Positions 1-45,615 of a stretch of DNA of 45,615 nucleotides are shown here, in pieces. The translations under genes and the position numbers were made by a program. Each line of letters starts with the position of its first letter. Positions within the stretch are counted from its first letter, which is position 1. A model generated the notes under the pieces. It ran no database searches and was not told the origin of the DNA. It worked only from the letters and a program-made list of their open reading frames with translations. The stretch comes from Cyanobium sp. (lineage in GTDB: Bacteria; Cyanobacteriota; Cyanobacteriia; PCC-6307; Cyanobiaceae): contig SLIG01000068.1 in NCBI GenBank assembly GCA_007135755.1, positions 1 to 45,615 on the forward strand, given 5' to 3'.

Positions 1-946
1 GGTCGGCCAGGGCCGCCGCCAGCGCCGCCGCCAGCGCCGGCCCCCGGCGCAGCAGGGCCCCCACCAGATAACCGGAGGCCGGATGCACCATCGCCGCCGC
101 GCCGCCGAAGGCCAGCAGGGGCTGGTCCAGGTTCGGCAACGGCAGGTTCATCGGAAACAGGCACAACTCCTCGTGCTCCACCGCCTCGATCGCCACACCC
201 CGGTGGGCCAGACGCCGCTCCAGGCGTTGCCGCAGGGTGTCGTAGGGCAGCGGCGGCGCCAGGGCCAGGGAGGTTTCCTCAACGAAGAAGCGGCCCTCCC
301 CCAGATCCATGGCGTAGAGGAAGGTGGGCGGCTCCCGGCGCTCGGCCGGACTGAGGTGGTCGCAGCGGAAGTCCATCAGCACAAACTGGCCTGGGTCCAC
401 AGGCGGCGCACTGAACCGACCCACCACCCCATAGGCCGCCTGGCCCGCCACCGGCCCCCGGTCGGGCCGCCGCACCAGGGCCGCCCGGTGCCCGGAGGCG
501 TCCACCACCAGCCGGGCCCGCAGCTCCCGACCATCGGCGCAGCGCACCAGGCTGGGGGCGGCGCTGTGGTCAACGCTCAGGGTCTGCGCCTCCCCCCGCT
601 CCCAGCGCACCCCGCCGGCAACGCACTGATCGAGCCAATGGCGCTGCAGCAGGGTCTTGTCGAACAGGCCATAGTCGCGGCCATGGGGGGTGGGGGCATC
701 GCCCGCAGAGCCACCGCCCGGCCCGAAATAGCTGCAGGTGCGGCTCCAGCGGTGCTCCAGCAGGTGGGACAGCCCCAGGGCATCCACCTCCTCACCCCAG
801 ATGCCGTAGGTGTTGGGCCAGGGCGCCGCCGGGTCACTGGCACTGAGCACCATCACCCGCACCTGCTCGCTGGCAAGGGCCGCGGCGATGCACAGGGCCG
901 CCGGGCCGCCGCCCACCACCAGCACATCCACCACGGGGCTATCCAC
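1..946 (-). CDS. crtL: Lycopene cyclase, CrtL type (3' part missing)
   Basis: Carotenoid synthesis enzyme that closes the end rings of lycopene at the membrane. About 315 N-terminal residues are visible and the frame runs off the left edge. The dinucleotide-binding motif DVLVVGGGPAAL lies near the start, followed by PNTYGIWGEE, which matches the conserved lycopene cyclase region. I chose the GTG at 946 because it gives a short leader before the nucleotide fold and lies 17 nt after the gyrA stop; GTGs at 934, 931 and 925 are alternatives. It is probably cotranscribed with gyrA. The visible part does not let me separate beta- from epsilon-type cyclases. Confidence 0.88.
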   Translation of the reverse strand, partial: MDSPVVDVLVVGGGPAALCIAAALASEQVRVMVLSASDPAAPWPNTYGIWGEEVDALGLSHLLEHRWSRTCSYFGPGGGSAGDAPTPHGRDYGLFDKTLLQRHWLDQCVAGGVRWERGEAQTLSVDHSAAPSLVRCADGRELRARLVVDASGHRAALVRRPDRGPVAGQAAYGVVGRFSAPPVDPGQFVLMDFRCDHLSPAERREPPTFLYAMDLGEGRFFVEETSLALAPPLPYDTLRQRLERRLAHRGVAIEAVEHEELCLFPMNLPLPNLDQPLLAFGGAAAMVHPASGYLVGALLRRGPALAAALAAALAD

Positions 947-963
947 CTCAGCGCGGGGATCGC

Positions 964-3718
<2,755 letters not shown>

Positions 3719-3720
<2 letters not shown>

Positions 3721-4912
3721 GCACAACCAACCTCAATCGGTCCATTCTATCGAGGCCGGCGCCAGTGCTTCCCGCAGCGAATCTCAGCTGCGGGAGCGCC
3801 AGCGGCGGGGCGAGCTGCGGGTGCGCTCGGCTGCCGCGTTCCGGACCCTGGTGGACGAGCGGGGGTTGGAGCAGGCCTACGCCGCCACCGATCTGGTTGT
3901 GGCCGCCGACGCCGGCTTCACCGACCAGGCCAGCCTGCACCTCTCCCTGGGCCCCAGCGACCCGCCGATCCGGCTGCGGGAGGCCCAGCTCGGTGGGGTG
4001 ACAGGGCTGGCCACCGGCGGCCCCGGCGAACTGGTGCTGCCGGTGGGCGGCGGGCTGGGGGAAGCGGGCCGCCGCAGCGGAGCCCAGCTGCTCGGGGCCC
4101 TGCTGACCGGCGAGGCGCTGGCCTTCGACGCCAGCGGCGAGGCCACGGCAGCCCATCCCCGCCGCGACCTGCACACCGAACTCAGCCGGGAGCGGATCGG
4201 CGGCGGCCGGCTGCTGTTGCACCGGGCCATCGGCGAAAACGGCGTGGTGGCGGTGAGCAGTGCCGCCGGGCTCTGCGCCAGCCCCTGGGGCCCGCTGCTG
4301 GGCCCCTGCGGCACGGCCCTGTGGAGTTGCGGCGGCGCCGGCAGCATCGGCCTCACCATGCCGGGCCTCAGCCTGCTGGGCCCCGGCTCCCCGGTGCTGG
4401 TGGGCGGTGGCATCGGCTGGGTGCTGGGTGCCGGCAGCGGCCACCAGCCCGCCCCCCGGCGCCAGCCCAGTGGCCATGCCCTCACCCCCGGAGCCACGGT
4501 GGCGGTGAGCGTGGATCTGCACGGCCTTGAGGCCCGCTGGCTGCGGCCCTGTTTCATCGCCGGCCACGGCTGCGCCCTGCTGGTGGCGATCGCCGCACCA
4601 GTACCGCTCCTGGACCTGGAGGTGGCCCGGCAGGCGGCAGCGGGCCCCGAGGCTCTGGAGGCTCCGGTGCTGGATATGGCCATCCCACGGCGGATCAAGC
4701 CGGCCCTGGGCTCGGTGAGCTATGCCCAGCTGGCCCGCGGCCGCTTCGTGCTGGGCGAACGGGAGCTGCGCTGCGCCCCTGCCCACAGCCCCCGCCTGGC
4801 GGCCGAGATCACCGCCGAGCTGATGAGCCGGCTGGAGCAGAACCGCTTCCCGATCCGGCTGCCGGTGCTGCCGCTCTCGGAGCGGGCCAGCCTGCTGCCG
4901 CTCGACAGCTGA
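3719..4912 (+). CDS. DUF39 / homocysteine biosynthesis-like protein
   Basis: The 397-residue protein resembles the DUF39 (HcyBio) family, which in some archaea and anaerobes is implicated in putting sulfide into aspartate semialdehyde to make homocysteine. Matching features are [11 protein letters not shown] near residue 60, [20 protein letters not shown] after it, and [20 protein letters not shown] in the C-terminal half. From memory, the family's first catalytic Cys sits in a CSSG-like segment; here that segment reads GFTDQAS, so the activity may differ. No NIL or CBS domain follows. No other ATG is available near the N-terminus, so I start at 3719, overlapping the gyrA start codon on the other strand. 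Homology is recalled, not searched. Confidence 0.7.
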
Positions 4913-4961
4913 TCCAGGTGGCAGCCGGGCCGATGGAAAGGCTTGCACCGGAGATGAACCG

Positions 4962-4981
4962 GCCGGCGTTGATACGCCGGC
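4962..4981. terminator. Short GC-rich hairpin after the DUF39 gene
   Basis: Perfect 8-bp arms (GCCGGCGT and ACGCCGGC) around a TGAT loop, about 50 nt past the DUF39 stop. No T-run follows, so it may only slow polymerase or protect a 3' end. The rest of the 4913-5107 gap holds three GATTGCG/CGCAATC copies (4986, 5024, 5043) and a possible -10 (TAGGAT at 5066-5071). Confidence 0.4.
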
Positions 4982-5107
4982 TGAAGATTGCGCGAATCAG
5001 CAATGATTTCGCTCCTGATCAAGCGCAATCGGAGTGGTGCCTGATTGCGGTGACTCACCATCAATTAGGATGTTTCCATCATCACCTCTGCGGAGGATTT
5101 CCGGTCC

Positions 5108-5611
5108 ATGTCGATGTCCCCGTCCATGCCCCTGCTGCTCGCAGCCATGGCCCTGGGCCTTGTGCTCCCCTCCGCCCAGGCCCGCGCAGAGGCCACAGAA
5201 ACCCTGTACAGCCTGGAAACGCGCTGCTCGGTGGCCGGTGGCGAACCCGAACCCTGCGTGGTGGAGGCCACAAAGGATGCGGAGGGCACCACCTATCGCC
5301 ACACGATCGGGGAGCGCCCGGACACCGTGAGCATCACCGTGCGCATCACTGATGCGCCGGTGCGGATGCGTGTGTGGGATGCGGCCAAGAACACCTGGAC
5401 CCCCCTCAGCAGCGCTGCGGCACGATTTTCCACCAACACGATCTGCTTCAACGGTCGCGATCTGTGTGCGGTGAATGCCAACTACCTCAACAGTGTGCGC
5501 GAAGAGCGTCCCGAAGCCACCGCAGGCCGCGACCTGGTGCAGGTGCGCTTCGATGAGAGCGGTCGCGTGGACCTCACCTGCTACGACGACGGCTGCAAGG
5601 AGGTGCGCTGA
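5108..5611 (+). CDS. Secreted six-cysteine protein of unknown function
   Basis: I do not recognise this 167-residue protein. It opens with a signal peptide (hydrophobic MPLLLAAMALGLVLP, then SAQARAEA as likely cleavage region). The mature part has six cysteines in three local pairs, CSVAGGEPEPC, CFNGRDLC and CYDDGC, which suggests disulfide bonds in the periplasm or outside the cell. A good ribosome site (GGAGG, 5092-5096) lies 11 nt before the ATG at 5108. The stop overlaps the next ATG by one base, so it is translationally linked to the Gly/Ser-rich exported protein downstream. No membrane segment follows the signal. Confidence 0.75.
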   Translation: MSMSPSMPLLLAAMALGLVLPSAQARAEATETLYSLETRCSVAGGEPEPCVVEATKDAEGTTYRHTIGERPDTVSITVRITDAPVRMRVWDAAKNTWTPLSSAAARFSTNTICFNGRDLCAVNANYLNSVREERPEATAGRDLVQVRFDESGRVDLTCYDDGCKEVR

Positions 5612-6606
5612 TGAACCGCACGGCACAAAGCGTCAGCCTGCTGCTCACCGGCGTTCTGGCGCTGCCCAGCTCGGTCACGCCGGCCCTCGCCCTCACTGGC
5701 GGCGCTGGCGGAGCCAGGCCATCGGCAGCAGCCCCTCTGCTCGCCCGTGGCGGCGGCGGCATGGGCAGCGGAGGAGGGGGCAGCCGACTGGGCAGCGGTG
5801 GACGTGGAAGCGGCAGCCGGCTGGGGAGCAGTGGCGGCAGCAGTGGCTTCAAGAACGCTGGCCCGGGCCTCAGCAGCGGCTCCAACAAGCCCAGTAGCGG
5901 CTGGAGCAGCAAGTCGAAGGGCAGCAGTGGTCCGTCGCTGGAGCGGCCCAAAGCGGTGGCCCAACCTCAGGGCAGCAGCAGTGGTCTGGGCAACCGCGAC
6001 GTCAATCGCAACCAACGCAGCGGCGATCGCCAGGGCGTTCGCAGCGACAATCTCAGCCAACGCTCCGAAGTGCGCATGGAGCGCATCGACCAACGGGGTG
6101 ACGTGCGCACAACCCGCATCGACAACCGCACGGATCGGGTGCACGACCGCTCCAAGGTGCGCCGTGACCGCGTGGACAACCGTGGGCGCAACTACTGGGA
6201 CTCCTATCCCGGCTGGGCTCGACCCGGCTGGGGCTACGCCCGGCCCTGGAACACCGGCTGGTACGGCGGATGGTCCAGCCCCAGCTGGGGCTGGTGGGGC
6301 CCGCGGGCCGCAGCCTGGGGCGTGGCCTCCCTCACCACAGCCGCGGTGATCAATGCCGCGGTGAATGATGCCGTGAACGACCACGTGAGCTACATCGTGG
6401 TTCCCAACAGCAACTACGACCTGATGTACGGAACCATCGCACCGGTGGGTACGGATGTGGTGAGCTTTGAGGCCTACAGCGGAGACACCAGCATCACCAT
6501 GAAGGCCGACTGCCGCCGAGGCACCCTCAACGGCAGCACCCCCAACACGATCGGCGAGGCGGAGTTGATGAATGCGGCCTGCCAGGTGGCCTATGGCAGC
6601 GCTTGA
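5611..6606 (+). CDS. Exported Gly/Ser-rich, Arg/Asp-repeat protein
   Basis: Unrecognised 331-residue protein with a signal peptide ending near TPALA. After it come a Gly/Ser-rich part (about residues 48-115), then a charged part (about 125-190) with a loose 10-11 residue repeat built on RxxRIDxR, as in VRMERIDQR, VRTTRIDNR and VRRDRVDNR. A Trp/Gly/Tyr/Pro-rich stretch follows, then a hydrophobic Ala-rich helix (AAWGVASLTTAAVINAAVND) and a compact C-terminal domain with two cysteines (DCRRGT and NAACQV). The layout looks like a cell-surface or periplasmic protein with a low-complexity linker. It is coupled to the upstream gene by a one-base overlap, and an outer-membrane barrel gene follows. 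Confidence 0.75.
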   Translation: MNRTAQSVSLLLTGVLALPSSVTPALALTGGAGGARPSAAAPLLARGGGGMGSGGGGSRLGSGGRGSGSRLGSSGGSSGFKNAGPGLSSGSNKPSSGWSSKSKGSSGPSLERPKAVAQPQGSSSGLGNRDVNRNQRSGDRQGVRSDNLSQRSEVRMERIDQRGDVRTTRIDNRTDRVHDRSKVRRDRVDNRGRNYWDSYPGWARPGWGYARPWNTGWYGGWSSPSWGWWGPRAAAWGVASLTTAAVINAAVNDAVNDHVSYIVVPNSNYDLMYGTIAPVGTDVVSFEAYSGDTSITMKADCRRGTLNGSTPNTIGEAELMNAACQVAYGSA

Positions 6607-6659
6607 ACCCCAGTTTGAAACTCCGGAACCCATCACCGGAACTCCCCACACGTCACCGC

Positions 6660-7673
6660 GTGAAAACAATCTTCTGGAGTGCTCTGTTGACTCGGATCCC
6701 CTATCTCATCATGGCCCTTGGTGGCCTGCTGCTGGCGCCAGCCTCGGGGCGCGCCGAAACGCTGGAGGGCGACAATCCAGCGGTCGAACATCTCACCGCC
6801 GGCAGCCTGGATCTCGAATCTGTGCCCGTTGAATCCGGGGCCGTCGACATCGCCGATGCGCAACCGCTGGAGGTGCAACCGCTGGGTGGCGAACCACTGG
6901 GAGGCGAACACCCTGGGGTCGAAGCAGCCCCTTTGCCCTCCTGGCGCGCCACCCTGGAGCTGTATGGATTCGCTCCCCTGAGAACCACCGGCACCACCCG
7001 GGTGCGGGGCTTCGAAGCGGATGTGGATCTCGATCTGGGCGATGTGCTCTCCGCCCTGGACTGGGCCACCTATGTGCGCGGCAGTGTGGAACGCGACCGC
7101 TGGGGACTGCTCACCGATCTCAGTTACGTGAGGCTCGGTGGCTCCTCAGCCAGCACCGGACCGGGTGGCCGGTTCACGGGCAAGGCGGAGGTGGGCAGTT
7201 CCCTGGGCATCTACGACCTGGCGGTGCGCTACCGCCTCGGCGAGCCGGAGGCCGCCATCGGGGAAACGGGCTCCTTCAGCCTCATCCCCTATGCGGGGGT
7301 GCGGGTGATTGCCGCGGATCTGGATGTGGACGCTCAGGTTCAGGGCACCGGGCCGCTGGGGCTGACGCTGGAGCGCAAGGGCAGTTTCGGACGCACCTGG
7401 GCCCAGCCCCTGGTGGGCCTTCAGGGCAGCGTGTTTCTTGCTCCCCGTCTGCGCGCCTTCGCCAGGGCGGACATCGGCGGCTTCGGCCTCAGTGGCGACC
7501 AGGACATCTCCGGCAATGCCCAGGTGGGCCTGGGTTACGCCATCGGCAACAACACAGATCTGAATCTCTCCTGGCGCTACCTGGGGGTGAAGTACCGCAA
7601 CGACCGCAATCCCAGCAGCGGCTTCAGCAACTATGAGAACGGCATCGAACTGGGGCTGAAGTTCTTTTTCTGA
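6660..7673 (+). CDS. Outer-membrane beta-barrel protein
   Basis: Porin-like exported protein of about 337 residues. A signal peptide (YLIMALGGLLLAPASGRAET) is followed by a Glu/Leu/Gly/Pro-rich linker with PLGGEPLGGE, then a region of alternating hydrophobic residues typical of beta strands, ending in Phe as expected of a BAM substrate. Roughly eight strands can be drawn. The frame is open upstream to a TTG at 6603. I prefer GTG 6660, which adds a Lys before the hydrophobic core; TTG 6687 is a serious alternative because GGAG (6676-6679) lies seven nt before it. It is probably in the same transcript as the two exported proteins before it. Confidence 0.7.
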   Translation: MKTIFWSALLTRIPYLIMALGGLLLAPASGRAETLEGDNPAVEHLTAGSLDLESVPVESGAVDIADAQPLEVQPLGGEPLGGEHPGVEAAPLPSWRATLELYGFAPLRTTGTTRVRGFEADVDLDLGDVLSALDWATYVRGSVERDRWGLLTDLSYVRLGGSSASTGPGGRFTGKAEVGSSLGIYDLAVRYRLGEPEAAIGETGSFSLIPYAGVRVIAADLDVDAQVQGTGPLGLTLERKGSFGRTWAQPLVGLQGSVFLAPRLRAFARADIGGFGLSGDQDISGNAQVGLGYAIGNNTDLNLSWRYLGVKYRNDRNPSSGFSNYENGIELGLKFFF

Positions 7674-7695
7674 ACGGGAAAGATCGTTCCCGCTC
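7672..7695. terminator. Candidate bidirectional terminator hairpin
   Basis: Nine-bp arms with one mismatch (GAACGGGAA and TTCCCGCTC) around AGATCG sit exactly between the convergent barrel gene and the small membrane protein gene. The preceding CTTTTTC would give a U-rich tail for the leftward transcript. Confidence 0.55.
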
Positions 7696-8263
7696 AGCCG
7701 TCCTGCTGTTCGCGTTTGCGGCGTCGGTCGGCCCGCAGCAGATGGCTGGCCCAGGCCGGTGCCGCCAGGGACACCACCAGGATGGTGAGGGCGGTGCTGA
7801 GCCGGCTGGAGAAGGTGCGTGCCACATCGAGGCCGGAGTGCACGTAGGTGAGGGTGACGATGGCGGCGAAGACGCCGGTGGTGAGGGCGCTGGCGGAGCG
7901 GATCAGGTCGCGCGGTTGCTGGTCGGGGTTGATGTTGGTGGCATTGCCGAAGTGCTGGCCCACCACGGCGCCGGCCACCACCAGCGCCAGCACCACGAGC
8001 CCCCGTTCACTGGCGTGGTCGGCCGGGTCGGCGGTCTTCAGCTTGTCGGCCAGCACCGTGCCGGTGCCCACCAGGGCGCCGCAGGCCAGGCCGATCACCC
8101 CCCACCACGACCCCGGCTCGCGCAGGCGGTTGCAGTAGCCCGCCCCGGCCGCCAGCACCAGGGCGCTCACCAGGGTGGCGGGCACCAGGGGGAGGCGTTG
8201 CACCACGGCGTAGCCCGCCGCCAGGCCGATCAGGGTGGAGAGCAGGCGGTTGCGCAGCAGCAT
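7694..8263 (-). CDS. Small multi-pass membrane protein of unknown function
   Basis: Unrecognised 189-residue integral membrane protein. About six hydrophobic segments are visible, for example STLIGLAAGYAVV, LVSALVLAAGAGYC, VIGLACGALVGTGTVLA and LVVLALVVAGAVVG, and it ends in a basic tail (RADRRRKREQQDG). Its start lies only 28 nt after the stop of the FGE gene on the same strand, so it is probably the last gene of the sulfatase set. A small export or membrane-organisation role is possible, but nothing in the sequence defines one. Confidence 0.65.
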   Translation of the reverse strand: MLLRNRLLSTLIGLAAGYAVVQRLPLVPATLVSALVLAAGAGYCNRLREPGSWWGVIGLACGALVGTGTVLADKLKTADPADHASERGLVVLALVVAGAVVGQHFGNATNINPDQQPRDLIRSASALTTGVFAAIVTLTYVHSGLDVARTFSSRLSTALTILVVSLAAPAWASHLLRADRRRKREQQDG

Positions 8264-8291
8264 GTCCGGGCAGGGGGATGGGCTGAAGGGC

Positions 8292-9254
8292 TCATGGCGT
8301 CGGCCGCACGATGCAGCGGAAGCCCATGTGGCAGGTGGAGGTGTCGATTCCCTGGGCCAGACGCGCCGCCGGCCGGTAGCGGCGGCAATAGCTGGGAGCG
8401 CACAGGAACGAGCCGCCCTTCACCACCTTGCGGGGAATCTCACCATGCTGGGAGCTGGGATCAATGCTGGCCGCCGCGGTGGCGCAGCAGCCCGAGGGCT
8501 GAGGGTGATGGGGGCCAAACCAGCTGTCCGTCCACTCCCACACATTGCCGATCATGTCCACCAGGCCGTAGCCGTTGGCCGGGTAGGCACCCACCGGTGA
8601 GGTGCGCTCGTAGCCATCGAGGCGGCTGTTGTGGTGGGGGAAGTCGCCCTGAAAGGTGTTCGCCACCGGAATCCCGCGGGGATGGAGCTCATCCCCCCAG
8701 GCAAACTCACAGCCCTCGCGCCCGCCCCAGGCGGCCCGCTCCCACTCGATTTCCGTGGGCAGCCGTTTGCCGCACCAGTGGGCGTAGGCCAGGGCGTCGG
8801 CGTGGGTGATGTGCACCACCGGATGCTGCTCGCGGCCCTTGATCGAACTGCCGGACCCCTCGGGATGGCGCCAGTCGGCACCCGGCAGATACTGCCACCA
8901 GCGGTAGTGATCCTGCTGACCCACCGGGCCGGCGGGAGGCACAAACACGATCGATGCGGGTTGCAGGCGCTGCGGATGGGCACCCGGATAGAGCCGGGGA
9001 TCAACAGGCAACTCAGCCTGGGTGCGATAGCCCGTGGCCTTCACAAACTTGAGGAACTGGGCATTGGTGACCGGCGTGCGATCGATCCAGAAGCCCGCCA
9101 CCGTGACTTGATGGGCGGGCGCCTCTTCCGGGTAGTGGTGATCGGAGCCCATCACAAACTCCCCCCCCGGCACCCAGACCATGCCGGGGGCCGGCGGGCG
9201 CCCCGGCGGACGCCCCGACTCCACAACGCGCACCGCTGGACGCTGAACCCGCAC
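8292..9254 (-). CDS. Formylglycine-generating enzyme (sulfatase maturase)
   Basis: Oxygen-dependent FGE/SUMF1-type enzyme that oxidises the active-site Cys of a sulfatase to formylglycine. The fold start MVWVPGGEFVMGSD, RLPTEIEWERAAWGG, MIGNVWEWTDSWFG and GGSFLCAPSYCRRYR are all diagnostic. With the start used here the catalytic pair is Cys285 and Cys290, five apart as in the human enzyme. About 320 residues. I start at GTG 9254, four nt after the sulfatase stop; ATG 9182 would remove a Pro/Arg-rich leader. No signal peptide is visible, so it should act in the cytosol. Its partner is almost certainly the sulfatase encoded just upstream. Confidence 0.9.
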   Translation of the reverse strand: MRVQRPAVRVVESGRPPGRPPAPGMVWVPGGEFVMGSDHHYPEEAPAHQVTVAGFWIDRTPVTNAQFLKFVKATGYRTQAELPVDPRLYPGAHPQRLQPASIVFVPPAGPVGQQDHYRWWQYLPGADWRHPEGSGSSIKGREQHPVVHITHADALAYAHWCGKRLPTEIEWERAAWGGREGCEFAWGDELHPRGIPVANTFQGDFPHHNSRLDGYERTSPVGAYPANGYGLVDMIGNVWEWTDSWFGPHHPQPSGCCATAAASIDPSSQHGEIPRKVVKGGSFLCAPSYCRRYRPAARLAQGIDTSTCHMGFRCIVRPTP

Positions 9255-9258
9255 CGGG

Positions 9259-10767
9259 CTACGACTGCCCCATGGTGGCTTCCATCTTGTCGAGCACCTG
9301 CTGCACCGAGAAGCTGGCCGCCTTCTGGCGTGGCGGGTACTCCACGAAGGTCTGCAGGAACTGGGCCACGTAGGTCTGGGCCGGCACCAGCAGGAAGATG
9401 TGATCGAACATCCAGTCCCAGTAGGTGTTGGAGGTGATGTCGGCCCGCTCGTAGGGATCGGTGAGCAGGTTGAAGATCTTCGGCACCCGCAGCTGAATGA
9501 AGGGCTCGGCCCAGATCTGGCAGGTGCCCTGCGCGCGCTGCTCGGCGAACACGAACTTCCAGTTGTCGTAGCGCAGACCGGTGAGATCGCCGTCGTCTGA
9601 GAAGTAGAAGAACTCCCGCCGTGGGCTGGTCTCGCTCTGGCCCGTCCAGTAGTCGAGCATGTTGTAGCCGTCGAGGTGCACCTTGAAGGTCTTGGCACCC
9701 ACCTGATGGCCGGTCTTGAGCTTCTCCTTCACATCCGGCTCCCCGGCGGCCGCCACCAGCGTGGGCAGCCAGTCGAGATGGCTCACGATGCCGGTGAAGG
9801 TGGTGCCCGGCGCAATCTTGCCGGGCCAGCGCACCAGGGCCGGCACCCGGTAGGCCCCTTCCCAGTTGCTGTTCTTCTCGCTGCGGAAGGGGGTCATGCC
9901 GGCATCGGGCCAGCTGTTCATATGCGGCCCGTTGTCGGTGCTGTACATCACGATCGTGTCGTCGGTGACGCCCAGCTCATCGAGCAGATCCAGCATCTCG
10001 CCGATGCACTCGTCGTGATAGATCATCACGTCGTGGTATTCCGACTGCCAGCGCCCGCTGCGGCCCACGTCCTGGGGCCGGGCGTAGGTGCGGAAGTGCA
10101 TGTGGGTGGTGTTGAACCACACGAAGAAGGGCTCACCGGAGGCCACCGCATCACGGATGAAGCGCTTGGCCTCGGCCATGAATTCATCGTCGGCCGTTTC
10201 CATCCGCTTGCGGGTGAGCGGCCCGGTGTTCTCGATCCGCTGCGTGCCATCGCCATTGGCCCAGCAGTGCAGCACGCCGCGGGGCGCGAAGCGCTTGCGG
10301 AAGTTGGGAAACTCGGGATCGTCTTCCTTCGGGTAGTCGCGCAGTTCGGGCTCCTCTTCCGCGTTCAGGTGGTAGAGGTTGCCGAGAAACTCGTCGAACC
10401 CGTGCATGGTGGGCAGGTGTTCGTCGCGGTCACCGAAGTGGTTCTTGCCGAACTGGCCGGTGCGGTAACCGTGGGGCTTGAGCAGCTCGGCGATGGTGGG
10501 ATCCTCAGCGCGGTAGCCCGCCTCCGCACCCGGCAGCCCAACCTTGCTGAGACCGGTGCGGAACACGCTCTGGCCACTGATGAAGGCGGCGCGGCCGGCG
10601 GTGCAGCTCTGCTCGGCGTAGTAGTGGATGAACTTGCCACCCTCCTTGGCCACCCGGTCGATGTTGGGGGTCTGATACCCCATCAGGCCATCGCTGTAGC
10701 AGCTCAGGTTGCTCTGGCCGATGTCATCGCCCCAGAGGATCAGGATGTTGGGCTTGCCGTTGGGCAT
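9259..10767 (-). CDS. Type I sulfatase (arylsulfatase family)
   Basis: Hydrolyses a sulfate ester. The 502-residue protein has the metal-site start NILILWGDDIGQSN, the maturation motif C-T-A-G-R at Cys55-Arg59 (a CxAxR form of the sulfatase signature), and STDNGPH in the middle. Cys55 should be turned into formylglycine by the FGE encoded four nt downstream. I start at ATG 10767 (MPNGKPNI); the open frame reaches 10818 but adds nothing family-like. There is no signal peptide with either start, so the enzyme is probably cytosolic, unlike many periplasmic sulfatases. The transporter gene upstream, on the same strand and 100 nt away, may bring in the substrate. The substrate cannot be read from the sequence. 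Confidence 0.9.
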   Translation of the reverse strand: MPNGKPNILILWGDDIGQSNLSCYSDGLMGYQTPNIDRVAKEGGKFIHYYAEQSCTAGRAAFISGQSVFRTGLSKVGLPGAEAGYRAEDPTIAELLKPHGYRTGQFGKNHFGDRDEHLPTMHGFDEFLGNLYHLNAEEEPELRDYPKEDDPEFPNFRKRFAPRGVLHCWANGDGTQRIENTGPLTRKRMETADDEFMAEAKRFIRDAVASGEPFFVWFNTTHMHFRTYARPQDVGRSGRWQSEYHDVMIYHDECIGEMLDLLDELGVTDDTIVMYSTDNGPHMNSWPDAGMTPFRSEKNSNWEGAYRVPALVRWPGKIAPGTTFTGIVSHLDWLPTLVAAAGEPDVKEKLKTGHQVGAKTFKVHLDGYNMLDYWTGQSETSPRREFFYFSDDGDLTGLRYDNWKFVFAEQRAQGTCQIWAEPFIQLRVPKIFNLLTDPYERADITSNTYWDWMFDHIFLLVPAQTYVAQFLQTFVEYPPRQKAASFSVQQVLDKMEATMGQS

Positions 10768-10867
10768 GGAGGGAGTAAAGCAACCTCCAAACTGAAGGGC
10801 CGTGGGGCGCACTGGCAACCATGGCGCCCAGGTTGCGGGGATTTCGCAATGGCGTGTTCTGCAAACT

Positions 10868-11797
10868 TCAGCGCCCGTGGCGTCCGTGGGGCTGGAGGGT
10901 GCTGCGCTGCCAGCGCAGCACCGGCAGCGACACCAGCACCGTGACCAACACGTAGACGATGATGCCGAGCTTCACCGCGGGCATCTCGGGGGCATAGGTG
11001 GCGGCCAGCAGCAGGGCCAGCCCCGGGTTGCGCATCGAGGTCACCAGCGCCACGGTGACGCGCTGACTCGATCGGGCGTTCTGATCAACGGCCCCCTCAT
11101 CGCCGGCCCCCTGCTCGCCGGCCAACCCGTAGCCGAGCATCAGGCTGGCCAGCACCAGCAGCACCATCACGGCGATGGCGCCGAGGTTGGCGCTGGAGAA
11201 CTGCAGCAACAGCGGCGCGGTGCGCACCAGCACCGCCAGCACCAGCAGCATCAGCAGGCCATTGGCGAGCCGATCGAGCGCCAGCCGCAGCTCGGGCCTG
11301 CGCTCGCCCAGCAGCTGGCCGAGCGCCAGGCCCAGCAGCAGCGGCAGCAACTGCACCTGGCCCACCTGCAGCGCCACCTGGCGTGGAAGCAGGAGATCCC
11401 AGCCCTGCACCGCGAACACCGGCCTGCTGAGGTCGGCCAGCAGGGGCAGCGTCACGATCGCCAGCACGGCGGCGCACACCTGGAGCAGGGCGGCCAGGGA
11501 GGCATCGCCGCCGCTTTTTCCCGCCTTGCGCAGGATCAGCGGGGCGCTCGGGCAGGCGGCCATCAGGGCAATGGCATGGCGCGCCTCGATGGAGAGGCTG
11601 CGGGCCGGGGGCAGGCTGAGCAGCAGCCAGCCCACCAGGGGCACCAGCAGGCAGGTGGCCAACTCGGCCCGCAGGATCAGCGGCCAGTGGCGGCGCCAGT
11701 GCTGAAAGGCCTGCAGCGGCAGGTTCACCCCCAGCGCCAGCATCACGGTGAAGAGCGTGAGTGGCACCAACAGGGCCACGGTGGCTTGCGCGGTCAA
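10868..11797 (-). CDS. Bile acid:sodium symporter (BASS)-family transporter
   Basis: Predicted sodium-coupled carrier in the cytoplasmic membrane, about 309 residues with some nine or ten hydrophobic segments. Signs of the family are the N-terminal LTLFTVMLALGVNL, a small-residue turn MAACPSAPLILRKAGKSGG, and VALVTSMRNPGLALLLA. BASS members carry organic anions, including sulfated or sulfonated ones. I chose TTG 11797 because it gives the expected short leader before helix 1; the open frame continues to 11956 but would cross the divergent regulator's start. The sulfatase gene follows after 100 nt that include a weak 6-bp hairpin (10815-10836), so cotranscription is likely but not certain. Confidence 0.72.
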   Translation of the reverse strand: MTAQATVALLVPLTLFTVMLALGVNLPLQAFQHWRRHWPLILRAELATCLLVPLVGWLLLSLPPARSLSIEARHAIALMAACPSAPLILRKAGKSGGDASLAALLQVCAAVLAIVTLPLLADLSRPVFAVQGWDLLLPRQVALQVGQVQLLPLLLGLALGQLLGERRPELRLALDRLANGLLMLLVLAVLVRTAPLLLQFSSANLGAIAVMVLLVLASLMLGYGLAGEQGAGDEGAVDQNARSSQRVTVALVTSMRNPGLALLLAATYAPEMPAVKLGIIVYVLVTVLVSLPVLRWQRSTLQPHGRHGR

Positions 11798-11810
11798 AGC
11801 ACCAGTGCGG

Positions 11811-11846
11811 AGGAAAGAGAGGATGAAAGAGCGGAGGAACGGATGG
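11811..11846. promoter_or_regulatory. Three imperfect 12-bp direct repeats in the divergent promoter
   Basis: AGGAAAGAGAGG, ATGAAAGAGCGG and AGGAACGGATGG lie head to tail between the transporter and regulator genes. Spacing near one helical turn in direct orientation is typical of AraC-family half-sites, so this is a candidate operator; binding is inferred. Confidence 0.4.
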
Positions 11847-11860
11847 CCATCGATCTGGGT

Positions 11861-11874
11861 GCGACTTAAGTTGC
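11861..11874. promoter_or_regulatory. Near-perfect 14-bp palindrome between divergent genes
   Basis: GCGACTTAAGTTGC is symmetrical except for one G:T pair and is centred about 45 nt before the AraC-type start and 70 nt before the transporter start. It could be a protein site, or the A/T core could serve as a -10 region; both are inference. Confidence 0.4.
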
Positions 11875-11912
11875 CTGCGGCTTCCGATCTGGAGGGGCCA
11901 TCCTGCACGCCG

Positions 11913-12935
11913 ATGGGCCCCGCTCCCCAGCCTCTGGCCTTCCCCCATCGCGTCACCCACGTGGATCGGGATCCCCAGGCCCTGGCCGCGCGACTGGCAC
12001 AGCATTATTCCGTGCTGGACTTCGGGCCCCGGCCAGGATTCGAGGCCGATTTCCTGCATCGCACCACCACCTGTGCGGTGGGTGATCTGCTGATTTCCGG
12101 GGGCTACACCAGACCGATCTTCGGCACCATGGGCGAACGCCCCGGGATCGGTTCGGTGAACTTCATCTTCGACGGCAGCATCAACTACGAAACCGGCGGG
12201 CTGAAGCTGGCGCTCAACACGAGCTGCCCGCTGTTCTTTTCGCCCGGCCAGGAGTATCGCTACATCGCCAACCATTACAACGGTGTGGCCTTTCACATCG
12301 ACCTGGAGCGTCTCGGGCACACCGCCGCTGCCATCGCCGGGCTGGGGGTGTCCGAGCGACGCTTCAGCCATGATCTGTCGTTCACCAGGGTGGTGCGCGA
12401 TGTGGACCCGCGCCGGCAACGCCTGCTTGAGATCCTGCGCGGAGCGATTCGCTTTCTCGATCATCCGGAACAAGACCTGGATAGCGCGCTGCAGGTGCTG
12501 CAGATCGACGATCTGATCTATCGCACCATGGCGCTGCTGCTCTGTCCGAATCTGGAGCAACCCACGCATCGCCAGCCAGCGCAGAGCGGGGGGCGGGAGC
12601 TGATCTTCGAGGAGCTGCTGGAGTGGGTGCGGGCCCATCTGCACACCCCGATCAACCTCACCCAGCTGGAGCGGCGCAGTGGCTACTCACGCCGCACCCT
12701 GCAACTGGTGTTCCGGCAACGCTTCGGCTGCGGTCCGATTCAGTGGATCCGCCAGCAGCGGCTGGAGCAGGCCCGCCGGGAGCTGCTGCGGGCTGACCCC
12801 AGCGACACGGTGAGCAGCATCGCCGCGCGCTACAGCTTCAGCAGCCCGGCTGTGTTCAGCCGCGACTTCCACAGCCGCTACGGGCTGACCCCCTCCACAC
12901 TCCTGCGCGAAGGGCGCCGGCATCAGCTCTTCTGA
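11913..12935 (+). CDS. AraC-family transcriptional regulator
   Basis: 340-residue regulator with an N-terminal sensing domain (about residues 1-210) and a C-terminal double helix-turn-helix. The DNA-binding part is clear: INLTQLERRSGYSRRTLQLV is the first helix-turn-helix, RFGCGPIQWIRQQRLEQAR the linker helix, and SSIAARYSFSSPAVFSRDF the second. I start at ATG 11913; the frame is open to 11748, but that would run into the transporter. It is transcribed away from the transporter-sulfatase set across 115 nt holding the repeats and palindrome noted here, the usual arrangement for a local regulator. The inducer is unknown; a sulfate ester or its product is a guess. Confidence 0.87.
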   Translation: MGPAPQPLAFPHRVTHVDRDPQALAARLAQHYSVLDFGPRPGFEADFLHRTTTCAVGDLLISGGYTRPIFGTMGERPGIGSVNFIFDGSINYETGGLKLALNTSCPLFFSPGQEYRYIANHYNGVAFHIDLERLGHTAAAIAGLGVSERRFSHDLSFTRVVRDVDPRRQRLLEILRGAIRFLDHPEQDLDSALQVLQIDDLIYRTMALLLCPNLEQPTHRQPAQSGGRELIFEELLEWVRAHLHTPINLTQLERRSGYSRRTLQLVFRQRFGCGPIQWIRQQRLEQARRELLRADPSDTVSSIAARYSFSSPAVFSRDFHSRYGLTPSTLLREGRRHQLF

Positions 12936-13018
12936 TCCAGAGGTGAGGCGGTTCGGCAACCACCCTTAAGCTCCAGCGCGATGCACCTTTGTTGTTGTTC
13001 TCTTCGCCCATCCCTGCC

Positions 13019-13576
13019 ATGGCCGACACCCAGCGCGACGATCCCACCACTGAGGCCGCCGCAAGCGAGGTCGCTTCAAGTGAGGTGGCTGCCAACGCGG
13101 TAGCCGCGAGCGAGGCTGCTGCGAGCGCGGTGGGCGTGAGCGAGGTGGGCGTGAGCCAGACGCCAGCCACCGAACCCAGTGTGGAAACCAGCACGACCGT
13201 GCCTCCCCTCGGCGCCGACCCCACAGGTGACGCCGCCCCGGCCAGCGATGGTGACGGCGAAGGCGGTGAATGGGCCCTGCTGGTGGAGAAGATGCAGGCC
13301 TGGTGGAGCAGTGGCGAACTGCAGAAGCTCTGGCAGCAGAGCCGCACGCCCCTCACCGTCGGCCTGGCCCTGATCGCCGTGCTGCTGGTGCTGCAGGTGT
13401 ATGCCGGCCTGCTGGGGGCCATCAACAGCCTGCCGCTGGTGCCGGGGCTGCTGGAGCTGGTGGGCCTGATCTGGGCCGTGCGCTACGGCCTGCCCAGGCT
13501 GCTGCGGCGCAGCGAGCGGGAGCAGCTGCTGGGTGGCCTGCAGCAGCGCTGGAGCAGCTTTCGCGGTCAGCGTTGA
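13019..13576 (+). CDS. CAAD / CURT1-type thylakoid membrane protein
   Basis: The 185-residue protein carries a C-terminal CAAD domain, the module found appended to some cyanobacterial aminoacyl-tRNA synthetases and in plant CURT1 thylakoid-curvature proteins. Two hydrophobic segments are present, LTVGLALIAVLLVLQVYAGL and LPLVPGLLELVGLIWAVRYG, followed by an amphipathic basic end. The first 75 residues are a low-complexity run of Ala, Ser, Glu and Val (ASEVASSEVAANAVAASEA). I chose ATG 13019 (MADTQRDD) over the earlier frame opening at 12989. No synthetase domain is attached. A role in thylakoid bending is inferred from the family. Confidence 0.78.
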   Translation: MADTQRDDPTTEAAASEVASSEVAANAVAASEAAASAVGVSEVGVSQTPATEPSVETSTTVPPLGADPTGDAAPASDGDGEGGEWALLVEKMQAWWSSGELQKLWQQSRTPLTVGLALIAVLLVLQVYAGLLGAINSLPLVPGLLELVGLIWAVRYGLPRLLRRSEREQLLGGLQQRWSSFRGQR

Positions 13577-13665
13577 CGGCACATGGGGCGGTGCAGTCGC
13601 TCCATGGCCGCTGCAGGGGAGCTGCCGCATCAGTTGATACCGTGGCCCGAATACGCGCACTCCCG

Positions 13666-14829
13666 GTGGACATCCAGCTCGGCCGCTCCCGCACTGTCCG
13701 CCGTGCCTACGGCATCGACGAGATCGCCCTGGTGCCGGGCGGCCGCACGGTGGATCCCGCCGTCACCGACAGCCGCTGGACCCTGGGGGGCATCGAGCGG
13801 GAGATCCCGATCATCGCCAGCGCCATGGACGGCGTTGTGGACGTGGGCATGGCCGTGGAGCTCAGCCGCCAGGGTGCCCTGGGCGTGCTGAACCTGGAGG
13901 GGGTGCAGTGCCGCTACGACGACCCCAATCCGGTGCTCGATCGCATCGCTGCCGTGGGCAGAGACGAGTTCGTGGCGCTGATGCAGGAGCTCTACAGCCA
14001 ACCGGTGCGCGAAGACCTGATCCGTTCCCGCATCGCTGAAATCAAGCAGAAGGGCGGCATCGCCGCGGTGAGCGCCACCCCAGTGGCCGCCCTCAGGTTC
14101 GGCAAGGCGATCGCCGAGGCCGGCGCCGACCTTTTCTTCGTGCAGGCCACGGTGGTGAGCACCGAGCACATCGGCCCGGAAGGGCAGGAGAGCCTTGATC
14201 TCGAGGCTCTCTGCCGCGACTTCGGCGTGCCGGTGGTGATCGGCAACTGCGTCACCTATGAGGTGGCCCTGAAGCTGATGCGAGCCGGTGCCGCCGGCGT
14301 GCTGGTGGGCATCGGCCCCGGTGCCGCCTGCACCAGCCGCGGGGTGCTGGGCGTCGGCATCCCCCAGGCCACCGCCGTGGCCGACTGTGCCGCCGCCCGG
14401 GACGACTACGCCGCCGAGAGCGGCCGCCGCGTACCCGTGATCGCCGATGGCGGCATCGTTACCGGCGGCGACATCTGCAAGTGCCTGGCCTGCGGCGCCG
14501 ACGCCGTGATGATCGGTTCACCGATCGCCCGCGCCGCCGAGGCCCCCGGCCGCGGCTTCCACTGGGGCATGGCCACCCCCAGCCCGGTGCTGCCCCGCGG
14601 CACCCGCATCAAGGTGGGCACCACCGGCAGCCTGGAGCGCATCCTGCGTGGTCCCGCCGGCCTCGACGACGGCACCCAGAACCTGCTTGGCTGCATCCGC
14701 ACCTCCATGGGCACCCTGGGGGCCCGCACCCTCCAGGAGATGCAGCAGGTGGAGGTGGTCGTGGCCCCGTCGCTGCTCACCGAGGGCAAGGTGTATCAGA
14801 AGGCACAACAACTGGGCATGGGCAAATAG
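13666..14829 (+). CDS. guaB3: GuaB3-type IMP dehydrogenase family protein
   Basis: TIM-barrel purine nucleotide oxidoreductase of the cyanobacterial GuaB3 branch, 387 residues. It lacks the CBS pair of true IMP dehydrogenase. Visible are IIASAMDGVVDVGMA, the catalytic loop GIGPGAACTSRGVLG, the phosphate-binding VIADGGIVTGGD, and GADAVMIGSPIARAAEAPG. I start at GTG 13666, which gives the conserved opening VDIQLGRSRTVRRAYGIDEI; a GTG at 13642 would add eight residues. As I recall, GuaB3 enzymes have been reported to act as GMP reductases rather than IMP dehydrogenases; that is not visible here. A strong terminator follows at 14930. Confidence 0.9.
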   Translation: MDIQLGRSRTVRRAYGIDEIALVPGGRTVDPAVTDSRWTLGGIEREIPIIASAMDGVVDVGMAVELSRQGALGVLNLEGVQCRYDDPNPVLDRIAAVGRDEFVALMQELYSQPVREDLIRSRIAEIKQKGGIAAVSATPVAALRFGKAIAEAGADLFFVQATVVSTEHIGPEGQESLDLEALCRDFGVPVVIGNCVTYEVALKLMRAGAAGVLVGIGPGAACTSRGVLGVGIPQATAVADCAAARDDYAAESGRRVPVIADGGIVTGGDICKCLACGADAVMIGSPIARAAEAPGRGFHWGMATPSPVLPRGTRIKVGTTGSLERILRGPAGLDDGTQNLLGCIRTSMGTLGARTLQEMQQVEVVVAPSLLTEGKVYQKAQQLGMGK

Positions 14830-14929
14830 GGCAGCGGGAAACCGCCTCAGAAGGCCCAGAGGGGCCAGCCCTGGAGGTCTATCTTGAAGCTGTGGGGGCT
14901 TCACAGCTCGCACACTCCTCACACCCTCC

Positions 14930-14952
14930 GGCCCGGCTCGTCCGGGCCTTTT
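14930..14952 (+). terminator. Rho-independent terminator of guaB3
   Basis: GGCCCGG and CCGGGCC arms (7 bp, perfect), loop CTCGT, then TTTT. A second perfect 7-bp hairpin (AGCTGTG / CACAGCT) lies just upstream at 14888-14908. Confidence 0.75.
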
Positions 14953-14963
14953 CGCTTCGGTGG

Positions 14964-14991
14964 GGCCACCCTGCAACGGCCACCCTGCAAC
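14964..14991. repeat. 14-bp perfect tandem duplication
   Basis: GGCCACCCTGCAAC occurs twice head to tail between the guaB3 terminator and the trxA promoter. It may be a recent slippage event or a duplicated site. Confidence 0.7.
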
Positions 14992-15027
14992 GCTTGATGT
15001 GGGGCAGGGGGAGCAGCCTGGCCCCCT

Positions 15028-15036
15028 TGCTACATT
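15028..15036 (+). promoter_or_regulatory. Extended -10 promoter of trxA
   Basis: TGCTACATT fits the extended -10 pattern TGnTAnnnT, 24 nt before the trxA start. No -35 box is obvious. Transcription would start near 15043, leaving a short leader. Confidence 0.45.
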
Positions 15037-15060
15037 CCTGAAATCCCGATCCCAACAAGG

Positions 15061-15384
15061 ATGTCCAGCGCAGCAGCTGTCACCGACGCCTCCTTCGAGC
15101 AGGACGTGCTCAAGAGTGATGTGCCTGTGCTTGTCGACTTCTGGGCCCCCTGGTGCGGCCCCTGCCGGATGGTGGCGCCGATCGTCGATGAGATCGCCAA
15201 GGAATTCGAGGGCCAGATCAAGGTGTTCAAGCTGAACACCGACGAAAACCCCAATGTGGCCAGCCAGTACGGCATCCGCAGCATCCCCACCCTGATGGTG
15301 TTCAAGGGCGGTCAGAAGGTGGACACCGTGGTCGGTGCCGTGCCCAAGACCACCCTCTCGGGCACGATCAGCAAGTACCTCTGA
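15061..15384 (+). CDS. trxA: Thioredoxin (m type)
   Basis: Disulfide reductase that passes electrons to Calvin-cycle and other enzymes in the cytosol. The 107-residue protein has the active site WCGPC with Cys32 and Cys35, the same numbering as E. coli thioredoxin, the cis-proline segment RSIPTLMVF, and the final GTISKYL. The length is standard. A terminator upstream and an extended -10 suggest its own promoter. The LOG-family gene that follows appears to start inside its 3' end. Confidence 0.95.
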
Positions 15385-16477
15385 CAGCCCCCTGACAGAC
15401 CTCCGGTCCAGCTTCTCACCGGCCCAGCGCGACGGCGGGATCAGCCCGCTGCAGGCCATTGCCAGTGCCGTTGAGCACCACCCCCAGCGCCGCACAATCC
15501 AACGCGCTCTGGTGTCTTTGCTGGACATCTGCCGGAATGAAACCGATCCCGACGCCTGGCGGATCATCAGCGGCACCCTGGCCGACATCAGTGAGGCCCT
15601 TGAGGTGTTCCGGCCACACCGCAGGGTGCGCAAGGTGGCGGTGTTCGGTTCCGCCCGCACCACCAGCGACGATCCCGCCTTCGCAATGGCGGAGGAACTG
15701 GCCGTGCAGTCGGTGAACGCCGGCTTCGAGGTGATCACCGGCGCGGGTGGGGGAATCATGGAGGCCGCCAACCGCGGGGCGGGCAGCCAGTCCAGCTTCG
15801 GCCTCAACGTCGACCTGCCGTTCGAGCAGCATCCCAATCCGATCGTGAGCAGCTCGGAAGCCAGGCTGCTCGGCTTCCGCTATTTCTTCACCCGCAAGCT
15901 GTTCTTCCTGCGCGAGAGCGACGCTGTGGTGGTGCTGCCCGGCGGCTTCGGCACCCTCGATGAGCTGTTCGAGGCCCTCACCCTGATCCAGACCGGCCGC
16001 ACCCAGCCCATCCCCCTGGTGCTGCTGGCGCCCCCAGGCGATCCCTTCTGGAGCAGCTGGCAGGTGGAGGTGCAGCGTCTGATGACCAAGCGGGGCCTGA
16101 TCTCCCCGGAGGATCGCTCCCTGGTGTGGCAGACCGACAGCGCCAGCGAGGCGATTTCGCGCATCTGCCGCTTCTACCGGGTGTTCCACGCCGCCGAACT
16201 GCTCAGTGATCGGCTGGAACTGCAGCTCAACGCGCCGATCCCGCCCCAGGCCCTGATGCAGCTCAACCGGGAGTTCGACGACCTGGTGGAGGAGGGGGTC
16301 ATCCACGCCGCCGAAACGAGTGACGAAGATGGCTTTCTTCGGCCCTGCCTGCGCTTCCGCTTCAACATGCGCCGCATGGGCAGGCTGTACCAGCTGATCG
16401 ATGTGCTCAACGGTCTCGATCTGCCCGCTGGTCCGGCCCTGGAGCAACCTGAGCAGCGCTGTGGCGAGCCGTCATGA
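15335..16477 (+). CDS. LOG-family (lysine decarboxylase-like) Rossmann protein
   Basis: The core (about residues 105-285) has [35 protein letters not shown] and PGGFGTLDE, the signature of LOG phosphoribohydrolases, which release cytokinin-type bases from nucleotides. A 100-residue N-terminal and an 80-residue C-terminal extension surround it. Despite the old name there is no evidence for decarboxylase activity. The start is poorly defined: the first in-frame start codon is GTG 15335, inside trxA by 50 nt, and the next are GTG 15512 and TTG 15518, which would remove part of the apparent N-terminal domain. Its stop overlaps the hisH start. Confidence 0.82.
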
Positions 16478-17106
16478 GGCGACTGGGTCTGATCGACTAC
16501 GGCATGGGCAACCTGCACTCGGTGCGGCGGGCCTTCGAGCGGCTGGGCGCCGAGGTGGTGACCGTGGCCGATCCGGCAGCCGATGCCGACCTGATCGACA
16601 GCTGCCAGGGGCTGCTGCTGCCGGGTGTGGGGGCCTTCGATCCGGCCATGGAACGGCTGCGGGCCAGCGGACTGGACACCATGCTGCGCGCCTGGTGCAC
16701 AGCGGAGCGGCCGCTGCTGGGGATCTGCCTGGGGTTGCAGCTCCTGTTCGAAACCAGCGACGAGGGCGAGAGCCGGGGCCTGGCCCTGCTGCCAGGGCGG
16801 GTGCGGGCGCTGCCACGGCGCCCTGGCCACCCGATTCCGCACATGGGCTGGGAACCCCTGATCCCGCTCACCCCCAGTCCCCTGCTGCCGGCGGGAGCGC
16901 CGCAGGCCTGGGTGTACTTCGTGCACTCCTTCGCCGCCGAACCCACCGATCCGGCCCTCAGCACCGCCGGCGTCGCCTTCGCAGGCGACACCGTGACGGC
17001 GGCGGTGTGGCACGGCTCCATCGGCGCCTGCCAGTTTCATCCGGAGAAATCAGGCCGGGCCGGTGCCGCGATCCTGCAGCGCTGGCTGCAGTGGTTGCCG
17101 GCATGA
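16474..17106 (+). CDS. hisH: Imidazole glycerol phosphate synthase, glutaminase subunit
   Basis: Supplies ammonia from glutamine to HisF in histidine synthesis. The 210-residue class I amidotransferase has IDYGMGNLHSV at the start, the oxyanion strand LLLPGVGAFDPAM, the nucleophile Cys85 in LLGICLGLQLLF and the catalytic His/Glu pair in CQFHPEKSG. Length is normal. The ATG overlaps the LOG-family stop by four bases, so translation is probably coupled. hisF is not in this window. Confidence 0.95.
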   Translation: MRRLGLIDYGMGNLHSVRRAFERLGAEVVTVADPAADADLIDSCQGLLLPGVGAFDPAMERLRASGLDTMLRAWCTAERPLLGICLGLQLLFETSDEGESRGLALLPGRVRALPRRPGHPIPHMGWEPLIPLTPSPLLPAGAPQAWVYFVHSFAAEPTDPALSTAGVAFAGDTVTAAVWHGSIGACQFHPEKSGRAGAAILQRWLQWLPA

Positions 17107-17119
17107 GCGCGGGGCGGCC

Positions 17120-17713
17120 ATGAGCCTGCGCCTGAGCGGCGGCCGCCGGCTGCAGAGCCCTCCCGGCGCCCTGGCACGCCCCACCCCAGCCCGGGTCCGG
17201 CTGGCGGTGATCAACCTGCTGGCGGCTGAGCTTCCCGGCTGCCATTGGCTTGATCTCTGCTCAGGCAGCGGCGCCATGGCCTGCGAAGCGCTGCAACGGG
17301 GCGCCGGCCGGGTGGTGGCGGTGGAGCGCGACCGGCGGCTGGCGGCCGTGACCCGCAGCAACCTCGAGGCCGTGCAGCAGGGCCTGGGACGCCCCAGCCA
17401 GGTGCAGGTTCACGCCGCCGATGTGCTGCGCTGGCTGCGGCGTGGCGGATGCGCGGGCGGCAGTGGTGCGGGCGGCAGTGCGGACCACGACGACCAGAGC
17501 GGCTTTGATCTGATCTATGCCGACCCGCCCTACGCCGCAGGCTTGTACGGACCGATCGCCGAAGCGGTGGTCGGCGGCCACTGGCTTGCGGAGGGCGGAA
17601 CCCTGATCTGGGAGTGTGGCACTGGAGCGGTAGGCGAACCGCCGCCCGGATGGGGGCTACGGGACCGTCGTCGCTATGGATCAACCACCGTCGTGCTGCT
17701 GCAGCAGGGGTGA
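17120..17713 (+). CDS. rsmD: 16S rRNA guanine-966 N2-methyltransferase (RsmD family)
   Basis: Predicted methyltransferase that modifies small-subunit rRNA using S-adenosylmethionine. The 197-residue protein has the SAM-binding WLDLCSGSGAMACEALQRGA, the acidic VVAVERDRR, and the catalytic motif YADPPYAAG. A Gly/Ala-rich insert (about residues 112-125) lies just before the catalytic strand and is probably a surface loop. ATG 17120 is 13 nt after the hisH stop. The convergent petG gene lies 36 nt downstream. Confidence 0.88.
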   Translation: MSLRLSGGRRLQSPPGALARPTPARVRLAVINLLAAELPGCHWLDLCSGSGAMACEALQRGAGRVVAVERDRRLAAVTRSNLEAVQQGLGRPSQVQVHAADVLRWLRRGGCAGGSGAGGSADHDDQSGFDLIYADPPYAAGLYGPIAEAVVGGHWLAEGGTLIWECGTGAVGEPPPGWGLRDRRRYGSTTVVLLQQG

Positions 17714-17749
17714 AGATTCAGAGTTGAACGGCCGGCCGTCCGGCGGCCC

Positions 17750-17863
17750 TCAGCTGTCGAGCATGGAACCACGACGGTACTGGCTCCAGGCCGCCACGAA
17801 CAGGCCCAGCAGTGTCACGGGGATCAGCCCCAGCACGATCCCGCAGAGCAGTGGTTCGATCAT
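17750..17863 (-). CDS. petG: Cytochrome b6-f complex subunit 5 (PetG)
   Basis: Single-span subunit of the cytochrome b6-f complex in the thylakoid membrane, needed for complex assembly. The whole protein is 37 residues, with the membrane helix [20 protein letters not shown] followed by [11 protein letters not shown]. Length and sequence are typical of PetG. The frame is open upstream, but ATG 17863 is the correct family start. Its upstream region carries three 13-bp tandem repeats (17896-17934). petC and petA lie at the right end of the window, not next to it. Confidence 0.95.
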
Positions 17864-17895
17864 GGCGAAACCGGTGGTGCGATCAGGTGACAATT

Positions 17896-17934
17896 GTTCC
17901 ATGCCGGTGTTCCATGCCCGTGTTCCATGCCGGG
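17896..17934. repeat. Three tandem 13-bp repeats upstream of petG
   Basis: GTTCCATGCCGGT, GTTCCATGCCCGT and GTTCCATGCCGGG are directly repeated in the 183-nt gap between petG and the divergent cytochrome gene. The first abuts CAATTG (17891-17896). Nothing else gene-like is seen in the gap. Confidence 0.75.
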
Positions 17935-18046
17935 GCGATGACGACACCCCAACCGTTGCTCGCGCCGCTGGCCTGCCGCCCGTCAGGCTGGTGACAGCGC
18001 AGCGATCGACGCCGCCTCAGCCCGCACCAGCTCCTTCCCTCCCCGC

Positions 18047-18475
18047 GTGATCAGCCCCGTGCGATCGAGCCCTCCCCCCTCGTCAGCAGCCGATTCCGCC
18101 GCCCAGATCGCCCCCGGCGCTGGGATCGGTCGTGGGCTGGTCACTGTCCTGGTGGGGGCAGCGGCCGTGGCCTGTGTGCTGCTGGCGCTGCTGGTGCTGC
18201 CGGGGGCCGGCAGCGACCCGTACACCCGCCAGACCCTGGCGCTCAAGGGCTCCGCGGAGCATGGAGCCCTGCTGTTTCGCCTCAACTGCGCCGGCTGCCA
18301 TGGCATCGCCGCCCAGGGCCTGGTGGGACCCAACCTGCACGGCGTGGCGGAACGCAAGAACCAGCGCCAGCTGATCAGCCAGGTGGTGAGCGGCCGCACA
18401 CCGCCGATGCCCAGCTTCCAGCCCGAACCCCAGGCCATGGCTGACCTGCTCGCTTACCTCAACGGACTGGTGTGA
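18047..18475 (+). CDS. cytM: Membrane-anchored c-type cytochrome, cytochrome cM-like
   Basis: Electron carrier held by an N-terminal membrane anchor (about residues 31-53, VTVLVGAAAVACVLLALLVL) with a single haem site C-A-G-C-H at Cys81, Cys84 and His85. The likely Met ligand is in TPPMPSF. At 142 residues and one haem it fits cytochrome cM, reported to affect the switch between respiration and photosynthesis. I use GTG 18047, the only suitable upstream start; the leader before the helix is Ser/Pro/Ala-rich. Its stop overlaps the start of the methyltransferase gene by four bases. The specific name cytM is inferred from size and layout. Confidence 0.82.
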   Translation: MISPVRSSPPPSSAADSAAQIAPGAGIGRGLVTVLVGAAAVACVLLALLVLPGAGSDPYTRQTLALKGSAEHGALLFRLNCAGCHGIAAQGLVGPNLHGVAERKNQRQLISQVVSGRTPPMPSFQPEPQAMADLLAYLNGLV

Positions 18476-19311
18476 GCCAGGGCCCGCCCGTGGCCGCCGG
18501 ATTACGGCCCGCCGAATCCCTGGCGGTGGTGCTGGTGGAGCCGGCCGGCCCGCTCAACGTGGGCAGCGTGGCCCGTCTCTGCGCCAACTTCGGGATCAGC
18601 GACCTGCGACTGGTGGCGCCACGCTGCTCCCACACCGGTGAGGAGGCCCGGCGCATGGCCGTGCACGCTGGAGCGGTGCTGGAGGGAGCGCGGGTCTTCC
18701 CGACCCTGGAGGCGGCCCTGGCCGATTGCCGCCGGGTGGTGGCCACCAGCGGGCGAGGCTGCGGCGAACCCCTGCCACCGCTAGACCTCGACGGCGCCCT
18801 GGGCTGGCTGGAGGAAGACCCGGGAGACCCGGAACTGGCAGCCCCGCGAGCCCTGGTGTTCGGCCGCGAGGACCGGGGCCTGAGCAAGGCCGAGCTGCTC
18901 CAGGCCGGCCGCCTGCTGCACATCCACACGGCGGGCAGCTACGGCTCCCTCAACCTGGCCCAGGCCGCTGCCGTGGTGCTGCACCACTGGCACCGCCTTC
19001 GGAGCAGCGGCCGGCCAGGGACCGCTGCCGGCCCGGGCTCTGAGACGCCCGCAGGGGAGGCGGCCCCATGCCAGCGGGGCGCGCTGGAGGCCATGCTCCG
19101 CGACGCTGAAGGGCTGCTGCTGGAGGTGGGATTCCTCTACCCCCACACGGCCGCTGCCCGGATGGCCAAGGTGCGCACCCTGCTGCAGCGGGCCCAGGTG
19201 AACACCGAGGAGGTGGCCCTGCTGCGGGGCATGGTGCGCCAACTGCGCTGGGCCACGACCCGCGGCGACACTGGCACCACGGCGGGCACCGATCCCGCCT
19301 CCACCCCTTAA
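18472..19311 (+). CDS. TrmH/SpoU-family RNA 2'-O-methyltransferase (TrmJ-like)
   Basis: Knotted (SPOUT) RNA methyltransferase, 279 residues. Motif 1 is VEPAGPLNVGSVARLCANFG, motif 2 is ALVFGREDRGLS, and motif 3 is SYGSLNLAQAAAVVLH. The C-terminal extension after residue 200 (AMLRDAEGLLLEVGFLYP) matches the TrmJ-type subgroup, which methylates tRNA position 32; that target is inferred. The start GTG 18472 overlaps the cytochrome gene stop. An Ala/Gly/Pro-rich linker at about residues 180-200 separates catalytic domain and tail. Confidence 0.85.
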   Translation: MSQGPPVAAGLRPAESLAVVLVEPAGPLNVGSVARLCANFGISDLRLVAPRCSHTGEEARRMAVHAGAVLEGARVFPTLEAALADCRRVVATSGRGCGEPLPPLDLDGALGWLEEDPGDPELAAPRALVFGREDRGLSKAELLQAGRLLHIHTAGSYGSLNLAQAAAVVLHHWHRLRSSGRPGTAAGPGSETPAGEAAPCQRGALEAMLRDAEGLLLEVGFLYPHTAAARMAKVRTLLQRAQVNTEEVALLRGMVRQLRWATTRGDTGTTAGTDPASTP

Positions 19312-19337
19312 CTTCAGCCGACACAGGTCCAGCTGCC

Positions 19338-20393
19338 TTGAGCGCCGCTCAATCCCCCAGGAGTCCCCGCAGCCGCTGGCGGCACACCCTGCTGCTGCTG
19401 CTGCGGCTGGCCGTGATGGGCGTGGGCCTGGGGGTGCTCACCGCCACCGGGCTGCGGCTGCTGGCACCGCGACTGGCCGGGGGCAGCCTGCCCGGCCTCG
19501 GTCAGCTGGCCGAAGCCACGGGGCAGCAGGGCCTGGCCCCGGGGCGCTTCCAGCCCAGGCAGGAACTCACCCAGCTCAACCAGCGCTGGCAGCAGCTTGC
19601 CGCCGCCCAGAAGGACCTCAAGGCCAGCGGCTTCCTGCTGGTGCTCGATGACGGCCGTTTCGCCCAGCTGAACCCCGAGCAGCCGATGCCGGCGGCCAGC
19701 TCGATCAAGACACCGATCCTGGTGGTGGCCCTGGAGGACCTGGACACGGGCAAGCTCAGCTGGAACGACCCGCTGACGCTCACCCAGGAGCTGGTGGGCG
19801 GCGGGGCCGGCTGGATGGCCACCCGTCCGATCGGCACCCGCTTCCGCTTCTTCGAGGCGGCCACCGAGATGATCCGGATCAGCGACAACAGCGCCACCAA
19901 CCTGCTGATCCAGAAGCTGGGCGGTCAGGCCGCCGTCAACACCCGTTTCCAGGCCATGGGCCTGCCGGCCACCAAGCTCAACAACTGGCTGCCCGACCTC
20001 GATGGCACCAACACCAGCAGCGCCCGCGACCTGGCCCGCTCCATTGCCCTGGTGGACACCGGCGAAACCCTCAGCCCCCGCGCCCGCGACCATTTCCGCG
20101 AGATCATGGCCAGCTCCCGCACCGACACGATGATTCCCCAGGGTCTGCTGCGGGGCCTGGGGAAGAACGCCGACCAGCCCGATCCCGAGCTGCTCAGCCT
20201 GGGCGTCAGCGCCCTCAACAAGACCGGCGACATCGGCACCGCCTACGCCGATGCCGCCCTGATCCAGCTGCCCACGGGCCAGCGGGCTGTGGCGGCCTTC
20301 ATGGTCACCGGCCCCTTCAATGATCCCCGTTCCGCCGAACTGATCCGCTCCATGGCCGCGGCCGTGAGCCAGACCCTGGTGGGGCAGCCATGA
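19338..20393 (+). CDS. Class A beta-lactamase-like serine hydrolase
   Basis: 351-residue protein with an N-terminal membrane segment (LLLLLRLAVMGVGLGVLTAT) that should place the enzyme domain in the periplasm. The three penicillin-binding motifs are present: Ser121-x-x-Lys124 in AASSIKTPI, Ser182-Asp-Asn184 in RISDNSATN, and Lys295-Thr-Gly in LNKTGDIG. The omega-loop Glu166 of true class A lactamases is not: spacing and flanking residues align it with Leu218 in NWLPDLDGT. It may therefore bind beta-lactams without fast turnover, or act on peptidoglycan. The start is TTG 19338; no better one precedes the hydrophobic segment. The stop overlaps the DUF3370 start. Confidence 0.85.
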   Translation: MSAAQSPRSPRSRWRHTLLLLLRLAVMGVGLGVLTATGLRLLAPRLAGGSLPGLGQLAEATGQQGLAPGRFQPRQELTQLNQRWQQLAAAQKDLKASGFLLVLDDGRFAQLNPEQPMPAASSIKTPILVVALEDLDTGKLSWNDPLTLTQELVGGGAGWMATRPIGTRFRFFEAATEMIRISDNSATNLLIQKLGGQAAVNTRFQAMGLPATKLNNWLPDLDGTNTSSARDLARSIALVDTGETLSPRARDHFREIMASSRTDTMIPQGLLRGLGKNADQPDPELLSLGVSALNKTGDIGTAYADAALIQLPTGQRAVAAFMVTGPFNDPRSAELIRSMAAAVSQTLVGQP

Positions 20394-21886
20394 CCCAACC
20401 GCCGATGCAGTCGCGCCCCATGACTCCACACCCGCTCCGCCGCCGGATCCGGCTGCCCCTGCTGCTGGCAGCCGGCAGCCTGCTGCTGTGCCCTGCCCTG
20501 AGCCCGGCTCTGGCCCCTGCCCCGGCAGCCGCCCAGCAGCAGGGCAGCGAACCGCTGCTGCGCCGCCAGACCGTAGCCCCCCTGCCTGGCGCTCTGGATC
20601 AGGTGCTGATGGTCAACGACAACAATCCCGAGCTGATCAGAGGGCCGGGCATCCTGATCTCCACGTTCTCCGCCGCCGGCCGTTCGGTGCCGGAGGCCCA
20701 CCTCGATGTGGCCCTCGATGGCCGCTTCGACCTGTTCAGCCACCACGTCTACGCCGGCAGGCCGGAAACCCTCAACTCCACCCTGTGGCTGGCGGTGGTC
20801 GCCCAGCCCCGCGGCGACCGTCCCGTGCAGCTGCGCCTGCTGGAGGGCTCCACCTCCCTGTCCCAGTCCCTGGATCCGGCCATGGCCGGGGCCCCCTTCC
20901 TGCCCCTGCCACCCCTGCTGGCGGAGAGCACCACGCCGGCCTGGGCCGGGCCGGGCAGTCGTGTGGCCAGCGAACTGCTGCGCCGTGACCGCAGCCCCGA
21001 AATCCCCCAGGCCTGGACCCTGGAGCCAGGCCAGCCCACCACTCTGGTGGTGCTGCCCCTGCCGGTGCGGGGGCTCGACCCGCTGCTCAACGGCCGGAAC
21101 CTCCAGCTGCGCCTGCACAGCGACGGCCCCGTGAGCCTGGCCACCCTGGCCGCCTTCGGTCCGCTCGATCAGCCGCCAGCGGCCGACACCTGGGCAGCGT
21201 TGCTCGACGGCGGCCTCAGCCCCAAGGAGCACGAGCCCACCCCCCGTGGAGCCCCGGGGCGGATGATCTATTCGCGGGTGAGCGGTGTGCAGGTGGGCAG
21301 CGTCTGGCGCGGCACCATCACCAGCCCCGGCCAGGCCTGGCTGCGTGCCGACGCCGCCCCGATCTCCTGGCCGATCGCCTCGCTTGAGCGCGGCCGGCTG
21401 GGCACCGAGCAGGTGCAGACCGCCGAGCTGAAGGCCTTCTATCCCGGCACCGCCTGGGCCGCCCACGGCAACTACGGGGTGGAGTACGACCTCACCATCC
21501 CCCTGCGCAACACCGGAGCGGAGCCGGTGCAGCTGCAGCTGGCGTTCGAGTCGCCGATCAAGACCGATCCGCCCCTCGGCGGCCTGCGCTTCAACACCAC
21601 CCCGGTGCGTTCGGTGATGTTCCGCGGCCCGATCGAAGTGGCCGGGCTGGATGGCATCGGCGGCCGGCCGGCGGGACGGCGCCGCTTTCACCTGGTGCAG
21701 CGGGCCGGGGACCAGAGCGAGCCCCTGGGCACGGTGAGCCTGGCGCCCGGGGCCACCCGCAACCTGCGGGTGCGGCTGATCTATCCGGCCGACGCCACCG
21801 CTCCCCAGGTGCTGAGCCTGCTGCCCGTGAGCGCCAGCACAGCTGTGAAACAATCGGCCCTTCAGCCTGCCAGCAGCACGCCGTGA
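20390..21886 (+). CDS. DUF3370 exported protein
   Basis: 498-residue protein with a basic N-terminus (PLRRRIRLP) and a hydrophobic signal ([19 protein letters not shown]). The mature part matches the cyanobacterial DUF3370 family as I remember it, with VMVNDNN-like [20 protein letters not shown] near the start, [16 protein letters not shown] in the second half and FRGPIEV near the end. Function is not established; a periplasmic or surface role is inferred. ATG 20390 overlaps the previous stop; ATG 20420 is an alternative that keeps the signal peptide. The last bases overlap the chlI start, so the three genes look coupled. Confidence 0.78.
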
Positions 21887-22971
21887 CGCCAGTCCGCCAG
21901 CGCCGGGTCTTCCCCTTCACCGCAATTGTGGGTCAGGAGGAGATGAAGCTGGCCCTCCTGCTCAACGTGATCGATCCGCGCATCGGCGGCGTGATGATCA
22001 TGGGTGACAGGGGCACGGGCAAGAGCACCGCGATCCGCGCCCTGGCCGATCTGCTGCCCCAGATCGAGGTGGTGAGCGGTGACCCCTACAACAGCTCCCC
22101 CAGCGATCCCGACCTCCAGAGCGAGGAGGTGCGTCAGCGCCTGGAGCGGGGGGAGGAGCTGGTGGCGGAGCAGCGCCAGGTGCCGATGGTGGACCTGCCC
22201 CTGGGCGCCACGGAAGACCGCCTCTGCGGCACCATTGATATCGAAAAGGCCCTGAGCGAGGGCGTGCGGGCCTTTGAGCCGGGCCTGCTGGCCAAGGCCA
22301 ACCGCGGCCTGCTCTACGTGGATGAGGTGAACCTGCTCGACGACCACCTGGTGGACGTGCTGCTGGATTCGGCGGCCTCGGGCTGGAACACGGTGGAACG
22401 GGAGGGCGTGAGCGTGCGCCACCCGGCCCGCTTCGTGCTGATCGGCTCCGGCAACCCGGAAGAAGGCGAACTGCGGCCCCAGCTGCTGGATCGCTTCGGC
22501 ATGAGCGTGGAGGTGCGCACCGTGCGCGACCCCGAGCTGCGGGTGCAGGTGGTGGACCAGCGCACGGCGTTTGACAACGACCCCGACGGCTTCAACAGCG
22601 CCGTACAGCCCAACCAGGACGCCCTGCAGGCCCGGGTGGTGGAGGCCCAGGAGCGGCTGGGCCAGGTGCAGATCGACGACGACCTGCGCATCCGCATCTC
22701 CGCGATCTGCGGCGAGCTGGATGTGGACGGTCTGCGCGGCGACATCGTCACCAACCGGGCCGCCCGCGCCCTGGCGGCCTTCGAGGGCCGCAGTGAGGTG
22801 AGCGAAGACGACGTGGCCCGGGTGGTGGCCTGCTGCCTGCGCCACCGCCTGCGCAAGGATCCGCTGGAGCAGATCGACTCCGGCGACCGGGTGGTGAAGG
22901 TGTTCTGCAAGGTGTTCGAGCGGCCCGAAGCGGCCGACCGCAGCGCCTTCGAGCTGGCCCTCGCCGCCTGA
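21883..22971 (+). CDS. chlI: Magnesium chelatase ATPase subunit I
   Basis: AAA+ motor subunit that, with ChlD and ChlH, inserts magnesium into protoporphyrin IX at the first committed step of chlorophyll synthesis. The 362-residue protein has [19 protein letters not shown], Walker [10 protein letters not shown] with Lys47, Walker [18 protein letters not shown] and the sensor region [20 protein letters not shown]. Length is standard. GTG 21883 overlaps the DUF3370 stop by four bases. chlD and chlH are not in the window. Confidence 0.97.
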
Positions 22972-22999
22972 GGCCCCGGGGGCTGATGGGGAGCCCCTG

Positions 23000-23470
23000 A
23001 TGCGCATCCTTGGCATCGATCCCGGCCTGGCGCGGGTGGGCTACGGCGTGATCGAGATCGATCCCCGGCAGGGCCGCCAGAGCCTCCTCGACTGCGGCAT
23101 CCTGCGCACCGACCCGGGCCGCAGCGAGGGGGACCGCATGGTGGAGATCAGCCGTGATCTGCGCCAGCTGGTGCGCAGCTGGCGGCCCCGGCTGGCGGTG
23201 GTGGAGAAGTTCTTCTTCTATCGCTCCAGCACCACCATCGCCGTGGTGCAGGCCCGGGGCGTGCTGCTGATGACCCTGGCCCGCCTGCAGGTGCCGGTGG
23301 TGGAGTTCCCGCCCATGCAGATCAAGCAGGCCCTCACCGGCAACGGCCACGCCGACAAGCAGGAGGTGCTGGAGGCGGTGATGCGCGAGCTGGAGCTGGC
23401 ATGCCCGCCACGACCCGACGATGCCGCCGACGCCCTGGCCGCCGCCCTCACCGGCTGGTTCCAGCGCTGA
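23000..23470 (+). CDS. ruvC: Holliday junction resolvase RuvC
   Basis: Endonuclease that cuts four-way junctions in recombination and repair. The 156-residue protein has the first catalytic Asp7 in [15 protein letters not shown], the Glu in [18 protein letters not shown] and the final acidic pair in [13 protein letters not shown]. Length fits the family. It starts 28 nt after chlI and ends 5 nt before the cyclo-ligase gene. ruvA and ruvB are not nearby, which is common in cyanobacteria. Confidence 0.96.
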
Positions 23471-23475
23471 GCGCC

Positions 23476-24192
23476 ATGGACGGACCCCACACCCCTGCTG
23501 ACCACGCCGGCGCCGCCACCAAGCCGGCCCTGCGGCGGCGGTTGCGGGCGTTGCGCGAGCAGCTGCTGCCAAACCTCGAGCCGGCGATCCGCAGCCAGGT
23601 GCAGCGGGTGCTGGAGAGGCACCTGACCGGGCCGGGCCGGGTGGGCCTCTACTGGCCCCTGGCCGGCGAGGTCGACCTGCGCCCCCTGGCCGATCAGCCG
23701 GCCCTGGCCGACCGGCTGGCCCTGCCCGCCATTGCCGGCAAACGCCTGCACTACCGCCCCTGGCAGCCGGCCCAGGCCCTGCAGGGCGACGCCTGCGGCA
23801 TCCCCGCCCCACCGCCGGCGGCGGGCCAGCTGGCGGCCGGAGACCTGGCCGTGCTGCTGGTGCCGGCTCTGGCGATCGATCGCCGGGGACTGCGGCTCGG
23901 CTACGGCGGCGGCTGGTACGACCGCCTGCGCAGCGGCTCCGACTGGCGCCGGGTGCCGGCCCTGGCTGTGCTGCCCTCGGACTGCCTGCTGGAGCGACTG
24001 CCGGAGGATCCCTGGGATGTGCCCTTCGACGGCTGGATCAGCGAGCTGGGGCTGGGCCAGCCCCCATCACCATCCCAATCCGGTCCAGCCCAGAGCCCTC
24101 CATCACAATCTTGTTCACAAACCGGGCCTGATCCCCTCGGCCCCGGCGCACCTTTGCGAGGATCGCCGCCAGTGCACAGGCGGTCGCCGTGA
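23476..24192 (+). CDS. 5-formyltetrahydrofolate cyclo-ligase
   Basis: Turns 5-formyl-THF into methenyl-THF with ATP in the folate pool. Family features are the N-terminal RRRLRALREQL, LLVPALAIDRRGLRLGYGGG and WYDRLRS. The domain seems complete by about residue 195 (DGWISELGL). A Pro/Ser/Gln-rich tail of about 40 residues follows and overlaps the next gene's start by four bases; it looks like unselected sequence read before a stop, or a linker. ATG 23476 lies five nt after ruvC. Confidence 0.88.
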   Translation: MDGPHTPADHAGAATKPALRRRLRALREQLLPNLEPAIRSQVQRVLERHLTGPGRVGLYWPLAGEVDLRPLADQPALADRLALPAIAGKRLHYRPWQPAQALQGDACGIPAPPPAAGQLAAGDLAVLLVPALAIDRRGLRLGYGGGWYDRLRSGSDWRRVPALAVLPSDCLLERLPEDPWDVPFDGWISELGLGQPPSPSQSGPAQSPPSQSCSQTGPDPLGPGAPLRGSPPVHRRSP

Positions 24193-24416
24193 ATCTGTCC
24201 CCTCACCGTTCGGACACCTCTCTCAGCGCCGCCCCCACCAGCTCCTTCTCCGCCTCCAGCAGCTCCTTCTCTGCCCCCACCGCCGCCGAACGGGTGCTGG
24301 CCGCCGAGCTCCAGGCCCGCGAGGAGGCCCATGACGCCCTCTCGATGATGGTCAGCTCGATGGCGCGCATGGTGCAGGCCGGCAAGACGCGCGACAGTCG
24401 CTGGAAGGACAGCTGA
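24189..24416 (+). CDS. Small hypothetical protein
   Basis: Possible 75-residue protein from GTG 24189. The first 30 residues are Ser/Ala/Pro-rich; the rest, AAERVLAAELQAREEAHDAL and a Met-rich stretch, could form one amphipathic helix ending in a basic tail. No Shine-Dalgarno is visible and the start overlaps the cyclo-ligase stop. I do not recognise it. The helix-like second half and fit between genes favour a real gene, but the evidence is thin. Confidence 0.42.
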   Translation: MNLSPHRSDTSLSAAPTSSFSASSSSFSAPTAAERVLAAELQAREEAHDALSMMVSSMARMVQAGKTRDSRWKDS

Positions 24417-24430
24417 TCAACCCGCTCCCG

Positions 24431-25024
24431 ATGACCCGATCCACCGCCCGGCAGCGGCCATGGCTGCCGATCCAGGTCCTGATCAAGCCCCTGATCGCCT
24501 CGGCTCCTCTGGCGCTGGGGGCCGTTCTGCTGGGGTGGAGCACCACCCCAGCTGTCCGGGCCCACGCGATTGAAAGCAGCCTGGAGCACCTCAGCCGGCA
24601 GACCGAGCGCTTCGCCAGCGAGCTGGAACTGAACAGCCGCTTCAGCACCGGTGAACCCGTCGATGCGGCCACCGTGCGGCTGCTCCCCCCCGAGGGCCCG
24701 GGGATCGAGCTGGGGCGCACCGATGCCGTGGGGCGCCTGCGCTTTGCCCTGCCCGATGACGCCGCAGCTGACTGGGAGCTGCAGGTGGACGCCGGACCGG
24801 GCCACCGCGACTACCTGGAACTGGCGGAGGCGGGCGCCGCGCCCCCCCTGGCGGCAAGACCCACGCCACCGGCGCCCTGGCGGCGCACAGCCCTCGGGCG
24901 GCTGCTGGCCCACCGGCCCGGCGGCGTTCAACAGCCCCTGGTGGGAAGCCTGGCCAAGGGTGGGGTGATGGTGGGGCTCGGCGCCGCCGGCGCCCTGCTG
25001 CTGGCCCGCCGCCGCCGGCACTGA
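24431..25024 (+). CDS. Exported, C-terminally anchored protein next to sufE
   Basis: Unrecognised 197-residue protein. It has a signal peptide (IASAPLALGAVLLGW to TPAVRAHA), a mature domain of about 100 residues that looks like a small beta-sandwich (VRLLPPEGPGIELGRTDAVG then LRFALPD), a Pro/Ala linker and a C-terminal membrane helix (VMVGLGAAGALLLA) ending in RRRRH. The layout recalls membrane-tethered carboxypeptidase-regulatory or metal-uptake accessory domains; this is only a resemblance. Its stop directly abuts the sufE start, so the two are probably cotranscribed. Confidence 0.68.
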   Translation: MTRSTARQRPWLPIQVLIKPLIASAPLALGAVLLGWSTTPAVRAHAIESSLEHLSRQTERFASELELNSRFSTGEPVDAATVRLLPPEGPGIELGRTDAVGRLRFALPDDAAADWELQVDAGPGHRDYLELAEAGAAPPLAARPTPPAPWRRTALGRLLAHRPGGVQQPLVGSLAKGGVMVGLGAAGALLLARRRRH

Positions 25025-25459
25025 ATGGCTGCCCCCCGCCCCATCGCCACGGGCAGCGAAGCCCTTGATCGCATCGTCGAGCGCCTGGCCGGCAGCACCG
25101 ACCCGCGTCGCCGCTACGAATACGTGCTCTGGCTGGCCAAGAAGCTGGAGCCCCTGCCGGAGGAGTTCCGCAACGACGCCTTCAAGGTGAAGGGCTGCGT
25201 GTCCCAGGTGTACGTGGTGGGGGAGCTGCAGAACGGCACCCTGCACTGGCAGGGCGATTCCGACGCTGCCATCACCAAGGGCCTGCTGGCCCTGCTGATC
25301 GAAGGGCTCGAAGGGCTCACCCCCGAGCAGGCCAGCGCCATCGATCCGGGCTTCATCGCCGCCACCGGCCTGCAGGCCAGCCTCACCCCGTCACGGGCCA
25401 ACGGTTTCCTGAACATCCTGCGGATGATGCAGGGTCAGGCCAGGGCTCTGGCGGCCTGA
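25025..25459 (+). CDS. sufE: SufE-type sulfur acceptor protein
   Basis: Accepts sulfur from the cysteine desulfurase SufS and stimulates it during Fe-S cluster assembly. The 144-residue protein has YEYVLWLAKKLEPLPEEFRN and the active Cys58 in KVKGCVSQVYV. The final helices fit the family. ATG 25025 abuts the preceding stop. The Fe-S proteins of this window, such as the Rieske protein, depend on the pathway but are not linked to it. Confidence 0.93.
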   Translation: MAAPRPIATGSEALDRIVERLAGSTDPRRRYEYVLWLAKKLEPLPEEFRNDAFKVKGCVSQVYVVGELQNGTLHWQGDSDAAITKGLLALLIEGLEGLTPEQASAIDPGFIAATGLQASLTPSRANGFLNILRMMQGQARALAA

Positions 25460-25493
25460 TTTCTAGGATCGGCCTTCTGCGCGTTCCCAGCCC

Positions 25494-26840
25494 ATGACGA
25501 TCGGCATCGGCCTGCTCGGCCTCGGCACGGTGGGAGCAGGGGTTGCCGAGATCCTCGCCAACCCGGAAGGACGCCATCCGCTGGTGGCGGAGCTGGCGCT
25601 GCGACGGGTGGCGGTGCGCAACCTGGAGCGGCCGCGGGCGGCGCCGGTGGCCGCGGAGCTGCTCACCACCCAGGCAGAGGCGGTGGTGGACGATCCGGCG
25701 GTGGACATCGTGGTGGAGGTTCTCGGGGGGCTGGAACCCGCCCGCTCCCTGATCCTGCGGGCCATCGCCGCCGGCAAGCCGGTGGTCACGGCCAACAAGG
25801 CGGTGATCGCCCGCCACGGGGAGGAGATCGCCGCCGCTGCCGCCGCCGCCGGGGTGTACGTGCTGCTGGAGGCGGCGGTGGGCGGCGGAATCCCGATCAT
25901 CGAACCGCTGAAGCAGTCGCTCGGAGCCAACCGCATCGAGCGGGTGAGCGGCATCATCAACGGCACCACCAACTACATCCTCAGCCGCATGGCCGCGGAG
26001 GGTGCCGACTACGGGGCGGTGCTGGCCGACGCCCAGCGCCTTGGCTACGCCGAAGCCGATCCTGCCGCCGATGTGGAGGGCGCCGACGCCGCCGACAAGA
26101 TCGCCATCCTCACGGGCCTGGCCTACGGGGGCTCGGTGCCGCGGCAGGCGATCCCCACCGAGGGCATCGACCGGCTCGATGCCCGCGATGTGGCCTATGC
26201 CGACAAGCTCGGCTACGTGGTGAAGCTGCTCGCCGTGGCTCAGCGCATCGACAGCGAGCCCGACGGCGACAAGGCCAGCGGCGATCCGGACGCGCTGCTG
26301 CTCGATGTGCGGGTGCATCCCACCCTGCTGCCACGCAGTCACCCGCTGGCGGGGGTGAACGGGGTGTTCAACGCCATCCTGGTGGAGGGCGATCCGGTGG
26401 GCCAGGTGATGTTCTACGGCCCGGGAGCCGGGGCGGGGCCCACCGCCTCAGCGGTGGTGGCCGACATCCTCAACATCGCCGGCATCCGGCAGGCCACCCT
26501 CCCTGCGGGCCCAGGGGGGGGGCCAGTGGGCCTCGACCCCCTGCTGGCCGCCGGCAGCTGGCGCCGCTGCCGCCTCATCGACGGCGCCCTCACCACCCAC
26601 CGCAACTACGTGCGCCTGCGCACCAGCGATGAAGCTGGGGTGATCGGGCGTATCGGCACCTGCTTCGGGGAGGCGGGGGTGTCGATCCAGTCAATCGTGC
26701 AGTTCGAAGCCCACAACGAGGCCGCCGAGATCGTGGTGATCACCCACGAGGTGCTGGAGGAGCGGTTCCGGCAGGCCCTCGACGCCATCGCCGCCCTGCC
26801 CGAGGTGCAGGGGGTGGCCGCCTGTCTGCGCACGCTCTGA
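25494..26840 (+). CDS. hom: Homoserine dehydrogenase
   Basis: Reduces aspartate semialdehyde to homoserine, leading to threonine and methionine. The 448-residue protein has the nucleotide-binding GIGLLGLGTVGAGVAEIL, PVVTANKAVIARHG, the catalytic region SGIINGTTNYILSRM and EADPAADVEGADAADK. A C-terminal ACT domain (about residues 368-445, from NYVRLRTSDEAGVIG) suggests feedback control by an amino acid, usually threonine. A stretch of about 20 residues rich in Asp, Gly and Ala (around residues 252-268) is inserted after LAVAQRI. Confidence 0.96.
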   Translation: MTIGIGLLGLGTVGAGVAEILANPEGRHPLVAELALRRVAVRNLERPRAAPVAAELLTTQAEAVVDDPAVDIVVEVLGGLEPARSLILRAIAAGKPVVTANKAVIARHGEEIAAAAAAAGVYVLLEAAVGGGIPIIEPLKQSLGANRIERVSGIINGTTNYILSRMAAEGADYGAVLADAQRLGYAEADPAADVEGADAADKIAILTGLAYGGSVPRQAIPTEGIDRLDARDVAYADKLGYVVKLLAVAQRIDSEPDGDKASGDPDALLLDVRVHPTLLPRSHPLAGVNGVFNAILVEGDPVGQVMFYGPGAGAGPTASAVVADILNIAGIRQATLPAGPGGGPVGLDPLLAAGSWRRCRLIDGALTTHRNYVRLRTSDEAGVIGRIGTCFGEAGVSIQSIVQFEAHNEAAEIVVITHEVLEERFRQALDAIAALPEVQGVAACLRTL

Positions 26841-27038
26841 GCAGGAGCCGGGCCGGGCTGCCGCTCGGTGCGCAAACCGGCATCAGGGGGATGCGAGCCC
26901 ACAGAGAGACGGCACCATGCCTTCAGTTCGATTCAAAAGGAATCCTTAAGCCGCGACTCCTCCAGCCGGGTCGCGCCGCCAACACCCGCACCGCTAGGAC
27001 AGAACCAACCAGGCCTGTCCCCCATGCCGTCCCTCCGC

Positions 27039-27068
27039 TTCATGAAGCACTTCATGAGACGTTCATGA
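27039..27068. repeat. Three TTCATGA motifs at the start of the small-protein gene
   Basis: TTCATGA occurs at 27039-27045, 27051-27057 and 27062-27068; the first lies in the 10-bp palindrome CTTCATGAAG and the last contains the start codon. Spacings of 12 and 11 nt are close to one helical turn. The rest of the gap 26841-27064 holds only a possible -10 (TAGGAC near 26995). Confidence 0.6.
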
Positions 27069-27277
27069 CCAGCCTTTCCTGCAGCCATCCCCACACCGCC
27101 CTCAGCCAGGGCGACTGCGTGCGGATTCAGGCCGACGATCAGCTCTACCAGGTGATCGGCATCGACGACCACCACAACCGCTGCTGGTTGCGCCGCTGGC
27201 CCCTGGCCCGCCACGGCTCCCAGGTGTTTGAAATTTCCCTGCAGCAGGTGCGGCCTCTGAGGCCCCACCACTCTTGA
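27065..27277 (+). CDS. Small conserved-looking hypothetical protein
   Basis: 70-residue soluble protein from ATG 27065. It looks like a small beta-barrel-type fold: GDCVRIQADDQLYQVIGIDD, then NRCWLRRWPLARHGSQVFEI and SLQQVRPL. Proteins of this size and pattern occur in marine picocyanobacteria, as I remember, without a known role. Earlier in-frame ATGs exist, but the family-like part begins here. Three copies of TTCATGA precede and overlap the start codon and may control it. Confidence 0.65.
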   Translation: MTSLSCSHPHTALSQGDCVRIQADDQLYQVIGIDDHHNRCWLRRWPLARHGSQVFEISLQQVRPLRPHHS

Positions 27278-27305
27278 ATGGCGGCGCTCTGCTGACCCCT
27301 CGCCC

Positions 27306-28958
27306 TTGCTCCGGTCGTTGCGGCTGACTCCACCGTTGCGGCTGCTGCCACGGCTGTTGTCCACCCATGGGCTCCCGCTCCTGGCCGCCGCCCTGGTGCT
27401 TCCCGGCTGTCGCGGGGCGGGCGGCCCCCGTGCGGCCGCGCCTCCCCATCCCTCCCGCAGCGGGCCGGGCAGCGATCTGGTGGTGGCCACCAGTGCCAGG
27501 GTGGGTTCGGTGGACCCGGTGCGGGCGTCCACCTTCGGAGCGACCCAGCTGCTCAGCGCCCTCGGCGATCCTCTCTACCGCCTGGGGAATGACGGCAGCG
27601 TGCAGCCGGCCCTGGCCGCCGACGTTCCCCGCGTCAGTTCGGACGGTCTGACGGTGACCATCCCCCTGCGCCGCGATGTGCTGTTCCACGACGGCACCCG
27701 CTTCGATGCCGCCGCCATGGTGTTCAGCCTGGAGCGCTTCCTGGCGATCGGCACCCTCAGCTACCTGCTCGACGAGCGCATCGAGGCCGTGCGGGCCAGC
27801 GGCTCCCACGAGCTGGAGTTGCGGCTCAGGCGCCCCACCACGGTGCTGCCCCAGCTGCTCAGCACCATCAACCTCACCCCCGTCTCTCCCCAGGCCTACC
27901 GGGACCACGGCGATCGCGCCCTCAGTGACCGCTTCGTGGGCACCGGGCCGTACCGGCTGAGCTTCTTCAGCGACCAGCAGCAGCGCCTGGAGCCCTTCGA
28001 GGGCTACTGGGGCGAGCGGCCCCGCAACGACGGCATCGTGCTGGTGAGCCTGGGCAACTCCACAGCCCTGTTCGGCGCCATGGGCAGCGGCGAGGTGGAT
28101 GTGCTGCTCTCCACCGGACTGCACGAAGACCACCAGCAGGCCCTGGAGCGCCGCGCCGCACAGGGGGACCTGCTCGAGGGCCAGGGTCCGGCCCTGGAGA
28201 TCGGCTACATCACCCTGCACACCCAGCAGCCACCCTTCCGCGATCCAGCCCTGCGCCAGGCCCTGGCCCACAGCCTGGATCGTCAGCTGATCAGCGAACG
28301 GGTCAGCCAGGGCCTGCGCAGCCCCCTGCGCGACCTGGTGCCTCCGGCGGTGAGCGGCACGACCCGGCAGATCTGGCCCGCCTACAACCCCGACACGGCC
28401 AGGGGGCTATTCCGCCAGGCGGGCTATTGCGACGGCACGGTGCTGGAGTTGCCCCTCACCTTCCGCTCCAACATCCCCTCCGACCGCCTGATGGTGCTCA
28501 CCTGGCAGGCCCAGCTGGCCCGCGATCTGGGCGACTGCATCGTGCTGCAGCCCAACGGCATGGAATCCACCACCGTGTACCGGCAGCTGGGCGAGGGGGC
28601 CTTCGCAGCGGTCATGCTCGACTGGCGCGGCGCGGTACGCGATCCGGAGGCCTACCTGTTTCCCCTGCTCAGCTGCAGCGAAGCCGAGGGCGAGCACTGC
28701 CTCAGGGGTGAAAGCGCCCTGAGCGGCAGTTTCTGGACCGCCCCTGGGCTGCAGGAGGAGCTGTTGCGCAGCGAGGCGCTTGCCGGCGCTGAACGCCTGG
28801 AGCTGCTGCAGCGCATCGAGGAGCGCACCGCCGCGGCAGCGCCTTACCTGCCCCTGTGGCTGGTGACGCCTCGGGCCTGGGCCCAGCCCGGCCTGGCCAC
28901 GCCCCGCTTCGACGGCAACGGCCGGCTGCTGCTGCAGGATCTGCAGCGCCTGCCATGA
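27306..28958 (+). CDS. Peptide/nickel-type ABC transporter substrate-binding lipoprotein
   Basis: Family 5 solute-binding protein, 550 residues. The signal ends in the lipobox LVLPGC with Cys35 as the lipidated residue. The family is marked by LALAADVPRVSSDGLTVTI-like text (PALAADVPRVSSDGLTVTIP), VLFHDGTRFDAAAMVFSLER, FVGTGPYRLSFF and DPALRQALAHSLDRQL. The start is TTG 27306, which gives a basic leader. It is coupled by a four-base overlap to a DppB-like permease. No second permease or ATPase gene follows, so partners must be elsewhere. The substrate could be a peptide, nickel or another small solute. Confidence 0.88.
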   Translation: MLRSLRLTPPLRLLPRLLSTHGLPLLAAALVLPGCRGAGGPRAAAPPHPSRSGPGSDLVVATSARVGSVDPVRASTFGATQLLSALGDPLYRLGNDGSVQPALAADVPRVSSDGLTVTIPLRRDVLFHDGTRFDAAAMVFSLERFLAIGTLSYLLDERIEAVRASGSHELELRLRRPTTVLPQLLSTINLTPVSPQAYRDHGDRALSDRFVGTGPYRLSFFSDQQQRLEPFEGYWGERPRNDGIVLVSLGNSTALFGAMGSGEVDVLLSTGLHEDHQQALERRAAQGDLLEGQGPALEIGYITLHTQQPPFRDPALRQALAHSLDRQLISERVSQGLRSPLRDLVPPAVSGTTRQIWPAYNPDTARGLFRQAGYCDGTVLELPLTFRSNIPSDRLMVLTWQAQLARDLGDCIVLQPNGMESTTVYRQLGEGAFAAVMLDWRGAVRDPEAYLFPLLSCSEAEGEHCLRGESALSGSFWTAPGLQEELLRSEALAGAERLELLQRIEERTAAAAPYLPLWLVTPRAWAQPGLATPRFDGNGRLLLQDLQRLP

Positions 28959-29986
28959 GCCGTCGCCGCGCCCTGGTCCGCTACCTGGCGGCCCGCCTGG
29001 CCCTGGTGCCGGTGATGCTGTGGCTGATCGCCAGCCTGGTGTTTCTGCTGCTGCGGGTGGCCCCCGGCGATCCGGTGGATGCGGTGCTGGGCACCCGCGC
29101 GCCGGAAGCCACCCGGGCGGCCCTGCGCAGCCAGCTGGGGCTGGATCAGCCCCTGCCCCAGCAGTACGGCCAGTTTCTGGTGGATCTGCTGCGGGGCGAT
29201 CTGGGCGAATCGCTCAACAGCCAGGAACCGGTGGGCCGGATCATCGGCCAGAGCCTGCCGGCGAGCATGGAACTGGGGCTCACGGCCCTGCTGCTGGCCG
29301 CCCTGCTGGGGCTGGCCGTGGGCTTTTCCGGCATCGCCCGGCCCGAGGGCAAGCTCGATCTCAGTGGCCGGCTCTACGGCATCGGCACCTATGCCCTGCC
29401 CCCGTTCTGGGCGGCGATGGTGGTGCAGCTGATCTTCGCGGTGTGGCTGGGCTGGCTGCCGGTGGGAGGCCGCTTCCCGCCCACCCTGCTGCCGCCCCAG
29501 GGCAGCGGCTTCTACCTGCTCGACAGCCTGCGCAGCGGCCTGGCCACGGGGCAGTGGCAGCAGCTCGGCGGCACAATCCGCCATCTGCTGCTGCCGGCCG
29601 GCACCCTGGCGCTGCTGCTGAGCGGCATCTTCACCAACGCCCTGCGCCTCAACCTACGCCGTGCCCTGGGCTCCGACTACGTGGAGGCAGCCCGCAGCCG
29701 CGGCCTGGGTGAAGCCCGGGTGGTGCTGCGCCATGCCCTGCCCAATGCCCTGCTGCCGGTGCTCACGATCACCGGCATCACGGTGGCCTCGCTGATCGGG
29801 GGTGCCCTGCTGATCGAGGTCACCTACTCCTGGCCCGGCATCGCCGCCCGCCTGCAGGAGGCGATCGCCCAGCGCGACTACCCGCTGGTGCAGGGGATCG
29901 TGGTGGTGGTGGCGGCCCTGGTGGTGCTGGTCACGGTGGTGGTGGATCTGCTGGTGGCCCTGCTGGATCCCAGGATCCGCTTCTGA
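28955..29986 (+). CDS. Peptide-type ABC transporter permease (DppB-like)
   Basis: 343-residue inner-membrane permease with six predicted helices, starting RRRALVRYLAARLALVPVML and the typical LLLRVAPGDPVDAVLG loop. The EAA motif that docks the ATPase is visible as YVEAARSRGLGEARVVLRHA. Length is normal for a DppB/OppB protein. It works with the binding lipoprotein encoded upstream. The last 56 bases overlap the 3' end of the convergent hydrolase gene on the other strand. Confidence 0.9.
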   Translation: MSRRRALVRYLAARLALVPVMLWLIASLVFLLLRVAPGDPVDAVLGTRAPEATRAALRSQLGLDQPLPQQYGQFLVDLLRGDLGESLNSQEPVGRIIGQSLPASMELGLTALLLAALLGLAVGFSGIARPEGKLDLSGRLYGIGTYALPPFWAAMVVQLIFAVWLGWLPVGGRFPPTLLPPQGSGFYLLDSLRSGLATGQWQQLGGTIRHLLLPAGTLALLLSGIFTNALRLNLRRALGSDYVEAARSRGLGEARVVLRHALPNALLPVLTITGITVASLIGGALLIEVTYSWPGIAARLQEAIAQRDYPLVQGIVVVVAALVVLVTVVVDLLVALLDPRIRF

Positions 29987-31694
29987 GCGCCGGTTCGCCC
30001 CGGAACCCCGGTTCGCCCCGGAGCGCTGGCGCTCTGCCCACGCCCAGGGGGGCCGGCGGGGGTGCCAGCCGGCTCTGCCAGGCACGGGCAGCGTCGGCAT
30101 CGAGCACGCTGGCCTCCACCCCGCCGTGGCGGCGGCGCTGCGGACTGAGCAGGCCGTCATGGCGGGCGGAGTCGAGAAATTCACTGGTGAGACGCAGCAA
30201 CAGCTCCTGCACCAGCCGCGGGTCTTCACCCACAAACTCCTGTCCAAGCCGAAACAGGGCCTCGCTTTCGCCCTCCAGTCGCACCGGGGAGAAGTGGCTG
30301 CCCCCCTCCACGATCACCAGCCGGCTGCGGGGATGGCGACTGCTGCTCAGCAGGCTGAGCTGCTCCTGCACCGGCGGGGTGATCAGGTCCAGGCTGCCGC
30401 CGGCCATCAGCACCGGCACGGGCAGATCGGCCAGTCCCCGCTCGCTCCAGAGCAGGCTTCCGAACCCGTTGAAACTCACCACGGCCAGCAGCGGAGTGCC
30501 GTCCATCAGCGGGGGCTGGCGGAGAACGGCGCGCGCCTGGCGGGGGGAGCCGTCGCCGGTGATGGCCCCCAGCTGGCATTGCAGGAGCCGCGAGACATTG
30601 GTGAGCGGCAGCGAAGCCAGGGCCTGCCGGCAGCGCGCGGCGAGCCCCTCCTCCGGCACCAGCCCAGCCGCCATCAGGGCCACCAGTCCACCCAGGGAAT
30701 GGCCCACCAGCACCACGCCGGCATCCCCGGCTCCGGGAGGACCGAGTGCCGGCAGGTGGCCTTCGGCGCGGGCATTGAGCACGGCCTGCACGTCGGCCAG
30801 GCGCTGGGGCACCGATTCCGCCCCCGGCGGCGGTCCCTGGCCGCTCAGCGAGGCCTGCACGGCCCGTTCATCACTGCCGGGGTGCTCGAGAACCAGCACC
30901 GGCCATCCCTGCTCGGCCAGGGCGGAGGCCAGCCAGTTGAGCTGACTGCTGCTGCCCCCCAGCCCCGGCATCAGCAGCAGCCAGGGCTCGGGCTCAGCGC
31001 GGGGGGAGCCCAGCGACACCCAGAGATCGATCGGCAGCGGCGCGGAGCGATGGGCCACCGGGAGTTCCAGCCGGCGGGGCAGGGCTGGCTGGCCGCTGCG
31101 CGGCCGCCCCACCAGCAGGGGTTGGGACTGACGCACGGGCAGGGGCAGGCGGCGGAGCTCCGCCATGGCACGCTTCTGGTGCTGCAACTGCCCGCGCCAG
31201 TGCTGCGCCAGGGCCAGCAGCCCATCCACCTCCAGCGTCACCTGCTGAACCGGCAGCTCACGCAGGAGATCCAGGGCCGTCACCGACGCCTGCCGCTCGA
31301 ACAGCCGCTGCAGGCTGACCAGCAACAGAGGGCCCGTGCTCACGCCTTGCGGGCCGGTGAGCAGACCCCCCACCTGCCGCAGCACCTGTTCCCCACTCCA
31401 GCTGCCGAGCAACTCCGTGGCAAAGCTGCGGTCCTGGAGCAGGGGTGCCTGCAACAGGCGGATCAGACCGGAGCGGGAGCGGTCATCGAGCAGGTTCAGC
31501 CAGGTGTCCTGGTCGTCCCGGAGCCGGGCCGGATCCCGGCTCCAGGCCTCCAGCGCGTCGAGGTCGATGGGCAGCTCCAGGCCATCGAAGCGAACCACCA
31601 GCTCCTCCGCCGCCGGGGCCGGTGGCGGCCGCCAGGCGCACAGCAGCACCAGCAGACTGGCGATCAACCCGGACAGGCGACGGCAGTTTGACAA
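29931..31694 (-). CDS. Exported alpha/beta hydrolase with DUF1400-like N-terminus
   Basis: 587-residue esterase/lipase-like protein with a signal peptide (LIASLLVLLCAWRPPPAPAA). Residues 30-200 resemble the cyanobacterial DUF1400 module; the hydrolase domain follows with the nucleophile Ser333 in VGHSLGGLVAL, an Asp candidate in GGSLDLITPP and His in VEGGSHFSPV. A long C-terminal tail is Pro/Ala/Gly-rich with the repeated FRGEP/LRGEP unit and overlaps the permease gene by 56 nt. The start is TTG 31694, needed for the signal peptide; it overlaps the divergent MFS start region. The substrate is unknown. Confidence 0.8.
   Translation of the reverse strand: MSNCRRLSGLIASLLVLLCAWRPPPAPAAEELVVRFDGLELPIDLDALEAWSRDPARLRDDQDTWLNLLDDRSRSGLIRLLQAPLLQDRSFATELLGSWSGEQVLRQVGGLLTGPQGVSTGPLLLVSLQRLFERQASVTALDLLRELPVQQVTLEVDGLLALAQHWRGQLQHQKRAMAELRRLPLPVRQSQPLLVGRPRSGQPALPRRLELPVAHRSAPLPIDLWVSLGSPRAEPEPWLLLMPGLGGSSSQLNWLASALAEQGWPVLVLEHPGSDERAVQASLSGQGPPPGAESVPQRLADVQAVLNARAEGHLPALGPPGAGDAGVVLVGHSLGGLVALMAAGLVPEEGLAARCRQALASLPLTNVSRLLQCQLGAITGDGSPRQARAVLRQPPLMDGTPLLAVVSFNGFGSLLWSERGLADLPVPVLMAGGSLDLITPPVQEQLSLLSSSRHPRSRLVIVEGGSHFSPVRLEGESEALFRLGQEFVGEDPRLVQELLLRLTSEFLDSARHDGLLSPQRRRHGGVEASVLDADAARAWQSRLAPPPAPLGVGRAPALRGEPGFRGEPALRSGSWDPAGPPADPPPP
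29990..30022. repeat. 15-bp direct repeat, period 18
   Basis: CCGGTTCGCCCCGGA occurs at 29990-30004 and 30008-30022, just past the permease stop. In the hydrolase frame it encodes the repeated RGEP unit; the 18-nt period keeps that frame. Confidence 0.7.
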
Positions 31695-32950
31695 GGGCGT
31701 GTGAGCGGGAACGCGGTGGACTGACCTGGGCCGCGGGGATCTGGACCTGGTGCACCCAGTTTCCCCCCGCCCTGCGGGAGGTGGCCGTGCTGAGGCTGGT
31801 GGGCTCGGTGGGAGCCGGCGGTGTGCTCTATCTCACCCCCATGGTGTTTCACCAGGAGGCCTTCAGCGCCACCAGCGTGACCCAGGGACTGGCCCTGGCG
31901 GCCCTGGCCGGCACCGTGGGGCGCTTCCTCTGCGGCCTGCTGCTCGACTGGGGGCTGAACTGCTCGCTGCCGGTGCTGCTGGCGGCCCTGCTCTCATTGG
32001 CGGCCGATGCCACCCTGTTCGCCGCCCGGGCCTTTCCCGGCTACCTGCTCGGGCAGCTGCTGCTGGGAATCGCCATGGGCTTCTACTGGCCAGCGATCGA
32101 GCTGGCGGTTCCCCTGAGCTGCGCCCGTGGCCCGTCTCCCATCCCCTCGGGCCGGGGCTTTGCGCTGGTGCGCAGCGCCGACGCCACCGGAATCGCCACC
32201 GGGGCGCTGCTGGGGGCGGCTCTGGCCGCCCTGGGTCGCCTGCGGGGCGTGTACCTGCTGGACATCCTCTGCCTGATCGCCATGGTGGTGCTGCTGCTGC
32301 TGCGCCCCCTGCCCGATCCCCACCGCCGGCCGGCCAGTGCGGACGCCCGCCGCTGGGGGCCCTGGCTGGCGAGGCTGCTGCCGGTGCTGGCGATCGCGCT
32401 GCTGGCCACCTCCCTGCCGGCCCTGATGCAGAGCGCCCTGCCGCTGGATCTGGTGCGCGGCGGCCTGCGCCGCGGGGCCCTGCCCGAGAGCCTGGGAGCG
32501 CTGCTGATCGGCCTGCAGCTGGGGCTGCTGGTGCTGATCCAATGGCCGCTGGGCCAGGCCCTGGCGCGCCGGCCGGTGGCCGCGGGTCTGGGTCTCAGCC
32601 TGGTGAGCTTTGCCCTGGGCACAGCCCTGCTGTCGTTGTCGGCGCTGCTGGAGGGCGGGGTATGGGTGGTGGTGCTGGCCCAGGTGCCCCTGGCCGTGGG
32701 CCAGGCCGCCTTTCTGCCCATCGCCACCGAGGCGGTGATCGAGATCTCGCCGGAGGAGCACCAGGGCGTGGCGATGGCCCTGTTCTCCCAGTGTTTCGCC
32801 ATCAGTGCGCTCACGGCTCCGCTGCTGGCGGGCCTGGCGCTGGATGGCCAGGGGCATGGCGCCGGCCTCTGGCTGGTGATGGCCGGGCTCTGCGTTGCCG
32901 GGCTGCTGCTGGTGCGGCGAATCAGGCCGCGGCAGATCCCCCTGAGCTGA
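31688..32950 (+). CDS. MFS-type transporter
   Basis: About 420 residues with around twelve hydrophobic segments, for example LRLVGSVGAGGVLYLTPMVF, VLLAALLSLAADATLF and YLLGQLLLGIAMGFYWPAIE. The loop after helix 2 (LAALAGTVGRFLCGLLLDWG) fits the major facilitator pattern. The substrate cannot be told. No ATG is available near the N-terminus. TTG 31688 is the best upstream start; GTG 31781 would remove the leader before helix 1. If TTG 31688 is used, the start overlaps that of the hydrolase gene on the other strand by seven bases. Confidence 0.8.
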   Translation: MTRACERERGGLTWAAGIWTWCTQFPPALREVAVLRLVGSVGAGGVLYLTPMVFHQEAFSATSVTQGLALAALAGTVGRFLCGLLLDWGLNCSLPVLLAALLSLAADATLFAARAFPGYLLGQLLLGIAMGFYWPAIELAVPLSCARGPSPIPSGRGFALVRSADATGIATGALLGAALAALGRLRGVYLLDILCLIAMVVLLLLRPLPDPHRRPASADARRWGPWLARLLPVLAIALLATSLPALMQSALPLDLVRGGLRRGALPESLGALLIGLQLGLLVLIQWPLGQALARRPVAAGLGLSLVSFALGTALLSLSALLEGGVWVVVLAQVPLAVGQAAFLPIATEAVIEISPEEHQGVAMALFSQCFAISALTAPLLAGLALDGQGHGAGLWLVMAGLCVAGLLLVRRIRPRQIPLS

Positions 32951-33205
32951 TCAGTCCGCTGAACCACCGCCGGGGCGATCGCCCGCCGAGCGCTTGACCC
33001 AGGCCTCATGGGGCAGCGGCTCGGTGCCGTACTCCCAGTCGTCGTAGTCGGGATCGTTGCGGATGCGGCGGTGCAGCTCCTTCTGCACGTCGAAGTCGTG
33101 GCCGTGCTCGGGATGGCTGGGGCCCGTGGCGGCCTCGGGGGCGTGGGGAGGCTGCTGGGCGGGCTGCGGTGAGGTCATCCCGGCGGTGGCGGCTGACTCC
33201 AGCAT
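32951..33205 (-). CDS. Small acidic/His-rich hypothetical protein
   Basis: 84-residue soluble protein, first part Pro/Gln/Ala-rich, second part more ordered: HGHDFDVQKELHRRIRNDPD, then DYDDWEYGTEPLPHEAWVKR. No membrane segment. ATG 33205 shares one base with the ychF stop, so translation is probably coupled; ATG 33178 is an alternative. I do not recognise the family. The second half looks constrained, with many charged and aromatic residues. Confidence 0.62.
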   Translation of the reverse strand: MLESAATAGMTSPQPAQQPPHAPEAATGPSHPEHGHDFDVQKELHRRIRNDPDYDDWEYGTEPLPHEAWVKRSAGDRPGGGSAD

Positions 33206-34296
33206 CACACGTTGAACAGGAACTCCATCACGTCGCCCTCGTCCACCACATACTCCTTGCCCTCGGCCCGCAGCCAGCCCCGGTTGCGCGCTTCGGCCAG
33301 GGAGCCCGCCTCCAGCAGCTGCTCGGTGCCGATCGTCTGAGCGCGAATGAAGCCCCGCTCGAAGTCGGTGTGAATCACGCCGGCGGCCTGCGGGGCGGTC
33401 ATGCCGGCCCTGATCGTCCAGGCGCGGGTTTCCTTCTCGCCGGTGGTGAAGTAGGTGCGCAGGCCGAGCAGGCTGTAGGTGGCGCGGATCAGGCTCTGCA
33501 GCCCGCCCTCCTGCACCCCCAGGCCGGCCAGGAATTCAGCACGCTCCTCCTCGGGCAGCTCGATCAGTTCGGCCTCCACCTGGGCCGAGATCCGCACCGT
33601 GCCAGCCCCTTCCTTTTCAGCCAGGGCCACCACCTGCTCGCAGTGGGCATTGCCGGCAGCGAGATCATCCTCGCTGACGTTGGTGGCGTAGATGATCGGC
33701 TTGGCGGTGAGCAGCCCGAGGGGCTTCACCATCGCCGCCTCCTCATCGCTGAGGGTCACCGTGCGGGCCGCAGCACCGGCCTCCAGCACCGCCTGAATCC
33801 GCTCCAGGGCGGCATCCTCGGCCTGGGCCTCCTTGCTGGTGCGCACCAGCTTTCTAAGCCGCTCGCGCCGCTTCTCCACCTGGGCCAGATCGGCCAGAGC
33901 CAGCTCCAGGTTGATCACCTCGGCGTCGCGCACCGGATCCACCGACCCGGCCACATGGATCACGTCGTCGTTCTCGAAGCAGCGCACCACGTGCACGATC
34001 GCGTCCACTTCGCGGATGTTGGCCAGGAACTTGTTGCCCAGCCCCTCCCCCTGGCTGGCCCCCTTCACCAGCCCGGCGATGTCCACGAACTCCACCCGGG
34101 TGGGGATGATCTCCCTGCTGGAGCTGAGGGCCGCCAGCCGCACCAGGCGGGGATCGGGCACCGACACCACCCCCGAGTTGGGCTCGATGGTGCAGAAGGG
34201 ATAGTTGGCGGCCTCCGCCTGGGCGTTGGCCACCAGGGCATTGAACAGGGTGGATTTGCCCACGTTGGGCAACCCGACGATTCCGGCTTTGAGCAT
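33205..34296 (-). CDS. ychF: YchF/OLA1-type GTPase/ATPase
   Basis: Ribosome-associated P-loop NTPase of the Obg-like family, 363 residues as usual. It starts [20 protein letters not shown] (P-loop NVGKST) and [14 protein letters not shown], with the switch region [19 protein letters not shown]. The usual NKxD is changed to NVSED (YATNVSEDD), which fits the family's use of ATP. The C-terminal TGS-like domain ends [16 protein letters not shown]. It is followed in the same transcript by a small hypothetical gene. Confidence 0.97.
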
Positions 34297-34415
34297 CGCT
34301 GGAATCTACGGAGTGCCGAACCGGCGGGGGCGCAGCTCGCCGCCCCGGGAACGCAACCGCGAAACTGGGATCAGTCTCAACCAGCCCGATTCCCTCCCGC
34401 ACCCCCCTGCCCGAG

Positions 34416-35606
34416 GTGGCGCCCAGCCCCAATCCCAGCGCCCCGCCCGCCAGCCCCGGCGCCAGCCCGCGTGCCGGCGAAGCGCCCCTGCGGCCGCCCC
34501 AGCCGCCGCCACCCTGGCGTCAGCGGCGCCTGTGGGCGGCTCTTGCCGCAGTGCTGGTGGTGGTGGCCGGGGTGGGGCTGTGGCAACGCCAGCGCAGCAG
34601 CCGCCAGGGTGACCTGGGCCCCTTCACCGTGCTGGCCAGCTCCGGCGAGCTGCCGGGCGTTGTGAACGCCTCGGGGGAGCTGGAGGCCGAACAGCGGGTG
34701 AATGTCAGTCCCCGGCGCCAGGGGGTGCTGGAGGAACTGTTCGTGGAGGAGGGTGACCTGGTGCGCAGCGGCCAGCCCCTGGCCCGCATGGATTCCGGCG
34801 ATCTGGAACAACGCCTCAGCGAACTGCAGGCCCAGCTGCGCTCCACCGAAGCCCAGCTGATCCGCAGCCGCAGCGAGGTGGAGCGCAATGAGGGGCTGTT
34901 TCGTCAGGGCGCCATCAGCCTCAGCGACTTCAACGCCGTGCGCAGCAGCTTCGAGGTGGACCTGGCCGCGATGCAGGCGGCCCGCCAGCGGATCGAAGCC
35001 CTCCGGGTGGAGCAGGCCGATCTGGTGGTGCGCGCCCCCTTTGGCGGGGTGATCACCCAGCGCTTCGCCGATCCCGGTTCCTTCGTCACCCCCACCACCA
35101 CGGCCGCCGCCGTGGCCGGCGCCACCAGTTCCTCGATCGTGGAGCTCTCCCAGGGCCTGGAAGTGGTGGCCAAGGTGCCCGAAAGCGACATCGCCCGGAT
35201 CGCGGTGGGGCAGGAGGCCCAGGTGCGCGTGGATGCCTTTCCCGAACGCAGCTTCCCCGCCCGGGTGAAGCGGATCACACCGCGGGCCGTGAAGCTGAAC
35301 AACGTCACCTCCTTTGATGTGTACCTCGATTTCCCGGAGCGCCCCGCGGAGCTGCGCATCGGCATGACGGCCGATGTGGGCTTCCAGACCGGGGCCGTGC
35401 AGGCCCAGACGCTGGTGCCAACCGTGGCGATCGTCACCGAAGACGGCCGGCCCGGCGTGCTGCTGGTGGATGCCGACCGCCAACCACGCTTCCAGCCCGT
35501 GGAGCTGGGCATCAGCAGCGGCCGCGACACCCAGATCCTCTCGGGCCTTGAGGCAGGCACACGGGTGTTCATCGATCTGCCGCCCTGGTCGCGGCGACAA
35601 CGCTGA
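34416..35606 (+). CDS. HlyD/MacA-type periplasmic adaptor protein
   Basis: 396-residue membrane-fusion protein of an efflux system. A Pro-rich cytosolic leader is followed by one membrane helix (LWAALAAVLVVVAGVGLW), the lipoyl half GELEAEQRVNVSPRRQGVLE, a coiled-coil hairpin (about residues 130-205) and VRAPFGGVITQRFADPGSFV. The final barrel domain is complete. The start is GTG 34416. No pump or ABC gene is adjacent, so the partner is elsewhere. A long perfect inverted repeat covers its stop codon. Confidence 0.88.
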   Translation: MAPSPNPSAPPASPGASPRAGEAPLRPPQPPPPWRQRRLWAALAAVLVVVAGVGLWQRQRSSRQGDLGPFTVLASSGELPGVVNASGELEAEQRVNVSPRRQGVLEELFVEEGDLVRSGQPLARMDSGDLEQRLSELQAQLRSTEAQLIRSRSEVERNEGLFRQGAISLSDFNAVRSSFEVDLAAMQAARQRIEALRVEQADLVVRAPFGGVITQRFADPGSFVTPTTTAAAVAGATSSSIVELSQGLEVVAKVPESDIARIAVGQEAQVRVDAFPERSFPARVKRITPRAVKLNNVTSFDVYLDFPERPAELRIGMTADVGFQTGAVQAQTLVPTVAIVTEDGRPGVLLVDADRQPRFQPVELGISSGRDTQILSGLEAGTRVFIDLPPWSRRQR

Positions 35607-35638
35607 ACCCTGCCCTGGAGGCCCAGGGCAGGGTTCAG
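35603..35638. terminator. Perfect 16-bp inverted repeat holding two stop codons
   Basis: The arms CTGAACCCTGCCCTGG and CCAGGGCAGGGTTCAG surround an AGGC loop. The TGA of the adaptor gene (35604-35606) lies in the left arm and the stop of the convergent wecB (35635-35637) in the right arm. No T-run follows on either strand, so strength as an intrinsic terminator is uncertain. Confidence 0.65.
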
Positions 35639-36756
35639 GAGAGGGCCAGGAAACGCCGGGCCGCGGCCACGATGCGGCCACTGGCCTGGCCGTCGCCAAA
35701 GGGGTTGTGGGCACGGGCCATGGCCTCGTAGGCCTCGGGCTCGCTGAGCAGGCGGCTGGCCTCGGCGCAGATGTCGGCGGTGGCGGTGCCGATCAGCCTC
35801 GCCGTGCCCGCCTCCACCGCCTCGGGGCGCTCGGTGGTGCGGCGGAGCACCAGCACCGGCTTGCCCAGGGCCGGCGCCTCCTCCTGCAGGCCGCCGGAAT
35901 CGGTGAGCACCAGGGTGCAACCGCGCATCGCAGCCACCAACTGGTCGTAGTCGAGTGGTTCGGTGAGGAAGGCGCGGGGGTGGCTGCCCAGCAGCGCCTG
36001 CAGGGGCTCGCGCACGGTGGGGTTGCGGTGCAGGGGCAGCAGCAGGGCCGTGTCGGGAAAGCGCTCCAGCAGCTGCAGAAATCCCTGGCCGATCTCCGCC
36101 AGCCGCTCGCCCCAGTTCTCCCTGCGGTGCACCGTGGCCAGGACAACGCGCTGGGCCTGCCAGTCGAGGCCGGGGAGGTCGTAGGCCGGGGCCCGCTCCG
36201 CCATCTGCAGCAGGGCGTCGATCACCGTGTTGCCGGTGACCAGCACCTCACCCACCACGCCGGAGGCGCGGCAGTTGGCCGCCGAGCGCTCGGTGGGGGC
36301 GAAGTGCAGCTGCGCCAGCTGGGAGATCAGCCGCCGGTTGGCCTCCTCCGGAAAGGGGTCGTGCAGGTTGTCGGTGCGCAGACCCGCCTCCACATGGCCC
36401 ACGGGGATCTGCTCGTAGAAGGCGGCCAGGGCCGACGCGAAGGCGGTGCTGGTGTCCCCCTGCACCAGCACCAGGTCGGGCCGGTGAAGGCTGAACTCGT
36501 CCTTCAGACCCTGCAGGGCCGCACAGGTGATGTGGGTGAGGGTCTGCTTCGGCGCCATCAGCGCCAGGTCATGGTCGGCCGCCAGGTCGAACAGCTGCAT
36601 CACCTGGCTCACCATCTCGCGGTGCTGGCCGGTGAGCACAACGCGGGTGCGGAAATCGCTCGCCGCCTGAAAGGCCCGGATCACGGGCGCCAGCTTGATC
36701 GCCTCCGGCCGGGTGCCGAGCACGATTGTGACCAGGGGCTCAGGCACCGTCAGCAA
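35635..36756 (-). CDS. wecB: UDP-N-acetylglucosamine 2-epimerase (non-hydrolysing)
   Basis: Interconverts UDP-GlcNAc and UDP-ManNAc for surface polysaccharides. The 373-residue protein has VTIVLGTRPEAIKLAPVIRA, VVLTGQHREM, VLVQGDTSTAF and the C-terminal nucleotide site LTDSGGLQEEAPALGKPVLV with PEAVEAGT. Length is normal. Start codon is TTG 36756 or GTG 36747; neither has a clear ribosome site. The gene faces pilT across 106 nt. No other polysaccharide genes are adjacent. Confidence 0.95.
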   Translation of the reverse strand: MLTVPEPLVTIVLGTRPEAIKLAPVIRAFQAASDFRTRVVLTGQHREMVSQVMQLFDLAADHDLALMAPKQTLTHITCAALQGLKDEFSLHRPDLVLVQGDTSTAFASALAAFYEQIPVGHVEAGLRTDNLHDPFPEEANRRLISQLAQLHFAPTERSAANCRASGVVGEVLVTGNTVIDALLQMAERAPAYDLPGLDWQAQRVVLATVHRRENWGERLAEIGQGFLQLLERFPDTALLLPLHRNPTVREPLQALLGSHPRAFLTEPLDYDQLVAAMRGCTLVLTDSGGLQEEAPALGKPVLVLRRTTERPEAVEAGTARLIGTATADICAEASRLLSEPEAYEAMARAHNPFGDGQASGRIVAAARRFLALS

Positions 36757-36862
36757 GCGGCAGCGGGTCGGCGGATCCTACGGAGCACATCAGAGCCGGA
36801 GCATCCCAGGCTGACAGAACAGGCCTGACTGGCGAAGCTGGATGCACCTTCGGTGACGCCCG

Positions 36863-38020
36863 ATGACCACCGCGCCGCTGCCGCCCCCCTCGCCGATTCC
36901 CCACTCTCCCCCGCCGCCGCCGCCGCTGCCGGCCACGGCGGCGGCCTTCCCCGAGCAACCCGCCACGTTGGAAGCGCTCGTGCGCCTGGCCCATGAGCGC
37001 GAGTACTCCGACGTGCATCTGGGCGTGGGCGAGGAACCCCGCTACCGCTCCCAGGGCACCATGGTGCGCACCGGCTGGCCCCTCGCCGACGCTGAGCTGT
37101 TCCACCGCTGGCTGCGCGAGATCCTCAGCCCGGACGAGATCGAGGCCTTCTACCGGCAGAAGGAGTTCGATGGCTCCCACAGCTTTCCCTTCGCGCGGGT
37201 GCGGATCAACCTGCTCGACACCCACCGCGGACCGGCCATGGTGCTGCGCCTGATCCCGCACCACGTTCCCACCCTTGACGATCTGGGGATGCCGGCCGTG
37301 CTCCGGGAGCTCTGCACCCGGCCCAAGGGGATGGTGCTGGTGACAGGCCCCACCGGCTGCGGGAAAACCACCACCCTGGCGGCGATGATCAACTGGATCA
37401 ACCGCAACATGTACCGGCATGTGGTCACGATCGAGGATCCGATCGAATACGTGCACACCAGCGCCGAGTCGCTGATCCGCCAGCGCCAGGTGGGCCAGCA
37501 CACGCTGGAATTCCACAACGCGCTGCGCGCCTCGATGCGGGAAGACCCCGACGTGATCCTGATCGGCGAGATCCGCGACCGCCTCACCCTGGCCACCGCC
37601 ATCGAGGCCTCCCAGACGGGCCAGCTGGTGTTCGGCACGCTGCACACCAATTCCGCCATCAAGACAGTGGAGCGAGTGCTCGGCATGCACTCCCCCAATG
37701 AGCAGGACAGCGTGCGTCAGGCCGTTTCGGAGTCGTTGCTGGCCGTGATCGCCCAGGGCCTGATCAGGACCACCGATGGAGATCGCACCGCTTACCAGGA
37801 CATTCTGATCAACACCGACGCCTGCAAGGACTACATCCAGCGCGGCGAACTCGATGAGGTTGAGGAGATCATGCGGCGCAGCCGTTTCGATGGCATGGTG
37901 ACCGCCAACCAGTCGCTCCTGGAGCTGGTGGAATCCGGCAGGGTGGATCAGGGCGAGGCCCTGGCCCAGAGCCTTCGCCCCAGCGAACTGCTCCAGGCCT
38001 TCCGGGGCCGCACCAGCTAG
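36863..38020 (+). CDS. pilT: Type IV pilus retraction ATPase PilT
   Basis: Hexameric motor that depolymerises type IV pili, used in cyanobacteria for twitching, DNA uptake and floating. The 385-residue protein has the N-terminal PAS-like part with EREYSDVHLGVGEEPRYRSQ, Walker A GPTGCGKTT with Lys168, IEDPIEYVH (Asp box), Walker B VILIGEIRD and the His box FGTLHTNSAI. The retraction motif AIRNLIRE of classical PilT is degenerate here (ACKDYIQRGELDEVEEIM). A Pro-rich leader of about 30 residues precedes the domain. Its stop overlaps the hli gene end by four bases. No other pil genes are in the window. Confidence 0.93.
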   Translation: MTTAPLPPPSPIPHSPPPPPPLPATAAAFPEQPATLEALVRLAHEREYSDVHLGVGEEPRYRSQGTMVRTGWPLADAELFHRWLREILSPDEIEAFYRQKEFDGSHSFPFARVRINLLDTHRGPAMVLRLIPHHVPTLDDLGMPAVLRELCTRPKGMVLVTGPTGCGKTTTLAAMINWINRNMYRHVVTIEDPIEYVHTSAESLIRQRQVGQHTLEFHNALRASMREDPDVILIGEIRDRLTLATAIEASQTGQLVFGTLHTNSAIKTVERVLGMHSPNEQDSVRQAVSESLLAVIAQGLIRTTDGDRTAYQDILINTDACKDYIQRGELDEVEEIMRRSRFDGMVTANQSLLELVESGRVDQGEALAQSLRPSELLQAFRGRTS

Positions 38021-38286
38021 CGGGCCGCCAGCCTCGCGATCAGCAGCACGGTGAGGCCCACCGAGAGGCCGAGCATGGCCAGACGGCCATTCCAGATCTC
38101 GGCCTGAGGCGTGAAGCCGCGGCGCCAGGCGTTCAATTCGGTGCTGCTGACGGGTTCGGCCTCAGCGTCGAGAACGGAACCTGAGGGCTCGTCGATCACC
38201 CTCTCCTGGTCGATCACCCCACGCTCGCCTGCCTGGGGCGCAACGGTGGCCGGCCCAAGGGACCCATCCTGGTCGGCAGAGGCCAT
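38017..38286 (-). CDS. hli: High-light-inducible (Hli/Scp) chlorophyll-binding protein
   Basis: Single-helix relative of plant light-harvesting proteins that binds chlorophyll and carotenoid and protects photosystem assembly under stress. The 89-residue protein has a disordered N-terminal half and then FTPQAEIWNGRLAMLGLSV, with the diagnostic ExxNGRxAMxG core, in the thylakoid helix. The N-terminal extension of about 55 residues is long for the class. Its start is 33 nt after tsaD on the same strand; its end overlaps pilT by four bases. Confidence 0.93.
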   Translation of the reverse strand: MASADQDGSLGPATVAPQAGERGVIDQERVIDEPSGSVLDAEAEPVSSTELNAWRRGFTPQAEIWNGRLAMLGLSVGLTVLLIARLAAR

Positions 38287-38319
38287 GGCGGCAGAGGCTT
38301 ACACCCACAACTTAAAGGC

Positions 38320-39378
38320 TCAGAACGGTGGCGGGGTGCCGTACAGGCTGTCGGCCTGGGCCAGGGGCAGGCGCGCCGCCACCCCCAGGTCGATGGCACT
38401 CCGGCACCCCCTGGCCAGACGCTCGCAGGCCGCCACCCCCACCATGGCGGCGTTGTCGGTGCAATAGGCCAACGGCGCCACCCGCCACTGCAACCCGTCC
38501 CGGCGGCAGCGCTCGGCCAGCAGCGTGCGCAGCCGCTGGTTGGCCGCCACACCGCCCACCAGCACCAGCGTTGTGAGGCCCTCATCGAGCGCACAGCGGC
38601 AGCTGCGCTCCACCAGCACCTCCACCACCGCCTGCTCGAAGCTGGCCGCCAGATCCGCCACGGGCAGGGGCGTTGATCCCTCCGCCTCCAGGCTGCGCAC
38701 AAGCCGCAACATGGCGGTCTTGAGGCCACTGAAGCTGAAGTCGTAGGGATGAAAGCCCCCCTCCGGCCGTGACACCCGCCCCCGGGGCAGCCGGAAGCGC
38801 TGGGGGTCACCGCCGCTGGCCGCCTCCTGAATCGCCGGCCCGCCGGGGTAGCCCAGCCCCAGCAGGCGCGCCACCTTGTCGAATGCTTCGCCGGCGGCAT
38901 CGTCGTGACTGCGCCCCAGGCGCCGCACCTCACCCGGCCCCTCCACCCGCACCAGCTCGGTGTGGCCGCCGCTCACCAGCAGCACCAGGTGGGGACCGGG
39001 GGGCATGGCCTCGCCCAGGTGCACCGAGGCCAGATGGCCCTCGAGGTGATGCACTCCCAGAAAAGGCTTGCCATGCAGGCGGGCCAGGGTGCGGCCGGTG
39101 ATCGAGGCCACCAGCAGCGCGCCCACCAATCCCGGGGCCACCGTCGCGGCCACGGCATCCACCTCAGCCAGCAACAGGCCACTCTCCCGGCACACCTGCG
39201 CGATCAGCTGGGGCAGGGCCTCCACATGGCGGCGCGAGGCGATCTCCGGCACCACCCCGCCCCAGCGGGCATGCTCCTCCACCTGGGAGGCCACCGCGCT
39301 GGCCAGCACCTGGCGATCGCGCACGATGGCGGCGGCCGACTCGTCACAACTTGTTTCGAGGGCGAGAACCGTTGGCAT
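38320..39378 (-). CDS. tsaD: tRNA threonylcarbamoyladenosine transferase TsaD
   Basis: Transfers the threonylcarbamoyl group to A37 of ANN-reading tRNAs, with TsaB and TsaE. The 352-residue protein begins [17 protein letters not shown], has the metal-binding histidines in [25 protein letters not shown] and [14 protein letters not shown]. Length is standard. A hli gene follows after 33 nt. The psaF gene starts 49 nt away in the opposite direction, so the two share a short divergent promoter region. Confidence 0.97.
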
Positions 39379-39427
39379 GGGGCTGCTGCTGCGCTCTTAC
39401 CTTCTGCGAGTGACATCCTGCATCGCG

Positions 39428-39940
39428 ATGCGCCACATCTTTTCCCGCCTGTGCATGACCCGCCTGTGCGCGGTTCTGCTCTCCGCCTTCCTCCTGTTCG
39501 GCCTGGCACCGGTTGCCCATGCCGATGCATCCGTTGCCGGTCTCACCCCCTGCGCCGAGAGCCCCCGCTTCCAGCAGCGGGCCGCCGCCGCCAGGAACGA
39601 CCAGGCCAAGGCCCGCTTCAACGTGTACAGCCAGGCCCTCTGCGGCGATGACGGCCTGCCCCGCCTGATCGTGGACGGTCGCTGGAGCCATGCCGGTGAT
39701 TTCCTGATCCCTGGCCTCCTCTTCCTGTACATCGCCGGCACGATCGGCTGGGCCGGCCGCAGCTACCTGATCGGCGTGCGCGGAGGCAAGGACGCCACCA
39801 TGAAGGAGATCCAGATCGACATGCCCCTGGCGTTCAAATCCACCCTCTCCGCCGCCGTCTGGCCTCTGGCCGCCTTCAAGGAGTTCACCGGCGGAAAGAT
39901 GATTGAAGCCGAATCCAAAATCACCGTATCTCCCCGCTGA
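39428..39940 (+). CDS. psaF: Photosystem I subunit III (PsaF)
   Basis: Lumen-facing photosystem I subunit near the plastocyanin/cytochrome c6 docking side. A signal peptide ([16 protein letters not shown]) exports the N-terminal part; [20 protein letters not shown] follows, with cysteines at TPC and ALC forming the conserved bond. The membrane segment is [20 protein letters not shown]. The C-terminus [19 protein letters not shown] is typical. ATG 39428 gives 170 residues; ATG 39455 (MTRLCAVLL) gives a more usual leader and is a real alternative. psaJ follows after 12 nt. Confidence 0.95.
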
Positions 39941-39952
39941 CCCCTTGAAATC

Positions 39953-40069
39953 ATGAAGAAATTTCTCACCACTGCGCCCGTTGTCGCCGCCATCTGGTTC
40001 ACCCTCACGGCCGGGATCACGATTGAGGTCTTCCGCTTCTTCCCCGACCTGATCCTGCGCCCGCTCTGA
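39953..40069 (+). CDS. psaJ: Photosystem I subunit IX (PsaJ)
   Basis: 38-residue single-helix subunit beside PsaF in photosystem I, which it helps to hold. The sequence [20 protein letters not shown] then [14 protein letters not shown] is typical of the family. Cotranscribed with psaF, as is usual in picocyanobacteria. A terminator lies about 80 nt downstream, inside the end of gmk. Confidence 0.97.
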
Positions 40070-40123
40070 ACAGCGGTTGGCGCTGACCTCCGCCAGGACC
40101 CGGCCAGACCAGCAAGACCCCGT

Positions 40124-40720
40124 TCAGTCCAGCTGACCGGCGGACGAAAGCCCTCCTCCGGGGGGCTTTTTGCTGTCCAGGTCCATCAGCCGCTCCAGTT
40201 GCTCGCAGGCCTCCCCCAGATCGGCGTTCACCAGCACCGCATCGAATTCCGCCTCAGCCGCCAGTTCAACCCGGGCCCGCTCCAGCCGGCAGCGGATGGC
40301 CCCCTCGCTGTCGCTGCCACGCCCGCGGATCCGGCGCTCCAGCTCCTCCAGGCTGGGGGGCTTGATGAACAGCTGACGGCCGGCCGGGAACGTGCGCCGC
40401 ACCTGCCGGGCTCCTTCCAGCTCAATCTCCAGCAGCACCGGCCGGCCCTGGGCGAGCTGGCGCTCCACCGGCTGGCGGGGAGTGCCGTAGAGGTTGCCGG
40501 CGAACTCGGCCCACTCCAGAAAACCGCCGTCGCGGACCTGCCGCTCGAAGTCCTCCCGGCTGAGGAAGAAATAGCTCTCCCCCTCCACCTCGCCCGCCCG
40601 CGGTGCCCTCGTGGTGGCGGACACCGACAGCCAGATCTCGGGATGACGGTTCAGCAGCCGGCGCACCAGGGTGCCCTTGCCCACACCGCTGGGGCCGGTG
40701 ATCACGGTGAGACGGGCCAT
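40124..40720 (-). CDS. gmk: Guanylate kinase
   Basis: Phosphorylates GMP to GDP with ATP. The 198-residue protein starts [20 protein letters not shown] (P-loop GPSGVGKG), followed by [20 protein letters not shown] and [20 protein letters not shown]. An ATG at 40774 would add 18 non-conserved residues, so I prefer 40720. The last 15 codons ([12 protein letters not shown]) are coded by a hairpin that also looks like the terminator of psaF-psaJ on the other strand. The gene is convergent with psaJ. Confidence 0.96.
40147..40171 (+). terminator. Terminator of psaF-psaJ inside the gmk 3' end
   Basis: AAAGCCC and GGGCTTT arms (7 bp) with a 9-nt C/G-rich loop and then two more T. It acts on the rightward strand and is read as Lys-Pro-Gly codons of gmk on the other. 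Confidence 0.7.
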
Positions 40721-40791
40721 CACTCCTGCACGGCGGGGCTGCAGAGTAGGGGCCGGTGTGGGGCTTGCCGGCACGGCGACCGGCGCAGGAC

Positions 40792-42480
40792 ATGGGCAGG
40801 CTGCAGCCGATGGATCTCACCAGCCTGCGGGCCGTGCTGGCGGAATGGCGGCCTCTGCTGCTGCCCAGCCGCTTCGAGAAGGCCCAGCAGGCCAGCCCCT
40901 GCAGCCTGCAGATCGGCCTGCGTCACCTGCAGGGGATCACCTGGCTGGAACTGAGCTGGCAGGCCGAGGCGGCACGGATGCACGCCATCGACCCGCCGCC
41001 GCGTCAGGGTGACGGCAGCACCCTGGCCCAGCAGCTGCAGCACGGGCTGCGCGGTCTGGCCCTGATCCAGCTCCGCCAGAGCGGCTGGGAGCGGGTGGTG
41101 GAGCTGGGCTTTGCCCGCCGCCCCGGGGAAGCGGTGCAGCGCTGGCTGGTGGTGGAACTGATGGGCCGCCACAGCAATTTGTTTCTGCTTGACGAGCAGC
41201 GGCAGGTGGTGGCCCTCGCACGGCAGGTGAAAGCCAGCCAGTCGCGGCTGCGGCCGATCGGCACCGGTGACCCCTACCTGCCGCCGCCGCCCCTGGCCGG
41301 CGATCCCCCCAGCCGCCAGGAAAGCTTCGAGAGTTGGCAGCGCCGCCTGCGGCTGCTGCCCGTGCCGCTGGCGCGGGCCCTGCGCGAGGCCTACCAGGGC
41401 ATCAGTCCGGCCCTGGCCGGGCAGCTGGCACCGGCGGAGTGGCTGGAACAGCCGGTGACTGAGCTCAGCGACCGCCAGTGGCAGCAGCTCTGGGGGCACT
41501 GGTGCGCCTGGCTGGAGGCCCTGGCCCTCGACCGCTTCCGCTGGCAGCGCCGGGGCGACGGCTATGCCTGCTGGGAGCCGGGCGGCCCCGCTGGTGGTGA
41601 GCCGGCCGGCACCTCCGCCACCGCGCTGCCGATCAACAGAGCCCTGGCGACCTATTACGGCGACCACCTGGCGGCGGCCGCGCTGCAGCAACGGCGCCTG
41701 CAGCTGCTCCAGCAGCTGGAGCGCCTGCAACAGCGCAACCAGCGCCAGCGGCAGGAGCAGGAGGCCCTGCTGGCCGCCATTCCCGCCAGCGAGGGGCTCC
41801 AGCGCCGGGCCGATGCCCTGCTCAGCCAGCGTCAGCCCGAGCGCAGCTGCATCGACGAAGCCCAGAAGCTCTACCGCAAGGCCCGCAAGCTGCGCCGCTC
41901 CCAGGCGGCGATCGAGGCCCGGCTGGAGGTGCACCGCCAGCGCCAGGAGGCGATCGCGGCCAGCCTCACCTTTCTGGAGCAGGCTGACTCCCTGGAACAT
42001 CTGGACCTGATCGCCGCGGAATTCCATCAGCTGCTGGGTGAGACGGCCGCCGCCGCCGGGCAGCGGCGGCCGGCGGCGGGCGGCAAGCCATCCACGGGAC
42101 CCCAGCCCCTTGAGCTGCACACGGCCTCGGGCCTGCCCCTTCAGGTGGGCCGCAACCACCGCCAGAACGAGTGGATCGCCTTCCGCCAGGCCCGCCGCGG
42201 CGATCTCTGGTTCCACGCCCAGGAACTGCCCGGCAGCCACGTGGTGCTCAAGAGTTCCGCCGCCCCCGCCGGCGATAGCGATCTGCAGAGCGCCGCCGAC
42301 CTGGCCGCCCATTTCAGCCGGGGCCGGGGCAGCGGCCGGGTGCCGGTGGTGATGGTGCCGGTGGAGCAGCTGCAGCGCATCCCCGGCGCAGCGCCGGGCA
42401 CGGTGCGCCACCGTGGCGGCGAGGTGCTCTGGGGTGAACCCCAGCGCGCCCTCCGCCTGCTCCCCCCGCGGCAGCCATGA
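40792..42480 (+). CDS. rqcH: NFACT-family ribosome quality control protein (RqcH/Rqc2-like)
   Basis: Homolog of Rqc2/NEMF and bacterial RqcH, which bind stalled 50S subunits and, in studied bacteria, recruit tRNA-Ala to add alanine tails. About 562 residues: NFACT-N ([39 protein letters not shown]), a long coiled coil rich in Gln, Leu and Arg (about residues 290-410) and the C-terminal NFACT-R domain ([37 protein letters not shown]). ATG 40792 or 40810 ([10 protein letters not shown]) are both possible; GTG 40756 is less likely. The stop overlaps the tatC start. Older databases call it fibronectin-binding protein. Confidence 0.9.
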
Positions 42481-43319
42481 CCAGCCCTCCCCCGACCCCC
42501 GCCGATCCCGGCGGCAGCACAGCTGCCGCCACCCCCCTGCCGGCCCCAGCCCCGATCCGGGTGGCGCCATCGGAGGAGTTTCCCGGCGAGGTGGAGATGA
42601 GCCTGGTGGATCACCTCGAGGAACTGCGCCGCCGCGTGCTGCGCAGCCTGCTGGCGGTGGTGGTGGCCGCGGCGGCCTGTCTGGTGGTGGTGAAGCCCCT
42701 GGTGCGGCTGCTGGAGATGCCGGCGGAGGGCATTCGCTTCCTGCAGCTGGCGCCGGGCGAGTTCCTGTTCGTGTCGCTCAAGGTGGCTGGCTACAGCGGC
42801 CTCACCCTGGCCCTGCCCTGGGTGCTCTACGAGATCCTTGCCTTCGTGCTTCCCGGCCTCAACCGGCGCGAGCGCCGCCTGGTGGCCCCGGCGGTGGCGG
42901 GCTCGGCACTGCTGTTCGCGGCCGGCCTGGCCTTCGCCTGGTGGGCACTGGTGCCGGCCGCCCTGCGCTTCCTGGTGAGCTACGGCGCCGATGTGGTGGA
43001 GCCGAGCTGGTCGATCGAGCGCTACCTCGACTTCGTGCTGCTGCTGATGGTGGCCACGGCGCTGGCCTTCCAGCTGCCCGTGCTGCAACTCATCCTCGGC
43101 GCCCTGGGCCTGATCCGGGCCCGGGCGATGCTGGCCGGCTGGCGCTGGGTGGTGCTGCTCTCCGCCGTCTCCGGTGCCGTGCTCACCCCCTCCACCGACC
43201 CGGTGACGATGCTGCTGCTGAGCGGAGCGATCACCGGCCTGTTCCTGGTGGGTGTTGCCCTGGTGGCCCTGGTGGAGCGCCTGCGGCCTGCTGCTCAGGG
43301 AAACAGCGGTGTGCCCTGA
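42477..43319 (+). CDS. tatC: Twin-arginine translocase subunit TatC
   Basis: Multi-span receptor that recognises twin-arginine signals of folded proteins at the thylakoid or plasma membrane. The 280-residue protein has the family hallmark MSLVDHLEELRRRVL, a Pro/Ala-rich N-terminal leader of about 40 residues, ALPWVLYEILAFVLPGLNRR and SAVSGAVLTPSTDPVTMLLL. Six helices can be drawn. The ATG overlaps the rqcH stop. The petC gene 1.3 kb further on encodes a likely Tat substrate. The 3' end overlaps the convergent glycine-zipper gene by 25 nt. Confidence 0.96.
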   Translation: MTSPPPTPADPGGSTAAATPLPAPAPIRVAPSEEFPGEVEMSLVDHLEELRRRVLRSLLAVVVAAAACLVVVKPLVRLLEMPAEGIRFLQLAPGEFLFVSLKVAGYSGLTLALPWVLYEILAFVLPGLNRRERRLVAPAVAGSALLFAAGLAFAWWALVPAALRFLVSYGADVVEPSWSIERYLDFVLLLMVATALAFQLPVLQLILGALGLIRARAMLAGWRWVVLLSAVSGAVLTPSTDPVTMLLLSGAITGLFLVGVALVALVERLRPAAQGNSGVP

Positions 43320-44074
43320 TAGGGATCAATGGCGTCGTAGAGGATTGGCATTTCGGGCTGGGGATCCTGCAGCGTCGGCGATTCCGTCAGCCCCAGGGGT
43401 GGGGCGGCCATCGGCAGGGGGGCTGGCACCGGCGCTGGAGCCTGGGGGCGCCGGACTGCGGGTGTGGGCGTGCGTGCCGGAGCTGGGCGGGACGGCCGGG
43501 GTGCCGGGGGTTCGGGCGCGCTGATGGCCACCTCCCGTTGCTCCCCCATCTCCAGACCGGAGACCCTCGTGAGGGTCTCCACCAGATCCGGCACAGGTTC
43601 GGCGTTGATGAACCGGAAGGTCTCGGTGAGCTTCCGGCCGCTGGCGTCATAGCCCTCCACGGAAAACCGGTAGTCGGCCGTCTTTCCGGCGCGCGAGCCG
43701 GCGACACCGCCGATCACGGCACCCGCGAGGATCCCGAACGGGCAGGCAACCAGTGTCCAGCATGAGGCCAGGGCCCCCACGACCGTTCCGGTGACAGCGC
43801 CTCCTGTCGCCCCGAGGGACGAGACCAGCGCATTGTGGTTTTTCCAGCCCAGCGCATTCCACTGCGCGATGCGGTTGGCGGGGATGAGGCCGGCAGGCCC
43901 TGCAAAGCCGCTCTCGCTGATCTCGATCCTGCAGCGACTGTCACCGCAGATGGCCTCAAAGCGGGCAGCCTGCGCCGGCACGGCCATCAGCAGTGACAGG
44001 ATCGCCAGGGCGGCCCCGGAGCTGCCGAGCCAGCCACTGGGGCCGCAGCTGGGATGACACCTGGTGTCGCTCAT
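43295..44074 (-). CDS. Exported glycine-zipper protein of unknown function
   Basis: 259-residue protein with a signal peptide (LAILSLLMAVPAQAARF), an N-terminal domain with two nearby cysteines (CGDSRC), a Gly/Ala/Val-rich segment (TGGAVTGTVVGALASC, then GAVIGGVAGSRAG) that could insert as a glycine zipper, and a Pro-rich tail (about residues 190-259). I do not recognise the family. ATG 44074 is chosen over 44170 for the signal peptide. It is convergent with tatC with a 25-nt overlap. The DUF3067 gene upstream is on the same strand with 123 nt between. Confidence 0.7.
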   Translation of the reverse strand: MSDTRCHPSCGPSGWLGSSGAALAILSLLMAVPAQAARFEAICGDSRCRIEISESGFAGPAGLIPANRIAQWNALGWKNHNALVSSLGATGGAVTGTVVGALASCWTLVACPFGILAGAVIGGVAGSRAGKTADYRFSVEGYDASGRKLTETFRFINAEPVPDLVETLTRVSGLEMGEQREVAISAPEPPAPRPSRPAPARTPTPAVRRPQAPAPVPAPLPMAAPPLGLTESPTLQDPQPEMPILYDAIDPYQGTPLFP

Positions 44075-44197
44075 GGGGGCGCCGGAACAGGGGAAGGGCT
44101 GGGATCGGGAATGGACCCGGAACGCTTGGTAACACCTCCAGGACCGGCCCGCACCCCCTGTACTCCTCAACGAGGGTGCATCGAGCCCATCCCAGCC

Positions 44198-44557
44198 CTA
44201 GAGCAGAAATTCCGCGGAGCGGCCGGGAGGCAGCTCCAGGGCCAGGGTGAGGGCGCGGCCCAGCCGCGGCTTGCCTCTGGTGGTGCGCAGCCAGTGGCGC
44301 ACCTGGGCGGCCGAGCCCATGCCGTTGAGCAGGACCGCCACCTCCTCCAGCCGCCGGGCGTAGTCGTCCGGGCTGAGCGGAAATGACTGCTGCTCCAGAT
44401 AGGCCCACATCACCTGCAGGTAGAGACGCCCCCGGCGCTGCACCAGCTGGAGGTCGTAGGAGGCCTGCCAGCGCTCCCGCAGCACGGCGATCAGTTCCGA
44501 GCCGCTGAGGGGAACGGCGGCCTCGGCGGACGGGTCATCGCGGCGATCGCTGGCCAC
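44198..44557 (-). CDS. DUF3067 family protein
   Basis: 119-residue soluble protein of the cyanobacterial/plastid DUF3067 family, with [40 protein letters not shown] and the end [15 protein letters not shown]. Function not established. I use GTG 44557; the frame is open to 44650, but that would overlap the divergent petC start. The gene lies next to petC-petA, with tatC nearby, a neighbourhood I recall in related genomes, which hints at a photosynthesis-related role. Confidence 0.8.
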
Positions 44558-44622
44558 GGGCGGGGGCGGGGCGCGTCTTAAGGTGGCACGCACCTTGCCG
44601 TGGCTCCAAGGAGCAGCTCCGC

Positions 44623-45171
44623 ATGACCCAGATTCCAGCGAGCGCCTCAAGTGGTGATGTGCCCGGGATGGGTCGTCGGCAGTTCATGAATCTGCTCACC
44701 TTCGGGTCCGTCACCGGTGTCGCCCTCGGCGCCCTCTACCCCGTGGTGAACTACTTCATTCCGCCCCGGGCCGCAGGCTCCGGCGGCGGCACCACCGCCA
44801 AGGACGAGCTGGGCAATCCCGTCACCGCCAGCGGCTGGCTGAGTGGTCATCCCGAGGGCGACCGCAGCCTGGTGCAGGGACTCAAGGGGGATCCCACCTA
44901 CCTGATCGTGGAAGGCAGTGACGCCATCGGCAGCTACGGCATCAACGCCATCTGCACCCACCTGGGCTGTGTGGTGCCCTGGAGCAGCGGGGCCAACAAG
45001 TTCATCTGCCCCTGCCACGGCTCCCAGTACGACGCCACCGGCAAGGTGGTGCGCGGCCCCGCGCCTCTCTCCCTGGCCCTGGCCCACGTGACGGTGGAGA
45101 ACGACAACGTGTTCCTCAGCCAGTGGACCGAAACCGATTTCCGCACCGGTGACAAGCCCTGGTGGGCCTGA
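44623..45171 (+). CDS. petC: Cytochrome b6-f Rieske iron-sulfur protein
   Basis: Moves electrons from plastoquinol to cytochrome f. The 182-residue protein has the 2Fe-2S ligands Cys111 and His113 in CTHLGC and Cys129/His132 in CPCHGS, with the disulfide cysteines at 116 and 131. The N-terminal helix [20 protein letters not shown] is preceded by Arg18-Arg19 (GRRQF), a twin-arginine signal-anchor for export by TatC. petA follows 40 nt downstream in the usual petC-petA operon. Confidence 0.97.
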
Positions 45172-45211
45172 TCTCCCCCTGCTGATCCGCCCCTCCACTG
45201 CCCCCCTCCCG

Positions 45212-45615
45212 ATGCGCGCCTCCCTTTCGTCCTTCCGGATGTCGTTCCCCCTTCCCCTGCTGCGGCCCCTGGCCGGTGCCGCCCTGGCCGTCGCTGTGCT
45301 GCTCGCCGCAGCCACCCCAACCTGGGCCTACCCCTTCTGGGCGCAGCAGAACTACGACAGCCCCCGTGAAGCCACCGGCAAGATCGTCTGCGCCAACTGT
45401 CACCTGGCCAAGATGGCCACCCGCGTGGAGGTTCCCCAGGCGGTGTTCCCCGACACCGTGTTCAAGGCGGTGGTGGAGATCCCCTACGACACCTCCGTGC
45501 AGCAGGTGGCCGGCGACGGCAGCCCCACCGGTCTGAATGTGGGAGCGGTGGTGATGCTCCCCGACGGCTTCACCCTCGCTCCCCAGGACCGCCTCAGCGA
45601 GGAGCTCAAGGAAGA
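45212..45615 (+). CDS. petA: Cytochrome f (3' part missing)
   Basis: Haem protein of the cytochrome b6-f complex. About 134 residues are present before the right edge. A Sec signal peptide ends at ATPTWA; the mature protein starts YPFWAQQNY, its Tyr being the axial haem ligand, and the haem site C-A-N-C-H starts at Cys60. [18 protein letters not shown] is typical. ATG 45212 or 45239 may be the start. The C-terminal membrane helix is outside the window. Confidence 0.96.

Follow-up and report, generated by a model that had tools for sequence, protein, structure and literature searches.

What does a protein do that carries the catalytic motifs of a class A beta-lactamase, but has leucine where these enzymes have the omega-loop glutamate? 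The question is raised by a gene in the window, by which we mean the whole analysed stretch of Cyanobium sp. DNA, 45,615 nucleotides in length. An earlier note on this gene had proposed a peptidoglycan or signalling enzyme rather than a resistance factor. The proposal of a peptidoglycan enzyme is supported by the sequence, by the modelled fold and by the tree, and is already in print, as the window protein is an ordinary member of the published PBP-A family of cyanobacterial DD-peptidases. The leucine-for-glutamate observation is genuine, yet it is essentially explained already by the description of that family. Specifically, we predict, with a probability of roughly 0.93, that the gene product is a low-molecular-weight penicillin-binding protein of PBP-A type, anchored in the membrane and acting in the periplasm as DD-carboxypeptidase and/or DD-endopeptidase.

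The gene, designated pbpA, occupies positions 19338..20393 of the forward strand, begins with a TTG start codon and encodes 351 amino acids. Its product matched the Pfam family Beta-lactamase2 (PF13354) with 171.6 bits. Among named relatives, L231 (Cyanobium sp. PLM2.Bin73) is the closest, with 97% amino acid identity to the window protein, and the two genes differ in 42 of 351 codons (30 synonymous and 12 non-synonymous differences). Given this high identity and the mostly synonymous codon changes, the forward frame was regarded as a real gene. A start codon was found at the equivalent position in the upstream stretches of five out of seven relatives (TTG in L231 and L197; GTG in L198, L201, and L246), and in the other two (L234 and L247) the match stops short of the start. 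Residues 13–48 (19374..19481, forward strand) are hydrophobic in sequence and form a helix in the model with moderate confidence, likely a membrane anchor or an uncleaved signal. The model thereby suggests that the protein may be anchored in the membrane through this helix, with its domain in the periplasm.

All three active site motifs are intact in the window protein, in agreement with the earlier note, and were located by alignment on the forward strand. The SxxK motif with the nucleophile, S121-S-I-K124 (19698..19709), aligns with S61/K64 of PBP-A, the SDN motif is formed by S182-D183-N184 (19881..19889), and the KTG motif by K295-T296-G297 (20220..20228). The short omega-loop W217-L218-P-D-L-D222-G-T-N225 (19986..20012; NNWLPDLDGTN in context) places Leu218, 36 residues past S182, at the position of the class A Glu166, and Asp222 at the position of Asn170, both as previously claimed. 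The span from Leu218 to Asn225 is 7, compared to 13 from Glu166 to Asp179 in class A numbering, so that the loop is six residues shorter. The same shortening was published for PBP-A: according to PMC7514474, six residues are deleted from its omega-loop and nothing in it corresponds to Glu166. Judged by sequence alignment, no other acidic residue would take over the deacylation position, an outcome that the earlier note had named as refuting its reading: Asp220 corresponds to an aspartate that is invariant in PBP-A (Asp160, 106/106 homologues), and the position of Asp222 is variable among homologues, with Lys162 in T. elongatus PBP-A.

A search of all PDB sequences returned T. elongatus PBP-A as top matches (2J7V and 2J8Y, E 4.8e-57; 2J9O and 2JBF, E 4.3e-56), followed by LRA-5 (E 2.4e-13) and other class A enzymes from about 1e-11. 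The window protein and the PBP-A chain are identical at 112 of 259 aligned positions (43.2%). Residues 71–269 align without gaps at a numbering offset of 60, with Leu218 opposite Leu158; in 2J9O and 2JBF, which are titled L158E mutants, the column of Leu218 is occupied by Glu. An AlphaFold2 model built on 27 aligned sequences (mean pLDDT 87.5, pTM 0.78) was compared to 2j7v_A with a Z-score of 40.4 and an rmsd of 1.4 over 265 aligned residues, whereas the best class A chains reached Z 32.5. Similarly, 11 PBP-A chains led the Foldseek results for this model (E 2.0e-30 to 4.4e-29), ahead of matches of 8.9e-18 and weaker. The NCBIfam class A model NF033103 gave 82.8 bits, which is under its cut-off of 200 bits.

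In a tree of 77 rows, 70 PBP-A-type rows were separated from seven others with an SH-aLRT support of 96, a value obtained with a quick method and long outgroup branches. The window protein was found among the 70 PBP-A-type rows, in the clade of its host family (support 100). In the same quick tree, the picocyanobacterial clade stands on a long branch (1.06); its members contain an extra stretch ahead of KTG compared to T. elongatus PBP-A.

With PBP-A of T. elongatus (Tll2115; 2J7V, 2J8Y, 2J9O, 2JBF) the window protein thus has in common the Leu at the Glu166 position, the SxxK, SDN, and KTG motifs, the short omega-loop with LPD..GTN and, as modelled, the fold (Z 40.4). An N-terminal hydrophobic segment and a trmJ gene upstream are also shared with the T. 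elongatus-type locus (L085). The differences are a sequence identity of 43%, Gly156 instead of Glu96, Asp222 instead of Lys162, the additional residues before KTG, and a downstream DUF3370 gene that was not found at L085. Class A beta-lactamases (CTX-M and the ancestral GNCA/PNCA) share the overall fold (Z about 32 for the model) and the three motifs, but the window protein lacks their Glu166, carries Asp at the position of Asn170, has an omega-loop six residues shorter and scores under the NCBIfam cut-off. LRA-5 (8EO5, 8EO6), a metagenomic class A beta-lactamase precursor, also has the class A fold, and in the printed alignment 8EO5 shows Val, not Glu, opposite Leu218. It ranks second to PBP-A in sequence, but far below, and is without the LPD..GTN motif.

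Across the phylum, 386 genomes were searched and 352 of them gave a match to pbpA. Conservation of the leucine in relatives, which the earlier note had put forward as a check, was assessed in 106 homologues, comprising those of all 42 matched genomes of the host family and 64 from other families of the class (approximately one per genus). Position 158 is Leu in 106/106, and Asp160 and the nucleophilic Ser are equally invariant (106/106 each). Leu was also present in 80/80 loci from named records; most of these records bear the title Cyanobium, Synechococcus or Prochlorococcus, and one locus (L263) is cut before SxxK. These loci were found by patterns containing SDN and KTGDIG, hence the conservation of SDN and KTG among them is by construction, while Leu158 lies outside the patterns. 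As the leucine occurs in all 106 homologues and all 80 loci, it is not due to chance, and a chance motif match was rejected.

Beyond the 106 homologues, a further 58 loci were inspected. Leu was found in 29/29 loci from four families outside the host's class (L118–L146), within L-P/G-D..G-x-N loops, and in 21/21 additional loci from within the class, most of which are second or later copies. The leucine-bearing omega-loops outside the host's class indicate that the PBP-A-type family is not confined to it. The remaining eight loci, distant relatives, showed Glu (two, L186 and L187), Met (four), Phe (one), and an unsurely aligned Leu (one). A record titled Bifidobacterium breve MAG (L215) contains a Cyanobium-like pbpA locus with 68% identity to the window protein and is probably a mislabelled bin. 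SxxK, SDN, and KTG were intact, as aligned, in all but three of the 106 homologues. The exceptions are small-genome relatives with KND/HSG (L053), SxxN (L052), and KAG (L047) in the alignment, perhaps decaying enzymes en route to loss.

The gene is embedded in a conserved neighbourhood. Profile matches and neighbourhood comparison identified a TrmJ-type RNA methyltransferase gene upstream (18472..19311, forward strand), which is a conserved neighbour and not part of the enzyme, and a DUF3370 gene downstream (20390..21886, forward strand; also in the ORF list), which overlaps the pbpA stop codon by four bases (ATGA). A same-strand TrmJ-type gene precedes pbpA in 77/80 named-record loci and in 64/76 other loci. 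DUF3370 follows in 59/80 named-record loci; of the 21 loci with the title Prochlorococcus, 20 lack it, and the only other named-record locus without it (L232) ends at a contig edge. In a related genus (g2, L282–L297) with genomes of 1.6–1.7 Mb, pbpA was absent from 16/16 sampled genomes, and trmJ and chlI are still adjacent, with frames 54–120 bases apart in 15 of them and 251 bases in one. This arrangement suggests a clean loss of pbpA during genome reduction in this genus. Given its absence from all 16 genomes, the gene is dispensable in some relatives.

What such an enzyme may do was judged from the characterised relative. In PMC11189452, the missing catalytic omega-loop glutamate is named as the key difference of PBP-A. 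DD-CPase and DD-EPase activities were measured there for PBP-A of T. elongatus, the CPase activity being blocked by penicillin G, and the enzyme is presented as penicillin-inhibited and not a useful beta-lactamase. With a Glu introduced at this place, the enzyme hydrolysed beta-lactams 90-fold better, but a natural beta-lactamase remained five orders of magnitude more active, and the mutant conferred no resistance (PMC11189452).

By analogy, Ser121 of the window protein would be acylated by D-Ala-D-Ala ends or at a 4-3 cross-link, presumably assisted by Lys124 and the SDN and KTG residues. A water molecule not positioned by Glu166 would then free the peptide acyl-enzyme, and the enzyme would in this way trim or open peptidoglycan stem peptides. 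Beta-lactams would acylate Ser121 as well, giving a long-lived acyl-enzyme with slow release, and therefore the protein would be a target of penicillin and would not confer resistance to it. In the host genome, an assembly in 196 contigs, one S13 (DacB-type) DD-peptidase gene was found, and an S11 (DacA-type) gene was not detected at E 0.001, which leaves room for a DD-carboxypeptidase; PBP-A could supply much of that activity. The host genome also encodes a second, distant PF13354 protein (L002:721-2028) in which SVVK, SSND, and KAG were identified by eye and a signal sequence is not obvious. Among the literature matches listed, no biochemistry on picocyanobacterial PBP-A was found by title or abstract start, and none of the matches listed in a separate search on Gastranaerophilales contained that word. 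No literature was found that joins PBP-A and beta-lactamase with peptidoglycan and Synechococcus.

One rival reading is a class A beta-lactamase, slow or atypical, that uses Asp222 (at the Asn170 position) or Asp220 (at the Glu168 position) as general base in place of Glu166. In its favour, the two aspartates lie beside Leu218 in the omega-loop, and the Asp222 position is acidic (D or E) in 60/106 homologues. However, this position varies widely, with Lys in the T. elongatus enzyme, and Asp160 is already present in wild-type PBP-A, whose penicillin G acyl-enzyme was crystallised according to the title of 2J8Y. Moreover, the class A score remains under the NCBIfam cut-off (82.8 vs. 200 bits), the tree and the modelled fold both place the window protein with PBP-A, and the two cyanobacterial homologues with Glu at the Leu218 site (L186 and L187) fall outside the PBP-A-type clade. 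Class A beta-lactamase identity was rejected on account of the lacking Glu166, the low score and the tree, and we consider this reading highly improbable.

The signalling role suggested by the earlier note found no support. A catalytically idle sensor of beta-lactams or muropeptides could be imagined behind the single N-terminal hydrophobic helix, and the three small-genome relatives with altered motifs, as aligned (L053, L052, and L047), might be read in the same direction. Against this, SxxK, SDN, and KTG are intact in the window protein and, as aligned, in all of the 106 homologues but those three, the profile search matched no signalling domain, and the neighbouring genes (TrmJ, DUF3370, and ChlI) are not regulators. 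With the motifs intact, a signalling pseudoenzyme was rejected and is given hardly any chance.

For the PBP-A-type DD-peptidase, substrate selection deserves separate consideration. PMC11189452 reports that T. elongatus PBP-A prefers stem peptides amidated on D-iso-glutamate, and proposes Glu96, from MD simulations, as the selector of amidated muropeptides. The alignment places Gly156 of the window protein (19803..19805, forward strand) at this site; Glu96 is a property of the T. elongatus enzyme and does not define the family. Position 96 is Gly in 91, Glu in 12, His in two, and Asp in one of the 106 homologues, and Gly in 79 and Glu in one of the 80 named-record loci.

MurT is the ligase for amidation of peptidoglycan D-iso-glutamate. 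It was sought with the Pfam MurT_C profile, a search that covered MurT alone among amidating enzymes. MurT_C matches were obtained in 254/386 genomes, and none in the host's own genome. Likewise, no MurT_C match was found in genome G089, which encodes a PBP-A with all 259 of 259 residues of the crystallised chain. A full-length MurT query (L193, adjoining a GatD-like gene as judged by eye) reached 977 bits in the genome it came from, but the highest score in the three genomes of the genus of G089 was 33.3 bits; the score in G089 was 32.4 bits, over part of a 901-residue frame.

Within the host family (n = 42), where 41 genomes are MurT-negative, position 96 is Gly in 40, Glu in one, and Asp in one. 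Outside this family, MurT-positive genomes (n = 47) have Gly (42), Glu (3), and His (2), and MurT-negative genomes (n = 17) have Gly (9) and Glu (8); Glu96 is commoner there without MurT (8/17) than with it (3/47). On the tree, Glu96 changes at least nine times, with only two to three independent pairs on supported branches, and no link between Glu96 and MurT emerged in either direction. If anything, the counts outside the host family run opposite to the simple reading, and the MurT-positive genomes with Gly96 defy the rule that Gly means no amidation.

Because of Gly156 and the absence of a MurT match, the published specificity cannot be transferred to the window protein, and it may not be family-wide in PBP-A. 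The nearly constant Gly at position 96 in picocyanobacteria, together with the extra stretch before KTG, implies that the substrate preference may differ from that of the characterised enzyme. A possible, though rather doubtful, extension is that selectivity for D-iGln-amidated substrates is local to Glu96-bearing members and not a PBP-A trait. The window enzyme, with Gly156 and no MurT match, would then cut non-amidated stem peptides at neutral pH, and the D-iGln preference of the T. elongatus enzyme would reflect a non-MurT amidating enzyme or an in vitro property without a native D-iGln substrate.

The occurrence of a homologue in 352/386 genomes, with Leu for the catalytic Glu in 106/106 of those examined in the host's class, removes the reading of pbpA as a resistance gene. 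Of more interest is that most homologues examined lack the proposed selector, so that the specificity model in print can be tested directly.
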